A DNA stretch of 64,000 bases. Origin: Coralliovum pocilloporae (GTDB taxonomy: Bacteria; Pseudomonadota; Alphaproteobacteria; Rhizobiales; Cohaesibacteraceae). Location: positions 1,709,501 through 1,773,500 of the forward strand of contig NZ_CP132542.1 of assembly GCF_030845175.1 (NCBI RefSeq), in the 5' to 3' direction. The position numbers and the translations under genes were made by a program. Under the pieces are notes generated by a model, which had not been told where the DNA came from, did not search any database, and was given only the letters and a program-made list of their open reading frames with translations. Of this stretch, positions 1 to 64,000 are shown piece after piece. Positions within the stretch are counted from its first letter, which is position 1. Every line of letters starts with the position of its first letter.

Positions 1-290
1 TCAGACCATGTTCGGGAGCCCTGATTGTTCTGGTCTTTGCGCTGCGGATTGATCTGTTCTGGATTGGTGCGCTTGCCACATTCGCCATGGCGGCAGGGAC
101 CGCGCTGACCGTTTCCGCGCTGTCAGCCTTTGCGGTTTTCATGCGCGACAGGGCTCTGCGCCTTGCTGGCGGAACGCCGGGGCGTATGGCCATTGCCGCT
201 GATGTGGTGGGCGTATCCGGCGCGTTGCTGATTACGGCTCTGGGCGTGGTGCTGTTTCTGGCAGCCTATCAGTCCGGCATCACGTTCTGA
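1..290 (+). CDS. NicO-family nickel/cobalt transporter, C-terminal fragment
   Basis: Only the C-terminus is in the window; the reading frame is open from base 3 to the TGA at 288-290. The visible residues begin RPCSGALIVLVFAL, the RPCSGA signature of the NicO/RcnA family of inner-membrane nickel and cobalt permeases or exporters, followed by two further hydrophobic stretches ending LFLAAYQSGITF. The gene converges on the nitrile hydratase operon, and its 3' end overlaps the accessory gene on the other strand by about 22 bases. Because that hydratase is the cobalt type, a cobalt role is attractive, but direction of transport and metal cannot be read from this fragment. Confidence 0.8.
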   Translation, partial: RPCSGALIVLVFALRIDLFWIGALATFAMAAGTALTVSALSAFAVFMRDRALRLAGGTPGRMAIAADVVGVSGALLITALGVVLFLAAYQSGITF

Positions 291-664
291 CGCCAGTCAT
301 CAGGCAGGATGATCGGTTTGCCGTGCGGTGTTGACCGCGCGGCGTCCTGCCATGCATGACGCAGGCCGGAAAGCTGGTCCGGCGATGCAAGTCCCTTGGC
401 AAAAACGATCCGTTCAAGCGCCGTCAGCCAATGCTGATAATAGGTGTCGCCTGTATCCGGATCCCCGTTCTGCCGGGCATCTTCCAGGGTTGCCCCTAGC
501 ATGCTGGCCCACTCCGTCCAGTCAAACAGCCCTGCCTTATGGAGCGACAGGGTCAAGGCAAAGGCCTGGGCATGCCAGGGCTCGGCAAAGACCGGGCCGT
601 TGGTATCGCGCGGGATGGATGGCAGGTCATCCAGCAGCCGGTCTGTCTCACTCAACTGGCTCAA
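269..664 (-). CDS. Nitrile hydratase accessory (activator) protein
   Basis: A 131-residue protein related to the N-terminal part of the nitrile hydratase beta subunit, as the P14K/NhlE-type cobalt-loading accessory proteins are. Visible features are FAEPWHAQAFALTLSLHKAG, matching the [20 protein letters not shown] stretch of the neighbouring beta subunit, and a C-terminal DDW. In this family the protein delivers cobalt and helps oxidise the active-site cysteines of the alpha subunit. I chose the TTG at 664 because GGGAGG lies six bases upstream; the frame is open to a TTG at 685. It overlaps the end of the beta gene by 17 bases, so it is translationally linked as the third gene of the operon. 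Confidence 0.85.
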   Translation of the reverse strand: MSQLSETDRLLDDLPSIPRDTNGPVFAEPWHAQAFALTLSLHKAGLFDWTEWASMLGATLEDARQNGDPDTGDTYYQHWLTALERIVFAKGLASPDQLSGLRHAWQDAARSTPHGKPIILPDDWRQNVMPD

Positions 665-1310
665 GATAGGCCTCCCAAAGGTCAAGCTGTATGGTCAGTC
701 CGGGTTCTGCATCGCGACCCCACAGGTCTTCTCCGCTGAATGAAACATTATAGAGCCATTGCGGTTTCTCGCCGCCGCCATGGGCATTGGTGTCTGGGAA
801 AACATGAAAGCCATTTATGGCGCTGATGATGCCAGGGCGGCCTTTGGCATAGCGGGGCAGGCGGGTATGCCCTGTTGGATGATCATTGATCGTGCGAATG
901 CGGTCACCGGGCTTGAACAGAGGCGCAGAGGTTTGTGGCCTGTCCACCGGCCCGCCCTTCGACAGGGTTTCTTCCACCGCATCTTTCTGCAAGACGCGCT
1001 TGACTGTCCGGCCATCCCTCAGACTCTCTCCCGCATCAAGCTCATCCCGGCTGACCAGGTCTACATCAGTCAGCAGCTTTTCAAGCGCCAGTGTCCAGAT
1101 CCGGTAATAGGAGCTGGATAGATAAGTGGTCGGAGGCAGGTTTTCCCGCGCATGACGGGATTGATCAAGGGTCCAGGAACCGGTTGCCCCTACAGCAAGT
1201 GTGACGGCAAAGGCCCGTCGTTCCCATTCCGAATGAAACAGAGGCTCATCCGCTTCCGGATTGATGGGGCCGTGCCCCATCTGGCCGCCAAGGTCATGAG
1301 GTCCGTTCAT
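648..1310 (-). CDS. nthB: Nitrile hydratase beta subunit
   Basis: A 220-residue protein starting [16 protein letters not shown], the family's hallmark N-terminus. The C-terminal SH3-like barrel is visible ([33 protein letters not shown]). With the alpha subunit it forms the heterodimer that hydrates nitriles to amides in the cytoplasm; beta arginines contact the oxidised alpha cysteines. Its ATG overlaps the alpha-subunit stop by four bases (ATGA), so the two are coupled. No amidase gene, which would complete nitrile to acid conversion, is present in the window. Confidence 0.97.
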
Positions 1311-1924
1311 GAGGAGGTCTCCCCGGGCGTTTGTGCCAGCGCGGTTCCGATCATACTGTCCCGGGTGACAAGCGCAGCAAGTGCCTCTTCAGACCAGCCA
1401 TCCGTGTTATCAGGTCGCTGGGGGATCACCAGATAGCGCACTTCTGCGGTTGAATCCCAGACCTTGATTGATGTGCTGTCCGGGAGGACCGTACCGAACT
1501 CGGCCAGCACGCCACGAGGATCCATCACCACGCGGGAGCGATAGGGGGCTGATTTGTACCAGACCGGTGGCAGCCCCAGAACAGGCCACGGATAACAGGA
1601 GCATAAGGTGCAGACGACCACATTGTGGAGACTGTCGGTGTTTTCCACCGCGACCATGTGCTCGCCTTGCCGGCCGATATAGCCAAGTGATGCAATGGCT
1701 GCGGTTGCATCATCCAGAAGCCATGTTCTGAAATCGGGGTCTGTCCAGGCCTTTGCGACCACATGCGCGCCATTCTGCGGTCCGACCCTGTTTTCATAGA
1801 TGTCGATCAGCTCATCCAGTGTTGCAGGATCAATGTAATTCTTCTCCGTGAGAATCGTCTCCAGAGCCTTCACTCTCAGGGTCATTTCCGAGAGTTCCGA
1901 GCCGTGTTCGTCATGATCGTGCAT
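1307..1924 (-). CDS. nthA: Nitrile hydratase alpha subunit, cobalt type
   Basis: A 205-residue catalytic subunit. The metal site [10 protein letters not shown] is at about residues 104-113 (Cys105, Cys108, Cys110); Thr in CTLC and Tyr after CSC are typical of the non-corrin cobalt class, whereas iron enzymes carry CSLC and CSCT. The ATG at 1924 is preferred over an upstream alternative at 1993 because AAGG sits eight bases upstream and the length fits the family. The N-terminus MHDHDEHG is histidine-rich, as in many homologues. It is first in the alpha-beta-accessory operon and divergent from the oxidoreductase gene at 2102, with a 177-base shared intergenic region. Thiocyanate hydrolase gamma subunits are related but carry CSCYPR rather than CSCYPW. 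Confidence 0.97.
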
Positions 1925-2101
1925 GTGTGGACCTTCTGAGTTTATGTGTCTCGACCCTGTTTCCAGTTTGGCAAAATGCGGCCTCTGGCGCAATTGTTAC
2001 GGTAATATTCTGCTTGTCTCCGTTCGGCCTCTTTCAAGACGCAGGTGGCTCCTATAGTCTTGGCTTCAGAGAGGGTGGGCTGATGTCATTCGGGAGGGCA
2101 T

Positions 2102-5100
2102 ATGCAGCTTCGTTCTGTCCGGTTGTCGGACAAGTATGATCTGGATACATCGCCGGTTTTTATTTCCGGCACGCAGGCAATTGTCCGGCTTCTTCTGATG
2201 CAGAAAGCCAGAGATCGGGCCAATGGGCTGAATACGGCCGGTTATGTAACCGGTTATCGAGGCTCTCCCCTTGGTGGCCTTGATCAGCAATTGTGGAATG
2301 CCGAAATCCAGCTGACGGCTGCCGATATTCTGTTCCAGCCGGGAATCAACGAAGATCTGGCTGCCACTGCCCTCTGGGGCGCCCAGCAGGCCGAACTGCG
2401 TGGTGAGGGGCGGTTTGATGGTGTGTTCGGGCTTTGGTACGGCAAGGGGCCGGGAGCAGACCGGTCCGGTGATGCTTTCCGGCATGCCAATCTGGCAGGC
2501 ACATCAGCCAATGGTGGCGTCATTGCCCTGATGGGGGATGACCATACCTGTGAATCATCCACCACGGCCCATCAATCTGAATTTGCTTTTGTTGATGCCA
2601 TGATGCCGGTCCTGAACCCGTCAGGGGTGCAGGAGATTATCGATTATGGCCTGCTCGGCTGGGAGTTGTCCCGCTATGCAGGGGTCTGGGCAGGGATCAA
2701 ATGCGTCAAGGACAATGTGGAATCAACCGCCTCCATTGATGGTGTGTTTGATCGGCTGACCGTTTCCCTGCCAGAACGGAAGGGTGCTGAAGAGTGCAAT
2801 ATCCGGCTGGGTGCGACACCGCTTGAGCAGGAGGCGCGCCTGCATGAGGTCAAGCTTCCGGCAGCCATGGCCTTTGTTTTGGCCAATGGTCTCAACCGGG
2901 TCACCTGGTCTGGCGGCATGCGCCCGCGCCTCGGGATTGCAGCGGCCGGGAAATCCTATCTGGATGTGCTGCAGGCGCTGGATACTCTTGGCATTGATGA
3001 GGTGCGAGGTGCTCATTTCGGTATTCGCCTGTTCAAGATCGGCTGTACCTGGCCGCTTGAGCCAACAGGCGTAGAGCGGTTCGCCTTCGGTCTGCAGAGC
3101 CTTGTGGTGGTTGAGGAAAAACGCAGCCTGATTGAGGGGCAGATGAAGGATATCCTCTATGGGCGTCCCCATCAGCCACGTCTTGTGGGCAAAAAGGACA
3201 GCCATGGCAACTGGCTGTTTCCATCAAAGGGCGCGCTTGATTCCAACCGGATTGCCATCGCCATCGGTGAGGAACTTCTGGCAATCGAACCGGATGATGA
3301 TCTGGCGGATCGTGTAGCCCGGCTGAAGGTGATGGAAGAGCGGGCGGGGAGTGCAATCGAGATCGCCACGCGTCGGCCTTATTTCTGCGCGGGCTGCCCT
3401 CATAATGCGTCAACGGTCATTCCTGATGGGACGCGCGCCTATGCCGGGATTGGCTGTCACTACATGGTTCAGTGGATGGATCGGAATACTGAAGGCTATA
3501 CCCAGATGGGCGGTGAGGGGGCCAACTGGATTGGCGAGGCTCCGTTTTCCACACGCTCTCATGTTTTCCAGAATATCGGCGACGGGACCTATAACCATTC
3601 CGGATCCATGGCGATCAGGGCCGCTGCGGCATCGGGCGTCAATATCACCTACAAAATTCTCTACAATGATGCGGTCGCGATGACCGGCGGGCAGAAGAAT
3701 GACGGTGACCTGACGGTGTTCGATATCGCAGCCCAGGTCACCGCCGAAGGTGCTCGCAAGGTTGCGGTCGTCAGTGAAGATCCGGGCCGCTACCCGAGAT
3801 CCACGGCCTGGCCGCGAGGGGTGGGGATTCATCACCGGGACCGGTTGAATGAGGTGCAGAAGGATCTGGCCCGTACACGGGGTCTGTCAGTTCTGATTTT
3901 TGACCAGACTTGTGCGGCGGAAAAGCGCCGTCGTCGCAAGCGCAAACAAATGGTTGACCCGAATCGCAGGCTGTTCATCAATCATCGGGTCTGTGAGGGC
4001 TGTGGTGATTGCGGAACCCAGTCCAACTGTGTTGCTGTGGTGCCAAAGCAGACAGTTTTTGGCCGTAAGCGGGAGATTGATCAGTCTGCCTGCAACAAGG
4101 ACTTTTCCTGTCAGAAAGGCTTCTGCCCGAGTTTTGTAACGGTTAGTGGCGGTATATTGCGCAAGGGAGCTCCGCAAAAAGATGCCTATGAGCTGCTGCG
4201 GCAACCGGTGCCGGAACCGGAGCTTCCCGAGCTGGACAGGAATTACGGTATTGTCGTAACCGGCGTTGGCGGGACGGGTATCGTCACCATCGGTGCTATT
4301 ATCGGCATGGCGGCTCATCTGGAAAACAAGGGATGCGGTATCATCGATATGGCAGGCCTTGCTCAGAAAGGCGGACCCGTCGCAAGCCATATCCGGCTGG
4401 CTCCGAACCGGGACGGGATCAAGGCCATCCGTATTGCTGCGGGTGGGGCTGACCTGGTTCTCGGTGGCGATATTGTCGTCGCCGGGTCAAGCAAGGTGTT
4501 GTCCGCCATCCGCCAGAACGAGACCGTCGTGGTCGCCAATACCCATGAGATCATGCCGGGGGATTTCACCCGCAACGCCGATTTTTCCTTGCCGAGCCGC
4601 CGCCTGCAGCAGGCACTCGATAAGGCTGCAGGCAAAGGCAGGGCAAAATTTGTCAATGCGCAGGCAGCAGCGCGCCGTCTCTTTGGGGATACGATGGCGG
4701 CCAATATGTTGCTGCTGGGGTTTGCCTGGCAGTCAGGTGGTCTGCCGATCAGCCGTGAGGCGCTCTATCAGGCGATTAAGCTGAATGGCGTCAATGTGGA
4801 TACCAATCTGGATGCCTTTCGTGCCGGTCGTGTTCTGGCCCACAATCCGGATGTTTTAAACGAGCATGATACGGATACAGACACGAGCACAGGCACGGGG
4901 ACTTCAAAGCCGCAGACGTTTGATGAGCTTGTGGAATATTTCGCGGATGAACTGAAAGCCTATCAGGGGCATGCCTATGCCCGCCGTTATACCCGGCTTG
5001 TGGAAAAAATCCGGCAGGCTGAGAGCGGCATCGGGGAAGAGACAGCGGTGACTGAAGCTGTTGCCCGCAATCTCTTCCAGGTGATGGCCTATAAGGATGA

Positions 5101-5569
5101 ATATGAAGTGGCGCGACTGTTTCTGTCGGCTGAGTTCATGGCTGATTTGAAAGCGCAATTCGAAAGCTGGAGCAGTCTGACATTCCACTTGTCGCCACCG
5201 CTTTTTGCCCGTCATGACCCAAAGACCGGGCGTCCGGAAAAGAAAGCCTATGGCGGCTGGGTTCGGACTGTTTTCCGTCTTTTGCGTCTTCTGCGTCCGC
5301 TGCGCGGAACGCCGCTTGATCCATTCGGTTATTCCAGCGACCGGCGGGCAGACCGTGCACTGCTCAGGCGCTATCAGAGAACGGTTGAACACCTTGCAGA
5401 AACACTCACGGCTGACCATTGGATGACGGCGCTGACACTTGCGCGAATGCCTGAGCGTATTCGTGGTTTTGGCCCTGTCCGGGCTGAAGCCCAGAAGAAA
5501 GCCTGTGCCGAGTGGGATCGTCTGATGGAAGAATATCAGAACGATGAGCGCCAGATTGCAGCTGAATAG
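2102..5569 (+). CDS. Indolepyruvate:ferredoxin oxidoreductase, fused alpha/beta form
   Basis: A 1155-residue single-chain enzyme of the IorA-IorB type, which oxidatively decarboxylates aryl or branched 2-oxo acids to acyl-CoA with reduction of ferredoxin. Order of parts: N-terminal pyruvate-oxidoreductase-like domain (GYRGSPLGGLDQQLW near residue 55); TPP-binding region with GDGTYNHSG near 493 followed by LYNDAVAMTGGQ; cysteine-rich iron-sulfur segment near 630-680 (CEGCGDCG, CNKDFSCQKGFCPS); IorB gamma domain from about 720 (GVGGTGIV, GLAQKGGPVASH); a Thr/Asp/Gly linker at about 922-935; and a C-terminal DUF6537-like extension. GGGAGG precedes the ATG. The 229-base gap to the next operon holds a hairpin (5745-5772). 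Confidence 0.95.
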   Translation: MQLRSVRLSDKYDLDTSPVFISGTQAIVRLLLMQKARDRANGLNTAGYVTGYRGSPLGGLDQQLWNAEIQLTAADILFQPGINEDLAATALWGAQQAELRGEGRFDGVFGLWYGKGPGADRSGDAFRHANLAGTSANGGVIALMGDDHTCESSTTAHQSEFAFVDAMMPVLNPSGVQEIIDYGLLGWELSRYAGVWAGIKCVKDNVESTASIDGVFDRLTVSLPERKGAEECNIRLGATPLEQEARLHEVKLPAAMAFVLANGLNRVTWSGGMRPRLGIAAAGKSYLDVLQALDTLGIDEVRGAHFGIRLFKIGCTWPLEPTGVERFAFGLQSLVVVEEKRSLIEGQMKDILYGRPHQPRLVGKKDSHGNWLFPSKGALDSNRIAIAIGEELLAIEPDDDLADRVARLKVMEERAGSAIEIATRRPYFCAGCPHNASTVIPDGTRAYAGIGCHYMVQWMDRNTEGYTQMGGEGANWIGEAPFSTRSHVFQNIGDGTYNHSGSMAIRAAAASGVNITYKILYNDAVAMTGGQKNDGDLTVFDIAAQVTAEGARKVAVVSEDPGRYPRSTAWPRGVGIHHRDRLNEVQKDLARTRGLSVLIFDQTCAAEKRRRRKRKQMVDPNRRLFINHRVCEGCGDCGTQSNCVAVVPKQTVFGRKREIDQSACNKDFSCQKGFCPSFVTVSGGILRKGAPQKDAYELLRQPVPEPELPELDRNYGIVVTGVGGTGIVTIGAIIGMAAHLENKGCGIIDMAGLAQKGGPVASHIRLAPNRDGIKAIRIAAGGADLVLGGDIVVAGSSKVLSAIRQNETVVVANTHEIMPGDFTRNADFSLPSRRLQQALDKAAGKGRAKFVNAQAAARRLFGDTMAANMLLLGFAWQSGGLPISREALYQAIKLNGVNVDTNLDAFRAGRVLAHNPDVLNEHDTDTDTSTGTGTSKPQTFDELVEYFADELKAYQGHAYARRYTRLVEKIRQAESGIGEETAVTEAVARNLFQVMAYKDEYEVARLFLSAEFMADLKAQFESWSSLTFHLSPPLFARHDPKTGRPEKKAYGGWVRTVFRLLRLLRPLRGTPLDPFGYSSDRRADRALLRRYQRTVEHLAETLTADHWMTALTLARMPERIRGFGPVRAEAQKKACAEWDRLMEEYQNDERQIAAE

Positions 5570-5744
5570 AACCAGATCAGATTGTCTGTCATCAAGCTGT
5601 TTCTGCGCAACTCTCAGATACCACAAGGCAATTATCTGAATTGACTGGCAGGATTCTACCACCCCTAAACTTATGTCTAGGGCTCCTGGTGCAATAAACT
5701 CGCTTTAAGGGGTTGAAATACTGATGTGATCCTGTGCTAGCTTC

Positions 5745-5772
5745 TTACCGGGAGAAAAAAGACTCCGGGTAA
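5745..5772 (+). promoter_or_regulatory. Leader hairpin before the ligase/ABC-transporter operon
   Basis: TTACCGGGAG and CTCCGGGTAA form a 10-bp stem with one mismatch around an A-rich loop, 27 bases before the ATG at 5799. A TTGAAA at 5713-5718 could be a -35 element, but the -10 position (GCTAGC) is poor, so the promoter is not assigned. The hairpin lacks a T-tract and sits just upstream of the GGGAGGAG ribosome site. It could tune translation or bind a protein. Confidence 0.35.
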
Positions 5773-5798
5773 AACCGTGAGTCAGGGAGGAGCAGTAG

Positions 5799-7781
5799 AT
5801 GGAAGGTGCGCGTTCACCGGCCAGCGATGCGCTGGATACATTTCCGAAACTGTTGATCAGGAATGCGCGTATTCGCGGCTCCAGGCCAGCGGTTCGCGAG
5901 AAATATCTCGGGATCTGGCAGACCTGGACCTGGGGAGAGGTTCTGGAGGAGGTCAGAATCTATTCCCTCGGTCTGAAACAGCTTGGTGTTCAGTCTGGCG
6001 AGAAGGTGGCCATTGTCGGCTCCAACCGGCCGCGATTGTACTGGACCTTCGCAGCCGTTCAGACTCTTGGTGCTGTTCCGGTTCCTGTCTATGCTGATTC
6101 GGTTGCTGAAGAGATGGCCTATGTGCTGGAGCACGCCGAGGCTCGTATAGCCATTGTCGAAAATCAGGAACAGACTGACAAGGTTCAGTCTATTGCGGAA
6201 ACTGTGACCTGCCTCGAGCAGGTTGTCTATGATGATCCGCGTGGTTTGCGAGATTATGACCATTCTGCCCTTCACAGCATTGACCAGGTTCAGGAGCTGG
6301 GTCGTGCCGCAATGGCCGAGGACACCTCTGCGGTTGAGAACTGGCTGGACGGGATCAACAGAGCCTGTGGTTCCGACCTGAGCGTGATGCTGTATACCTC
6401 CGGCACAACAGGGCGTCCCAAGGGTGTGATGCTGTCCTATGACAATCTGCTGATTTCGGCCCGCAATGCCTGTGAAATGGACCAGATGACAGATGCGGAT
6501 GAGGCAGTAGCCTATCTGCCTCTTGCCTGGGTGGGAGATCACGTTTTCTCCTATGGGCAGTCCTACTGGTCCGGATTCTGCGTTGCCTGTCCGGAAAGTG
6601 CGGAAACCCTGATGCACGATCTGAGGGAGATCGGCCCCAGCTTCTTCTTTGCACCGCCGCGTACCTTTGAGACCCTGCTCACCAATATTATGATCCGCAT
6701 GGAGGATGCAGGTCGGCTGAAAAAGGCCATGTTTGACACCTTCCTGAAGGTGGCGGACCGGGTTGGCGAGGATATCCTCAACGGCAAGCCGACAGGACTT
6801 GCGGACCGCCTGCTTTACAAGCTCGGTGACATGCTGGTCTATGGACCACTTAAGGATGCTCTTGGGTTCTCGAAAGTACGGATAGGCTATACGGCCGGTG
6901 AAGCAATCGGGCCGGAGATTTTCCGCTTTTACCGCTCTCTTGGCATCAATCTCAAACAGCTTTACGGCCAGACGGAAGCCTCCGTTTACGTAACCGTGCA
7001 GCCTGATGGCGAGATTTTCTCAGATACAGTGGGTAAGCCCGCCCAGGACGTTGAGATCCGCATTGCGGATAATGGCGAGGTGCACTATCGCAGCCCCGGG
7101 GTCTTTGTCGGTTATTTCAAGAATGATGACGCCACACGGGATACCAAGACCGAAGACGGCTGGGTGCTGACGGGTGATGCCGGTTTCATCGACAATCGCG
7201 GCCACCTGAAGATTATCGATCGGGCCAAGGATGTGGGCAAGTTCAATGACGGGGCCATGTTCGCGCCCAAATATGTCGAGAACAAACTGAAGTTCTTCCC
7301 CAATGTGAAAGAAGTGGTGGCGTTTGGCAGCGACCGCGATTTCTGTACCTGTTTTGTCAATATCGACCTGACCGCAGTGGGGAACTGGGCAGAGCGGAAC
7401 AACATCCCCTATGCGTCCTATCAGGAACTGGCGGCCCACCCGGATGTCTACAAGACTATTGAGGAGCATGTGGCCCAGGTGAATGCGGATCTGGCCAGAG
7501 AACCGATGATGGCACAGAGCCAGATTCACCGGTTCCTCGTTCTGCATAAGGAGCTTGATGCGGATGATGGTGAGCTGACCCGGACCCAGAAGGTGCGCCG
7601 CAAGTTCATTACGGAACGTTATGGTGAGCTGATTGAAGCGCTCTATGACGGGTCTGCTGAGAAGTATATTTCAACAGAGGTGACCTTTGAGGACGGACGC
7701 AAAGGGCAATTGGCCGCCACCGTTGAAATCCGGGATGTAACCACCTTCCCTGTAGAGGCCGGGCAGGAGGCTGCGGAATGA
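5799..7781 (+). CDS. AMP-forming acyl-CoA synthetase (long-chain/aryl acid type)
   Basis: A 660-residue member of the adenylate-forming family that activates a carboxylic acid to its CoA thioester via an acyl-adenylate. Motifs: P-loop YTSGTTGRPKGVM at about residue 198, YGQTEASVY at about 388 and the hinge region GDAGFIDNRGHLKIIDRAKD at about 460-480. Length and C-terminus resemble very-long-chain or FadD15-like synthetases. It opens an operon with a complete Liv-type ABC importer and overlaps livG by four bases, so its substrate is likely what that importer brings in. Strong GGGAGGAG ribosome site. The substrate cannot be told from sequence; fatty and aryl acids are both possible. Confidence 0.9.
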   Translation: MEGARSPASDALDTFPKLLIRNARIRGSRPAVREKYLGIWQTWTWGEVLEEVRIYSLGLKQLGVQSGEKVAIVGSNRPRLYWTFAAVQTLGAVPVPVYADSVAEEMAYVLEHAEARIAIVENQEQTDKVQSIAETVTCLEQVVYDDPRGLRDYDHSALHSIDQVQELGRAAMAEDTSAVENWLDGINRACGSDLSVMLYTSGTTGRPKGVMLSYDNLLISARNACEMDQMTDADEAVAYLPLAWVGDHVFSYGQSYWSGFCVACPESAETLMHDLREIGPSFFFAPPRTFETLLTNIMIRMEDAGRLKKAMFDTFLKVADRVGEDILNGKPTGLADRLLYKLGDMLVYGPLKDALGFSKVRIGYTAGEAIGPEIFRFYRSLGINLKQLYGQTEASVYVTVQPDGEIFSDTVGKPAQDVEIRIADNGEVHYRSPGVFVGYFKNDDATRDTKTEDGWVLTGDAGFIDNRGHLKIIDRAKDVGKFNDGAMFAPKYVENKLKFFPNVKEVVAFGSDRDFCTCFVNIDLTAVGNWAERNNIPYASYQELAAHPDVYKTIEEHVAQVNADLAREPMMAQSQIHRFLVLHKELDADDGELTRTQKVRRKFITERYGELIEALYDGSAEKYISTEVTFEDGRKGQLAATVEIRDVTTFPVEAGQEAAE

Positions 7782-8599
7782 CCATGCATATGACAGCGGA
7801 CAGCACGGCGACCGGGACCTCATCTGCATCGGAAACCCTGCTGAACGTGGAAAACGTCTCCCTCAGTTTTGGTGGCGTGAAGGCGATTTCGGACATCTCG
7901 TTTGATGTCTACAAAGGCGAGATCAGAGCCATTATCGGCCCCAACGGGGCTGGCAAGACCTCGATGCTCAATGTGATCAATGGTTTCTACCACCCGCAGG
8001 AGGGAACCATTACCTTCCGCGGGCAGGTGCGCAACAACATGCGAGCCGATCAGGCCGTGGGGCAGGGCATTGCCCGCACATTCCAGAATGTGGCTCTTTT
8101 CAAGGGCATGTCGACGCTGGATAACATCATGGCCGGTCGCAACTACATGATGAAGGCCGGGTTCTTCTGGCAGTGTCTTTATTGGGGCAGGGCTCAGCAG
8201 GAGGAAATCGAACACCGTCGCAAGGTGGAGGAGATCATCGATTTTCTCGAAATCCAGCATATCCGGCGTACTCCGGTGGGGCGTTTGCCCTATGGTCTGC
8301 AGAAGCGGGTTGAGCTTGCCCGGGCGCTGGCCATGGAGCCGGATCTTCTTTTGCTTGATGAACCCATGGCGGGCATGAACCTTGAAGAAAAAGAAGACAT
8401 GTCCCGCTACATCCTGGATGTGAACCAGCAATATGGCACCACCATTGCTCTGATTGAGCATGACATGGGGGTGGTGATGGACCTGTCGGACCGGGTGGTC
8501 GTTCTGGATTACGGACGCAAGATTGCGGATGGAATCCCTGAGGACGTGCAGGCCAATCAGGACGTGATCGACGCCTATCTTGGCGTTTCACACGATTAA
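7778..8599 (+). CDS. livG: Branched-chain-amino-acid-type ABC transporter ATPase LivG
   Basis: A 273-residue ATPase: Walker A GPNGAGKTS at about residue 55, LivG-type signature LPYGLQKRVELARALAME, Walker B LLLLDEPMAGMN and switch histidine in ALIEHDMG. The start ATG overlaps the synthetase stop (ATGA) and has GGAGG seven bases upstream; M3/M5 alternatives exist. The first 20 residues are a polar Thr/Ser-rich extension before the ABC domain. It works with LivF at the cytoplasmic face of the LivH/LivM channel. Family substrates include branched amino acids, amides, urea and aromatic acids. Confidence 0.94.
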   Translation: MTMHMTADSTATGTSSASETLLNVENVSLSFGGVKAISDISFDVYKGEIRAIIGPNGAGKTSMLNVINGFYHPQEGTITFRGQVRNNMRADQAVGQGIARTFQNVALFKGMSTLDNIMAGRNYMMKAGFFWQCLYWGRAQQEEIEHRRKVEEIIDFLEIQHIRRTPVGRLPYGLQKRVELARALAMEPDLLLLDEPMAGMNLEEKEDMSRYILDVNQQYGTTIALIEHDMGVVMDLSDRVVVLDYGRKIADGIPEDVQANQDVIDAYLGVSHD

Positions 8600-8614
8600 G
8601 GGCGGGGAGAGATT

Positions 8615-9574
8615 ATGGATACGCTTTACACAGTTTTTGTCGACCCGTTCGTGCAAATGGCCGCAGCGCCAGACTTTCTGATGCAGGTGCTCTGGGAAGG
8701 GCTGGTCTCGGGTGTTCTGTATGCGCTGATTGCTCTTGGCTTCGTGCTGATTTTCAAGTCATCGCGCATCTTCAACTTTGCCCAGGGCATCATGGTGGTG
8801 TTTGCCGCCCTCACACTTGTGGGGCTGCACGAGAATGGTGTTCCGGCCTGGGCCGCGGTCCCGCTGACACTGCTTGTTATGTATTGCCTTGCCTTTGGCA
8901 TTGAACGGGTGGTCCTCAGGCCTCTGATCAACCAGCCGGATATTGTTCTGTTCATGGCGACAATCGGTGTCACCCTGTTCCTGATCGGTTTTGGTGAATT
9001 CGTCTTTGGCGGCGAAAACAAGGTGATGATTACCGAGCAGCTCGGCATTCCCGTCGGCAGTCTGGAATTTGAGCCGTTTGGCGGTTTCCTGCTGATTGAG
9101 GAGAAAGATGTGACAGCTGTTGCGCTAGCCATTCTGCTGGTGGTGGGGCTGCTGACCTTCCTCAACAAGTCATCCATGGGCCGCGCCATTCGCGCTCTTG
9201 GAGATGACCATCAGGCGGCCCTGTCAGTGGGGATTTCCCTCTCGACCATCTGGGTTCTGGTCTGGTTCATCGCTGGGGTCATTGCCCTGGTGACCGGCAT
9301 TGTCTGGGGAGCCAGGGCCGGTGTGTCCTTCGCCCTGGAAGTAATTGCATACAAGGCATTGCCGGTTCTGATGCTTGGCGGCCTTGAATCCGTCAGTGGC
9401 GCCATTATCGGCGGTCTGGCTATCGGCATTCTGGAAAAGCTGTTCGAGATCTATTGGGGACAGCCGTTCCTCGGTGGCAATACGGAGACCTGGTTTGCCT
9501 TTATCTTCGCGCTGATTGTTCTGCTGTTCCGGCCACAGGGCCTGTTCGGCGAGAAGATCATCGAGCGTATCTGA
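8615..9574 (+). CDS. livH: Branched-chain-amino-acid-type ABC transporter permease LivH
   Basis: A 319-residue integral inner-membrane protein with about eight hydrophobic helices. LivH features are GLVSGVLYALIALGFVLIFK near the N-terminus, the ALGDDHQAALSVGI coupling-helix region (EAA-like loop) and GGLESVSGAIIGGLAIGI towards the C-terminus. It follows livG after 15 bases, with GGGGAGAG as ribosome site, and precedes livM by 15 bases. Confidence 0.95.
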   Translation: MDTLYTVFVDPFVQMAAAPDFLMQVLWEGLVSGVLYALIALGFVLIFKSSRIFNFAQGIMVVFAALTLVGLHENGVPAWAAVPLTLLVMYCLAFGIERVVLRPLINQPDIVLFMATIGVTLFLIGFGEFVFGGENKVMITEQLGIPVGSLEFEPFGGFLLIEEKDVTAVALAILLVVGLLTFLNKSSMGRAIRALGDDHQAALSVGISLSTIWVLVWFIAGVIALVTGIVWGARAGVSFALEVIAYKALPVLMLGGLESVSGAIIGGLAIGILEKLFEIYWGQPFLGGNTETWFAFIFALIVLLFRPQGLFGEKIIERI

Positions 9575-9589
9575 TCGGAGAGACGGAAC

Positions 9590-10666
9590 ATGTTTTACAG
9601 AACCGCCGGTCAGTTCAAAACGACCTATTCTGCCGATCAGGCACTCTATCCCATCCGGCAGGATGCGATCCTTCTTGGCATTGTGCTGGCCGTTGCCTAT
9701 GTCATCCTGCCAATGGTGGCGAGCGAATTTGCCTTCCGGGCGCTTCTGGTGCCGGTGCTGATCTATGCGCTTGCGGCGCTGGGGCTAAATATCCTCACGG
9801 GCTTTGCCGGGCAATTGTCTCTGGGGACAGGAGCCTTCATGGGCGTTGGGGCCTATGCCTGCTACAAGCTCACGACAATTTTCCCCGAGATGAACATTGT
9901 GATCGCGCTGTTTCTGTCCGGTTTCTTTTCCGCGGCAGTTGGCGTTGCTTTCGGCCTGCCATCTCTCAGAATCAAAGGGTTCTACCTGGCGATTGCCACG
10001 CTGGCGGCCCAGTTCTTTCTGGTCTGGCTGTTTGAGAAAGCGGGCTGGCTCTACAATTACAATGCGTCGGGAGCTATTGAGGTGCGCACGCTGGACCTGT
10101 TTGGCCTCACTGTCACAGGGCCGACGGCCACACCTGTCACCCAGTATTATTTCGTGCTGGTCACCGTAACCGTCATTACGCTTTTGACGATCAATCTCAC
10201 CCGTGGCCGCTATGGCCGCACCTGGAAAGCGGTGCGTGATATGGATATCGCAGCCGAGCTGGTGGGGATTAATCTGATGCGGGCCAAGCTCACGGCTTTT
10301 GCCGTCAGCTCCTATATTGTCGGTATCGCCGGTGCGCTTCTGGTGTTCTTCTTCAAGGGGGCTGCCGAGCCGAACCTGTTTGATATCGAGCTGAGCTTTC
10401 TGATCCTGTTCATCGCAATCATCGGCGGATTGGGCAGTATTCTCGGCAATTTTCTCGGGGCCATTCTGATTGTAGCGCTGCCTGTCATCCTGAATGTTAT
10501 TCCGGATGCGCTTGGCATCCCGGTAAGCTCGGCCACATTCGAGCATATCAATGACATGATCATCGGTGCACTGATTGTAACCATTTTGATTGTTGAGCCG
10601 CACGGACTGGCAAGGTTCTGGGCGGTCATCAGGGAGAAATTGATAATCTGGCCGTTCCCGCACTAG
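9590..10666 (+). CDS. livM: Branched-chain-amino-acid-type ABC transporter permease LivM
   Basis: A 358-residue polytopic membrane protein: LLVPVLIYALAALGLNILTG and FAGQLSLGTGAFMGVGAY are the classic LivM opening, RGRYGRTWKAVRDMDIAAEL is the cytoplasmic coupling loop and IIGGLGSILGNFLGA the C-terminal helix pair. It forms the channel with LivH. Ribosome site GGAG precedes the ATG at 9590. Confidence 0.95.
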   Translation: MFYRTAGQFKTTYSADQALYPIRQDAILLGIVLAVAYVILPMVASEFAFRALLVPVLIYALAALGLNILTGFAGQLSLGTGAFMGVGAYACYKLTTIFPEMNIVIALFLSGFFSAAVGVAFGLPSLRIKGFYLAIATLAAQFFLVWLFEKAGWLYNYNASGAIEVRTLDLFGLTVTGPTATPVTQYYFVLVTVTVITLLTINLTRGRYGRTWKAVRDMDIAAELVGINLMRAKLTAFAVSSYIVGIAGALLVFFFKGAAEPNLFDIELSFLILFIAIIGGLGSILGNFLGAILIVALPVILNVIPDALGIPVSSATFEHINDMIIGALIVTILIVEPHGLARFWAVIREKLIIWPFPH

Positions 10667-10737
10667 ATCGCACCTGCGATCAGGCAGGGTTTGGAGGACC
10701 CTTGCGGCTGGACATAACCACGACGGAGGAGAAAAGA

Positions 10738-12042
10738 ATGAGAAGACGAAACTGGATTGCGCTTGCAGCCGGGATAGCCGCCTCGACGGTTGTCGCGACA
10801 ACGGCTGTGCAGGCCGAAGAGCTTTACATTCCGAACCTGTCCTATCGGACGGGACCGTTTGCAGCGACGGGCACTCCGTTGATGAACGGTCAGCGCGACT
10901 ATATCGAGATGCTGAACAGCCGCGATGGTGGCGTCAATGGCGTCAAGCTCGGCTATGATGAATGTGAGACCGGCTACAACACCAATAAGGGTGTTGAGTG
11001 TTATGAAAAAACCAAGGGCAAGGCGATTGTGACCCAGCCCTGGTCCACCGGCATTACCCTTCAGGTCCTGCCGCGCACCAATGTGGACAAGATCCCCATT
11101 CTTGCTCCAGGCTACGGTTTCTCACCCATGTCTGATGGCAGTGTGTTCCAGTGGGGCTTTAACCCGCCAGCGTCCTATTGGGATGCGGCATCCATGATCC
11201 TGAAGCATATTTCAGGCGGTGATCTCGACAGCCTCAAGGGTCAGAAGGTGGCACTTCTTCACCTGGATCACCCGTATGGCAAGGAACCTCTGCCGCTCCT
11301 CAGTGCCATGTCGGAAAAACACGGCTTCAAGCTGTTGCCTATCCCGGTTGGTCTGAAGGAAATGCAGAACCAGTCGGCCCAGTGGCTGCAGATCCGTCGT
11401 GAGCGCCCGGACTGGGTGATCATGTGGGGCTGGGGTGCCATGAATACCGGTGCCTTGACCGAAGCCGTTAAGACCCGCTTCCCGATGGAGAAATTCGTCG
11501 GCGTCTGGTGGTCCGGTCATGACAACGACATGCGTGTGGTTGGCGACAAGGGTAAGGGTTACAAGTCCATCAGCTGGAATGTGCCTGGTGATTACCCGGT
11601 CATGGCAGATGTCAAGAAACACGTGATTGATGCCGGGAAATCGCTTCTGGCAGACCCTGCTGATGCCAATACGGTCTTCTATCAGCGTGGACTGGTGATC
11701 TCGATGATCCTGGTGGAAGGCATCAAAGCAGCCCAGGCTCATTTCGATTCCAAGATCATCAATGCCGAACAGCTCCGCTGGGGTCTTGAGAACCTCAATG
11801 TTGATGAGGCCAAGCTGAAAGAGCTGGGCATGGGTGGCATGACCGTGCCGTTCTCCACGTCCTGCAGCAATCACACCGGCCATGGCGGTGGCTGGATGCT
11901 TGAATGGGACGGCACGAAATTCGTTCAGGCCAGTGATCATCTCACGCCTGATCGTGCAGCCATTGAGCCTCTGGAAGCTGCCAAGGCCAAGGAATATGCC
12001 GAAAACAACAAGCCTTGGCCTGTGACGGCCTGTAATGGCTGA
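10738..12042 (+). CDS. ABC transporter substrate-binding protein (LivK-like)
   Basis: A 434-residue periplasmic binding protein. The ATG at 10738 is preferred to an upstream TTG at 10702 because GGAGGAG lies upstream and the protein then starts with a good Sec signal peptide, cut after TTAVQA near residue 26. The mature part is a type 1 periplasmic fold (NLSYRTGPFAATGTPLMNGQ; GYGFSPMSDGSVFQWGFNP; DWVIMWGWGAMNTGALTEA). At this length it belongs to the larger binding proteins seen with importers of aromatic or other organic acids, rather than the roughly 370-residue LivK type. The stop is followed by a stable hairpin (12056-12087) before livF. Confidence 0.93.
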   Translation: MRRRNWIALAAGIAASTVVATTAVQAEELYIPNLSYRTGPFAATGTPLMNGQRDYIEMLNSRDGGVNGVKLGYDECETGYNTNKGVECYEKTKGKAIVTQPWSTGITLQVLPRTNVDKIPILAPGYGFSPMSDGSVFQWGFNPPASYWDAASMILKHISGGDLDSLKGQKVALLHLDHPYGKEPLPLLSAMSEKHGFKLLPIPVGLKEMQNQSAQWLQIRRERPDWVIMWGWGAMNTGALTEAVKTRFPMEKFVGVWWSGHDNDMRVVGDKGKGYKSISWNVPGDYPVMADVKKHVIDAGKSLLADPADANTVFYQRGLVISMILVEGIKAAQAHFDSKIINAEQLRWGLENLNVDEAKLKELGMGGMTVPFSTSCSNHTGHGGGWMLEWDGTKFVQASDHLTPDRAAIEPLEAAKAKEYAENNKPWPVTACNG

Positions 12043-12055
12043 CAGGTGACGCAAC

Positions 12056-12087
12056 GGACAGGCCCGCAGACACTTGCGGGCCTGTCC
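12056..12087 (+). other. Intercistronic hairpin after the binding-protein gene
   Basis: A perfect 13-bp stem (GGACAGGCCCGCA / TGCGGGCCTGTCC) with a six-base loop and no following T-tract lies between the binding-protein gene and livF. In ABC operons such hairpins commonly protect the binding-protein mRNA from 3' exonucleases or reduce read-through, giving more binding protein than ATPase. The stem is plain in the sequence; the role is inferred from position. Confidence 0.7.
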
Positions 12088-12137
12088 AACTCTAAGAATG
12101 CCGAGCTGTTTAAGTGATTGCCTGAAAGGATGCCCTG

Positions 12138-12974
12138 ATGACAGATCAGATCGACACCGCGGACGCGCAAACTGCGCCCATTCTGTCGGTGAACAATATC
12201 GAGGTCATCTATGATCATGTCATTCTGGTCCTGAAAGGTGTTTCCCTGACAGTACCGAAAGGTGGCATTGTGGCGCTTCTGGGCGCAAATGGTGCAGGCA
12301 AGACCACGACCCTGAAAGCGATTTCCAATCTGCTCGGTGCAGAACGCGGTGATGTGACCAAAGGGTCAATCGTCTTCAAGGATCAGGAAATCCAGGCGCT
12401 TAATCCGAACGAGCTGGTCCGGCGCGGCTGTATTCAGGTGATGGAAGGCCGGCATTGCTTTGGCCATCTGTCGGTTGAGGAAAACCTTTTGACCGGTGCT
12501 TATACGCGAAAGGATGGCAGCGCTGCGATCAAGCGTGATCTGGAACTGGTCTATGATTATTTCCCGCGCCTCAAGGTGCGCCGGTCATCCCAAGCTGGAT
12601 ACACATCCGGCGGTGAGCAGCAGATGTGTGCCATTGGGCGCGCACTGATGTCGAAGCCCGACATGATCCTGCTGGATGAACCCTCCATGGGTCTGGCACC
12701 ACAGCTTGTTGAGGAGATCTTCGAGATCGTCCGCAAGCTGAATGAGCAGGAAGGGGTGTCGTTCCTTCTGGCGGAGCAGAATACCAATGTGGCCCTGAAA
12801 TATGCCAAATATGGCTACATTCTCGAAAGCGGTCGCGTGGTGATGGATGGCGAAGCATCCGCCCTGCGTGAGAATGAGGATGTGAAAGAATTCTATCTCG
12901 GTGTTGGTGGTGAAGGGCGTAAATCCTTCAAGAATGTTAAACACTACAAGCGCCGCAAGCGGTGGCTTGCCTGA
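12138..12974 (+). CDS. livF: Branched-chain-amino-acid-type ABC transporter ATPase LivF
   Basis: A 278-residue ATPase: Walker A GANGAGKTT at about residue 50, signature YTSGGEQQMCAIGRALM (the usual Leu before SGGEQ is replaced by Thr), Walker B MILLDEPSMGLAP and a LAEQN switch region. The C-terminal tail KHYKRRKRWLA is longer and more basic than usual for LivF. It is separated from the binding protein by 95 bases containing a hairpin, and from the next ligase-like gene by 58 bases. Confidence 0.94.
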   Translation: MTDQIDTADAQTAPILSVNNIEVIYDHVILVLKGVSLTVPKGGIVALLGANGAGKTTTLKAISNLLGAERGDVTKGSIVFKDQEIQALNPNELVRRGCIQVMEGRHCFGHLSVEENLLTGAYTRKDGSAAIKRDLELVYDYFPRLKVRRSSQAGYTSGGEQQMCAIGRALMSKPDMILLDEPSMGLAPQLVEEIFEIVRKLNEQEGVSFLLAEQNTNVALKYAKYGYILESGRVVMDGEASALRENEDVKEFYLGVGGEGRKSFKNVKHYKRRKRWLA

Positions 12975-13032
12975 CGCCCTTCTTCAGGTGTGCTGTTTCA
13001 TTTGTTTCTCTATTTCTGAGTAGGCCAGACTG

Positions 13033-14265
13033 ATGACTGATCATTATGACGCCCTTGAAACCCGGTCTTCAGACGAGCGGGATACTGATCTCATGGCGCG
13101 CTTGCCCGATCTCATCAGGCAGGCGATTGAGAAGGCAGAGGGCTGGCGCAGCAGGTTTGCGGATGTCGATGTTGACGAGTTGACAACCAGAGAAGCCCTG
13201 GCCCGGCTTCCGGTTTTGCGGAAGACAGATCTCATGCAGGCCCAGACCGAGAACGCACCATTTGGTGGTCTGGTGACATCGGGTGTTGAAGGGTTCGAGC
13301 GGATTTTCCTGTCCCCGGGACCTGTCTGGGAGCCTCAGGCACGGGGAGACGATCAGTGGCGCGGTGCACGGGCACTTTTTGCTGCGGGCTTTCGTCCGGG
13401 CGATGTGGTCCACAACGCCTTTTCTTATCATATGACCCCTGGCGGTTTTATTCTTGATACCGCAGCACGAGGCCTTGGCTGTGCTGTTTTCCCGGCAGGT
13501 GTCGGCAATACAGAACAACAGATTGATGCCATCGCTGCCTTACGGCCAACCGGGTATACGGGAACACCGGACTATCTGAAGATCCTTCTTGATCAGGCCG
13601 ATGAGGCCGGAAAGGATGCATCGTCCATCTCAAAGGCTCTCGTATCAGGCGGCGCATTATTCCCGTCTCTCCGGGCTGAATATGAAGAGCGTGGCGTCTC
13701 CACGTCACAATGCTATGCCACCGCTGACCTGGGCGTTATCGCTTATGAGAGTAGCGCGCGCGACGGCATGATCGTCAATGAAGATTTTATTGTGGAAATT
13801 GTCCGGCCCGGAACCGGCGATCTGTGTACACCGGGAGAGGTCGGCGAACTGGTCGTGACCAACTTCAATCCGGTCTACCCGTTGATTCGGTTCGGGACTG
13901 GTGACCTGACCGCGATCCTGCCCGGTGAAAGTCCGTGTGGCCGGACCAATACCCGGATCAAGGGCTGGATGGGGCGCGCTGACCAGCGGACCAAGATCAA
14001 GGGTATGTTTGTCGATCCGGCACAGGTCGATCAACTGGTTAAGCGTAATCCCGGTCTCCTGAAAGCACGGCTTATCGTCTCGCGGCAGGGTGAACAGGAT
14101 GCGGTGAGGCTCAAGGCTGTGACGGACGGATCGCTTCAGTCTGACGATCTGGTTCGATCTTTCCAGGACATCACCAAGCTGCGAGCAGAGGTCGATCTGA
14201 TCTCTGCCGATGACCTGCCCAATGATGGCAAGGTCATCTCGGACGAGCGTGACTATCAGGTGTGA
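13033..14265 (+). CDS. Phenylacetate-CoA-ligase-like AMP-dependent ligase
   Basis: A 410-residue PaaK-like adenylate-forming protein. Visible features are YHMTPGGFILDTAARGLGC, TGYTGTPDYLKILLDQA, the acceptor loop ALVSGGALFPSLR, PLIRFGTGDLTAI and RIKGWMGRADQRTKIKGMFV, the PaaK C-terminal hinge. It lies last in the transporter operon, so a second acyl-CoA ligase accompanies the first synthetase at 5799. PaaK enzymes activate phenylacetate or related aryl acids, and an aryl-acid substrate would suit the upstream oxidoreductase that makes arylacetyl-CoA. The exact substrate is not determinable. Confidence 0.88.
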   Translation: MTDHYDALETRSSDERDTDLMARLPDLIRQAIEKAEGWRSRFADVDVDELTTREALARLPVLRKTDLMQAQTENAPFGGLVTSGVEGFERIFLSPGPVWEPQARGDDQWRGARALFAAGFRPGDVVHNAFSYHMTPGGFILDTAARGLGCAVFPAGVGNTEQQIDAIAALRPTGYTGTPDYLKILLDQADEAGKDASSISKALVSGGALFPSLRAEYEERGVSTSQCYATADLGVIAYESSARDGMIVNEDFIVEIVRPGTGDLCTPGEVGELVVTNFNPVYPLIRFGTGDLTAILPGESPCGRTNTRIKGWMGRADQRTKIKGMFVDPAQVDQLVKRNPGLLKARLIVSRQGEQDAVRLKAVTDGSLQSDDLVRSFQDITKLRAEVDLISADDLPNDGKVISDERDYQV

Positions 14266-14281
14266 GCAGCGAGTTTTGATT

Positions 14282-14851
14282 CTAGAGAAGAAGAATGGTT
14301 TCTTCTTCTTGCGGCTCGGGCCGTTCGGGTCTCACTTTGGGGGGCGATGGTGCCTGGCTGGCTGGTCCATAGTTCGGCGCTGCGCTTGGCATTGGCGGCA
14401 GGGTTACGTAGGACTTCCGGCGTTTTGCCGGAGGAGTCAGCAGTGCGAACTGGTTCTCAAGCGCATAGGCTAAACGCTGACGGAGCAATTCTGCCGAAAA
14501 TGGCTTGCAGAGGACCCCGTTTGCTCCAAGTCTGGCGGCACGGATAACGTTTTTCTTGTTGGCTTCGGCAGTTGCCACAAGAACAGGGATATATTTCAGC
14601 TCCGGAGATCCTTCAGACCGCAGGGAAACAAGAAATTCATCCCCTGACAGGCCCGGCATAACCCAGTCCAGAATAACGAAATCGGGCACACGGTCACGCA
14701 CCAGCATCAGACCGGTTTCAGCGCTTTCCGCTTCAATAACGCGAGTAATCCCGATCATGGCCAGAAGGTTGCGCATGATCGACCGCGAAAAGCGGCTGTC
14801 ATCAACAACAAGCGCACGCATCTCAGACCATTTATCGTCTTTTTGTGTCAT
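14282..14851 (-). CDS. CheY-like receiver protein with proline-rich tail
   Basis: A single receiver domain: acidic pocket VVDDSRFSRS, phospho-acceptor Asp in FVILDWVMPG, Thr in VLVATAEA and Lys in LCKPFS. A tail of about 60 residues rich in Pro, Lys and Glu ends in EEETILLL and carries no output domain. The frame is open to 14923; I chose the ATG at 14851 because the receiver fold then starts about 12 residues in. The ATG at 14878 is an alternative. No kinase gene is adjacent. A CtrA-like site lies about 150 bases upstream, so cell-cycle or motility control is plausible. Confidence 0.85.
   Translation of the reverse strand: MTQKDDKWSEMRALVVDDSRFSRSIMRNLLAMIGITRVIEAESAETGLMLVRDRVPDFVILDWVMPGLSGDEFLVSLRSEGSPELKYIPVLVATAEANKKNVIRAARLGANGVLCKPFSAELLRQRLAYALENQFALLTPPAKRRKSYVTLPPMPSAAPNYGPASQAPSPPKVRPERPEPQEEETILLL
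14286..14309 (-). other. Inverted repeat at the receiver gene's 3' end
   Basis: AGAAGAAGAA and TTCTTCTTCT form a perfect 10-bp stem with loop TGGT, overlapping the last codons of the receiver gene (EEETILLL) and lying 21 bases beyond the convergent ligase gene's stop. No T-tract follows on either strand, so it is at best a weak bidirectional terminator or processing site. Confidence 0.4.
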
Positions 14852-15003
14852 TCTTGATCCGTCAGCTACCCAGCTCATATGCGGTCGGGAATGCCCCTTT
14901 CCCGATAAAATCAGTAGCTCCAACCTAGTGAGGAAAGTCTTTATATTTATCTATTTGCATGCGTAAAGACGCCTCCCCACCCCTTTTCAGAAGTGCCACA
15001 GGG

Positions 15004-15019
15004 TTAATTTTCTTCTAAC
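15004..15019. promoter_or_regulatory. Candidate CtrA binding site
   Basis: TTAATTTTCTTCTAAC matches the alphaproteobacterial CtrA consensus TTAA-N7-TTAAC with one mismatch. It lies between the divergent receiver gene (start about 14851) and hemH. Single TTAACC half-sites also occur before the outer-membrane barrel gene (near 19676) and the lytic transglycosylase gene (near 22328), but those lack a second half-site at the right spacing. Confidence 0.4.
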
Positions 15020-15172
15020 AGGGGCAGACGCGTCTCCATAAAGCGATCCTGATGCCTGTTCTCTCCGTATTTATAGGCCTGAACCCTGGTCTATAGCCTA
15101 GACTTTTCCCACCGACGCCCTATGTTTCAGACAATCGAGCCCTCAATGATTTTCCAACCCAAGGCACCTTCA

Positions 15173-16201
15173 ATGCAGCATACGCTTCCTGGCGGCCACC
15201 CCGATGTAAACTATGGCAAAATCGGAGTGTTGCTGATCAATCTGGGAACACCGGATGCGACCGATTACTGGTCCATGCGCCGTTATCTGAAAGAGTTTCT
15301 GTCTGACCGGCGGGTCATTGAAGCGCCGCGCCTTGTCTGGTGGTTTGTGCTGAACGGCATCATTCTCACCACCCGTCCGAGCAAGTCCGGTGAGGCGTAT
15401 GATGAAATCTGGAACAAGGATCTGGATGAATCGCCCTTGCGTACCATCACCCGCTCACAGGCAGAAAAGCTTACAGCTGACATGGCTGGTGTCGATGAGC
15501 GGATTGTTGTGGATTGGGGGATGCGGTACGGCAATCCGTCTATCAAGTCCCGTCTGGAAGCTCTGCAGAAACAGGGATGTGAGCGTATCCTTCTGATGCC
15601 GCTCTATCCGCAGTATAGTGCAGCCACAACGGGCACCGCCAACGACAAGGCGTTTGAAGCCCTGATGCAGATGCGCTGGCAGCCGGCTGTGCGGACATTG
15701 CCACCTTATCATGATCATCCGTCATATATCGAGGCACTGGCCGTCTCGCTTGAGAAGGGCGTTGCTGCGCTGGATTTTGAGCCCGAAGTCATTCTGACAA
15801 GCTATCACGGTCTGCCGAAAAGCTATTTTGACAAGGGTGACCCCTATCACTGCCATTGCTACAAGACGACCCGTCTGTTGCGTGAACGGCTTGGCTGGTC
15901 GGAAGACTTCCTGCGGGTGACATTCCAGTCGCGCTTCGGCAAGGAAGAATGGCTTCAGCCCTATACAGATGAAACGGTGATGGCGCTGGCAAAATCCGGT
16001 GTCAAACGCATGGCCGTCATCACGCCTGGTTTCTCGGCTGATTGTGTTGAGACTCTTGAGGAAATCGCCGGTGAGAATGCCGAATATTTCCACGAGAACG
16101 GCGGTGAACAATTCGCGGCTATCCCCTGCCTCAATGACAGTGAGGAAGGTATGGCTGTTATCCGGGATCTCGCGCTGAACGAACTGAAGGGCTGGCTTTA
16201 G
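15173..16201 (+). CDS. hemH: Ferrochelatase
   Basis: Inserts ferrous iron into protoporphyrin IX, the last step of protoheme synthesis. Signature pieces are GVLLINLGTPD near the N-terminus, LMPLYPQYSAATTGTA and the catalytic-His stretch LTSYHGLPKSYFDKGDPYHC. The HCHCYKT run adds closely spaced cysteines. From the ATG at 15173 (AAGG eight bases upstream) the protein has 342 residues, typical for the family; the frame is open to 15122 and 15146. The gene is monocistronic and divergent from the receiver gene. Confidence 0.95.
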   Translation: MQHTLPGGHPDVNYGKIGVLLINLGTPDATDYWSMRRYLKEFLSDRRVIEAPRLVWWFVLNGIILTTRPSKSGEAYDEIWNKDLDESPLRTITRSQAEKLTADMAGVDERIVVDWGMRYGNPSIKSRLEALQKQGCERILLMPLYPQYSAATTGTANDKAFEALMQMRWQPAVRTLPPYHDHPSYIEALAVSLEKGVAALDFEPEVILTSYHGLPKSYFDKGDPYHCHCYKTTRLLRERLGWSEDFLRVTFQSRFGKEEWLQPYTDETVMALAKSGVKRMAVITPGFSADCVETLEEIAGENAEYFHENGGEQFAAIPCLNDSEEGMAVIRDLALNELKGWL

Positions 16202-16400
16202 AGATTCTCTTAAACTGGCGAAAACTCTATTTCAGGCTCCCTGGGGATTTCCGGGCTATTAATCGCGTATTTCGTGCAGAAATGCGCGACGTGTCCGCCT
16301 GTGTCCTGTAGGCTCCTGTTTAGGGGCATGAGCAATGAGTCTTGACCCTAATGCGACTCAAATGAATTGATCTGACCCGTGGGGCTTGTGAGGCAGAGCT

Positions 16401-17381
16401 ATGATTGTTGACGGTTTTACGATTTTTGTCGGTGTTGTTGTCCTGGTCGCCATTTTCATCCTGATGGCTGGCGTCAAGATGGTGAATCAGGGTTACAACT
16501 ACACGGTGGAACGGTTCGGGCGGTATACGCGAACCCTTCAGCCTGGTCTGAACCTGATCGTGCCCTTTGTGGATACGATTGGGGCCAAGATGAATGTAAT
16601 GGAACAGGTCCTTGATGTTCCGAGCCAGGAAGTCATTACCCGTGATAACGCGACAGTCACTGTTGATGGAGTGACCTTCTTCCAGGTTCTGGAAGCGCAG
16701 AAGGCCGCTTATGAAGTCAGTGGCCTCGAAAATGCTATCCTCAATCTCACCATGACCAACATTCGTACCGTAATGGGGTCCATGGACCTGGATCAGCTTC
16801 TGTCCAATCGTGACGAGATCAACGCCCGCCTTCTGCAGGTGGTTGATGCGGCAGCATCCCCTTGGGGTATCAAGATCACCCGAATTGAGATCAAGGACAT
16901 TGTTCCACCACGTGATCTGGTGGATGCCATGGCCCGGCAGATGAAGGCCGAGCGAGAGAAACGCGCCAGTATCCTTGAGGCAGAAGGTGAACGGCAGTCG
17001 GAAATTCTGAAGGCTGAAGGACAGAAACAGTCGCAGATCCTGGAAGCGGAAGGCCGTAAGGAGGCCGCATTCCGGGATGCTGAAGCCCGTGAACGTGCCG
17101 CAGAAGCCGAAGCAAAAGCCACTGAAATGGTCAGCAAGGCGATTGCTGAGGGAGATGTGCAGGCGGTGAACTACTTTGTAGCCAACCGCTATGTGGATGC
17201 CTTTGGCAAGTTTGCCACATCGCCTAATCAGAAGACCCTGATCCTGCCGATGGAATCCTCATCAATCATCGGCGCGCTTGGCGGTATCGCCGAGATTGCC
17301 AGGGATGCGTTTGACGAGGACAAGAAAGCGGCTCGTCGGGCACGCGGATCCGTTCCAACTGCTGGCAATGGTGAGAGCTGA
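16401..17381 (+). CDS. SPFH/band-7 membrane protein (QmcA-like)
   Basis: A 326-residue stomatin-like protein with one N-terminal membrane helix (FVGVVVLVAIFILMAG). The SPFH domain follows (YTVERFGRYTRTLQPGLNLI, VITRDNATVTVDGV), then a long charged coiled coil with AEGERQSEILKAEG-type repeats at about 185-245. Together with the next gene it forms the common stomatin/NfeD pair thought to organise membrane microdomains and membrane-protein quality control. The stop is four bases before the NfeD-like ATG, so the genes are co-transcribed. Confidence 0.92.
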   Translation: MIVDGFTIFVGVVVLVAIFILMAGVKMVNQGYNYTVERFGRYTRTLQPGLNLIVPFVDTIGAKMNVMEQVLDVPSQEVITRDNATVTVDGVTFFQVLEAQKAAYEVSGLENAILNLTMTNIRTVMGSMDLDQLLSNRDEINARLLQVVDAAASPWGIKITRIEIKDIVPPRDLVDAMARQMKAEREKRASILEAEGERQSEILKAEGQKQSQILEAEGRKEAAFRDAEARERAAEAEAKATEMVSKAIAEGDVQAVNYFVANRYVDAFGKFATSPNQKTLILPMESSSIIGALGGIAEIARDAFDEDKKAARRARGSVPTAGNGES

Positions 17382-17385
17382 CGCC

Positions 17386-17835
17386 ATGATGACGATACTG
17401 GACAGTCTCGGCCACTGGAGCTGGTTTATTCTTGGTGCAGTCCTTCTCGGGCTTGAGATCGTTGCTCCGGGGGCATTCCTGCTCTGGTTTGGGCTCAGCG
17501 CAGTCCTGACAGGAGCTCTGGCCCTTGTCATTCCGATGAGCTGGCAGATTCAGGCCCTTGTTTTCGTGGTGCTTGCCATTGTGTCGGCAATTGCCGGGCG
17601 CCGGTTCTATGCCGGAAAATCCGAAGAGAGTGATGATCCGCTTCTCAATCAGCGATCCGCCCGTTTTATCGGGCGGTCCTTTGTCCTTGATGAAGCGATC
17701 AGCAGCGGCACAGGCCGTGTCCGGATAGATGACACTTACTGGCGTGTTTCAGGGCCTGATTGCGGGGAGGGAACCCGGGTCAAGGTCACTGGCTCTGACG
17801 GAGCTGTTCTTACAGTAGAACCGGAAACCGCATGA
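17386..17835 (+). CDS. NfeD-like membrane protein
   Basis: A 149-residue short NfeD-family protein: two or three hydrophobic helices (FILGAVLLGLEIVAPGAFLL; IQALVFVVLAIVSAIAG) followed by an OB-fold domain (GRVRIDDTYWRVSGPDCGEG). The chosen ATG at 17386 directly follows the SPFH gene; the frame also contains upstream starts inside that gene. It is the expected partner of the stomatin-like protein. It ends four bases from the convergent motB stop. Confidence 0.9.
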   Translation: MMTILDSLGHWSWFILGAVLLGLEIVAPGAFLLWFGLSAVLTGALALVIPMSWQIQALVFVVLAIVSAIAGRRFYAGKSEESDDPLLNQRSARFIGRSFVLDEAISSGTGRVRIDDTYWRVSGPDCGEGTRVKVTGSDGAVLTVEPETA

Positions 17836-17839
17836 TCCT

Positions 17840-18697
17840 CTATAAACGGTGATCCAGAGGAAGCGGTGGTGCCTCTGCCATCAGAAGAATGCTGATCCGA
17901 CGGTTCGCTGTCAGATAGGGATCATTAGGGAACAGCGGTTCCGTGTCTGATTTGCCGACCACTGAGTGAAACCGGTCCGGCATGACGCCAAACTCGGTGA
18001 GAATGCGACGCGTGGCATTGGCCCGGTCAGCGGACAGCTCCCAGGACGTGTAACTGGGATTGCCGTTCTGGGCTCCTGCTGTGGTGTGGCCTGTAATCAG
18101 GATGCGGTTCGGCATACTGGCCATCACCGGAGCCATCTTGGCAAGCAGGCGACGGGTCGTCTCATAAGGGAATTTTGACCCTTCCGGGAACATCGACCGG
18201 CCATCCTGATCAATCAGCTGGATATTCAGACCGTCTTCGTTCTCCTCGACGATGATCTGTTTGGACAGTTCCGTGATTTCCGGCAGTTCCTGCCAGGCCT
18301 GCCGAAGAGATGCCGCAGCTGTTGCAAACATGCGCGGACGCTCGATTTCTGTCTTCTCGATATCGTGTGTGTTCGCCTCAGGTCCCTGCTTGGTCTTCTG
18401 ATTATGGCGGTCCTGGGCAAAGTCGGAATCATTTTCCTTCGGCTCAATGGCCACCGACTTGACGAAATCCCTGACTGGTGCGCCCTCGATCTCGATCATG
18501 CCGGCCTTGCGGGCGACTTCCTTCACACCGAAGGCTTCCTTCATGGAACCGGCAACGACCTGCAGCTTTTCCTTGTCCTGAATGGAGAAGGAGATGATCA
18601 GAACGAAGAAGCAGACGAGAAGAGACATCAGATCGGCAAAAGTCACGAGCCAATCCGGTGCGCCGCCTCCGCCTTCAGGTGCTTTTTTCTTCGCCAT
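17840..18697 (-). CDS. motB: Flagellar motor stator protein MotB
   Basis: A 285-residue stator subunit. A single N-terminal helix contains the ion-carrying Asp22 in TFADLMSLLVCFFVLI. A variable plug and linker region rich in Lys, Glu and Asp covers about 60-125, and a C-terminal OmpA-like peptidoglycan-binding domain reads RILITGHTTAG, SYTSWELSADRA and LTANRRISILL. It anchors the stator to the cell wall. The gene lies 23 bases downstream of motA on the same strand. No other flagellar genes are nearby. Confidence 0.95.
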   Translation of the reverse strand: MAKKKAPEGGGGAPDWLVTFADLMSLLVCFFVLIISFSIQDKEKLQVVAGSMKEAFGVKEVARKAGMIEIEGAPVRDFVKSVAIEPKENDSDFAQDRHNQKTKQGPEANTHDIEKTEIERPRMFATAAASLRQAWQELPEITELSKQIIVEENEDGLNIQLIDQDGRSMFPEGSKFPYETTRRLLAKMAPVMASMPNRILITGHTTAGAQNGNPSYTSWELSADRANATRRILTEFGVMPDRFHSVVGKSDTEPLFPNDPYLTANRRISILLMAEAPPLPLDHRL

Positions 18698-18720
18698 TGA
18701 ACTAACCTCTCAAGAGCCGC

Positions 18721-19488
18721 TTATGCGGCTTCCTGGAATGCGGCACGCTGGGATTCCGGCAGATAGGCAATCAGCATTTCACGGATCAGTGCCGGGCTCT
18801 TGTTCTCGCGGATCTGCATGATCCCATCAATGATCAGGGTCTGGTTCAGGTCTTCCGTATCCAGTTTGGCATCCAGCTTGTCACAGATCGGAATACAGAT
18901 AACGTTGGAGACAAGCGCGCCGTAAAGAGTTGTCAGAAGCGCAACAGCCATGGACGGACCAATAGCGGCCGGGTCGTCCATGTTGGCAAGCATCTGCACC
19001 AGGCCCACCAGGGTCCCGATCATGCCGAAGGCGGGCGCTGCGTCACCAAGGGCCTTGAACACGCGCTTGCCCTCTTTCAGACGCTCAATGAAGAGATCAC
19101 GCTCACGTTCCATGGAATCCTTGATGAAGCTCGGCTCATAGCCATCGGCAATGTACTGGACACCTTTTGCGAGGATCGGGTCATCGACAGTAACGCCTTC
19201 AAGGCCAAGCGGGCCGCTCTTGCGGACCACATCTGCCAGCTCTGAAACCTTCTCGATAACATCCCGCGGCTCAACCTTCTTGTGCTTGAAGGCAACGCCA
19301 CCGCCCGTGGCAAAAGCGCCCATCAGCCCAGCCAGCGGAAAACGGACAAGGGTTGCAGCAAGGCCACCGCCGATAACAATCAGCATGGATGGCACATCAA
19401 TAAACTGGGTGATGTCACCGCCGATAAAGATAGCGGCCAGAACAACGCCGAACGCGCCTATCATTCCGATGAGTGTCGCCAGATCCAT
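18721..19488 (-). CDS. motA: Flagellar motor stator protein MotA (short PomA-like form)
   Basis: A 255-residue inner-membrane protein with four predicted helices, a cytoplasmic loop between helices 2 and 3 (ERERDLFIERLKEGKRVFKA, carrying charged residues that meet the rotor) and the conserved channel region PAFGMIGTLVGLVQML. The length is that of the PomA/MotP class rather than the roughly 290-residue MotA common in enterics and many alphaproteobacteria. It forms the ion channel with MotB. Whether protons or sodium drive it cannot be decided by eye. Confidence 0.94.
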   Translation of the reverse strand: MDLATLIGMIGAFGVVLAAIFIGGDITQFIDVPSMLIVIGGGLAATLVRFPLAGLMGAFATGGGVAFKHKKVEPRDVIEKVSELADVVRKSGPLGLEGVTVDDPILAKGVQYIADGYEPSFIKDSMERERDLFIERLKEGKRVFKALGDAAPAFGMIGTLVGLVQMLANMDDPAAIGPSMAVALLTTLYGALVSNVICIPICDKLDAKLDTEDLNQTLIIDGIMQIRENKSPALIREMLIAYLPESQRAAFQEAA

Positions 19489-19770
19489 CTGATACCCCGT
19501 ACTAATTCAGCATGGCCTAAACCTGGGAAGACAAACGTGCTTCCTGTAGCCTTGAGGAACAAGAATATCCGGTGATGGTGAAATGAATGCTAATTCAGAA
19601 CCTAAAAAACCCGGTTGTCGAGCGAATTGGCGTTAGGGTTAACAAAGCGTAACCAACCGGTGCGCACATGGTTTGTTAACCATAAGTCTCTACGGTTTTC
19701 CGAGATTATCATCAGGCCGCTATCCGACAATGATTCCAGATGATTGCTGTCGGCTTAACTGAGTTGATTT

Positions 19771-21240
19771 ATGATTCGGATTTCCCTTCTGGCAGGCGCA
19801 TGTCTCCTTCTGGGCACAGCAACGGTATCCTGGGCACAGTCAGTGCCGGGCACTGCACCCTTGCCCGGTGATGATTTCGTTCTGCGTGGTAGCGGAGATC
19901 TGACAGATGCTGATTTGCAGGATGCGGAGATTGAAGACCGTGATCCCCTGACAGATCTCTCAGAGACCGATGTGGACGCGCTTGATGATGATGACGATGA
20001 TGGCCTCAGATTGCGGAATACGGTCCTTGATGAGCAGTTGAGGCTCAGCCGTCCATCAGTGTTGAGAGCCCCGGTTGTCCGTCGCCCCGCACCAAAGGTT
20101 CGTGCTGAACCCTATGACGCGCTTGGGATCAAGTTGGGAACGTTCATCCTCAGACCATCTGTCGATATTTCCGTTGGCTATTCAGACAATGTGGAAGAGT
20201 CGGCAGGCGGAGCGGCCGGATCCGTTGTGACCATAGAGCCTGATATCGTGCTTGAATCCAACTGGAGCCGTCATTCTCTGGTCGCCACCCTGTCTGGTGA
20301 ATATGAGACATTTCCGGATACGGATGAGGAAGATGATCCATCTCTGGATGCATCATTGCGTGGCCGGGTTGATGTGAGCGGCACGCTGCAGGTTGAAACA
20401 GAGCTGACTTATGCGCTGGATCGTACAGGCACCAGTGATGCGGATGTTGACTCGGACGCAGAATCCGGACCGCTTGTTCATACATTCGGGGGCGATGTTG
20501 CTGTAAGCAAACAGTTCAATCGCCTCACTTTGCGTGCAGGGGGTGGTGTCGAGCGGCAGATTTTCGGCAGCACAACTCTTTCTGATGGCTCTGACGGGTC
20601 CAACGACGATCAGAACTCCACAACGATTACCGGCAGTCTGCGTGCCACCTACGAACTCTCTCCGGCCTTCAGTCCTTTTGCCGAACTGGTCGTCGAGCGT
20701 GAGCTGTTCGATGAAAATGTGGATGACGGCGGCTTTAATCGTGATGAAACAGCTATTGTTGCGCGGGTGGGAACAGCCTATGACCTGCGGGGCACCTTGT
20801 CAGGTGAGGCATCTATCGGGTTTATTCATGCGCGCCTTGATGATGACAGCCTTGATGACATCAATGGCGTATCAGTCAACGGCTCTCTTATCTGGGAACC
20901 AACAGCCCTGACCACGATTACCGCTGATATCGGAACAAGCGTTGAATCCACCACACTGGCCGATTCATCAGGAAGCCTGGTCTACACGGCTGGCCTGTCG
21001 GTCGCTCATTCTCTCACGGAGCAATGGGGTCTTGAAGGGGAAGTGGACGTGGCACACAGCCACTTCATGGGTATTGACCGGGATGAGACCACGATCACCG
21101 GTAATGCCAGTGTGGTCTATCGCATCAACCGGGCCATGTCGGCTCTGGCGCGGTTCTCTCATGAGCGCTTTATCAGTTCTGTTGACGGAGAGGATTTCAC
21201 CGCCAACAGCATTGTGTTCGGTCTGCGCCTTCAGCAATAG
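19771..21240 (+). CDS. Outer-membrane beta-barrel protein
   Basis: A 489-residue exported protein with a clear signal peptide (MIRISLLAGACLLLG, cut after SWAQ). A very acidic region (DALDDDDDDG) and a Pro/Arg-rich segment come next. From about residue 115 there are alternating hydrophobic and polar strands typical of a barrel (VDISVGYSDNV, LVATLSGEYETF, LRAGGGVERQIF, ALARFSHERF), ending IVFGLRLQQ. It resembles the alphaproteobacterial outer-membrane beta-barrel families found near polysaccharide genes, which suits the neighbouring galU. The function is unknown; it could be an export porin or a structural barrel. Confidence 0.8.
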   Translation: MIRISLLAGACLLLGTATVSWAQSVPGTAPLPGDDFVLRGSGDLTDADLQDAEIEDRDPLTDLSETDVDALDDDDDDGLRLRNTVLDEQLRLSRPSVLRAPVVRRPAPKVRAEPYDALGIKLGTFILRPSVDISVGYSDNVEESAGGAAGSVVTIEPDIVLESNWSRHSLVATLSGEYETFPDTDEEDDPSLDASLRGRVDVSGTLQVETELTYALDRTGTSDADVDSDAESGPLVHTFGGDVAVSKQFNRLTLRAGGGVERQIFGSTTLSDGSDGSNDDQNSTTITGSLRATYELSPAFSPFAELVVERELFDENVDDGGFNRDETAIVARVGTAYDLRGTLSGEASIGFIHARLDDDSLDDINGVSVNGSLIWEPTALTTITADIGTSVESTTLADSSGSLVYTAGLSVAHSLTEQWGLEGEVDVAHSHFMGIDRDETTITGNASVVYRINRAMSALARFSHERFISSVDGEDFTANSIVFGLRLQQ

Positions 21241-21253
21241 CAATGGCCTGCAT

Positions 21254-21311
21254 CCTAAAATGTGTTGCGCCAAAGCGGGATCCGGTTTGGCGAACAACAA
21301 CCCGCTTTAGG
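21254..21311. repeat. Intergenic hairpin repeat, module A (copy 1)
   Basis: This 58-base element is bounded by CCTAAA/TTTAGG and contains CGCCAAA...TTTGGCG. Its core (GTGTTGCGCCAAAG, CCGGTTTGGCGA) recurs at 43233-43281. It sits between the convergent barrel and galU genes, overlapping the galU stop, and may serve as a bidirectional terminator. Confidence 0.75.
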
Positions 21312-22197
21312 ACGGATCAGGTGACAGGCGGGTAAGGCGCTGCAACTCGGCGCGGAAATGCGGCGCGATGTCGGGGCGCTCCAGCGCGAAGGCAACATTG
21401 GCTGCCAGAAAGCCGACCTTGGAGCCACAATCAAAGAAATGACCCGAATAGCGTACGCCAGTGAACCGTTGTGTTTGGGCAAGAGTGATCATGGCATCGG
21501 TCAGCTGGATTTCGCCACCGGCACCGGTTCCCTGATCGGAGAGAATATCGAAGATTTCAGGCTGAAGAATATAACGCCCTGAGATGATCGTATTGGACGG
21601 TGCCTGTTCCCGGGACGGTTTCTCCACCATGCCGGTGATTTCAAACAGATTACCGGTCTGTTCGCCTATCCCGACCACACCGTAACGGTGAATATGTTCT
21701 GGTTCAGCATCCTCAACAGCGATGACATTGCCGCCGAATGTCTCGTAGCCCGTCATCATCTGGGTCAGACAGCCGGGACGGCCCTGCATGATCATGTCTG
21801 GCAGAAGAACAGCGAAAGGCTCATCACCGACAAGCTCGCGGGCGCACCAGACGGCATGGCCCAGCCCGAGCGGTGTCTGCTGGCGGGTGAAGCTGGTTGA
21901 TCCGGGTTTTGGCAGGTCTTCTGCAAGAATGGTCAGCTGTTCCAGCTTGCCACGCTCCCGCAATGTGGCTTCCAGCTCGGCCTGAATATCAAAATGATCT
22001 TCAATCACTGACTTGTTGCGACCGGTTACGAAGATCAGATGCTCAATGCCTGCCTCGCGCGCTTCATCAACCACATACTGGATAACGGGTCGGTCAACGA
22101 CGGCCAGCATTTCCTTCGGCATGGCTTTGGTGGCAGGGAGAAAGCGGGTTCCAAGTCCGGCCACTGGAAAAACGGCCTTGCGAATCGGTTTCATCAA
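21307..22197 (-). CDS. galU: UTP-glucose-1-phosphate uridylyltransferase
   Basis: A 296-residue cytoplasmic enzyme making UDP-glucose from UTP and glucose-1-phosphate for cell-surface polysaccharides. The N-terminal nucleotide-binding signature [20 protein letters not shown] is followed by [13 protein letters not shown], and further on come [24 protein letters not shown] and [18 protein letters not shown]. The length is standard. It is divergent from the lytic transglycosylase gene, and a repeat overlaps its stop. Confidence 0.97.
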
Positions 22198-22443
22198 ACA
22201 TGCTCGTCATATTTATAAAGGTGATCTCTCCTAACAGGCTCCGAATGATTTCGCCACCGTGACCATAGGTGTTTCGCAGTGAAAGTGATCAAGAAGTGAA
22301 GAGAGAGATGATTTTGGTGAACAGCCGTTAACCATATGTGTCGCATTAAGAGGTAGCCTTGTTGAAACAGTACTCGGCGCTGTCGCCGGAATTCCGGCAT
22401 AATTGTGCCGAATGATACAGATCCAATCTGGGAACTGAACCTC

Positions 22444-23688
22444 ATGCCTGTTACCGCTTTCGCTTCTGATCGTGACCGCCGTCCTGTCTTTTTTGGTGTG
22501 GTCGCCTTTGTTCTGATGATGTTTGTCAGCCTTGTCCCGGCCCGTGCTGAAACCGGCTTTGATCGCTGGGTGATGGATTTCTGGCCGCGCGCCAAGGCGG
22601 CTGGCGTTTCCTGGTCGACCTATCGGGCCGCATTCAATGGCGTCTCACCCGACAAACGGGTCATAGAGCTTTATGGAAAGCAGCCGGAATTTGTGCGCCC
22701 AATCTGGGAATATCTGGATTCAGCTGTCTCAGACAGGCGCGTGAAGAATGGCCGTGATATGGCCAGTCGGTTTGACACCCAGTTGCGCACCATTGAAGCG
22801 CGCTATGGAGTGGATCGCTATGTGGTCCTTGCCATCTGGGGTGTAGAGACATCCTATGGTGCGGTACTGGATAACAGAAAGATCGTCCGGTATGTCATCC
22901 GTTCGCTTGCCACGCTGGCTTATGCCGGGCACCGCCGCCAGGCCTATTGGAAGGATGAGCTGACGGAAGCGCTGGTCATTCTTGAAAAAGGGCATATCAC
23001 GCCAAACCAGATGCTTGGGTCCTGGGCGGGAGCCATGGGACATACTCAGTTCATGCCGTCCAATCACAAGCGTTATGCTGCCGATTATGATGGCGATGGC
23101 CGTCGCGATATCTGGACGAATATTCCTGACGCCCTGGCTTCAACAGCCAATTATCTGAAAAGCCATGGATGGGTTGCCGGAAAAACCTGGGGGTATGAGG
23201 TCAAGCTCCCTAAGGGGTTCGATTATCGGTATGCCGATGAAAAGACCAAGCGCAGCCTCGCAGACTGGAAGAAGCTCGGCGTTAATCGTGTCGGTGGGCG
23301 GGCCTATCCGCGCCCTGATGATCAGGCTTATCTTATCGCCCCGGCGGGTGCCCGTGGTCCTGCTTTCCTGATGTTGAAAAACTTCAAGGTCATCAAGCGC
23401 TACAATCCCTCAACTTCTTATGCGATGGCGGTCGGGCATCTCGCCGACCGGATTCGCGGTGGTGGGGCTTTTGCGGGGGCCTGGCCTCGGGACGACAGGC
23501 CGCTGTCACGGACCGAACGTCGGACCCTGCAGGAAAAATTGACCCGCCTTGGCTATGATACAGGTGGTGTTGATGGTCGCATTGGTCCGATGTCACGTGC
23601 TGCAATCAGACGTTTTCAGGCATCCCGTGGTCTGACAGCCGACGGCTATCCGAGCTTCCGGTTGTTCCGTCTGGTGACGGGGTCCTGA
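22444..23688 (+). CDS. Lytic murein transglycosylase (MltB-like) with peptidoglycan-binding domain
   Basis: A 414-residue exported enzyme that cleaves glycan strands to 1,6-anhydro ends. The start at 22444 gives a hydrophobic signal segment (VFFGVVAFVLMMFVSLVPARA); an upstream GTG at 22405 is less likely. The SLT_2/MltB domain has its catalytic Glu in WGVETSYGAVLDNRK and substrate-site pieces GAMGHTQFMPSNHKRYAADY. The C-terminus is a PG_binding_1 domain (LGYDTGGVDGRIGPMSRAAI). Its envelope neighbours are galU and the DUF459-like gene 65 bases downstream. Confidence 0.95.
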   Translation: MPVTAFASDRDRRPVFFGVVAFVLMMFVSLVPARAETGFDRWVMDFWPRAKAAGVSWSTYRAAFNGVSPDKRVIELYGKQPEFVRPIWEYLDSAVSDRRVKNGRDMASRFDTQLRTIEARYGVDRYVVLAIWGVETSYGAVLDNRKIVRYVIRSLATLAYAGHRRQAYWKDELTEALVILEKGHITPNQMLGSWAGAMGHTQFMPSNHKRYAADYDGDGRRDIWTNIPDALASTANYLKSHGWVAGKTWGYEVKLPKGFDYRYADEKTKRSLADWKKLGVNRVGGRAYPRPDDQAYLIAPAGARGPAFLMLKNFKVIKRYNPSTSYAMAVGHLADRIRGGGAFAGAWPRDDRPLSRTERRTLQEKLTRLGYDTGGVDGRIGPMSRAAIRRFQASRGLTADGYPSFRLFRLVTGS

Positions 23689-23753
23689 CGCGATTGTTGA
23701 TTTCCCTGAAGCCCATGAACGTGTAGTCTGCGGGCAACCATAGGGGACCAGTG

Positions 23754-24863
23754 ATGACGTCGATCCGGGTATGTGTGATGCTTGTGGTGTTTCTGTCTGC
23801 GTTTGCGGGCGGCGTCGGCGTGTCTTTTGATGAGGTTCAGGCGCAGCAGAAGGAACGGCGGTCTCTCTTCAGCATTATCTTCGGGACCCGGAAATCCCGC
23901 AAGGTTGAGCCAAAGAAGCAGACGAAAAAGAAGGTCCGTTCCGGTCCTGTCGTGCCCAAGATCATTGAAGCAGCCAAGAATCCGGATGCCTATGGTGTTC
24001 TGGTTGTTGGAGATCTGCATGCCCGTCAGCTTGCGGATGCCCTGAAAGCGGGTTTTGCAAAAGATGCAGGGGTTCGTGTGATCCGCAAGACCCGGAATGC
24101 ATCCGGATTTGCGCGCAAGTCCGTGGTTGACTGGCCCATTGCGCTGGTCGACCTTCTGGACAACAACAAGGTTGATTTCGTCATTATCATGAGTGGCATG
24201 AACGATCGCCGGTCCATTCGTGATGAGGCAGGGCGTCACAAGTTCAAGTCACCGGAATGGCAGGCTCTTTATGAGGCTGAAATTCACGCCTTTCGGGATA
24301 TTCTCGAAGATCGCAAGATTCGCTATCGCTGGGTCAGTTCGCCACCGGTCTCCACCCCCGATATTTCAGCCGACATGGCCTATCTGAACGATATCTATAA
24401 AACTGCTATCCGGAACGGATCCGGCCGGTTCGTTGATATCTGGCCCTATTTCCTTGACGAGAACAGCAAGTATTCGTCCTTTGGCCCTGATCTGCAGGGA
24501 CAGCGCAAGCGCCTCAGAACAAAGGACGGGATCGGGTTTTCCTGGGCGGGTGCTCAGAAAATGTCCTATTTCGTCGAGCGGCAGATCAGGCGTTCTCTGT
24601 TCGCAGCCCGCTTCCTTCAGGTCGCGCTGCCGGATGGTCTTGCACCTGAAGAACTGGCAGCCCTGCGCGGTGAGCGCAAGCTGCCTTACCATATCCAGTC
24701 TCTGAACGGCTTCCAGAGCAAGGATGGTGATGAACTGGCCGGAGGCGATGGGGGGACTGTGGATACGGCAACCCTGTCAGGTTCGGCAAAGGAGTTCTTC
24801 GTCGATGGAAAACCACCCGCACCTCGCAAGGGACGGGTGGATGATTATACCCTGCTGCAATGA
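23754..24863 (+). CDS. DUF459-like SGNH-fold secreted protein
   Basis: A 369-residue protein with an N-terminal signal or anchor (VCVMLVVFLSAFAGGVGV), a Lys/Arg-rich stretch (RKSRKVEPKKQTKKKVRS) and then an SGNH-like core: VLVVGDLHARQLADAL, FVIIMSGMNDRRS and WVSSPPVS. The position of the usual nucleophile (GDS) reads GDL, so hydrolase activity is doubtful unless another residue serves. Such proteins often sit near lytic transglycosylases in alphaproteobacteria, suggesting an envelope role. A GTG one codon upstream is an alternative start; GGGGA lies upstream. Confidence 0.78.
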   Translation: MTSIRVCVMLVVFLSAFAGGVGVSFDEVQAQQKERRSLFSIIFGTRKSRKVEPKKQTKKKVRSGPVVPKIIEAAKNPDAYGVLVVGDLHARQLADALKAGFAKDAGVRVIRKTRNASGFARKSVVDWPIALVDLLDNNKVDFVIIMSGMNDRRSIRDEAGRHKFKSPEWQALYEAEIHAFRDILEDRKIRYRWVSSPPVSTPDISADMAYLNDIYKTAIRNGSGRFVDIWPYFLDENSKYSSFGPDLQGQRKRLRTKDGIGFSWAGAQKMSYFVERQIRRSLFAARFLQVALPDGLAPEELAALRGERKLPYHIQSLNGFQSKDGDELAGGDGGTVDTATLSGSAKEFFVDGKPPAPRKGRVDDYTLLQ

Positions 24864-24875
24864 GTCCTGACGCTA

Positions 24876-24935
24876 ACGCGTGCTTCTGAAAAGTTGATAG
24901 ACTTTTCGGATAAAAGCTCGCGCAGAAACAAACTC
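24876..24935. repeat. Intergenic hairpin repeat, module B (copy 2)
   Basis: ACGCGTGCTTCTGAAAAGTT begins a 60-base module with a stem GAAAAGT/ACTTTTC. It is about 90 percent identical by eye to 36199-36260 and 57524-57587, and ends GAAACAAACTCT. It lies directly against the inverted-repeat element that follows. Confidence 0.8.
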
Positions 24936-25203
24936 TTAGAGCACATCCACTCTATGTTGGTTCACTTGACCAGCTTTCCTTGTTTGCTGACAAGGCGAGC
25001 AGTCTGTGGTGATCTGGTTGATCATAAAGACTGCTCAACGCCGCTCAGCGGGCAAGGAAAACTGGCCTTCGGTGGGGCGATATGGCCCATCGTCGTCGTC
25101 AAAGACCTTGCACGATCCACCAGATCGCGCTGCGATCTTTTCCTAGCCGAGTGAACCATATCGCCTCCATCAAGCGATTCAACATAGAGTGGATACGCTC
25201 TAA
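24936..25203. repeat. 268-bp element with long terminal inverted repeats (MITE-like)
   Basis: The ends (24936-24959 and 25180-25203) are inverted copies matching at 22 of 24 positions, including a perfect 15-bp core ATCCACTCTATGTTG. Inside are further inverted pairs: 24958-24966 with 25150-25158, 24970-24982 with 25053-25065 (12 of 13), 24997-25005 with 25028-25036, and 25076-25085 with 25156-25165. No credible gene lies inside. The nested pairing suggests a non-autonomous mobile element or a large folded RNA between the DUF459-like gene and gltD. No clear target-site duplication was seen. Confidence 0.65.
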
Positions 25204-25215
25204 AGCACCGCTGCT

Positions 25216-26646
25216 TTAACGCGGCAGGGATGTCTCACCGCTGAGAGCCAGATCAATGGCACGCGCGGCCTGCCGACCTTCGCGGATAGCCCAGACCACC
25301 AGAGACTGGCCGCGCCGGATATCACCGGCCGCATAAACACCATCCACAGTGGTCTGATAGGAAAATTCATCCGCAAGCACATTGGCGCGCTTGTCCCGAT
25401 CAAGGGTATCGCCCATTTCTTCCAGAAGCCCGTCTTCTCCCGGACCTGCAAAGCCGATGGCCAGAAACACCAGATCCGCCCGCAGATAGAATTCAGTGCC
25501 GGCAATGGGCTGGCGCTTTTCGTCAACCCGGGCACATTTCACATGAGTGACATGTCCTTCCTCCCCGACAATTTCCAGGGTGGCGGCTGCGAACTCGCGT
25601 TCTGCACCCTCTGCCTGGCTGGATGAGGTCCGGAACTTGGTCGGCCAATAGGGCCAGAAGTCAAACTTGTCTTCTTTCACTGGCGGGATAGGTCGGATGT
25701 CCATCTGGGTGACGGACAGTGCGCCCTGACGGAAGGCCGTGCCGACGCAGTCGGATGCGGTATCACCACCGCCGACGACAACCACATGCTTGCTGGCGGC
25801 GAAGATGTTTTCCTGGCCTACGATGGGTTCACCACCATTGCGCTGGTTCTGCTGGGTCAGATAGGGCATGGCATAGTGCACGCCATCCAGGTCCTGACCG
25901 GGAATTTCGGGGTTACGGGGGCGCTCGGCACCACCAGCCATCAGGACAGCATCATGCTTTTCACGCAAGTCCGCCATGGTGATGTCGACGCCCACATTGG
26001 TCTTGTAGTGGAATGTGACGCCCTCGGCTTCCATCTGCAGCACCCGGCGGTCAATATGGTACTTCTCCATTTTGAAATCCGGGATGCCGTAGCGCAGCAG
26101 GCCACCGGCTTTTGCCGCGCGCTCATAGATATGCACGTCATATCCGGCGCGAGCCAGTTGCTGACCCGCAGCCATGCCAGCCGGGCCTGAGCCGATAATA
26201 CCGACACTCTTGCCTTTTTTCTCGCTGGCTGGTTCCGGCTGAATCCAGCCCATGGCCCAGCCTTTGTCTGCCAGAGCCTGCTCCACGGTCTTGATAGCAA
26301 CCGGAATGTCTTCCAGGTTCAACGTGCAGGCTTCCTCGCAGGGTGCCGGGCAGATGCGACCGGTGAACTCTGGGAAGTTGTTGGTGGAATGGAGATTGCG
26401 CTGTGCCTCATCCCAGTCCCCTGAATAGACCAGATCATTCCAGTCGGGGATCTGGTTGTGAACGGGACAACCCGTCGGGCCATGGCAATAGGGAACACCA
26501 CAATCCATGCACCGGGACGCCTGTCGCGTGACTTCGGGCTCGGACAGCGGCAGGGTAAACTCCCTGTAGTGGCGCACGCGGTCCGCGGCAGGCTGGTATT
26601 TCTGTTCCTGACGATCGATTTCGAGAAATCCGGTGACTTTTCCCAT
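25216..26646 (-). CDS. gltD: Glutamate synthase (NADPH) small subunit
   Basis: A 476-residue FAD/NADPH subunit that passes electrons to GltB. N-terminal Fe-S cysteines sit in [19 protein letters not shown] near residues 41-60 and [12 protein letters not shown] near 97. The FAD-binding motif [20 protein letters not shown] follows, then the NADPH motif [16 protein letters not shown] and the C-terminal [17 protein letters not shown]. It lies 12 bases downstream of gltB in one operon. Standard length. Confidence 0.97.
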
Positions 26647-26658
26647 CGGTTCTCCCCC

Positions 26659-29600
26659 TTATTCTGCTGCGACGCCGTGGCGGGCGCTCTGCATTTCTTC
26701 AAGCGCGCGGCGATATTCAACAGGCATGACCTTGACGAATTTGGGCCTGTATTCGTCCCAGTTATCGAGAATCTCGGCGGCCTTGACCGAGCGGGTCAGG
26801 CGCAGATGTTTCGAGATCAGCTGGCGCAGACGCTCATCGTCAAACCGGGTCATGTCGGATGAGAGATCAACCCGGCCCTTATGCTCGAGATCACCACCAT
26901 GGTGATGAAGCTTCTCAAGCAGGTCGTCTTCCTCAACCACAGGCTCGATATCGACCATCGCCAGATTGCAGCGTTGCTTGAACGTGTCGTCTTCATCAAG
27001 CACGTAGGCTACACCACCTGACATGCCTGCCGCGAAGTTACGCCCGGTCTGACCGAGAACAACAACAACGCCGCCGGTCATATATTCACAGCCGTGATCT
27101 CCAACACCTTCGACAATGGCTGTGGCACCGGAATTGCGAACGGCAAAGCGTTCCCCTGCCACACCCCGGAAGTAGGCTTCTCCTTCCGTCGCTCCATACA
27201 GCAGGGTATTGCCGACAATGATGGATTCAGCGGCCACAATCGGAGACTCTCTGTCCGGGTAGACAATGATCTGCCCGCCGGAAAGGCCCTTGCCCACATA
27301 GTCGTTGGCGTCCCCTTCGAGCTCAAGGGTGATACCCTTGGCGAGAAAGGCACCAAAGCTCTGCCCCGCCGTGCCGCGCAGCTTGATGGCAATCGTGTCA
27401 TCCTGCAGACCGCGCTGGCCGTAGCGTTTGGCCAGTTCGCCTGACAACATTGTCCCGGCTGAGCGATCCGTGTTCTGGATGTTGTGCTCGATCACCACCG
27501 GACGACGATTATCCAAGGCCGGTTTGGCATCTTCGATCAGCTTGCGGTCCAGGATATCATCAATCGGATGGTTCTGCCCCATTGTGTGGCGGATATCATC
27601 CGGTCCGGCCTCTGGCTTGTAGAACACATTAGTGAAATCAAGGCCCTTGGCTTTCCAGTGTTCAATCAGTGCGGACTGGTCGAGAATGTCAGACCGGCCG
27701 ATAACTTCATCAAGGGATCGGAACCCGAGATCAGCGAGAAGCTGACGCAATTCTTCTGCGACAAAGAAGAAGTAGTTGATGACATGCTCCGGCGTACCCT
27801 TGAAGCGCTTGCGGAGGACCGGGTCCTGGGTCGCAATGCCGACCGGGCAGGTGTTGAGATGACATTTCCGCATCATCAGGCAACCGGCTGCAATCAGCGG
27901 AGCGGTGGCGAAGCCGAATTCATCAGCGCCGAGCAAGGCGCCAACCAGCACGTCGCGCCCGGTCTTCAGGCCACCATCCACCTGAAGGGCGATGCGGGAT
28001 CTGAGGCCGTTGAGCACCAGAGTCTGATGGGTTTCCGCAAGACCCATCTCCCATGGCGAGCCCGCATGCTTGATGGAGGTCAGCGGTGAGGCACCGGTGC
28101 CACCATCATAACCGGAGACGGTGATATGATCTGCCCGACCCTTGGCAACCCCGGCTGCAACCGTACCAACGCCCACTTCCGAGACCAGCTTGACGGAAAT
28201 ATCAGCGGCCGGATTGACGTTCTTCAGGTCAAAGATGAGCTGGGCCAGATCCTCGATCGAATAAATATCATGATGCGGCGGTGGAGAAATCAGACCGACA
28301 CCTGGTGTTGAGTGGCGTACCTTGGCAATGACCGCATCCACCTTGTGGCCTGGCAGCTGCCCGCCTTCACCCGGTTTTGCGCCCTGCGCCACCTTGATCT
28401 GGATGGCATCCGCATTGACCAGATATTCGGTGGTCACGCCGAAACGACCTGAGGCAACCTGTTTAATGGCAGAACGCTGAGGATTGGCGGTTCCGTCCGG
28501 CCAGGGTTTGTAACGCTCGGGCTCCTCGCCACCTTCGCCGGTGTTTGACTTGCCGCCGATCCGGTTCATGGCAATGGCCAGGGTGGAATGGGCTTCCCGG
28601 CTGATTGACCCAAACGACATGGCACCGGTTGAGAAGCGCTTGACGATATCGGAGGCAGGCTCCACTTCATCCAGAGGCACCGGTACCTGGCCGATATCAT
28701 CGGCTGACTTGATGCCGAACAGACTGCGGATCGTGTAGAGCTCTTCAGACTGGGTGTTCACAATTTCTGCGAACTGGTCGTAGGCATCCTGTCCCTTGCC
28801 GCGGACGGCCTGCTGCAGGATGGCGATGGCATCCGGCGACCAGGCATGCGCCTCGCCGCGCATGCGCAGGCCATATTCACCGCCAATGTCGAGACTGTTG
28901 CGCAGCACAGGGCTGTCGCCGAAGGCTTCCCCGTGGCGGCGGAATGTTTCTTCCGAGATTTCCTCAAGCCCGATGCCTTCAATCGTTGTGGCGGTGCCGA
29001 AGAAGAACTCGTCAACCAGCTCGCTTGAGAGACCGACCGCATCAAAAATCTGGGCACCACAATAGGACTGATAGGTCGAAATGCCCATTTTGGACATGAC
29101 CTTGAGCAACCCCTTGTCGATCGCCTTGATATAGCGCTCGACCACCTCGTCCTGAGACACCTCTTCAGGGAACAGGCCCTGCCTGTGGACATCTGCCAGA
29201 CTGTCAAAGGCGAGGTAAGGATTGATGGCTTCTGCTCCATAACCTGCAAGCACAGCGAAGTGATGCACCTCACGGGCTTCACCGGTTTCAACCACCAGAC
29301 CGACAGAGGTCCGAAGGCCCTTGCGGATCAGATGACGATGCACAGCGGCTGTTGCAAGAAGCGCAGGAATGGGAATGCGGTCCGCAGTCAGCAGGCGGTC
29401 GGACAGGATGATGATGTTGTATCCATCATGGACAGCCTTTTCGGCACGCTCGCACAAGGTGTCGATTGCAGCTCTCAGACCCGTCTTGCCGCGATGGGTG
29501 CCAAAGGTAATGTCCAGTGTCTTGGTGACGAACTGGTTATCGGCAAAATCACCGATCACCCGGATTTTCTCCAGATCCTCATTGGTCAGGATCGGCTGCC

Positions 29601-31389
29601 GCACTTCCAGCCGCTTGTGATGGGACAGCGGTTCGAGCCCGAACAGGTTCGGCCGTGGACCGATAAAAGAAACCAGGCTCATCACCAGTTCTTCGCGGAT
29701 AGGATCAATCGGCGGATTGGTCACCTGTGCAAAGTTCTGCTTGAAATAGGTATAAAGCAGCTTGGACTTGTTGGAGAGTGCTGAAATGGGCGTGTCTGTG
29801 CCCATGGACCCGACGGCTTCCTGACCGGTTGTCGCCATCGGTGTCATCAGAAGCTTGATGTCTTCCTGCGTATAACCAAAGGCCTGCTGGCGGTCGAGCA
29901 GCGGTACATTGGTCCTTGGAGATGCAGAAAAGGCCGGGGGCAGGTCTTCAAGAACAAGCTGAGTGCCTTTCAGCCAGTCCTCATAAGGGTTGGCTTCTGA
30001 CAGCTCTTTCTTGATTTCCTCATCAGAAATGATGCCGCCCTTTTCCAGATCAATCAGCAGCATCTTGCCAGGCTGCAGGCGCCATTTGCGGACGATGTTT
30101 TTCTCTGCAATCGGCAGAACGCCAGCCTCTGACGCCATGATGACGCAATCATCATCGGTCACGATATAGCGGGCAGGGCGCAGGCCGTTTCTGTCCAGCG
30201 TTGCGCCGATCTGGCGGCCATCGGTGAAAGCAACGGCTGCCGGGCCGTCCCACGGTTCCATGATCGCAGCGTGATAGGCATAGAATGCCCGTCGCTTTTC
30301 ATCCATCAGCGGATTACCGGCCCAGGCCTCCGGGATCAGCATCATGGCAGCGTGTGCGAGGGAATACCCACCCTGAACCAGGAATTCGAGCGCATTGTCG
30401 AAACAGGCTGTATCCGACTGGCCCTCATAGGAAATCGGCCAGAGCTTGGAGATGTTGTCGCCGTAGAGCTCCGAGGAGACACTGGCCTGTCGGGCTGCCA
30501 TCCAGTTGACATTGCCGCGCAGGGTGTTGATTTCGCCATTATGGGCTGTCATCCGGAAGGGATGGGCCAGCTTCCAGCTCGGGAACGTGTTGGTGGAAAA
30601 ACGCTGATGCACAAGCGCCAGAGCTGATTCGAAACGCTCATCTGCCAGATCGGGGAAGTATGGCCCGAGCTGGGATGACAGGAACATGCCCTTGTAGATG
30701 ATTGTCCGCGTCGACAGGGACACAATGTAGAACCCGTTGTCGCGACCCTCGGTTTCCGAGAAAATCCGGTTCGAGATGACCTTGCGCAGAATGTAAAGCG
30801 CCCGTTCAAAGTCATCCTGGCTCTGGCTTTCATCTCCCTTGCCAATAAAGACCTGACGATGGACCGGTTCCGTATCCCGTACGGTATCTGATAGAGAGGA
30901 ATTGTCGGTGGGTACTGTACGCCAGCCAAGAAGGGACTGGCCCTCTTCCGCGATGACTGTTTCCACGAGCGCCTCGCAGTGGGCACGAAGCGCATCATCC
31001 TGCGGCATGAAGATATAGCCCACGCCGTAAGCGCCATCATCTGGCAGGGTTATGCCATCATCCGGGCAGACAGCAGTAAAGAACGTGTGGGGAATCTGCA
31101 GCAGCATACCTGCGCCATCACCCATCAGGGGATCTGCTCCAACCGCGCCGCGATGAGTCAGATTGCGAACAATCTCGAGGCCGTTCTGCACGATGGCATT
31201 GGACTTCCTGCCTTTCATATGGGCGATGAAGCCCACACCACAGGCGTCATGCTCATTGCGCGGATCATAGAGGCCCTGCCGTCCGGGATTGCCGGAAAAG
31301 GCAGGTTTGGCGGGTGTTGACGCTTTGGCCGTGCACAGCTCTGTGCCATTCGTTGCCATCTGGTCCACATCCATCAAATCATGTGTCAT
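26659..31389 (-). CDS. gltB: Glutamate synthase (NADPH) large subunit
   Basis: A 1576-residue enzyme making two glutamates from glutamine and 2-oxoglutarate. The propeptide is followed by the type II amidotransferase nucleophile Cys in [10 protein letters not shown] (about residue 50), then the central domain, an FMN-binding (beta/alpha)8 domain ([28 protein letters not shown]), 3Fe-4S cysteines in [15 protein letters not shown] and the C-terminal GXGXG beta-helix ([29 protein letters not shown]). The ATG at 31389 has GGAGAAGG upstream; the frame extends to 31449. First gene of gltBD. Confidence 0.97.
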
Positions 31390-32117
31390 TGCCTTCTCCA
31401 CATTCCTGGCCCGGTGCGGAACAGCCATGCCTTTCCACATCGAAACCAATCGGGTTCGTCATATTCAATCCGGCTTCCAGATCCCTCGGAACAGTATAGT
31501 GTCGTGATGACGACTATATTTTGTCAAATATCGACGTCGTAAAACGCAAATACGATCAAGGGCTTAGGCCGGATTTTGTGTTGTTTTCAGCCTAAATTGG
31601 ACAGTATTACTGTCCTAATTTGATGCGCAACATGCCAGAAACACGACTGGTCTGCAAGCTGCACAAAGGGGCTAGGTCGAAATTTTCTGTCGTATTTTTG
31701 TCTAAAGCCGACTTTTTGGAAGGAAAATATGACGTCGGCGTAATAGAATTGCGATTGGCGGTTGAGACTGCTGATACGGGAATCGGCGAAAACTGTCTCC
31801 GGGTCACTGCAAGAATGATGCAGACCCTAAATCTGCTCATAAAAGCGTGAAAGGCAGTGATAAAAAACTGAGCCAAGTTTATTTCAGCTTTGGGCTGTTT
31901 TTCGCCAAGGTGTTCCTGGTGGCTCGCCACGCGGAATGGATTCAGAGATATCCACGCCCCCAAGGATGTCATTTCTCCGTTTCTAAGCGGCGGCGGGTCA
32001 CTGCCCCCCCTTTATATCGTTGTTCACAATGCATCAGAGTCGGCAACAGAGTGGATGACTTTAGGAGAATACGCTCCTAATCTACCGGTCTGATTTCACT
32101 CATTGAGGGGCGCGGGG
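31390..32117. other. Long intergenic region between gltB and threonine aldolase
   Basis: About 730 bases between divergent genes, more AT-rich than its surroundings near 31500-31900. Small open frames here (31607-31972 minus, 31620-31850 and 31847-32080 plus) show no recognisable domain, convincing ribosome site or coding pattern, and I do not call them. Structured pieces are the palindrome GGACAGTATTACTGTCC at 31599-31615 and a 7-bp hairpin TTAGGAG/CTCCTAA at 32061-32080, 38 bases before the aldolase ATG. It presumably holds both promoters. Confidence 0.5.
31599..31615. promoter_or_regulatory. Perfect 17-base palindrome, possible operator
   Basis: GGACAGTATTACTGTCC is a 7-bp inverted repeat around ATT; flanking AAATT and TAATTT nearly extend it to 12 bp. 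It lies about 210 bases upstream of gltB and 500 upstream of the aldolase gene. No T-tract follows, and the form suits a dimeric regulator's site. The regulator is unknown. Confidence 0.35.
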
Positions 32118-33200
32118 ATGTATTTTGCGAGTGATAACTGGACCGGAGCATCTGATCCGGTAGCAGCAGCTGTGGCCGGAATTGACCGGTCGGTACCGGC
32201 AGCAGCCTATGGCACGGATGACCTGACAGCCGAAGCAATAGCAGCGCTGGGTGCCCGGTTCGAGACGGATATCGAATGCGCCTTTGTGGCAACGGGTACG
32301 GCAGCCAATATTCTGTCAGCCGCAGTTATGGCACGACCCGGTGGTTTGTATCTGACGCATCGTGGTGCCCATGTGGCCGTTGATGAACTGGGTGGCGCAG
32401 AGGCTCTTGCCCCGGGATTCCGCACCTATCGCCTGGATGGGCCGAACGGCAAGATTACCGAGCAGGCCTTGCGCCATGCGCTGGATGAATTGCCGGATGG
32501 CAACCGGTTTGGCCGCCCGGTTGCGCTCAGTCTCACCCAGGCAACAGAGTTGGGCACGGTCTATTCTGTTGAAGAAGTCAGCACGCTTGCAGCGATTGCC
32601 CATGAGGCAGGAATGCTGGTACATATGGATGGAGCGCGTTTTGCCAATGCCGTCGCAGCTCAGGGCTGCTCGCCTGCGGAACTGACCTGGCGGGCCGGTG
32701 TTGATCTCATGTCATTCGGTGCGACCAAAAATGGGTGTTGGTGTGCGGAGGCCATGATCAGTTTCAGGCCAGACCTGTTCAGGGACTTGCAGATCTTCCG
32801 AATCAGGACCGGCCAGGTTCTGTCAAAGAGCCGTTTTGTTGCTACTCAGCTTCTGGCCTATCTCAAGGATGATCATTGGCTGGATCTTGCGGGACATGCG
32901 AACAGCATGGCGGCACGTCTGGCGGATGGATTGGCCGAGAGCAATCTGGTGTCTCTTGACTGGCGACCGGATGGCAACGAAGTTTTCGTTACCATGTCTG
33001 ATGAGCTGGTCGCGTCATTGACCGAGCGGGGGGCTGTTTTTCACACATGGCCTGTCGGTGATCTGATGCCGGATGAAAAGCCGGCCAGAGGCTTTTCCCT
33101 GGCCCGGTTCGTGACCAGCTTTGCCACCACGAATGAGGACGTGGACGGCCTTCTGTCCCTTATTGCCGAGAGCGAAACAAGCATGCAAAAGGCCGGGTAA
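32118..33200 (+). CDS. Low-specificity L-threonine aldolase
   Basis: A 360-residue PLP-dependent enzyme that splits threonine, often allo-threonine too, into glycine and acetaldehyde. It opens FASDNWTGASDPVAAAV, and the PLP lysine is in MSFGATKNGCWCAEAM. The substrate-site histidine region reads LTHRGAHVAVDELGG and the cofactor Asp lies in LVHMDGARFANAV. The ATG at 32118 follows GAGGGG; the upstream TTG at 32103 is less likely. It supplies glycine, consistent with the gcv and sarcosine genes in this window. A bidirectional terminator overlaps its stop. Confidence 0.93.
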   Translation: MYFASDNWTGASDPVAAAVAGIDRSVPAAAYGTDDLTAEAIAALGARFETDIECAFVATGTAANILSAAVMARPGGLYLTHRGAHVAVDELGGAEALAPGFRTYRLDGPNGKITEQALRHALDELPDGNRFGRPVALSLTQATELGTVYSVEEVSTLAAIAHEAGMLVHMDGARFANAVAAQGCSPAELTWRAGVDLMSFGATKNGCWCAEAMISFRPDLFRDLQIFRIRTGQVLSKSRFVATQLLAYLKDDHWLDLAGHANSMAARLADGLAESNLVSLDWRPDGNEVFVTMSDELVASLTERGAVFHTWPVGDLMPDEKPARGFSLARFVTSFATTNEDVDGLLSLIAESETSMQKAG

Positions 33201-33211
33201 ATCCCGGCCTT
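33189..33211. terminator. Bidirectional terminator between threonine aldolase and hsp20
   Basis: AAGGCCGGG and CCCGGCCTT form a 9-bp stem with loop TAAAT. On the minus strand it is followed by further Ts (CCTTTTG), so it should stop hsp20 transcription well; on the plus strand the T-run is short. The aldolase stop codon lies in the loop. Confidence 0.75.
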
Positions 33212-33241
33212 CCGTTCTGATGTCGATAGATTGCAGGGCTG

Positions 33242-33697
33242 TCAGGCTTCGATCTGAGGCGTGCCCTTGCCCTGTTGAGATGCAATCGGGATAGAGCGTG
33301 GCTTCAGGGCTTCGGGCACTTCGCGGACAAGATCCAGGTGCAGAAGCCCGTTCTCCATGCTGGCAGCTCTGACCTCCACATGATCGGCAAGCTGGAAGCG
33401 CCGTTCAAAGGCGCGCGACGCGATACCCCGGTGGAGATAGGTCCGGCCTTCACCGTCTTCATCCGCCTTGCTGCCTTTGATGGTCAACGTGTTCTGATGG
33501 GATTCAATACCCAGATCATCTGAACTGAAACCGGCCACTGCCATGGTGATCCGGTACGAAGCCTCGCCGGTCCGTTCAATATTATAGGGTGGATAGCTCT
33601 GGGCCGTATCCTTGTCGGCGATCTGGTCCATCATGGAAAAGAGGCGATCGAAGCCGACGGTTGAACGGTAAAGCGGGCTGAAATCAAAATGACGCAT
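33242..33697 (-). CDS. Hsp20/IbpA-type small heat-shock protein
   Basis: A 151-residue chaperone that holds aggregating proteins for refolding by DnaK/ClpB. N-terminal MRHFDFSPLYRSTVGFDRLF is the IbpA-like opening. The alpha-crystallin domain spans about residues 35-130 (YNIERTGEASYRITMAVAGF) and includes the family box ENGLLHLDLVREVPEALKPR. The ATG at 33697 follows GGAGG by eight bases; an upstream start at 33742 is inside the RNA thermometer and unlikely. Control is visible: a sigma-32 promoter (33791-33818) and a ROSE-like hairpin covering the ribosome site. Confidence 0.95.
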   Translation of the reverse strand: MRHFDFSPLYRSTVGFDRLFSMMDQIADKDTAQSYPPYNIERTGEASYRITMAVAGFSSDDLGIESHQNTLTIKGSKADEDGEGRTYLHRGIASRAFERRFQLADHVEVRAASMENGLLHLDLVREVPEALKPRSIPIASQQGKGTPQIEA

Positions 33698-33784
33698 TGC
33701 ATGGTCCTCCATTGAGCGACAGTGCTGTTGGTGTCCCGCCATCTGGCCGGGACGGATAGGTGAGGCCCCTGAATGGGCGCCTCA
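33698..33784 (-). promoter_or_regulatory. ROSE-like RNA thermometer in the hsp20 leader
   Basis: Read on the minus strand, the roughly 87-base leader folds into three consecutive hairpins. The first is TGAGGC/GCCTCA with inner CCC/GGG (33761-33784). The second is GTCCC-GCC/GGC-GGGAC with one bulged G (33733-33753). The third is 33704-33720, GTCGCTC-AATG-GAGGAC, where the ribosome site GGAGG is paired. The pairing strand contains UCGCU, which fits the conserved U(U/C)GCU of ROSE elements, with the unpaired G expected to make the stem melt at high temperature. Confidence 0.8.
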
Positions 33785-33790
33785 ACGTCA

Positions 33791-33818
33791 ATGTGGGGGG
33801 CAGTGCCATGATTTCAAG
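33791..33818 (-). promoter_or_regulatory. Sigma-32 (RpoH) heat-shock promoter of hsp20
   Basis: On the minus strand the -35 element is CTTGAA (33813-33818, exact to consensus). A 14-base spacer follows, then CCCCACAT (33791-33798) against the consensus CCCCATNT. Transcription would begin near 33784, exactly where the first hairpin of the ROSE-like leader starts. Confidence 0.75.
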
Positions 33819-34038
33819 AGGAGATGAAAGCCATCTGAAATCGTTACTGGAGGGAACCGGGCTTGATAGCGACCCGAACATGAACAGAAGCTGAAAGCAC
33901 CCTTCCGTTTCGGTTCAGATTGGCAGGTATAGAGTACAGACAAATGACGTTAGTCAATTCCATTGCCCATAGAATTGTAGCCCTGCGTCATTTGAGAGTT
34001 CCGGGTGCCGTCCCGCCCCCCTCCGGCAGCCCGGTTCA

Positions 34039-34078
34039 TGACCGGTGAACAGAGAAGCTGTTCACCGGTCAGTCTTTT
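34039..34078 (+). terminator. Strong hairpin with T-run and no obvious upstream plus-strand gene
   Basis: TGACCGGTGAACAG and CTGTTCACCGGTCA make a perfect 14-bp stem with loop AGAAG, followed by GTCTTTTC. It resembles an intrinsic terminator, yet the only plus-strand gene upstream (threonine aldolase) ends 840 bases earlier behind its own terminator. It could end an unannotated small RNA from about 33850-34038, or act as a leader element of the hydrolase gene that starts 130 bases downstream. Confidence 0.55.
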
Positions 34079-34208
34079 CAGGGCCAGAACTCTTTGCTCA
34101 AACCCCGTCTAATTGGCCGGATAAAACCGCGTTCTGGTCAAGGTGTGCCCTTCATATTATAACGATTATCACCTGACCCCTGCTGCAATCGCTGAGAGAC
34201 TTCCCTGT

Positions 34209-35264
34209 ATGACGCTTATTGAAACGGACACCAATCCGATCCCGGAGGGCGTGACAAGCGGCTTCGTCGAGACAACGGACGGTTATTCCATACGGTATGC
34301 CCGCTGGCCCGCACGCGGCACTGGAGCCAGGGGAACTGTCTGTCTGATGCAGGGGCGGGCGGAATTCATTGAGAAATATTTCGAGACAGTCGAGAGTTTT
34401 CGGGATCGCGGATATGCGGTCATCACCTTTGACTGGCGCGGTCAGGGTGGTTCTCAGCGCATTCTGAAAAATCCGCGCAAAGGGTATGTGGACGACATTT
34501 CCGACTATCATCGTGACCTTGATGCGGTGATGCAGAATGTCATTCTGCCGGATTGCCCGCCGCCCCTCTATGCTGTTGCGCATTCAACCGGCGGGCTGGC
34601 TTTGCTGACTGTGCTCAGAAAGCGGCCAAACTGGTTCGAAAGAGTGATTCTCTCTGCCCCTCTGCTTCAGGTCTACAGCCGGCCATTCCGTCCCTGGATT
34701 TCCACTCCCTTGCGTTTTCTCAACCCGCTTGTGGCGCCATTCCGGGCTCTGGCAAAAGCTGTGACATCCCCTGCGACAATGGCGCGGGTTGCAGCTTTTC
34801 TGACCTATTTCGGGTTCGGGGAGTTCTATGTTCCCGGCGGCAGTGGGCGCGGCATGGAAGAAGGCGCCTTTGACGGCAGGATCTTGACGTCTGATACGGA
34901 ACGCCTTCAGCGGATGATCGATGTGTTGCGCAAGGACAGGTCTCTGGGTCTCGGGTCGCCGACCATTGCCTGGCTTTATGCCGTGCTGAGGGCCATGCGT
35001 CTGCCGCCAGATCCGGATTTTCACATCCCGATTCACGTGCCCATACTGATGATCGGAGCCGGCCGGGATCGGGTCGTCTCCGCACGGGCCATCGAACGAC
35101 TTGCTGTTGTCATGCGATCGGCCAGTTATGTGGAGATCCCCGGATCCGCCCATGAAATCATGATGGAGCGTGATCTCTATCGGGAGCAGTTCTTCGCCTT
35201 GTTCGATGCCTTTGTCACCAATGCCGAGACTGGCTTTGATGAAGGCAAAACAATCGGGTTTTAA
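34209..35264 (+). CDS. Alpha/beta hydrolase, lysophospholipase (PldB)-like
   Basis: A 351-residue serine hydrolase of the PldB/monoacylglycerol-lipase group. Strand motif CLMQGRAEFIEKYFETVESF, oxyanion region FDWRGQGGSQR, nucleophile elbow YAVAHSTGGLALLTVL (Ser at about residue 123; Ala replaces the usual first Gly of GxSxG), and C-terminal acid and base in MIGAGRDRVVS and PGSAHEIMMERD. No signal peptide is seen, so it is likely cytoplasmic or peripheral. The ATG at 34209 is preferred; a GTG at 34143 would add 22 residues. A repeat begins at its stop codon. Confidence 0.85.
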   Translation: MTLIETDTNPIPEGVTSGFVETTDGYSIRYARWPARGTGARGTVCLMQGRAEFIEKYFETVESFRDRGYAVITFDWRGQGGSQRILKNPRKGYVDDISDYHRDLDAVMQNVILPDCPPPLYAVAHSTGGLALLTVLRKRPNWFERVILSAPLLQVYSRPFRPWISTPLRFLNPLVAPFRALAKAVTSPATMARVAAFLTYFGFGEFYVPGGSGRGMEEGAFDGRILTSDTERLQRMIDVLRKDRSLGLGSPTIAWLYAVLRAMRLPPDPDFHIPIHVPILMIGAGRDRVVSARAIERLAVVMRSASYVEIPGSAHEIMMERDLYREQFFALFDAFVTNAETGFDEGKTIGF

Positions 35265-35331
35265 AGCACCAGATCTTTAACCTGAATCGGCGACGGTGCT
35301 TTAAGAGTTTGTTTCTACAGCGTGCTTCAGT
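35262..35331. repeat. Intergenic hairpin repeat, modules C and partial B (copy 3)
   Basis: Module C (35262-35303) is a hairpin bounded by TAAAGCACC/GGTGCTTTA with core TCTTTAACCTGAAT. It is followed by inverted AAGAGTTTGTTTCT, the far end of module B, fused directly to ACAGCGTGCTTC, the near end of B, as if the middle of B were lost. It lies between the hydrolase and hisN stops and may terminate both. Confidence 0.75.
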
Positions 35332-36127
35332 CTTCAGCCAGCGTGAGCAAGGGGAGTACTGCTGCATGAAGAGCAGGATCTCCTGCCGCTACAATGCGCC
35401 CACCGTTTTCCGGAGCATCCCCGGTCCATGTGGTGACAATGCCGCCAGCCCCTTCGATGATTGGAATAAGAGCTGCAATGTCATAGGCCTTGAGGTCAGC
35501 CTCAATGACCAGATCCACATGTCCTGATGCCAGCATGGCATAGGCATAGCAGTCGGTGCCGAACCGTGTCATGCGTGCTTGCTGCGCAACCGCCTCGAAG
35601 GTAGCCTTCTCGGCAGGGGTGAACATATCGGTTGACGTGCAGAAGAGGGCGGCCTGATCCAGAGACGAGCAGGATCGGGTTGAAAGCTGCCGCGCCCCAT
35701 CCGGTCCTTTATACCAGGCTGATGACCGGTCACCGAAAAACCGTTCGCCGGTAAAGCCCTGGCTCATCATGCCTGATGCAGCCCGTCCATTCTCATAGCG
35801 TCCGATCAATGTCCCCCAGACCGGAACACCGCTGATGAAGGCTCTTGTTCCGTCAATCGGGTCCAGCACCCACTGGGTTGCAGCATCTGTATTGCTGCGG
35901 CCGAATTCCTCACCGATGATGCCATGGTCGGGATGGATATCCTGGATCAGCGCCCGCATGGCCTGCTCGGCTGCCCGGTCCGCTTCTGTCACAGGGTCAA
36001 AACCACCGCTGTCCTTGTTGTCGATGGCCAGCACCTGGCGAAAGCTGGGCCTGATTGCATCCCAGGCTGTATCGGCAAGCTGGTGGAAAAGGGCAAAACT
36101 GTCTTGGGAGACCGGATCGGCAGCCAT
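35327..36127 (-). CDS. hisN: Histidinol-phosphatase, inositol-monophosphatase family
   Basis: A 266-residue Mg-dependent phosphatase. Metal-binding pieces are GIIGEEFGRS, WVLDPIDGTRAFISGVPVWG and, towards the C-terminus, IEADLKAYDIAALIPIIEGA. GTRAFISGVPVWGTLIG is characteristic of the HisN type that dephosphorylates histidinol phosphate, rather than of SuhB-type inositol phosphatases. The ATG at 36127 is preferred to 36181; the upstream ribosome site is weak. The region upstream carries a repeat and the sRNA. Confidence 0.88.
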   Translation of the reverse strand: MAADPVSQDSFALFHQLADTAWDAIRPSFRQVLAIDNKDSGGFDPVTEADRAAEQAMRALIQDIHPDHGIIGEEFGRSNTDAATQWVLDPIDGTRAFISGVPVWGTLIGRYENGRAASGMMSQGFTGERFFGDRSSAWYKGPDGARQLSTRSCSSLDQAALFCTSTDMFTPAEKATFEAVAQQARMTRFGTDCYAYAMLASGHVDLVIEADLKAYDIAALIPIIEGAGGIVTTWTGDAPENGGRIVAAGDPALHAAVLPLLTLAED

Positions 36128-36198
36128 GGTGTTTCGACTTCTGTCTGGAAGAAAAGATGTGGTGCCTGCAACGCATAGCATTCACCCGGCATGATGGC

Positions 36199-36305
36199 TA
36201 CAGCGTGCTTCTGAAAAGTTGATAGACTTTTCAGACAAAAGCTCGCGCAGTAACAAACTCCAAAAGCAGGACTGGCAATTCAGGTTAAAGGTCTGGCCCT
36301 TTAGG
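36199..36305. repeat. Intergenic hairpin repeat, modules B and degraded C (copy 4)
   Basis: TACAGCGTGCTTCTGAAAAG opens module B, followed by AACAAACTCC and then an inverted, damaged module C (CAATTCAGGTTAAAGGTCTG with GGCCCTTTAGG in place of GGTGCTTTA). It sits upstream of hisN, between it and the sRNA, and shows that B and C travel together. Confidence 0.75.
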
Positions 36306-36377
36306 AAACAAGCTGGTCAGCAGAGAAATATACGGGTGCCATTCTCCGATCCGGAGTTCTGATTCGAACCGATCGTC

Positions 36378-36405
36378 TTGAATAGTTTGGAATCGTTCTT
36401 ATATG
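36378..36405 (+). promoter_or_regulatory. Sigma-70-type promoter of the sRNA
   Basis: TTGAAT (36378-36383), a 16-base spacer and TATATG (36400-36405). The start of transcription would be near 36412, immediately before the first hairpin of the sRNA. Confidence 0.6.
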
Positions 36406-36411
36406 CAGGTT

Positions 36412-36498
36412 ATGACGGTCGGATGGCCGTCTGCCCAGTATCTGGGCGTTTCCTCCCTAGACTTTAAGGCCGTTTGCTTTGCAAGCGGCCATTTTTTT
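36412..36498 (+). ncRNA. mmgR: Trans-acting sRNA of the MmgR / alpha-r8 (suhB) family
   Basis: About 87 nt. Hairpin 1 is GACGGT/GCCGTC (36414-36431). Hairpin 2 is GCCCAG-TAT-CTGGGC (36433-36447). The unpaired stretch GTTTCCTCCCTAGAC (36447-36461) contains the TTTCCTCCCT core that I recall as the invariant part of the alphaproteobacterial alpha-r8/MmgR family, able to pair with ribosome sites. The terminator GGCCGTTTGC-TTT-GCAAGCGGCC ends in seven Ts (36468-36498). A promoter precedes it. In this family the sRNA typically lies beside an N-formylglutamate amidohydrolase and often near an inositol-monophosphatase-type gene, as here. In Sinorhizobium MmgR limits polyhydroxybutyrate accumulation; the targets here are unknown. 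Confidence 0.85.
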
Positions 36499-36520
36499 GT
36501 TGGAACCTATTCAGGTAGAT

Positions 36521-37411
36521 CTACTCAGCGGCCATGGATATCCGGCGTTCAAGCAAAGCCGATTCCGTGATGATATCAGCCGTCAGGATCTCAAGATCAC
36601 GAGCCAGTTTGTCTGCGCCGGAATGGAGCTCGAGGGTCTGTTCATCCATATAGAGTGCGCGATTGATCTCAAGCTGCAACGCGTGAAGACCGGCGGCCGG
36701 TTTGCCGTAATGTTCGGTGATGAAACCACCGGCATAGGGCTTGTTGAGTGTTGTTTTGTAGCCTAGGTCTGCGAGGCTTTCGAGAGCGACCTCGGTCAAA
36801 AGGGACGCACAGCTCCGCCCGAACCGGTTGCCGATAATGATGTCAGGCCGTCCCTGCATGGGTTCGCCGCGGATTTTCGAAGGCATGGAATGGCAGTCAA
36901 TCAGGACTGCAATGCCGAACCGGGCGAAAGTATCGGTCATCAGAACCCGGAGCCGGTCATGATAAGGACGATAGATGGTCTCGATCCGGTGCTGGGCATC
37001 TGAAAATGACAGGGGGCGCCGGTAAATCTCGCACCGATCCGACACGATGCGTGGAATGGTGCCAAGCCCGCTCGCGACCCGTGGAGACCGCTTGTTGACA
37101 TAGGGCGGCAGAGGGTCTGAGAACATGCGTGGGTCAAGCTCATAAGGCTCTCTGTTCAGGTCCACATAAGCACGTGGAAACCGGGCGCTGATGAGAGGGG
37201 AACCCTGCTCTGTCACATGGCGAAACAGGTGGTTAACATGCGCATCTTCCGAGCTTCGCAGGGTCATCGGATCAAGGCGCGATTGCTCAATAAATGTGTC
37301 GGGATAATGTGTGCCGCTGTGCGGGGAGCCGAAAATAACCGGATTGGTCTGCTCGCCTGGCTCCGATAGGGAAAAGGCAGGAACCGGTGTCAGGGGAATT
37401 GGATTAGCCAT
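36521..37411 (-). CDS. N-formylglutamate amidohydrolase
   Basis: A 296-residue zinc hydrolase of the FGase family, which removes formate from N-formyl-glutamate or similar N-acyl amino acids. Motifs: FGSPHSGTHYPDTFIEQS near the N-terminus, AYVDLNREPYELDPRMFSD, the zinc site IDCHSMPSKIRG and TLNKPYAGGFITEHYGKPAA. No histidine-utilisation genes are nearby, so a hut role is not supported. Adjacency to cpdR and tRNA-Val is a recurring alphaproteobacterial arrangement. The ATG at 37411 has only a weak ribosome site. Confidence 0.9.
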   Translation of the reverse strand: MANPIPLTPVPAFSLSEPGEQTNPVIFGSPHSGTHYPDTFIEQSRLDPMTLRSSEDAHVNHLFRHVTEQGSPLISARFPRAYVDLNREPYELDPRMFSDPLPPYVNKRSPRVASGLGTIPRIVSDRCEIYRRPLSFSDAQHRIETIYRPYHDRLRVLMTDTFARFGIAVLIDCHSMPSKIRGEPMQGRPDIIIGNRFGRSCASLLTEVALESLADLGYKTTLNKPYAGGFITEHYGKPAAGLHALQLEINRALYMDEQTLELHSGADKLARDLEILTADIITESALLERRISMAAE

Positions 37412-37639
37412 TCACTCACTTTCCAAAAATATGCCGCGATGGTGCCAATTCGCCTGCCATTTGTCCACTCTTCGACAAATTTATTTGCTCTGTTTCACTC
37501 TATGTTTACCCAAATCAGACGTAAATGGGGAGCATTCTTTGTGATGGGTCCTTGTGGCCCGGAGAGATTGACATGGTCGACAAAACCCGGTTCTCTGCGC
37601 CGGACGAAAGGCTTTGACGGTATGGAACTCGACAGCGAT

Positions 37640-38002
37640 ATGACAACACGCATCCTGCTTGCGGAAGATGACAACGATATGCGGCGCTTTCTGGCGAAGG
37701 CTCTGCAGAATGCCGGTTATGACGTTGTGTCTTTTGACAATGGTCGCAGTGCCTATGACCGCTTCCGTGAAGAGCCCTTCACCATGCTGCTGACCGATAT
37801 TGTCATGCCGGAAATGGATGGCATTGAGCTGGCGCGCCGGGCCACCGAGCTTGATCCGGATCTGAAGGTGATGTTCATCACAGGATTTGCCGCTGTTGCC
37901 CTTAATCCGGATTCCAACGCACCCAAGGATGCCAAGGTTCTGTCCAAGCCGTTCCACCTGCGTGAACTGGTGCAGGAAGTGGACCGCCTGCTGGCAGCCT
38001 GA
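37640..38002 (+). CDS. cpdR: CpdR-like single-domain response regulator
   Basis: A 120-residue receiver: RILLAEDDNDMRRF, phospho-acceptor Asp53 in LLTDIVMPEMDG, MFITGFAAVAL, and Lys in LSKPFHLRELVQEVDRLLA. This matches CpdR, which in Caulobacter, when unphosphorylated, directs ClpXP to the pole and primes degradation of cell-cycle proteins. The chosen ATG gives the family's usual start; an ATG at 37622 would add six residues and the open frame reaches 37439. It is divergent from the amidohydrolase gene and followed by a hairpin terminator and tRNA-Val. Confidence 0.88.
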   Translation: MTTRILLAEDDNDMRRFLAKALQNAGYDVVSFDNGRSAYDRFREEPFTMLLTDIVMPEMDGIELARRATELDPDLKVMFITGFAAVALNPDSNAPKDAKVLSKPFHLRELVQEVDRLLAA

Positions 38003-38048
38003 TTTTTCCCCAATTATCGGAACATCGGCTCTTGCGCCGATCAGAAAG

Positions 38049-38066
38049 AGGGGATATATCCCCTTT
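38049..38066 (+). terminator. Probable terminator of cpdR
   Basis: AGGGGATATATCCCCT is a 16-base perfect palindrome followed by TT, 47 bases after the cpdR stop and before the tRNA. Two further small hairpins (ATCGGC/GCCGAT and CCGCC/GGCGG) flank it. The T-run is short, so termination may be incomplete. Confidence 0.5.
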
Positions 38067-38092
38067 CACCGCCGCACGGCGGATCTAAGGAT

Positions 38093-38167
38093 GGGCGTGT
38101 AGCTCAGCGGGAGAGCACTACGTTGACATCGTAGGGGTCACTGGTTCAATCCCAGTCACGCCCACCA
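38093..38167 (+). tRNA. tRNA-Val (GAC anticodon)
   Basis: A 75-base cloverleaf with CCA encoded. The acceptor GGGCGTG pairs with CACGCCC (38157-38163). The D-arm contains AGCTCAGCGGGAGAGC. The anticodon stem CTACG/CGTAG carries loop TTGACAT with anticodon GAC at 38125-38127. The T-arm contains GGTTCAATCC. All stems are intact. Confidence 0.97.
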
Positions 38168-38250
38168 TCCTTTTCTCAGACAGTTTATAGTGATCTTTGA
38201 CGCTGGCGAGCCGCTTTTATTGTGCGCATCTGCCCATTTTTTGTGCAGAT

Positions 38251-38264
38251 TTGTCATAAGTCAA
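38251..38264. promoter_or_regulatory. FNR/CRP-family-like site before the nap operon
   Basis: TTGTCATAAGTCAA resembles the FNR/Anr palindrome TTGAT-N4-ATCAA, keeping the outer TTG and CAA and matching seven of ten fixed positions. It lies about 90 bases before the napE ATG, a suitable distance for activation under low oxygen or nitrogen-oxide signals. No other copy is seen in the window. Confidence 0.4.
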
Positions 38265-38352
38265 GGCAGCACCTGTCTTACCTGTCTACCGTCCCCGACA
38301 TACTGGCATGGATTGTACTTCTTCCGCGCCGGTCAATGGCACGGAGAGACGT

Positions 38353-38532
38353 ATGGCACACGTTCAAAGCACTCAAGACAACGAGCTTGAAGAAGGCCGT
38401 CAGAAAAAAGAGCGACGGGCTTTTCTGTTCCTCGCTGTTGTTCTGGCACCTCTGATCAGCGTCATTCTTGTGGGAGGCTACGGCTTCCTCATCTGGATGT
38501 CACAATTGCTGTTTGGCCCCCCGACTGTGTGA
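38353..38532 (+). CDS. napE: Periplasmic nitrate reductase, small membrane protein NapE
   Basis: A 59-residue protein with a polar N-terminus rich in Glu, Gln, Arg and Lys and one membrane helix (FLAVVLAPLISVILVGGYGF). The FLFLAVVLAPLISV and GGYGFLIWMSQ parts are typical of NapE. Its role in the Nap system is not established. GGAG precedes the ATG at 38353. First gene of napEFDABC; napF starts 10 bases after its stop. Confidence 0.9.
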   Translation: MAHVQSTQDNELEEGRQKKERRAFLFLAVVLAPLISVILVGGYGFLIWMSQLLFGPPTV

Positions 38533-38542
38533 GGATACCAAC

Positions 38543-39040
38543 ATGGCCGGGATTTCACGCCGGGCGCTTTTGCGCCGGAGCTTTCGCGCAGATGCAGACA
38601 GTCCGCTTCGCCCGCCCTGGGCAACGGAACAGCGGATTGCATCCGACTGCACGGCTTGTGGCCGATGCATAGAACAATGCCCTGAAGGCATTCTGTTCTC
38701 GGAAGGCGGCAGGCCATACGTCAAGACAGGCATCAGTGAATGCACGTTCTGCGGCCGGTGTGCCGAAGCCTGTGCCGAAGCGGTCTTCGATCTCAACGAA
38801 GCACCCTGGTCGCTCACCGCGCAGATTGGTGACAGCTGCTTCCTCAAAACCTCTGTGGATTGCCGCCTGTGCACGGATGCCTGCGAGCCGCGCGCTCTCC
38901 GGTTTGACCTGCGGGTCCGTCCGGTTGGTGCGGTTCAGGTGACCGAACAAGACTGCACCGGTTGCGGAGCCTGCCTCGTGTCCTGCCCGACGAATGCCAT
39001 CACACTTACCGATAGAATGGAAGGTCAACAGAATGCGTAA
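38543..39040 (+). CDS. napF: NapF ferredoxin-type protein
   Basis: A 165-residue cytoplasmic iron-sulfur protein linked to NapA maturation. N-terminal SRRALLRRSFR, then cysteine motifs CTACGRCIEQCP, CTFCGRCAEACAE, CRLCTDACEP and CTGCGACLVSCP. These suit three to four 4Fe-4S clusters, the third motif with altered spacing. It starts at 38543 after GAGGAT and overlaps the start of napD by eight bases. Confidence 0.95.
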   Translation: MAGISRRALLRRSFRADADSPLRPPWATEQRIASDCTACGRCIEQCPEGILFSEGGRPYVKTGISECTFCGRCAEACAEAVFDLNEAPWSLTAQIGDSCFLKTSVDCRLCTDACEPRALRFDLRVRPVGAVQVTEQDCTGCGACLVSCPTNAITLTDRMEGQQNA

Positions 39041-39368
39041 TGCGACGCAGATCGAGACCCATGATCAGGACGCCTGGCATATTTCCAGCCTGCTTGTCAC
39101 TGTAAAACCTGAGAATGTGGATCAGGTGAGCGGGCAGGTTGCCGCTCTCACAGGAGCGGAGGTTGCCCGGCAGCCGGTGCCCTCCAAGCTGATCGTCACA
39201 CTCGAAGCCCATAGCGAGGCGGAGATCGCCGAAGGCCTGAACGCTATCCAGAAACTGGATGGTGTCGTCGCAGCCTCCCTGATCTTCCACCAATCAGACA
39301 CCACCAATCTCGATGAAATACTGCCCGACACGGGACCCGACGGGCACAATGAGGAGATTCGCTCATGA
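39033..39368 (+). CDS. napD: NapD, NapA-specific chaperone
   Basis: A 111-residue protein with the small ferredoxin-like NapD fold: [20 protein letters not shown], then [28 protein letters not shown] and the C-terminal [11 protein letters not shown]. NapD binds the Tat signal of NapA and holds back export until cofactor insertion. The C-terminal tail after about residue 92 is acidic. It overlaps napF at its start and napA by four bases at its end. Confidence 0.93.
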
Positions 39369-41863
39369 CAAAACTGACACGACGCGATGTGATCAAGGCT
39401 CAGGCCGTGGCCGCTGCTGCTGCTGCGGCTGGCGTGTCCGTCCCGGCTGAAGCATCTAATCTGGTAACGGATGCCAGCAAGACAGATCTGAAATGGTCAA
39501 AGGCTCCCTGCCGCTTCTGCGGTACGGGCTGTTCCATCATGGTCGCAACCAAGAATGACCGAGTTGTGGCAACTCATGGCGATGTCCAGTGTGAGGTCAA
39601 CAAGGGCCTCAACTGTGTCAAGGGTTACTTCCTCTCCAAGATCATGTACGGCAAGGACCGTCTGACCCAGCCGCTTCTGCGCAAGAAGGATGGCGTGTTC
39701 GACAAGAATGGCGATTTCGAACCGGTCTCCTGGGACGAAGCTTTTGATATCATGGCCGAAAAATGGAAGAAGGCCCTGAAGGAAAAAGGTCCGACCTCTG
39801 TTGGCATGTTCGGGTCCGGCCAGTGGACCGTCTGGGAAGGCTATGCGGCCTCCAAGCTGATGAAGGCCGGGTTCCGCTCCAACAATATTGACCCCAATGC
39901 CCGTCACTGTATGGCATCTGCCGTGGGCGCTTTCATCCGGACTTTCGGTATTGATGAGCCGATGGGCTGCTATGATGACTTCGAGCACGCAGACGCCTTT
40001 GTGCTCTGGGGATCCAATATGGCGGAGATGCACCCGATCCTCTGGACCCGTCTGACGGACCGGCGTCTCAGCCATGACCACGTCAAGGTTGCTGTGCTGT
40101 CCACCTATGAGCATCGCTGCTACGATCTGGCCGATATCCCGATGGTGTTCACACCGCAGACGGATCTGGCCATCCTCAACTATATTGCCCGACACATCAT
40201 CAAGTCCGGCAAGGTGAATGAGGACTTCGTTTCCAAGCACGTCAACTTCCGTATCGGTAATACCGATATCGGTTACGGTCTGCGTCCTGAGCATCCGCTT
40301 CAGCAGGCAGCCGCCAATGCGGACAAGGCTGGTGGATCAAAAGAGGCGAGCTATGAAGAGTTTGCTGCTTTTGTCGAGCCTTACACGCTGGAATATGCGT
40401 CCGAGCTGTCCGGTGTTCCGGCCAACCGCCTGGAAGCTCTTGCCGAGCTCTATGCTGATCCGAATACCAAGGTGATGTCCCTGTGGACCATGGGCGCCAA
40501 CCAGCACACCCGCGGTGTCTGGTGTAACCAGCTCATCTACAACATCCATCTTCTGACCGGTAAAATCTCCCAGCCTGGCAATGGACCGTTCTCTCTGACC
40601 GGTCAGCCATCTGCCTGTGGTACGGCTCGCGAAGTGGGTACATTTGCGCACCGTCTGCCTGCCGACATGGTGGTCAAGAAACCGGAACACCGTGCGTATG
40701 CGGAAAAGGTCTGGCAGTTACCGGAAGGCACAATCCCGCCGAAGCCCGGTTTCCACGCTGTCCTGCAGAGCAGGATGCTGAAAGACGGCAAGCTGAACGC
40801 CTACTGGATTCAGGTCACCAATAACCTGCAGGCTGCTCCGAACATGATGGAAGAGACCCTTCCAGCCTACCGGAACCCTGACAACTTCATCGTTGTGTCC
40901 GACCCCTATCCGACGGTGACGGCCCAAGCTGCCGACCTGATCCTGCCCACGGCCATGTGGGTGGAAAAGGAAGGTGCTTATGGCAATGCAGAGCGGCGGA
41001 CCCAGTTCTGGCATGAGCTGATCCCGGCTCCGGGCGAGGCCCGGTCCGATGTCTGGCAGACCATGGAGTTTTCCAAGCGTTTCAAGGTTGAAGAGGTCTG
41101 GCCGGAAGAGCTGATTGCCAAGAAGCCGGAATATCGCGGCAAGACACTGTTTGACGTGCTGTTTGCCAACGGTGTTGTCGACAAATATCCGGTGGATGAA
41201 CTTAATTCTGAATACGGCAACCACGAATCGAAGCATTTCGGCTTCTATGTGCAGAAAGGCCTGTTTGAGGAATACGCCACCTTCGGTCGCGGCAAGGCGC
41301 ACGATCTGGCTGATTTCGACACCTACCATCAGGTCCGCGGTCTTCGCTGGCCGGTGATCAATGGCCAGGAAACCAAGTGGCGGTTCCGTGAAGGGTCCGA
41401 TCCCTATGTGGAAGCGGGAAGCGGTTTCCAGTTCTATGGCCACAAGGATGGCAAGGCGCGTATCTTTGCCCTGCCATATGAGCCTGCGGCTGAAGCGCCG
41501 GATGATGAATATGATTTCTGGCTCTGCACCGGACGTGTTCTTGAGCACTGGCACACAGGCTCCATGACGCAGCGTGTGCCGGAACTCTACAAGGCCTATC
41601 CGGATGCGGTCTGCTACATGCACCCGGACGATGCAGAGGCGCGTGGGTTCCGTCGTGGAACGGAAGTCCGTGTGAAATCCCGCCGTGGCGAGATCATCAC
41701 CCGGATCGAGACCCGCGGTCGCAACAAGCCGCCGAAGGGCCTTGTCTTTGTTCCGTTCTTTGATGCCAGCCAGTTGATCAACAAGGTCACCCTGGACGCA
41801 ACAGATCCGATTTCAAAACAGACCGACTTCAAGAAATGTGCGGTCAAGATTGAAGCTGTATGA
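39365..41863 (+). CDS. napA: Periplasmic nitrate reductase catalytic subunit NapA
   Basis: An 832-residue molybdenum enzyme reducing nitrate to nitrite in the periplasm. Twin-arginine signal [20 protein letters not shown]; 4Fe-4S motif [14 protein letters not shown] with a later Cys in [10 protein letters not shown]; Mo-ligand Cys in [15 protein letters not shown]; bis-MGD-binding domains with [15 protein letters not shown] and the C-terminal [19 protein letters not shown]. Standard length. It receives electrons through NapC and NapB. The start overlaps the napD stop (ATGA). Confidence 0.98.
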
Positions 41864-41871
41864 GGCACGCC

Positions 41872-42345
41872 ATGACATATCTTCGTTCCCTTATCCGCAC
41901 AGCCGGACTGGCCGCCCTTGTTCTGACGACCACCTTCGGCATCGGAGTTTATGCGGAAGACAATATCGCCACACTCCGCGGCAAGGATCTGGCACCAAGT
42001 ATTGATGCACCAGCAATCCCGAAAGTGGTCAATTCGGACCTGCGTCAGGTCCGCAACTATCCCGAACAGCCACCGCTTATCCCGCACAAGACCGACAATT
42101 ATCAGGTCGACAAGAATGTCAACAAGTGCATGACCTGCCACAGCCGTACCGCGGTTGGGGAATCCCAGGCGCCGATGGTTTCCATCACGCACTTCATGGA
42201 TCGGGATGGCCAGTTCCGTGCCTCAATCTCTCCACGTCGCTACTTCTGTAACCAGTGCCATGTGACGCAGAGCGAAGCACGGCCACTGGTCGAGAACGAG
42301 TTTGTCGATGTGGACTCGGTCCTCAGACAATCTCAGGATCAGTAA
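41872..42345 (+). CDS. napB: Periplasmic nitrate reductase diheme cytochrome NapB
   Basis: A 157-residue periplasmic electron carrier with signal peptide ([16 protein letters not shown]). The two heme-binding motifs are CMTCHSR and CNQCHVTQ, with the distal histidines expected in PPLIPHKTD and MVSITHF. The ATG at 41872 is preferred because GAGG lies six bases upstream; the ATG at 41860 would overlap the napA stop. Confidence 0.96.
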
Positions 42346-42356
42346 GGAGCCGTATC

Positions 42357-43022
42357 ATGTGGTCTGCATTGAAGAACATGCTGCGGATCATCCGCACACC
42401 CAGCGTCCACTACAGTCTCGGCTTTCTGACCATCGGGGGCTTTGTTGCAGGGATTATCTTCTGGGGCGGGTTCAACACCGCTCTGGAGGTCACCAATACA
42501 GAAGCCTTCTGCGTCAGCTGTCACGAGATGCGTGAGACCGTCTATGCCGAGCTGAAGACGACCATCCACTATTCGAACCGGTCAGGTGTTCGGGCAAGCT
42601 GTCCTGATTGCCACGTGCCCCATAACTGGACGGATAAGGTGGCCCGCAAGATGGCGGCTTCAAAAGAGGTCTATGGCAAGATTTTCGGCACAATTTCCAC
42701 GCCGGAAAAGTTCGAGGCCAAGAGGTTGGAACTGGCTCAGCATGAATGGGCCAGATTCAAGGCCAATGATTCTCTTGAATGCCGGAACTGTCACAGCCAG
42801 GATTCCATGGACTTCACCCGTCAGAGCCCGCGTGCCGCGGAGGCTCATGAACGGTTCGTGGTCAGTGGTGAGAAAACCTGCATCGATTGTCACAAGGGTA
42901 TTGCTCACAAGCTTCCCGATACGGGCAATCTGACAACGTCCGAACTGGGTGCTCATGAACCGGCGATCCGCAAGATCGTCAGCACATTAGGCCTGGATGC
43001 ACATGCTGCCCAGCCGGACTAA
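42357..43022 (+). CDS. napC: Tetraheme quinol dehydrogenase NapC
   Basis: A 221-residue NapC/NirT-family protein anchored by one N-terminal helix ([20 protein letters not shown]). Four heme motifs: CVSCHEM, CPDCHVP, CRNCHSQ and CIDCHKG. It moves electrons from quinol to NapB. AAGGAG precedes the ATG at 42357. The operon has no napG or napH, so NapC is the only visible quinol route. A strong terminator follows. Confidence 0.97.
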
Positions 43023-43066
43023 TGGCTGCACAGCGGGAACCGCTAGGACCCGCCCTGAATAATCTG

Positions 43067-43102
43067 AGCCCCGGCTTTTCCCGAGCCGGGGCTTTTGTTT
43101 TT
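43067..43102 (+). terminator. Terminator of the nap operon
   Basis: AGCCCCGGCT and AGCCGGGGCT form a perfect 10-bp stem with a seven-base loop, followed by TTTGTTTTT. It lies 44 bases after the napC stop. Confidence 0.92.
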
Positions 43103-43191
43103 CGAGAGACCTGGATCTGAACCCTAGTAGACCAGTTTGACATTTCCGCTTTGCATTGGCATGTCAGATGGAACGGGTTTAGGATTCAAAC

Positions 43192-43307
43192 TAAAGCATC
43201 GGACCTTTAGCCTGAATTGGTGATGGTGCTTTAGAGCGTGTTGCGCCAAAGTGAGGACCGGTTTGGCGATAAACAACTCGCGTCATCAAAGACATAGAGC
43301 ACGCTGT
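43192..43307. repeat. Intergenic hairpin repeat, modules C, A and B-end (copy 5)
   Basis: Module C at 43192-43234 (TAAAGCATC...GGTGCTTTA) is followed at once by module A at 43233-43281 (GTGTTGCGCCAAAG, CCGGTTTGGCGATA). An inverted near end of module B (AGCACGCTGTA) follows at about 43297-43307. This copy links all three modules. It lies between the nap terminator and the XRE-cupin gene. Confidence 0.78.
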
Positions 43308-43351
43308 AAGACAGTCGATTCAGTCGGCATTTGGGAAGGGCAAAATACTCA

Positions 43352-43978
43352 ATGGCACGTGACGCAGAAAACGAGCAATTGTCTCCGAGATCCGTAATCG
43401 ACAATGTTGAGCGGAACCTTGAGCCCCTGAAGCTCGGAAAGCGTGTTCGGGAAGTGCGCCGCAAAAACGAGCTGACTCTGGAAGAGGCCGCCCAGCGAAC
43501 CGGTCTGGCGCGATCGACCTTGTCAAAGATCGAAAACGACCAGATGTCACCGACCTTCGACGTGATGCAGAAACTGGCAGCCGGTCTGAATATCGGCATC
43601 CCGCAGCTTTTTGTGCAATCGCGACAGAAAAAGGCCAGCGGGCGCAGAACTCTGACCCGGGCAGGTGAAGGCCGTCATCATCCGACACCGACCTATGGGC
43701 ATGAGCTGCTTTGTACCGCGTTGACCAGCCGTCGTATGGTGCCCTTCAAGAGTCATATTCACGCGCGTGATTTCTCGGAATTTGAAGACTGGATCCGCCA
43801 TGATGGCGAGGAATTCCTGCTGGTTCTTGAGGGAGAAATCGAATTCTACTCGGAGTTCTATGAACCGGTCATTCTGGGTGTTGGAGATTCCGTCTACTAT
43901 GACAGCGGTATGGGGCATGCCTGTATCTCGACCAGCAAAGAGGATGCGCTGATCCTCTGGGTCTCAGCACCGGATTGA
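43352..43978 (+). CDS. XRE-family regulator with C-terminal cupin domain
   Basis: A 208-residue DNA-binding protein. The helix-turn-helix is at about residues 30-85 (LGKRVREVRRKNELTLEEAA, GLARSTLSKIENDQMSPTFD). The C-terminal cupin sensor reads SHIHARDFSEFEDWIRHDGE, FLLVLEGEIEFYSEFYEPVI and DSVYYDSGMGHACIS. Proteins of this type sense small metabolites, often amino acids or amines. It lies 474 bases upstream of gcvT on the same strand but ends in its own terminator, so co-transcription is unlikely. Confidence 0.93.
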   Translation: MARDAENEQLSPRSVIDNVERNLEPLKLGKRVREVRRKNELTLEEAAQRTGLARSTLSKIENDQMSPTFDVMQKLAAGLNIGIPQLFVQSRQKKASGRRTLTRAGEGRHHPTPTYGHELLCTALTSRRMVPFKSHIHARDFSEFEDWIRHDGEEFLLVLEGEIEFYSEFYEPVILGVGDSVYYDSGMGHACISTSKEDALILWVSAPD

Positions 43979-43996
43979 GACGTTCTACAAGAGTGG

Positions 43997-44021
43997 GGCC
44001 GAACATGTGTTCGGCCTTTTT
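43997..44021 (+). terminator. Terminator of the XRE-cupin gene
   Basis: GGCCGAAC-ATGT-GTTCGGCC is a perfect 8-bp stem followed by TTTTT, 19 bases after the gene. Confidence 0.93.
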
Positions 44022-44099
44022 GATTCCGGTCAAGGACGTGGCCTGAGTATACCGTCATAGAAGGTTCTGCTCAGGTGGGGTGACAGGGACTGCACAGGT

Positions 44100-44134
44100 T
44101 CTCAGGGTCATGCTGATTCTCAGGGCCATGCTGA
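44100..44134. repeat. Tandem direct repeat upstream of gcvT
   Basis: Two 17-base copies (TCTCAGGGTCATGCTGA and TCTCAGGGCCATGCTGA) are arranged head to tail with an 18-base period and one mismatch. They lie in the 431-base stretch between the XRE-cupin terminator and gcvT. I see nothing else certain in that stretch and no glycine riboswitch. Confidence 0.6.
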
Positions 44135-44452
44135 GGCCAGCCTCAATCTACCGCAGTAAACGTCCATTCTGTTCAATCTCTATATTGCGCAAAAGTTTCC
44201 GATACGCTACATTGTCGGCGAAATAGGAAACAGTCCTGATGGGATGCCGTCGAGGCTGTGGCCGTCAGCTCTGGCAGATCGTATCTTGATTTCGTGACAT
44301 CAGCCCATGTTTCGAAGCTTCAAAGTCATGATAGGGTAGGTTGAGAGCTGATTCCAAAATGCCATCGGTTCCCTCCGAAGATCCGGCGGCAAGTCTGAGA
44401 TGTCGACCCTGTTCGCGCTGTCATGCAGCAGGGGCGTACAGGAGTGGACAGC

Positions 44453-45553
44453 ATGACAGAAAACCCGAAACGAACGCCTCTTTATGATTTGCATGTGGAG
44501 CTTGGCGGCAAGATTGTCGACTTCGCCGGCTGGTCGATGCCTGTGCAATATCCTGCGGGAATTCTGAAAGAGCACGAACAGTGCCGGACGCAGGCAGCTC
44601 TGTTTGATGTGTCCCACATGGGCCAGGTGATCATTGAAGGCGAGGGTGCCGCTGAAGCCATGGAGGCTCTGGTGCCGGGCAACATCACGGGCCTTAAACC
44701 CGGTCAGGCCCGTTACACCCAGTTCACCAATGCCGAGGGCGGGATTCTGGATGATCTGATTGTGTCGAATGCCGGTGACTATCTGTTCGTGGTGGTCAAT
44801 GCCGGATGCCGGGATGCTGACATTGCCCATATGCGTGCCAATTTGCCGGGTCATCTGACATTGACGGAGCTCACGGACCGGGGGCTTGTTGCCCTGCAGG
44901 GTCCGGCGTCCGAAGCGGTGCTGGCATCCCTCTGCCCGGAGGCGGCCAGTCTCTCTTTCATGGAAACAATCGAAGCAGATGTCTCGGGTATTCCATGCCG
45001 GATTTCCCGGCTCGGCTATACCGGGGAAGATGGCTATGAAATCTCTATGCCAGCAGACAGGGCCATCGATCTGAGCCGGATTCTGCTCGGTCACGACAAA
45101 GTGCTTCCGGCAGGCCTTGGGGCCCGTGATAGCCTGCGCCTTGAAGCCGGGCTGTGTCTGTACGGTCATGATATCTCGACGGAAACCACACCGATTGAAG
45201 CCGGACTCCAATGGTCGATTGCCAAAAGACGCCGGGAAGAAGGCGGTTTCCCGGGAGCAGATGTTATCCAGGCCCAGCTTGCAGACGGTCCGGCGCGCAA
45301 GCTGGTTGGTATCAAACCTGACGGTCCGGCACCGGCCCGTGAGGGAACAGAGGTACTGAATATGGACGGAGACGTTATCGGCATCATTACAAGCGGCGGT
45401 TTCGGTCCGACAGTCGGCGGTCCGGTCGCAATGGGGCATGTGGAAGCGGCCTATGCGCAGCCAGGCATGGATATCCAGCTTCTCATTCGTAAAAAGGCAC
45501 GCGCGGCAAGCGTGGCCAAACTTCCTTTCGTTGAACAAAACTACAAACGCTGA
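44453..45553 (+). CDS. gcvT: Aminomethyltransferase (glycine cleavage T protein)
   Basis: A 366-residue protein moving the C1 unit from aminomethyl-lipoyl-H protein to tetrahydrofolate with ammonia release. Features: TPLYDLHVELGGKIVDFAGW, LFDVSHMGQV, folate-site RYTQFTNAEGGILDDL, SRLGYTGEDGYEIS and RDSLRLEAGLCLYGHD. The C-terminal barrel contains GGPVAMGHVEAAYAQPGM. The ATG at 44453 (GGAG upstream) is preferred over 44423. First gene of gcvTHP, 14 bases before gcvH. Confidence 0.97.
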   Translation: MTENPKRTPLYDLHVELGGKIVDFAGWSMPVQYPAGILKEHEQCRTQAALFDVSHMGQVIIEGEGAAEAMEALVPGNITGLKPGQARYTQFTNAEGGILDDLIVSNAGDYLFVVVNAGCRDADIAHMRANLPGHLTLTELTDRGLVALQGPASEAVLASLCPEAASLSFMETIEADVSGIPCRISRLGYTGEDGYEISMPADRAIDLSRILLGHDKVLPAGLGARDSLRLEAGLCLYGHDISTETTPIEAGLQWSIAKRRREEGGFPGADVIQAQLADGPARKLVGIKPDGPAPAREGTEVLNMDGDVIGIITSGGFGPTVGGPVAMGHVEAAYAQPGMDIQLLIRKKARAASVAKLPFVEQNYKR

Positions 45554-45567
45554 ACGGAGCAAGCAGA

Positions 45568-45939
45568 ATGGCCATCTATTATTCTGAAGAGCACGAGTGG
45601 GTCCGTGTTGAAGGAGATACAGCAACAGTCGGTATCACCAAGCATGCGGCGGATCAGCTGGGTGATATTGTGTTCGTTGAGGTCAACGAGGCGGGTGAGG
45701 AATTCGATAAGGGTGACGAAATCGGCACCATCGAGAGTGTGAAGGCCGCCAGTGAGATCTATGCGCCGGTCGCCGGTGAAATTCTTGAAGTGAATGGCAC
45801 TCTGGAGGATGCCCCGGCATCTCTGAACGAAGATCCGGAAGGGGGCGCATGGCTTTGCAAGATCAAGGTTTCGGAAAGCGCGGAGCTGGACGAGCTGATG
45901 GATGCAGACGCCTATAAAGCCTTTATCGCTGACGCTTGA
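45568..45939 (+). CDS. gcvH: Glycine cleavage system H protein
   Basis: A 123-residue lipoyl carrier: [20 protein letters not shown], then [20 protein letters not shown] and the lipoylation site Lys in [19 protein letters not shown]. It shuttles the aminomethyl group between the P, T and L proteins. The C-terminus is acidic as usual. It is 13 bases before gcvP. The L protein (lpd) is not in the window. Confidence 0.97.
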
Positions 45940-45952
45940 GCAGGATCCTGCC

Positions 45953-48862
<2,910 letters not shown>

Positions 48863-48886
48863 CCTTGTTCAGAATTTGAGCATGAT

Positions 48887-48923
48887 AAACCGGCTGCCTC
48901 TGGCGGCCGGTTTGTTGTTTTGT
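48887..48923 (+). terminator. Terminator of gcvTHP
   Basis: AAACCGGCTGCC and GGCGGCCGGTTT form a 12-bp stem with one T-G wobble and loop TCT, followed by GTTGTTTTGTT, 25 bases after the gcvP stop. Confidence 0.88.
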
Positions 48924-48981
48924 TACAGCGTATTTCCAAAAAAAGAGACGTTCTTTCCTTCTTGACGAAAGCAGGTTGGTC

Positions 48982-50670
48982 ATGACTGAGGATGGAAACC
49001 CGGTTCTCCGGTCTGAGCAGTTTGATGATGTCTATTTCTCAGCCGAAGATGGTCTGGCTGAAACGCGCTATGTGTTTCTGGATGGCAATCACCTGCCGGA
49101 GGCATTTGGCGGGACACAGCACTTTATAATTTTCGAGACCGGGTTTGGCACGGGCCTCAATATGCTCTCGGCCTGGGCTCTGTTTGAAGAGACGGCCCGA
49201 CCGGATCAGCGGCTGGATTTCATTTCAGTGGAGAAATATCCCCTGTCTCGTGCTCAGATCAGGGATGCCCTCCATCATTGGCAGGGTGCCTTCGGTGAAA
49301 AGCTGAGCCGCCTTCTGGCGCTGTATCCCCTGCGTGTTCCCGGGCCTCACAAATTGTATCTGACAGACAAGGTTACCCTGACCTTGTGGTTCTCTGATGT
49401 GGATGATGCGCTCGCGTCGACTGACGTACCTGTCGACGCCTGGTTTCTTGACGGGTTTGCGCCGAAAAAAAATCCCGACATGTGGTCTGATAATCTGTTC
49501 CAGCAGATGGCCCGGCTCAGCCATGCGGAAACCACCTATGCGACCTTTACGGCGGCAGGGCAGGTGCGGCGTGGTCTGGAAGAGGTCGGGTTCTCAGTGG
49601 ACCGCCTGCCCGGTTTCGGGCGCAAGCGCCATATGATCAGAGGCCGGTTTCAGAAGGGCAAGCCGCGCGTCATGGTGACCAGTCCCCGCTCCATCGCCAT
49701 TATCGGCGGAGGATTGGCAGGAACAGCGCTCGCCTGGCATGCCTGCAAGCGGGGCGCGTCTGTTTCGCTTTATGAAGCGGGTCCCTCGCTGGCCTCCGGC
49801 GGGTCCGGAGGGCGACTTGGCATGATCAATCCGAAGCTGACCGCGCGCCCGAGTATTGAGTCGGAATATTTCACCTCCGCCTATGCCAATGCGCTGAGGG
49901 TTCTGTCTGACCTGCCGGACGTGGATTTCTCCATGCCGGGCAATCATCACCTGCGACTGGATGCTGGCAAGGCGCGGAAATTCGACGGCTATATCAACAA
50001 TCTCGGCTGGCACGCGGATCATATCCATCTGGAGGGAGAGGATCTTGTCTTCCCCGATGGTGGCTGTGTCTCACCGCAAAAGGTCTGTGCCCGTCTGTCA
50101 GAAGGCGCTGATGTTCATCTGAACAGCAGGGTGGAAATGCTGGATGAGCTGAATGAGGATCTGATTATCCTCGCGGTTGGTCACAGAGTTCGGGATCTGT
50201 TTTCCAACGCCCCCTTTGTCAATCCGGTCCGTGGGCAGGTCAGCTGGATCAGGCCCCGGAACGGGAGGCGGCGCAATCTCTGTTTTGGTGGCTATCTGAC
50301 ACCTGAATGTTCTGACGGCTTCCATGTTCTGGGGTCGACCTTTGCATCGGGTTTTGATGAGACGGATGTCCGGGAGGATGACCATCTGGCCAATCTCGAG
50401 CGATACAACACGCTTGTGAAGCCGGAGGTGCCGCTGACCCGTGACGATGTGACAGGCGGCTGGGCGGGTGTTCGCGCTGTCTGCAGGGACCGGATGCCGC
50501 TTGTTGGCAGTCTTTCCGGCAACAGGGTGCTGGTATCCGCCGCTCATGCCTCTCACGGTATCATGTCATCGCTGATGGCTGCCGATATTCTGATGAGCCA
50601 GAGTTTTGGTGAGCCTGTCCCGGCCCGTGGCCGCATCCTTGCGGCTATCGCACCCTATCGCTTCTGGTAG
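48982..50670 (+). CDS. mnmC: Bifunctional tRNA modification enzyme MnmC
   Basis: A 562-residue enzyme finishing 5-methylaminomethyl-2-thiouridine at the tRNA wobble position. The N-terminal methyltransferase domain contains FETGFGTGLNMLSAWALFEE (SAM site) and DAWFLDGFAPKKNPDMW. The C-terminal FAD oxidoreductase starts at about residue 240 with IAIIGGGLAGTALAWHACKR, with SGGSGGRLGMINPKLTARP and GGWAGVRAVCRDRMPLVG further on. Both domains look complete. The ATG at 48982 is used; a TTG two codons upstream is possible. Monocistronic. Confidence 0.95.
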   Translation: MTEDGNPVLRSEQFDDVYFSAEDGLAETRYVFLDGNHLPEAFGGTQHFIIFETGFGTGLNMLSAWALFEETARPDQRLDFISVEKYPLSRAQIRDALHHWQGAFGEKLSRLLALYPLRVPGPHKLYLTDKVTLTLWFSDVDDALASTDVPVDAWFLDGFAPKKNPDMWSDNLFQQMARLSHAETTYATFTAAGQVRRGLEEVGFSVDRLPGFGRKRHMIRGRFQKGKPRVMVTSPRSIAIIGGGLAGTALAWHACKRGASVSLYEAGPSLASGGSGGRLGMINPKLTARPSIESEYFTSAYANALRVLSDLPDVDFSMPGNHHLRLDAGKARKFDGYINNLGWHADHIHLEGEDLVFPDGGCVSPQKVCARLSEGADVHLNSRVEMLDELNEDLIILAVGHRVRDLFSNAPFVNPVRGQVSWIRPRNGRRRNLCFGGYLTPECSDGFHVLGSTFASGFDETDVREDDHLANLERYNTLVKPEVPLTRDDVTGGWAGVRAVCRDRMPLVGSLSGNRVLVSAAHASHGIMSSLMAADILMSQSFGEPVPARGRILAAIAPYRFW

Positions 50671-50755
50671 AGCCTCGTTGACAGGCATTCTGGATTGAAC
50701 GCTTGTGAGTTCCGTAAGTGAATTGATTTAAACCACACAGGTTTGGAGCTGATCC

Positions 50756-51145
50756 ATGTCCAAAGATCTTGTTTCATCAGACCCGCCATATGCGATGACA
50801 CCCTATTTCACGGTGCGTGATGCAGACAGGCTCATCGCATTTGTATCTACGGTCTTTGGCGGCATCGTTGTAAAGGAAAACCGCTACGAGGACGGTACCG
50901 TCCAGCATGTGCGGATCCGGATCGGGGATTCCCTTCTGATGCTGAACCAGAGTACGGCTGAGTATCGGCCGAATGTCTCGCAGATGCATCTCTATGTGGA
51001 TGATGTGGAGACGACTTATGCCGTGGCTCTTGCGCATGGCGGAACATCCCTGATGGAGCCCAACAAGAGGCCGCACGGGGACTGGATGGCTGGAATAACC
51101 GACCCCTGCCAGAATATCTGGTGGATTGCACAGCCGGATGGCTGA
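50756..51145 (+). CDS. VOC-superfamily (glyoxalase/bleomycin-resistance-like) protein
   Basis: A 129-residue PhnB/YdcW-like VOC protein: MTPYFTVRDADRLIAFVSTV, GGIVVKENRYEDGTVQHVRI, then SLLMLNQSTAEYRPNVSQMH and ITDPCQNIWWIAQ. The beta-alpha-beta-beta-beta layout of two modules is visible. Catalytic metal ligands are not all evident, so enzymatic function is unassigned. It is a single gene between mnmC and the sarcosine oxidase operon, with GGAG before the ATG. Confidence 0.85.
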   Translation: MSKDLVSSDPPYAMTPYFTVRDADRLIAFVSTVFGGIVVKENRYEDGTVQHVRIRIGDSLLMLNQSTAEYRPNVSQMHLYVDDVETTYAVALAHGGTSLMEPNKRPHGDWMAGITDPCQNIWWIAQPDG

Positions 51146-51257
51146 CGTCTGATTATCATTATCCTCGATACTGTTCAGTGGAGATTTCGATATTCTCCAT
51201 CCCATCCCCCGTTATGCCTAGAGTACTTATCCAGTTTGGACGAGTTCGGGGTTATCC

Positions 51258-52517
51258 ATGACGGACTATTCGGTATTTTCGCTTCTGAAGAATGCCCTGT
51301 CGGGAGACAGGCACTGGAAAGAGGCGTGGCGGTCTCCTGAACCCAAGGAGCGCTATGATGTGGTGATCGTTGGCGGTGGTGGTCACGGTCTGGCGACAGC
51401 CTATTATCTGGCCAAGGAACACGGCATCACCAATGTGGCGGTGATTGAGAAGGGTTATCTCGGCTCCGGTAATATTGGCCGGAATACCACAATTGTCAGG
51501 TCGAATTATCTTCTGCCCGGCAACGAGCCGTTCTACGAGCATTCCTTGAAGCTCTGGGAAGATCTGTCTCAGGACCTGAACTACAATGTGATGTTCTCCC
51601 AGCGCGGCATCATCAATATGGGGCATACGCCGGGACAGCTTGAAGCGATGGCGCGACGTGGTAATGCCATGCGCCTGAATGGTGTGGATGCAGAAATGCT
51701 GACCGACGACCAGATCAAGGAAATTGTCCCGCATCTGAAAACAAATCACCCGCGCTGGCCGATCCTTGGTGGTCTGATGCAGCCACGGGCTGGAACCGCG
51801 CGACATGATGCGGTTGCCTGGGGCTATGCGCGCGGCGCGGACCGGCGTGGTGTGGACATCATCGAAAACTGTGAAGTGACCGGGTTCATCAAGGATGAAA
51901 CAGGCCGGATCACCGGGGTGGAAACCACCCGTGGCGCGATCAGGGCCGGTAAGGTTGGCGTGGCTGTTGCGGGCAGTTCCTCCCTGGTTCTGCACAAGGC
52001 AGGACTGGAGCGCCTGCCGATAGAGAGCCATGTACTGCAGGCCTATGTATCTGAGCCGCTGAAACCGTTCCTTGATACGGTGCTGACCTTCGGTGTCGGC
52101 CATGGCTATATCTCCCAGTCAGACAAGGGTGGTCTTGTCTTTGGCGGGGATATCGACATGTTCAACTCCTACGCCCAGCGTGGTGGCCTGCCGGTTATCG
52201 AACATCTGGCGTCCTTCTTCGCCACCTATTTCCCGAGCCTGCCGCGTGTGCGGCTCTTGAGAAATTGGGGGGGCATCATGGATATGTCCATGGATGGCAG
52301 CCCGATCATCTGCAAGGCACCCATTGATGGCCTCTACATGAATACCGGCTGGTGCTATGGCGGCTTCAAGGCAACGCCCGCCTCCGGTTGGTGCTTTGCC
52401 TGGACAATTGCCAGGGATGAACCGCACGCGCTGAACGCGCCTCTGTCACTGGACCGCTTCCGCACAGGTGCCACGATCGATGAGCGTGGTGCCGGTCCGA
52501 AGCCGTGGCTGCACTAG
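51258..52517 (+). CDS. soxB: Sarcosine oxidase beta subunit
   Basis: A 419-residue FAD/FMN subunit of heterotetrameric sarcosine oxidase, which oxidises sarcosine to glycine and transfers the methyl group to tetrahydrofolate. N-terminal LLKNALSGDRHWKEAWRSPE, FAD motif YDVVIVGGGGHGLATAYYLA, IGRNTTIVRSNYLLPGN, the covalent-FMN region FSQRGIINMGHTPGQLEAM (His in NMGHT) and C-terminal YMNTGWCYGGFKATPASGWC. First gene of soxBDAG, 17 bases before soxD. Confidence 0.97.
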   Translation: MTDYSVFSLLKNALSGDRHWKEAWRSPEPKERYDVVIVGGGGHGLATAYYLAKEHGITNVAVIEKGYLGSGNIGRNTTIVRSNYLLPGNEPFYEHSLKLWEDLSQDLNYNVMFSQRGIINMGHTPGQLEAMARRGNAMRLNGVDAEMLTDDQIKEIVPHLKTNHPRWPILGGLMQPRAGTARHDAVAWGYARGADRRGVDIIENCEVTGFIKDETGRITGVETTRGAIRAGKVGVAVAGSSSLVLHKAGLERLPIESHVLQAYVSEPLKPFLDTVLTFGVGHGYISQSDKGGLVFGGDIDMFNSYAQRGGLPVIEHLASFFATYFPSLPRVRLLRNWGGIMDMSMDGSPIICKAPIDGLYMNTGWCYGGFKATPASGWCFAWTIARDEPHALNAPLSLDRFRTGATIDERGAGPKPWLH

Positions 52518-52533
52518 GGTAAGGGAGAAAACC

Positions 52534-52812
52534 ATGTTGATAGACTGCCCTTGCTGCGGCAAACGCGACAGACGCGAATTCACCTATCTGGGCGATGCCA
52601 CAATCAAGCGCCCTGAGATGGACAACGACACCAGCGAAGACTGGTATGCCTTTGTCTTCCAGCGTGACAATCCTCGTGGCTGGCATGATGAGATCTGGCA
52701 TCACAGCCAGGGCTGCCGTTCGTTTATTGAGGCACGCCGGAACACAGCGACCCATGAATTTGCCGGAACCAGACTGATTGGTCCCTGGGCTGGAAAAGAG
52801 GGAGCAGAATAA
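52534..52812 (+). CDS. soxD: Sarcosine oxidase delta subunit
   Basis: A 92-residue zinc-binding subunit: MLIDCPCCGKRDRREFTYLG, WYAFVFQRDNPRGWHDEIWH and HSQGCRSFIEARRNTATHEF, with CPCC and later His/Cys as the zinc ligands. GGGAG precedes the ATG at 52534; the longer frame to 52468 overlaps soxB and is rejected. Its stop overlaps the soxA start (TAATG). Confidence 0.95.
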   Translation: MLIDCPCCGKRDRREFTYLGDATIKRPEMDNDTSEDWYAFVFQRDNPRGWHDEIWHHSQGCRSFIEARRNTATHEFAGTRLIGPWAGKEGAE

Positions 52813-55800
52813 TGGCAGGTTTCCGTCTTTCCTCTGGCGGTCGTAATCTGGACCGCTCAAAAAGCCTGCGTTTCAGCTTTGATGGCAGAGCGCATACAGG
52901 TCTGACCGGTGACACACTGGCTTCCGCCCTTCTTGCCTCCGGTCAGACGCTGTTCGGTCGCTCGTTCAAATATCACCGCCCGCGTGGTGTGCTGTCAGCC
53001 GGGCCGGAAGAGCCTAATGCGCTGGTAACCCTGCGCTCAGGTGCCCGGGCCGAGGTCAATACCAAGGCGCCGGTGATTGAACTGTTCGACGGGCTTGAAG
53101 CCAGGAGCCAGAACGCCTGGCCGTCGCTTGAAACTGACTTCATGGCGGTCAACAGCCTGTTCTCGCCATTCTTCTCGGCGGGCTTCTACTACAAGACCTT
53201 TATCGGACCGTTCAAGAAGGGCACGAAAGCCTGGATGTTCTTCGAGCATTTCATCCGCAATGCGGCTGGCCTTGGCAATGCGTCACGTGAAGCAGACCCG
53301 GACCGCTATGAGCGCGGCAATCTGTTCTGTGACGTGCTGGTGGTTGGCTCCGGCCCTGCGGGCCTGATGGCTGCCAGATCCGCAGCTGCATCCGGTGCAC
53401 GGATTATTCTTGCCGAAGATTCCGCCACATTGGGTGGTGCACTGCCGGAAGAAAGCCAGACTATCGATGGACTGCCTGCTGCGGACTGGGCGTCCCGGGA
53501 ACTGGACAGGCTGGCAGAGCTTGAAAGCGTCCGCATCATGCCGCGCACTGCTGTGTTTGGCTATTACGATGACAACACGCTTGGAGCTGTTGAACGGGTC
53601 GCTGATCATGTGGCCGTTCCCGGTGAAGGGGTGCCACGCCAGAAATACTGGACCATCCGCACAGCTCAGGTGGTCATCGCCTCCGGTGCTCTTGAGCGGC
53701 CTCTGGTCTTTGCGGGCAATGATACGCCAGGTGTCATGCTGGCAGATGCCATGCAACGCTATGCGGCGCGCTATGGTGTCAGTGCCGGTCGGTCGGTCGC
53801 AATCTTCACCTGTCACGATGGCGGATGGGCAACGGCTCAGGCTCTGGTCGAGGCGGGTGTGCCGGTGACGGCGATCATCGATCCGCGCAAGGAGATGCCA
53901 GCTGCCTATGCGGAAGCCTTGCAGGGCAAGGGCATTACCTTCTACCCAGGTCATGTTGTGGCAGAAGCGTCAGGCGGCAAGGCACTGAAGACCATCCATG
54001 TGGCTCCTTATGATGCGATGGGGGAACGTCTGACAGGCCCGGCGAAGGCTGTCTCTGTTGATGCTCTGGGTGTGTCTGGTGGCTGGACACCGAGTGTCCA
54101 TCTGGTCAGTCAGGCTGGCGACAAGCCGGTTTTCCGTGAGGATATCAGTGCATTTGTTCCTGCTGAAACAGCTGGCAAGGGCTGGCGTTCTGCTGGCTCT
54201 GTCAATGGCGCGTTTTCACTGAAAGCCTGTCTGGAGGAAGGCCAGGCCGCAGGTCAGGCTGCGGCTGTCGATGCCGGTTTCCCGATTTCGGAAGACAGCA
54301 CCCCTGTCGTTGAAGGGGCTGAAGCGTCAATGGTTCCCCTGCCGCTCTATGAGGTGCCTTCGCCAAATGGCAAGGGCAAGAAGTTTGTCGACTTCCAGCA
54401 TGATGTGAAAGCCAGCGACGTGCGTCTGGCCAATCAGGAAGGCTTCCGGTCCGTTGAACACCTGAAGCGCTATACCACGCTGGGCATGGCGGCGGACCAG
54501 GGTAAGACGTCCAACGTCAACGGCCTTGCTATCATGGCCGCTGCCCGTGACGCCAAGATTGATGATGTGGGCACAACTCGCTTCCGTCCGCCCTATACGC
54601 CTGTGGCATTGGGCCCGCTTGCGGGTCGTGAGGTGGGCGATGAGGTTCTGCCCGAGCGGCGTACGGCAGCGCAGGACTGGCATGAAGCCAGAGGGGCTCG
54701 CATGGTGTCTGTCGGGCTCTGGCGCAGGCCGCAGGCCTATATCAGGCCGGGTGAAAATCTGGAGGCAGCAGCCACTCGCGAAGCCCGCGCTGTGCGTGAG
54801 CGGGTCGGCATGGTCGATGTCTCTACACTGGGCAAGATCGATGTTCAGGGCCCGGATGCAGCAGAGTTCCTCAACCGGGTCTATTCCAATGCGTTTGCCA
54901 AACTGCCTGTGGGCAAGGCCCGATACGGTCTGATGTTCCGTGATGACGGGCTGGTTTATGATGACGGCACCACCTGGCGTCTGTCGGAAAACCAGTTTCT
55001 GATGACCACAACAACAGCAGCGGCTGCTACTGTGATGCAGGAACTTGAGTTCCTGCTGGCAACCGCCTGGCCGGACCTGAAGGTTCAGCTCACCAGTGTC
55101 ACCGATCATTGGTCGGGTCAGGCTGTGGCCGGACCAAAGTCCCGCGAGCTCCTTTCATCTGTCATCACGGATGTTGATTTCTCCAACGAAGCGTTTCCGT
55201 TCATGGCGATCCGCACGGGTAGTCTCAACGGCGCGCCTGTGACCATTGCCCGGTTGTCGTTCTCGGGTGAGCTGGCCTACGAGGTGTTTACGCCTGCGCA
55301 TTTCGGCCTGTCCGTTTGGGAGCAGTTGATGGAAGCCGGGCAGTCCTTCGGCATTGAGCCATATGGAACAGAAGCGTTGAATGTGCTGCGTGTTGAGAAG
55401 GGTCATGTGACCCATGCCGAGATTGACGGACGCACCACAGCCGATGACATGGGTCTTGGCGGTCTTGCCTCGAAGAAAAAGCCTTTTGTCGGCAGTGTCC
55501 TGCATCAGCGCCCGGCACTTCAGGCAGAGGGCCGCCATCAGCTCGTGGGTCTGATGTCAAAAGACGGACAGGAGCTTCTGGCCGGGTCCCATCTGGTTGC
55601 CAACAGCGCTTTGCAGCAGCCGGCCCAGAGCCTCGGTCATGTGACATCGCCCTGCTACAGCGTCGTCAAAGAGCAGTATATTGCCCTGGCGTTTCTGGAG
55701 AATGGCCGGGCTCGTCATGGCGAGACGCTTTATGCCACCTATCCGCTGAAAGACAGGCATCAGCCGGTCGAAATTGTCGATCCGTGTTTTTATGATCCAG

Positions 55801-55823
55801 AAGGGAGCCGGATGCATGTCTGA
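52812..55823 (+). CDS. soxA: Sarcosine oxidase alpha subunit
   Basis: A 1003-residue subunit binding NAD and tetrahydrofolate. The N-terminal Fer2-like fold (residues 1-95, SFDGRAHTGLTGDTLASALL; FGRSFKYHRPRGVLSAGPEE) is followed by a nucleotide-binding domain from about 175 (VLVVGSGPAGLMAARSAAAS) and a C-terminal GcvT-like folate domain from about 620 (RVGMVDVSTLGKIDVQGPDA; RLSFSGELAYEVFTPAHFG). Length is normal for the family. The soxG ATG lies inside its last codons. Confidence 0.97.
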   Translation: MAGFRLSSGGRNLDRSKSLRFSFDGRAHTGLTGDTLASALLASGQTLFGRSFKYHRPRGVLSAGPEEPNALVTLRSGARAEVNTKAPVIELFDGLEARSQNAWPSLETDFMAVNSLFSPFFSAGFYYKTFIGPFKKGTKAWMFFEHFIRNAAGLGNASREADPDRYERGNLFCDVLVVGSGPAGLMAARSAAASGARIILAEDSATLGGALPEESQTIDGLPAADWASRELDRLAELESVRIMPRTAVFGYYDDNTLGAVERVADHVAVPGEGVPRQKYWTIRTAQVVIASGALERPLVFAGNDTPGVMLADAMQRYAARYGVSAGRSVAIFTCHDGGWATAQALVEAGVPVTAIIDPRKEMPAAYAEALQGKGITFYPGHVVAEASGGKALKTIHVAPYDAMGERLTGPAKAVSVDALGVSGGWTPSVHLVSQAGDKPVFREDISAFVPAETAGKGWRSAGSVNGAFSLKACLEEGQAAGQAAAVDAGFPISEDSTPVVEGAEASMVPLPLYEVPSPNGKGKKFVDFQHDVKASDVRLANQEGFRSVEHLKRYTTLGMAADQGKTSNVNGLAIMAAARDAKIDDVGTTRFRPPYTPVALGPLAGREVGDEVLPERRTAAQDWHEARGARMVSVGLWRRPQAYIRPGENLEAAATREARAVRERVGMVDVSTLGKIDVQGPDAAEFLNRVYSNAFAKLPVGKARYGLMFRDDGLVYDDGTTWRLSENQFLMTTTTAAAATVMQELEFLLATAWPDLKVQLTSVTDHWSGQAVAGPKSRELLSSVITDVDFSNEAFPFMAIRTGSLNGAPVTIARLSFSGELAYEVFTPAHFGLSVWEQLMEAGQSFGIEPYGTEALNVLRVEKGHVTHAEIDGRTTADDMGLGGLASKKKPFVGSVLHQRPALQAEGRHQLVGLMSKDGQELLAGSHLVANSALQQPAQSLGHVTSPCYSVVKEQYIALAFLENGRARHGETLYATYPLKDRHQPVEIVDPCFYDPEGSRMHV

Positions 55824-56412
55824 TCTCCATTTTCCTCTTGAGCATGTTGCTGTTGCCGGAAAGGGCGCAGGCGCATCCCCGGCCAGAATAACCGTGTCCG
55901 AGCTGCGACCGACCAGCTTTGTGCAGGTGGGCGCATGGCCTGAAACCAACGAACTTGTGGCGTCTGAACTGGCCGCTGTTATGGGTGTTGAAGCACCCAA
56001 GGCTTATTGTGATGCCCGGCATGTGGATGAGCGGTCACTGATGCTGACAGCACCGGGGCGTTATCTGGCTGTGTCCAACCGGCCTGGTCTTCATGCGGAA
56101 CTGGCCGCCCGTTTCAAGCCGGAAGAAGCATGCGTTACGGATCTGAGCCATGCCCGTGCGGGTGTGCGGGTTGAAGGTGACCCAGTGGTCGAGATTCTGC
56201 AGAAGGGGATCGCGATTGATTTCCACACCAGCGTCTTCCCTCATGGAAAAGCGGCCCAGGCCAGTCTCGAGGCCCTGTCTGCTCTTGTCCACAGACGGGA
56301 TGAAACTGTGTTCGATCTTTATGTCTTCCGTGGTTTCGGATTATCCTTGTGGCACTGGGTCACGGATGCGGCGCTTGAATACGGCTATCGTGTCGGAGAT
56401 CCGGTCGGCTGA
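55816..56412 (+). CDS. soxG: Sarcosine oxidase gamma subunit
   Basis: A 198-residue subunit with a GcvT-like fold: TVSELRPTSFVQVGAWPETN, RSLMLTAPGRYLAVSNRPGL, VTDLSHARAGVRVEGDPVVE and LYVFRGFGLSLWHWVTDAAL. The start at 55816 overlaps the soxA stop by eight bases; an upstream start at 55774 lies inside soxA. Last structural gene of soxBDAG. Confidence 0.94.
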   Translation: MSDLHFPLEHVAVAGKGAGASPARITVSELRPTSFVQVGAWPETNELVASELAAVMGVEAPKAYCDARHVDERSLMLTAPGRYLAVSNRPGLHAELAARFKPEEACVTDLSHARAGVRVEGDPVVEILQKGIAIDFHTSVFPHGKAAQASLEALSALVHRRDETVFDLYVFRGFGLSLWHWVTDAALEYGYRVGDPVG

Positions 56413-56460
56413 CAGAGCCGGGCAATCACGGGCAGATAGTGACGGGCAGGGGCACGAGAA

Positions 56461-57423
56461 ATGGACTTCCCGCAGGGCTTTGACCTGAAAGCGTTGAGAA
56501 TATTTCTCGTTGTGTCCGAACATGGGTCGATGACCGAGGCGGCTCAACGGCTTGGTCTGACCCAGTCCACCATTTCCCAGATTATCAGCAATCTGGAAGC
56601 AGCAGTCGGCACCCAGCTTCTTGACCGCTCCATGCGTCCGATGGCACTGACGACGGCGGGCAGCACGCTGTTTGCCTCAGCTCGCGCGTTACTGCTGGAT
56701 GCCGGTGATGCTCTTCAGTCGACCCGGGGAACATCAGGTCAGCCGCTGCCGGATATTACCCTGGCTGTGGCTGACAGTATTGCCAGTACGGTGATTCCAC
56801 AGGTTGTCAGTCGCCTGACCTCATCAGCGCGTCGCTGGCGAGTGTGGTCGGAATTCTATTCCGATGCCTATTCCGCTCTCTCCGGGCGCACGGTTGATCT
56901 CACCATCACCACAAGCCTTGAAGATACTCCGGGGGATCGCTTCCAGATTGTGCCGTTCATCCGCGAGCCCTTCGTGCTCGCCCTGCCAAACCGCCTGGCG
57001 GATCATGACGGGGAGCTGGAGGCTCTGTCCGAGCATCCCTTTATCCGTTTCTCCTTGCGGTCTTCTATCGGACGTATGGTTGAGCGGCAGGTGCAGAGAT
57101 TACGGCTGGATCTGCCCGTGTCCCTTGAGTTTGATCTGGCCGTGGGTCAGCTTGTTGCGGTTTCGGAAGGGCTTGGGTGGTGCATCACGACACCTCTTTG
57201 CCTGTTGCAGAACGAAAGCCTGATGCAGAAGATGACTATCCGCCGTCTGCCCCGTGGCCGGTTCTTCCGGGATATGGCTGTCTCAGCCCGTCAGGGTGAG
57301 CATACGGAACTGGCCGAGAAGCTGGCTCTGACAACAGAGACAGTCATCAGGGAGAAGCTGCAGGCTCGGTTCACCGGAGATCTGGCCTGGGTGCTGGATG
57401 ACATCATCTGGCCCAATCCCTGA
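56461..57423 (+). CDS. LysR-family transcriptional regulator
   Basis: A 320-residue regulator. The winged helix reads LKALRIFLVVSEHGSMTEAA and AAQRLGLTQSTISQIISNLE at residues 5-45. An effector-binding domain follows (ITLAVADSIASTVIPQVVSR; PFIREPFVLALPNRLADHDG). It lies 48 bases after soxG on the same strand, so it may be co-transcribed with, and control, sarcosine oxidase; the ligand is not known. After its stop comes a repeat and then the cob leader. Confidence 0.93.
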   Translation: MDFPQGFDLKALRIFLVVSEHGSMTEAAQRLGLTQSTISQIISNLEAAVGTQLLDRSMRPMALTTAGSTLFASARALLLDAGDALQSTRGTSGQPLPDITLAVADSIASTVIPQVVSRLTSSARRWRVWSEFYSDAYSALSGRTVDLTITTSLEDTPGDRFQIVPFIREPFVLALPNRLADHDGELEALSEHPFIRFSLRSSIGRMVERQVQRLRLDLPVSLEFDLAVGQLVAVSEGLGWCITTPLCLLQNESLMQKMTIRRLPRGRFFRDMAVSARQGEHTELAEKLALTTETVIREKLQARFTGDLAWVLDDIIWPNP

Positions 57424-57523
57424 AACGGCTGTTCCGGTCACTGAGACTCGATCCCGCACTGTCGCCCCGCGCTTTGTTTCTGTCGCAATTGGGGAAGGTG
57501 TGTCCTGTATCCCGATGATAATC

Positions 57524-57631
57524 CTACAGCGTGCTTCTGAAAAGTTGACAGACTTTTCAGATAAAAGCTCGCTTAGAAATAAACTCTTAAAGCACCACCG
57601 CCAATTCAGGTTAAAGGTCTGGTGCTTTATG
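57524..57631. repeat. Intergenic hairpin repeat, modules B and inverted C (copy 6)
   Basis: Module B (CTACAGCGTGCTTCTGAAAA to AATAAACTCT) runs directly into an intact inverted module C at about 57588-57630 (TAAAGCACC, CAATTCAGGTTAAAGGTCTG, GGTGCTTTA). It is the cleanest B-C composite of the six and lies between the LysR gene and the cob leader. Confidence 0.82.
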
Positions 57632-57679
57632 GTCCTTGATATAGGCGGATTCTGTCTGTTGTTTTGCGCGGCAATCGTC

Positions 57680-57925
57680 TAAAGGAAAGCATGGACGGTG
57701 CCCCTTGAACGGGGCTGCAAGAGAGTCCAGTGAGGCGGACCCATTCCGGGCGTCAACTCTGGAACTGTCCGGTGACACGTGTCCGGCCGCACCAGCGGCC
57801 TTTGGCGCATGCCCCGGCCCGTTCAACCTGATGATGACGGGGTCGGCCCAGATCTCGCATCATCTGAAAAGAAGCCTTTGAAGGGCCAAGGGGAGCGTAA
57901 CGTGTGCGCGGGTTTGGAAAGCAGA
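57680..57925 (+). promoter_or_regulatory. Structured cob leader, possible diverged cobalamin riboswitch
   Basis: About 250 bases before cobH contain ordered stems: GCCCC/GGGGC (57700-57715); AGAG with CTCT (57722-57725 and 57757-57760); GTCC/GGAC (57725-57740) enclosing AGTGA; ACTGT at 57764-57768; CCGG...CCGG around ACACGTGT (57769-57786); and GGCCGC-ACCA-GCGGCC-TTT (57785-57803). The order recalls the GGT, AAGAGG, GGTGA and CAACTGT parts of the B12 aptamer, but the B12 box GCCACTG and the GGAGACC motif are not found. The call is therefore tentative. Confidence 0.3.
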
Positions 57926-58573
57926 GTGACGACGGACATGTTTGACTATATTCGCGATCCGGCAGCGATTTATGAAGAAAGCTTTCGCCAGATTCGCGAT
58001 GCGGTGGATCTGAGCCAGTTTCCGGAATCCATGCACGGTATGGTGCAGCGGTTGGTTCATTCCTCCGGTATCCCTGAAATTGCGGACGATCTGGCCTTCA
58101 CAGACGAAGCCGTCACAAAAGGCCGTGCAGCGCTTGAAGCGGGTGCGCCAATCCTCTGTGATGCCCGCATGGTCGCCATGGGAGTGATCGAGCGGGTTCT
58201 CCCGGCCTCTAATCCGGTTCTCTGCATGCTTGAGGATGAGCGGACGCGTCCCCGCGCGCTGGAAATCGGCAATACGCGCTCAGCTGCAGCCGTTGACCTC
58301 TGGCAGGACAGACTTGATGGCGCTGTAGTGGCCATCGGCAATGCGCCGACTGCGTTGTTCTACCTGTTGGAAATGATCGCAAAGGGCGCGCCGAAGCCCG
58401 CTGTTATTCTGGGTTTCCCGGTCGGCTTCGTCGGTGCCGCTGAATCGAAGCAGGCTCTAGCGGAGAGCGATCTCGGTCTTGAATTCATCACCTTGCACGG
58501 ACGCAAGGGCGGTTCGGCTTATGCGGCGGCAGCTGTCAATGCTCTGGCTATCGGGGCGGGAGCTGTTTCATGA
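57926..58573 (+). CDS. cobH: Precorrin-8X methylmutase
   Basis: A 215-residue enzyme moving a methyl group from C-11 to C-12 to give hydrogenobyrinic acid. Family pieces: FDYIRDPAAIYEESFRQIRD, the catalytic-His region MVQRLVHSSGIPEIADDLAF, ALEAGAPILCDARMVAMGVI, AVVAIGNAPTALFYLLEMI and VILGFPVGFVGAAESKQAL. I use the GTG at 57926 (GGAAAG upstream); the ATG at 57938 is an alternative, and the frame is open back to 57779 within the leader. First gene of the cob operon; overlaps cobL by four bases. Confidence 0.94.
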   Translation: MTTDMFDYIRDPAAIYEESFRQIRDAVDLSQFPESMHGMVQRLVHSSGIPEIADDLAFTDEAVTKGRAALEAGAPILCDARMVAMGVIERVLPASNPVLCMLEDERTRPRALEIGNTRSAAAVDLWQDRLDGAVVAIGNAPTALFYLLEMIAKGAPKPAVILGFPVGFVGAAESKQALAESDLGLEFITLHGRKGGSAYAAAAVNALAIGAGAVS

Positions 58574-59781
58574 GCGAACGCTGGCTGAAAGTCATCGGCA
58601 TTGGTGATGATGGCTGTGCTGGTCTCAGCCCTGCAGCGCGCGCGCTTGTGGACGCAGCAGATATCGTTGTCGGCGGTGAACGGCACCTTGCCTTTCTCTC
58701 CGATGGCAGGGCAGAACGCCATCCCTGGACGTCACCCCTATCCGATATGGTCGAGCGCCTGAAAGACTGGCAGGGACGGTCTGTTGTAGTGCTGGCCACA
58801 GGTGACCCTATGTGGTTCGGCATTGGTGCCACCCTGCGGCGGGTTTTTTCAGCAGATGATATGCTGATCGTGCCGTCACCATCCGCCTTTTCTCTGGCGG
58901 CGAGCCGTCTCGGCTGGTCTCTTGATCAATGTGAGACGATGACCCTGCATGGCCGTCCTCTAGATCTCCTCAATGCCCGGCTTTATCCCGGTGCACGCAT
59001 TCTTGCGCTCACAGCAGATGAAACAACGCCGAAGGCTGTTGCAGATCGTCTGGTTGAGCTGGGATATGGTGATGCCCGGCTGACGGTTCTGGATCATATG
59101 GGCGGGGACCGCGAGGAGGTTCAGACGAGCGCTGCCAGCGCGTTCGCGTTTGACGTGACACCGTTCAATACGCTGGCCATTCAGTGTCCCGCGGATGCGC
59201 CGTTCCACAGTCGTTGCCCCGGCTTGCCGGATGAGGCTTTCAGCCATGATGGCAAAATGACCAAGCAGGAAGTGCGGGCTGCGACCCTGGCGCGTCTCAA
59301 GCCCTATCCGGGCGCATGCCTCTGGGATGTGGGGGCTGGCTGCGGGTCAATCGCCATTGAATGGATGCGCGCGGCTCACAGAGCCAGTGCTATCGCCATC
59401 GAACCGCTTGAAAAACGGCGGGCGATGATCCTTGAAAATGCGGCCACCCTTGGTGCGCCGGGCCTTGAGGTGGTGACAGGGCGCGCTCCTGAAGCGCTTG
59501 ATGGTCTGAAACAGCCGGATGCGGTCTTTATTGGTGGCGGATTGAGTTTTGAAACGGTGGAATTGTGCCAGGACAGGCTCCGACCGGGAGGTGTTCTGGT
59601 GGCCAATGCTGTGACGCTTGAAAGTGAAACCGTTCTTCTTGAGTGTTTTAATCGTTTTGGCGGTGAACTCAGCCGCATTGCTGTCTCCCGAGCAGAACCG
59701 GTCGGCCCGTTCCACGGCTGGCGACCGTTCATGCCGGTGACGCAATGGCAGCTGACAAAGCCGCATGTGAACAGGAGTTGA
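58570..59781 (+). CDS. cobL: Precorrin-6Y C5,15-methyltransferase (decarboxylating)
   Basis: A 403-residue bifunctional enzyme. The N-terminal CbiE-like tetrapyrrole methylase (WLKVIGIGDDGCAGLSPAAR; VVVLATGDPMWFGIGATLRR) joins a C-terminal CbiT-like Rossmann methyltransferase from about residue 225 (LWDVGAGCGSIAIEWMRAAH; PDAVFIGGG). It methylates C-5 and C-15 and decarboxylates the acetate on ring C. It overlaps cobH (ATGA) and is nine bases before cobI. Confidence 0.95.
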   Translation: MSERWLKVIGIGDDGCAGLSPAARALVDAADIVVGGERHLAFLSDGRAERHPWTSPLSDMVERLKDWQGRSVVVLATGDPMWFGIGATLRRVFSADDMLIVPSPSAFSLAASRLGWSLDQCETMTLHGRPLDLLNARLYPGARILALTADETTPKAVADRLVELGYGDARLTVLDHMGGDREEVQTSAASAFAFDVTPFNTLAIQCPADAPFHSRCPGLPDEAFSHDGKMTKQEVRAATLARLKPYPGACLWDVGAGCGSIAIEWMRAAHRASAIAIEPLEKRRAMILENAATLGAPGLEVVTGRAPEALDGLKQPDAVFIGGGLSFETVELCQDRLRPGGVLVANAVTLESETVLLECFNRFGGELSRIAVSRAEPVGPFHGWRPFMPVTQWQLTKPHVNRS

Positions 59782-59789
59782 GATAGGGA

Positions 59790-60497
59790 ATGAGTGGAAT
59801 TCTCTATGGTGTGGGTGTCGGGCCTGGTGACCCGGAGCTGCTGACCCTGAAGGCTGCGCGCCTGATGTGGGAAGCGGATCTGATTGTCTATCCGGCACCG
59901 GATACGGGGCCGAGTTTTGCCCGTGAAATTGCGTCACCGCATATCCCTGATGGGGCTGCGGAAATGCCGATTATCGTCCCGATGCGGCCAGAGCGGTTTC
60001 CCGCACAGAATGTCTATGACACAGCATCGGAAGAAATTGCGGCTGTTCTGGATCAGGGAAAAACGGTTGTGGTTCTCTGTGAAGGGGATCCGTTCTTCTA
60101 TGGTTCCTTCATGTATCTGCATGATCGCCTGGCAGACCGGTTCAAAGTGAAAGTGGTGCCCGGGGTCTCGTCCCTGATGGCCTGTGCGTCTATGTATGGG
60201 CGTCCGCTTGCGGGCCGCAATGATGTGCTGACCATCATTCCAGGCCCGCTCGATGATGAAGCGATAGAAGCCCGGCTGAAGTCAACAGATGCTGCTGCCA
60301 TCATGAAGGTGGGGCGGCATTTTCCGCGCATTCGCGCGCTCATTGAACGGCTGGGTCTGACCAACCGGGCCGCCTATGTGGAGCGGGCCACTCTGGAAAA
60401 CCAGAAGCTTTGCCCGCTTGCTGATGTGGGGGAGGATTCCGCTCCCTATTTCTCTATGATTCTGATTTATGATGGGAGTCGCCTATGGACAGGTTGA
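59790..60497 (+). CDS. cobI: Precorrin-2 C20-methyltransferase
   Basis: A 235-residue tetrapyrrole methylase: ILYGVGVGPGDPELLTLKAA, then VVLCEGDPFFYGSFMYLHDR and KVVPGVSSLMACASMYGRPL. It converts precorrin-2 to precorrin-3A with SAM. Standard length. It overlaps the next gene by 13 bases. Confidence 0.95.
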   Translation: MSGILYGVGVGPGDPELLTLKAARLMWEADLIVYPAPDTGPSFAREIASPHIPDGAAEMPIIVPMRPERFPAQNVYDTASEEIAAVLDQGKTVVVLCEGDPFFYGSFMYLHDRLADRFKVKVVPGVSSLMACASMYGRPLAGRNDVLTIIPGPLDDEAIEARLKSTDAAAIMKVGRHFPRIRALIERLGLTNRAAYVERATLENQKLCPLADVGEDSAPYFSMILIYDGSRLWTG

Positions 60498-62341
60498 CCA
60501 ATCCGGCCATTGTTGTGCTGACCCAGAGTGCAGTTGATGTGGCTAAAACCCTGCATGGGGCTCTGAACGGTTCTGAACTGCATCTGAAAACCGGTCTTGG
60601 TGATGCGGATCAGGTGTTTTCTGACACCACGACCCATCTGCAATCCCTGTTCAAGGCTGGTCAGCCGATTATCGCGCTGTGTGCATCAGGGATTGTCATC
60701 CGGGCTCTGGCATCTCTTTTGGACGATAAATGGCAGGAGCCACCGGTTCTGTCGGTTGCCCGTGATGGTGGCGCAGTGGTGCCGCTTCTGGGTGGGCACC
60801 GTGGTGCCAATGATCTGGCACAGCAGATTGCCGGGATCATCTCCGGCACTGCTGCGATCACAACTGCGGGTGAATGCCGGTTCAAGCTGGCTCTTGATAC
60901 ACCGCCCGCCGGATGGGAGCTTGCCAACAAGCGCGCTGCCGGCCCTGTTATGGCAAAAATGCTGGATGGTGCGCCGGTGCGTCTTGAAGGCGCTCTGCCA
61001 TGGATTGAGGAAAACGGCCTTGCCTCCGATGACAGTGCGGATCTGGTGCTGAAGGCAACAGATCGGCGCGAAGAGGGTGATGCATCAACGCTGGTCTACC
61101 ACACCAAGACCCTGGTTCTGGGGCTTGGGTGTGAACGTGGTGCAGGCGCAGATGAGGTGATTGCGCTGGCTGAACAGATCCTGTCAGACAATAATCTGGC
61201 TCCGCAGTCCCTAGCGGCGATTGCCTCCATTGATGTGAAGGCGGATGAAGCCGCTATCCATCAGGCCGCAGCGCATTTTGGTGTTGAAGCCCGGTTCTTC
61301 CCGGCGGCCCGCCTTGAAGAGGAAACGTCAAAGCTGGCAAACCCGTCTGATGTGGTGTTCTCGGAAGTCGGCTGTCATGGGGTTTCTGAAGGGGCTGCAC
61401 TGGCCGGTGCCGGACAGGACGGAGACTTGATCGCGCCGAAAATCAAGTCACAGCGGGCAACAGCTGCTGTGGCGCGTGCGCCGGAGCCGCTTGATACAGA
61501 TGCGATCGGTCGCATCCGTGGCCATCTGTCCGTGGTCGGTATCGGCCCGGGGCAGGCCGCCTGGCGAACGCCTGAAGCAACCCGCCTTGTGGCTGAAGCT
61601 GAAGAACTGGTGGGCTACGGTCTCTATATCGATCTGCTCGGCGATCTGGCCGCAGGCAAAGAGCGGTCTGATTTCCCGCTCGGTGGTGAGGAAGATCGCT
61701 GCCGCTATGCGCTTGAACAAGCTGGCACGGGCAAGAATGTGGCGCTGATCTGCTCAGGCGATGCGGGCATCTATGCCATGGGCGCTCTGGTCATGGAACT
61801 GCTGGACCGGGATGAGAGCAATGGCGGGGTGAGCTCGTCTGCTCGCCGTGTCAGCATCACCAATGCTCCGGGTGTCTCCGCCCTGCAGGCAGCGTCTGCT
61901 CGTGCAGGTGCGCTTCTCGGGCATGATTTCTGCACCATCTCCCTGTCAGACCTGCTGACCCCGTGGGAGACCATTGAACAGCGCCTGAAAGCCGCTGCAG
62001 AGGGTGATTTTGTCGTGGCCTTCTACAATCCGGTTTCCATGCGCCGCAGAACCCAGCTGGCGCGTGCCAGGGAAATCCTGCTCGAAAAGCGGCCAGCTGA
62101 CACGCCTGTGGTTCTGGCGTCCAACCTTGGCCGCCCGACAGAAGAGCTGAAACGCCGGACACTTGGTTCGCTTGAAGTGGATGAAGTGGATATGCTGACC
62201 GTGGTTCTGGTTGGCTCGTCCCAGTCCCAGACCTTTGATACCGGTTCCGGTGGCTGGCATGTCTATACACCGCGTGGTTACGCCAAGAAAATCGATGCGC
62301 CGTCTTCATCAGGCGATGCCAACGGAGAAGCAGCAGAATGA
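60485..62341 (+). CDS. cobJ: CbiG-like / precorrin-3B C17-methyltransferase (CobJ) fusion
   Basis: A 618-residue fusion. Residues 1 to about 130 resemble the CbiG N-terminal domain (ALCASGIVIRALASLLDDKW; GGAVVPLLGGHRGANDLAQQ). Residues of about 205-330 are the CobE/CbiG C-terminal domain (LVLGLGCERGAGADEVIALA; FSEVGCHGVSEGAALAGAGQ). From about 346 to 600 lies the CobJ methylase (LSVVGIGPGQAAWRTPEATR; ICSGDAGIYAMGALVMELL; VVAFYNPVSMRRRTQLARAR). CobJ methylates C-17 with ring contraction; CbiG opens the lactone in the oxygen-independent route. It overlaps cobM by four bases. No cobG is seen here. Confidence 0.92.
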   Translation: MDRLTNPAIVVLTQSAVDVAKTLHGALNGSELHLKTGLGDADQVFSDTTTHLQSLFKAGQPIIALCASGIVIRALASLLDDKWQEPPVLSVARDGGAVVPLLGGHRGANDLAQQIAGIISGTAAITTAGECRFKLALDTPPAGWELANKRAAGPVMAKMLDGAPVRLEGALPWIEENGLASDDSADLVLKATDRREEGDASTLVYHTKTLVLGLGCERGAGADEVIALAEQILSDNNLAPQSLAAIASIDVKADEAAIHQAAAHFGVEARFFPAARLEEETSKLANPSDVVFSEVGCHGVSEGAALAGAGQDGDLIAPKIKSQRATAAVARAPEPLDTDAIGRIRGHLSVVGIGPGQAAWRTPEATRLVAEAEELVGYGLYIDLLGDLAAGKERSDFPLGGEEDRCRYALEQAGTGKNVALICSGDAGIYAMGALVMELLDRDESNGGVSSSARRVSITNAPGVSALQAASARAGALLGHDFCTISLSDLLTPWETIEQRLKAAAEGDFVVAFYNPVSMRRRTQLARAREILLEKRPADTPVVLASNLGRPTEELKRRTLGSLEVDEVDMLTVVLVGSSQSQTFDTGSGGWHVYTPRGYAKKIDAPSSSGDANGEAAE

Positions 62342-63117
62342 CCGTTCACTTTATCGGCGCCGGGCCCGGAGACCCGGATCTCATCACCGTCAAGGGCCGT
62401 CGCCTGATTGAAAGCTGCCCGGTCTGCCTCTATGCGGGATCTCTCGTACCGGAAGCGGTTGTTGAGTGTGCGCCAGAGGGGGCTCTGGTTCTGGACACGG
62501 CTCCCATGCATCTTGATGCCATCATTGAAGAGATCAAGAAAGCCCATGACGCCGGCCGGGATGTGGCCCGTGTTCACTCAGGTGATCCGTCTCTCTATGG
62601 CGCCATTGCCGAGCAGATCCGTCGCCTGAAGGCCTTGGGGATCGACTACGACATCACACCGGGCGTTTCCGCCTATGCGGCCGCAGCCGCAGCGCTCGGT
62701 CAGGAGTTGACGGTTCCGGAGATCTGCCAGACCGTGATCCTTACTCGTACGGCTATGCAGTCATCCTCCATGCCGGAAGGCGAGGACCTTGAGACTCTGG
62801 GCAAATCCGGTGCTCTTCTGGCAATCCATCTGTCCGTCCGCAATGTGCGTGAAATTCAGCGTAAGCTGATCCCGCTCTATGGTGCCGATTGCCCGGTTGT
62901 CGTGGCCTATCGGGTCGGCTGGCCGGACCAGATGTTCATCAAGGGAACGCTGGAAGACATTCAGTCGAAAATCCGCGATGAGAAGATCACCCGCACGGCA
63001 CTGATCTTTGTTGGTCCGTCTCTGGCCGAGGTGGATTTCCGAGATTCCGCGCTCTACGATTCCGAATTCTCGCATGTGCTGCGCGTGGCCGAGAAAAAGC
63101 AGAAGAAGTCAGCCTGA
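62338..63117 (+). CDS. cobM: Precorrin-4 C11-methyltransferase
   Basis: A 259-residue tetrapyrrole methylase: [79 protein letters not shown] and the C-terminal [20 protein letters not shown]. It adds the methyl at C-11 to give precorrin-5. Start overlaps the previous stop (ATGA). Standard length. Confidence 0.96.
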
Positions 63118-63131
63118 CAGGAGTGGTGAGC

Positions 63132-63479
63132 ATGTCTATCGAGCGCCTTGAAGTGGGGCAGCGCATGAGTAAGATCGTTATCCATGGCGAGACGATCTAT
63201 CTCTGCGGGCAGGTCGGTACAGCGGGGGATTCCGTTGCCGACCAGACCCGAACCATCCTCCAGAAGGTGGAAGACCTTCTGGCTCAGGCAGGCAGTGACA
63301 AATATCACATGCTCCAGTGTGTTATCTGGCTGGCTGATATGGCCGATTTCGCCGAGATGAATGCAGTCTGGGATGCCTGGGTCCCTGAAGGTCACGCTCC
63401 CGCACGGGCTTGTGGCGAAGCAAAACTGGCCCGTCCGGAACTGAAGGTCGAAATGATCGTGACCGCAGCGAAAGCGTGA
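63132..63479 (+). CDS. RidA-family (YjgF/YER057c) protein
   Basis: A 115-residue protein of the RidA superfamily: [60 protein letters not shown] and [20 protein letters not shown]. The arginine before ACGEA corresponds to the substrate-binding Arg that marks enamine/imine deaminases. It follows cobM by 14 bases with GGAG before the ATG, so it is read as the last gene of the cob operon. Its role there is unexplained. Confidence 0.9.
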
Positions 63480-63519
63480 TGTTAACCGGGATATGGTCTC
63501 GAACAAGTTCGGGGCCGTA

Positions 63520-64000
63520 TCAGGGATTTACTGTGCATTCATTGTTTAATTTGAACACATTGAATCCTGTTGTGCACTCGACGGGTTCTATTTTTGCGGT
63601 GACGAAATTTAAGTTAGCCGCCTGCTCTTTTCCAAATGTCTTTTCAAAAGCAGACCGGGCAGATGAAATTGCAAAGTCATCGTCCGCGTTTGGATGCAGC
63701 ACAAAAACGGTGCCGCCGGATTGAATGTCTATAGTTGTTGTCTGGGTTTTGGCAGCATGTATCTGGTCGCCAACTTTTGTATAGGCCAATGCAAACTTGC
63801 CGGACGAACTGAAAGTTGTTGAGCGGATGTCGTATTTGGTTATCCCGTCTTCAACAAAAACAGAATCTCGAGTCCCTGGTACGACACTCCATCCCACGAG
63901 CGGTGTCTTGAATGTTGAAAAAACATAGGGTGCTTCGGCAGCATCGCATGTCTTGAACTGACCATCAGCTGAAACCGGACAGAATATATCTGTTGAGGCG
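63520..64000 (-). CDS. Unrecognised protein, C-terminal part (gene continues beyond the window)
   Basis: The minus-strand frame is open from the stop at 63520 to the window edge (first complete codon at 63999), giving at least 160 residues; an internal GTG at 63897 is not a convincing start. Visible text includes DIFCPVSADGQFKTCDAAEA, TTFSSSGKFALAYTKVGDQI and FVLHPNADDDFAISSARSAF. Three cysteines and the beta-rich pattern could suit an exported protein, but the N-terminus is outside. Codon use is clearly more AT-rich than in the cob genes, hinting at a different origin. I do not recognise a family. Confidence 0.6.
   Translation of the reverse strand, partial: ASTDIFCPVSADGQFKTCDAAEAPYVFSTFKTPLVGWSVVPGTRDSVFVEDGITKYDIRSTTFSSSGKFALAYTKVGDQIHAAKTQTTTIDIQSGGTVFVLHPNADDDFAISSARSAFEKTFGKEQAANLNFVTAKIEPVECTTGFNVFKLNNECTVNP

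What the first reader, a model, noticed from the sequence alone, without database searches (positions are those of the whole stretch)
36378..36498. Complete sRNA gene matching the MmgR / alpha-r8 family, in conserved context
Promoter, two hairpins, an unpaired TTTCCTCCCT core and a strong terminator form an intact trans-acting sRNA gene between an inositol-monophosphatase-family gene and an N-formylglutamate amidohydrolase gene, as remembered for this family. Its C-rich core could pair with ribosome sites of many mRNAs. In this organism its targets, perhaps storage-polymer or nitrogen genes, are open.
Basis: partly seen in the sequence, partly recalled or inferred. Interest (0 to 1): 0.6.

Follow-up and report, generated by a model that had tools for sequence, protein, structure and literature searches.

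The report
A conserved αR8 (MmgR-type) small RNA
This is an intact, ordinary copy of a small regulatory RNA (αR8/MmgR) that most related bacteria carry beside the same gene; it probably blocks ribosome binding on nutrient-uptake mRNAs, and this copy appears to have lost the storage-polymer switch found in most relatives' promoters.

Summary
Window 36426-36505(+) matches Rfam RF00519 (MmgR/αR8) over the full model at 59.6 bits (cut-off 41, E 9e-10). It is the only copy in the 3.9-Mb genome. The predicted ~86-nt RNA (36412-36497) has two hairpins, an unpaired UUUCCUCCCU core and a strong terminator (fold z = -5.2). It lies between an inositol-monophosphatase gene and a convergent N-formylglutamate amidohydrolase gene; 76 of 80 named amidohydrolase loci have an αR8 beside that gene. 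αR8 RNAs are known (MmgR in S. meliloti, SisA-D in Caulobacter), so this is a new member of a known kind.

Three things I did not find described. (1) The PhaR operator present in 56/77 relatives' αR8 promoters is absent here, although PhaR and PhaR sites at all phasin loci are present: the storage-polymer input seems lost. (2) Core-complementary ribosome sites (GGGAGGA) are concentrated at periplasmic solute-binding protein genes (8 of 9 DctP genes) and include lsrB; phasins are not predicted targets. (3) All 18 sister-genus genomes changed the core's ninth base (CCUCCC to CCUCCU).

Targets are predictions. Related sRNAs (AbcR, NfeR1) could explain the same sites, and sister-genus transporter genes keep GGGAGG despite the core change.

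The parts
36377..36404 (+). Putative promoter: -35 CTTGAA (36377-36382), 16-nt spacer, -10 TTATAT (36399-36404); no PhaR operator in it
   Evidence: Direct reading; aligned -35 in sister-genus loci; not called by the consensus scan; PhaR motif absent
36412..36497 (+). Predicted sRNA transcript, about 86 nt (start inferred, ±2 nt)
   Evidence: RF00519 match; fold z -5.2
36414..36431 (+). 5' hairpin (7-bp stem), mostly upstream of the Rfam match
   Evidence: Fold; the 26 nt before hairpin 2 fold more stably than their shuffles in 115 of 123 loci, with 88 distinct arm sequences
36432..36448 (+). Second hairpin; CCCAG/CUGGG here, longer than the usual CCC/GGG stem
36449..36458 (+). Unpaired 10-mer core UUUCCUCCCU (pairing seed)
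   Evidence: the αR8 10-mer in PMC12559287
36468..36498 (+). Rho-independent terminator: 10-bp stem (36468-36490), A, T7
36521..37411 (-). N-formylglutamate amidohydrolase (FGase) gene, convergent neighbour
   Evidence: PF05013, 1.4e-75; same tail-to-tail layout in relatives
35327..36181 (-). Inositol-monophosphatase-family gene, divergent neighbour
   Evidence: PF00459, 1.9e-45; present near 71/80 named FGase loci but none of 18 sister-genus loci

Best explanation
36412-36497(+) is a vertically inherited, single-copy αR8-family trans-acting sRNA gene (RF00519; orthologue of S. meliloti mmgR and Caulobacter sisA). A sigma-70-type promoter makes an ~86-nt RNA with two 5' hairpins, an exposed UUUCCUCCCU core and a terminator with a U-tail for Hfq. 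With Hfq, the core pairs with GGGAGGA-type Shine-Dalgarno sites and blocks translation of many mRNAs, chiefly periplasmic solute-binding proteins of TRAP/ABC transporters and catabolic enzymes, and possibly lsrB. The PhaR operator that makes αR8 respond to polyhydroxybutyrate in relatives has been lost, so here the RNA is probably no longer repressed by PhaR. Shown here by computation: identity, structure, copy number, context, operator absence, site distribution. Inferred: expression, Hfq binding, repression, loss of PhaR control.
For: RF00519 match, single copy, 56 of 61 genomes with a match, 51 over the cut-off; fold z -5.2; αR8 at 76/80 named FGase loci in the same layout; hfq present. SisA represses targets by direct pairing of the same 10-mer upstream of the start codon, with compensatory mutations (PMC12559287). 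Of 6 other perfect AGGGAGGAAA sites genome-wide, 4 lie just before a start codon. GGGAGGA plus ATG: 120 sites against 9 for the reversed pattern; 15 of 64 filtered genes are solute-binding proteins against 1 of 23 in two control ribosome-site sets (Fisher 0.035); 8 of 9 DctP genes carry GGGAGGA. PhaR motif in 56/77 named loci against 3% of shuffles, absent here, though PhaR and phasin operators are present.
Against: No expression or binding data. The consensus scan does not recognise the promoter. GGGAGG sites can equally be read by AbcR/NfeR1-type sRNAs with CCUCCC motifs (PMC8844928, PMC10746234), whose presence here I could not test. Sister-genus solute-binding genes keep GGGAGGAA although their αR8 core reads CCUCCU, so that ribosome-site preference is not strictly kept by αR8. 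The enrichment rests on small sets and on controls chosen by me; in the control sets only some proteins were scanned with Pfam and the rest were judged by eye.
Confidence: 0.8

Rival explanations
1. It is a real αR8 sRNA, but its targets are storage-polymer genes (phasins), as first guessed from MmgR; the transporter sites belong to AbcR/NfeR1-type sRNAs.
For: MmgR loss raises PHB in S. meliloti (PMC7143759); AbcR and NfeR1 repress solute-binding protein mRNAs through CCUCCC motifs; sister-genus genes keep GGGAGG despite an altered αR8 core.
Against: Phasin leaders pair no better than shuffles; the PhaR operator is absent; SisA, with the same core, represses transport and metabolic genes.
Confidence: 0.15
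2. The element is a terminator or 3' processing product of the FGase or phosphatase transcripts, not an independent sRNA gene.
For: It abuts the convergent FGase gene; the consensus scan finds no promoter.
Against: Both neighbours are on the opposite strand, so neither is transcribed through it in the sense direction; the 5' part, core and upstream -35 are conserved where neighbours differ; αR8 RNAs are expressed in two genera.
Confidence: 0.03
3. A decayed, unexpressed αR8 copy.
For: The promoter departs from relatives and lacks the PhaR operator; the score is lower than in many order-level relatives.
Against: The core is perfect, all hairpins and the terminator are intact, hairpin 2 is longer than usual, and it is the only copy in the genome.
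Confidence: 0.02

Closest known systems
MmgR (αr8, RF00519) of Sinorhizobium meliloti
   Same: Model match, 10-mer core, 5' hairpins plus terminator, similar length (77 nt there, about 86 nt here); the FGase neighbour, checked here in S. medicae (L057)
   Different: MmgR has a PhaR/AniA site just before its start, shown by EMSA (PMC12542648); this copy has none. MmgR is tied to PHB; phasins are not predicted targets here
SisA-D (αR8) of Caulobacter crescentus
   Same: Same core; SisA is also next to an FGase gene; the anti-ribosome-site mechanism is proven there
   Different: Four copies and a sponge RNA (CrfA) in Caulobacter. One copy here; neither of the two perfect core complements outside ribosome sites lies in a non-coding stretch. 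A partial-match sponge is not excluded
AbcR1/2 (αr15) and NfeR1 (αr14)
   Same: CCUCCC-type anti-ribosome-site motifs that repress solute-binding protein mRNAs
   Different: Different RNA families by sequence and structure; RF00519 is the family matched here. Likely overlapping targets

Membership tests
αR8 / MmgR (RF00519) | Covariance-model score above the gathering score | tested here: met
   59.6 against 41 bits, full length
αR8 / MmgR (RF00519) | Single-stranded UUUCCUCCCU core between a hairpin and the terminator | tested here: met
   36449-36458 unpaired in the minimum-energy fold
αR8 / MmgR (RF00519) | Rho-independent terminator | tested here: met
αR8 / MmgR (RF00519) | Gene next to an N-formylglutamate amidohydrolase gene | tested here: met
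   PF05013 at 36521-37411; 76/80 relatives
αR8 / MmgR (RF00519) | Expression as an ~80-nt RNA and Hfq binding | not testable with these tools
   hfq gene present; no RNA data
MmgR-type PhaR (AniA) regulation | PhaR palindrome YGCRNYGCR in the promoter | tested here: not met
   No match in 130 nt upstream; best PWM score no better than own shuffles
MmgR-type storage-polymer function | Control of PHB accumulation and phasins | tested here: inconclusive
   No phasin leader pairing; phenotype not testable
SisA-CrfA sponge system | A second RNA complementary to the core that titrates it | tested here: inconclusive
   No non-coding perfect complement; partial complements not searched

The most novel reading that the evidence does not exclude
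In this lineage αR8 has been rewired: it lost the PHB-sensing PhaR operator and works as a storage-independent brake on a broad solute-binding-protein regulon, sharing GGGAGGA-tagged ribosome sites with AbcR/NfeR1-type RNAs and directly repressing lsrB, whose product activates those RNAs in S. meliloti; in the sister genus the core itself changed.
Probability: 0.25. Interest if true: 0.5.

Novelty: new member of a known kind. Interest (0 to 1): 0.33.

Why it matters
Direct targets of αR8 were unknown outside Caulobacter in the papers read. A single-copy genome whose core complements concentrate at solute-binding protein genes, with a promoter that naturally lacks the PhaR site, offers a clean comparison for separating the storage-polymer input from the uptake output of this widespread RNA.

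Tried and rejected
Phasins as targets: rejected for pairing through the core. Sponge RNA with a perfect core complement: the two sites outside ribosome sites lie inside a coding sequence and antisense to a nuoH-like gene. AbcR next to lsrB in this genome: no Rfam match in 3 kb at each of two overlapping loci. The PhaR-like TGCAACGCA at 36167: at the rate seen across the window (23 in 64 kb) easily chance, and without AT-rich arms. My first 5'-hairpin count used unequal rules for real and shuffled sequences and is replaced. Two MmgR papers (10.1099/mic.0.000586 and PMC5370414) are not held.

Full report
What is there. A cmscan of the window gives two hits: a tRNA, and RF00519 (suhB, now 'Makes More Granules Regulator RNA, mmgR') at 36426-36505(+), 59.6 bits against a gathering score of 41, covering the whole model. 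The match sits between genes of the inositol-monophosphatase family (PF00459) and the N-formylglutamate amidohydrolase family (PF05013), both on the minus strand. The RNA is therefore divergent from the first and convergent with the second. The predicted transcript 36412-36497 folds into two hairpins, a 19-nt unpaired stretch with TTTCCTCCCT, and a terminator, z -5.2. The promoter call is plausible but is inferred by position, because the consensus scan did not find it.

Distribution. The genome (3.92 Mb, one contig) has one copy. Of 61 genomes searched (this one and 60 relatives), 56 have a match and 51 exceed the cut-off. A model built from 36 sequences finds αR8 at 76 of 80 named FGase loci, on the opposite strand just beyond the FGase stop. 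The phosphatase neighbour is nearly as common (71/80), but is missing at all 18 sister-genus loci. The 26 nt upstream of hairpin 2 fold more stably than shuffles in 115 of 123 loci (mean -7.5 against -3.3 kcal/mol), so a 5' hairpin is a family feature although only its end falls within the Rfam model.

Prior knowledge. αR8 RNAs, their FGase linkage, the 10-mer and an anti-Shine-Dalgarno mechanism with compensatory mutations are described for Caulobacter SisA (PMC12559287). MmgR in S. meliloti is Hfq-dependent, NtrC-activated, AniA/PhaR-repressed and limits PHB granules, with no direct target known in the review read (PMC7143759). PhaR binds the mmgR promoter at CAATTGTGCACCGCAGCATTA, 13 nt before the start (PMC12542648). 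The present gene is thus a new member of a known family.

Input. The PhaR core YGCRNYGCR occurs upstream of 56 of 77 named αR8 hits against 3% of shuffles, mostly at the same place between -35 and start. The window's promoter has none. With a weight matrix from ten published sites its best score is at the middle of its own shuffles. The same genome encodes PhaR and has strong sites at its three phasin loci (21-29 bits). Loss of PhaR control is the simplest reading. Most of the Brucella/Ochrobactrum loci and about half of the sister genus also lack a clear site, so the loss has probably happened more than once.

Output. Perfect complements of the 10-mer occur at six other places in the genome. 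Four are directly before start codons: a family-5 solute-binding protein, a LysR regulator, a sugar-binding protein and a pyruvate-dehydrogenase-type E1 subunit. The LysR gene follows a thioredoxin-reductase-like gene, which from my own knowledge is the setting of lsrB; the name lsrB here rests on that and was not tested further. LsrB activates AbcR1 and NfeR1 in S. meliloti (PMC8844928, PMC10746234). GGGAGGA followed by ATG occurs 120 times against 9 for the reversed pattern. Of 64 genes that pass a simple start filter, 15 are solute-binding proteins; others include four acyl-CoA-synthetase-type enzymes, two acyl-CoA dehydrogenases and two enoyl-CoA hydratases. In control sets with other good ribosome sites (AAGGAGAA and AGGAGGAA) 1 of 23 is a solute-binding protein; Fisher p 0.035, or 0.016 for the stricter 8-mer set, 5 of 13. 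Eight of nine DctP genes have GGGAGGA before the start. The three phasin leaders show no such pairing.

Caveats. AbcR and NfeR1 carry CUCCUCCC-type motifs and hit the same class of mRNA, and I could not test for them genome-wide. In the sister genus the core is CCUCCU in all 18 genomes, yet solute-binding genes there still use GGGAGGAA. A G-U pair may suffice, or other RNAs may keep that preference. The regulon claim is therefore a prediction at moderate confidence, while the identity of the gene is near certain.

Noticed in passing
L107, L111-L127 (sister genus g3): All 18 sister-genus αR8 genes have core TTTCCTCCTT or TTTCCTCCTA instead of TTTCCTCCCT, an otherwise almost invariant 10-mer.
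   Followed up: partly
L008-L010, L016, L020, L025, L031, L033, L037, L046, L048, L069 (Brucella/Ochrobactrum group, named or inferred): αR8 promoters of this group mostly lack the PhaR motif; an independent loss of storage-polymer input is possible.
   Followed up: partly
L141, minus strand, just before the start at 1503 (genome 653462-653480, -): The presumed lsrB mRNA (LysR gene after a thioredoxin-reductase-like gene) has a perfect 10-mer complement of the αR8 core as its ribosome site; a possible link between αR8 and the AbcR/NfeR1 circuit.
   Followed up: partly
window 5785-5801 (+): GGGAGGA ribosome site before an AMP-binding (acyl-CoA synthetase type) gene, predicted pairing -22.1 kcal/mol with the αR8 linker.
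   Followed up: no
L136-L138 (genome about 233 kb and 2.50 Mb): All three phasin loci carry near-perfect PhaR palindromes, the third as an inverted pair.
   Followed up: partly
L077 5086-5163 and 5734-5812; genomes G020, G037, G044, G058: Two αR8 copies lie close together at one locus.
   Followed up: no
L013, L027, L067, L079: FGase loci without a detected αR8 beside the gene; whether it moved or was lost is unknown.
   Followed up: no
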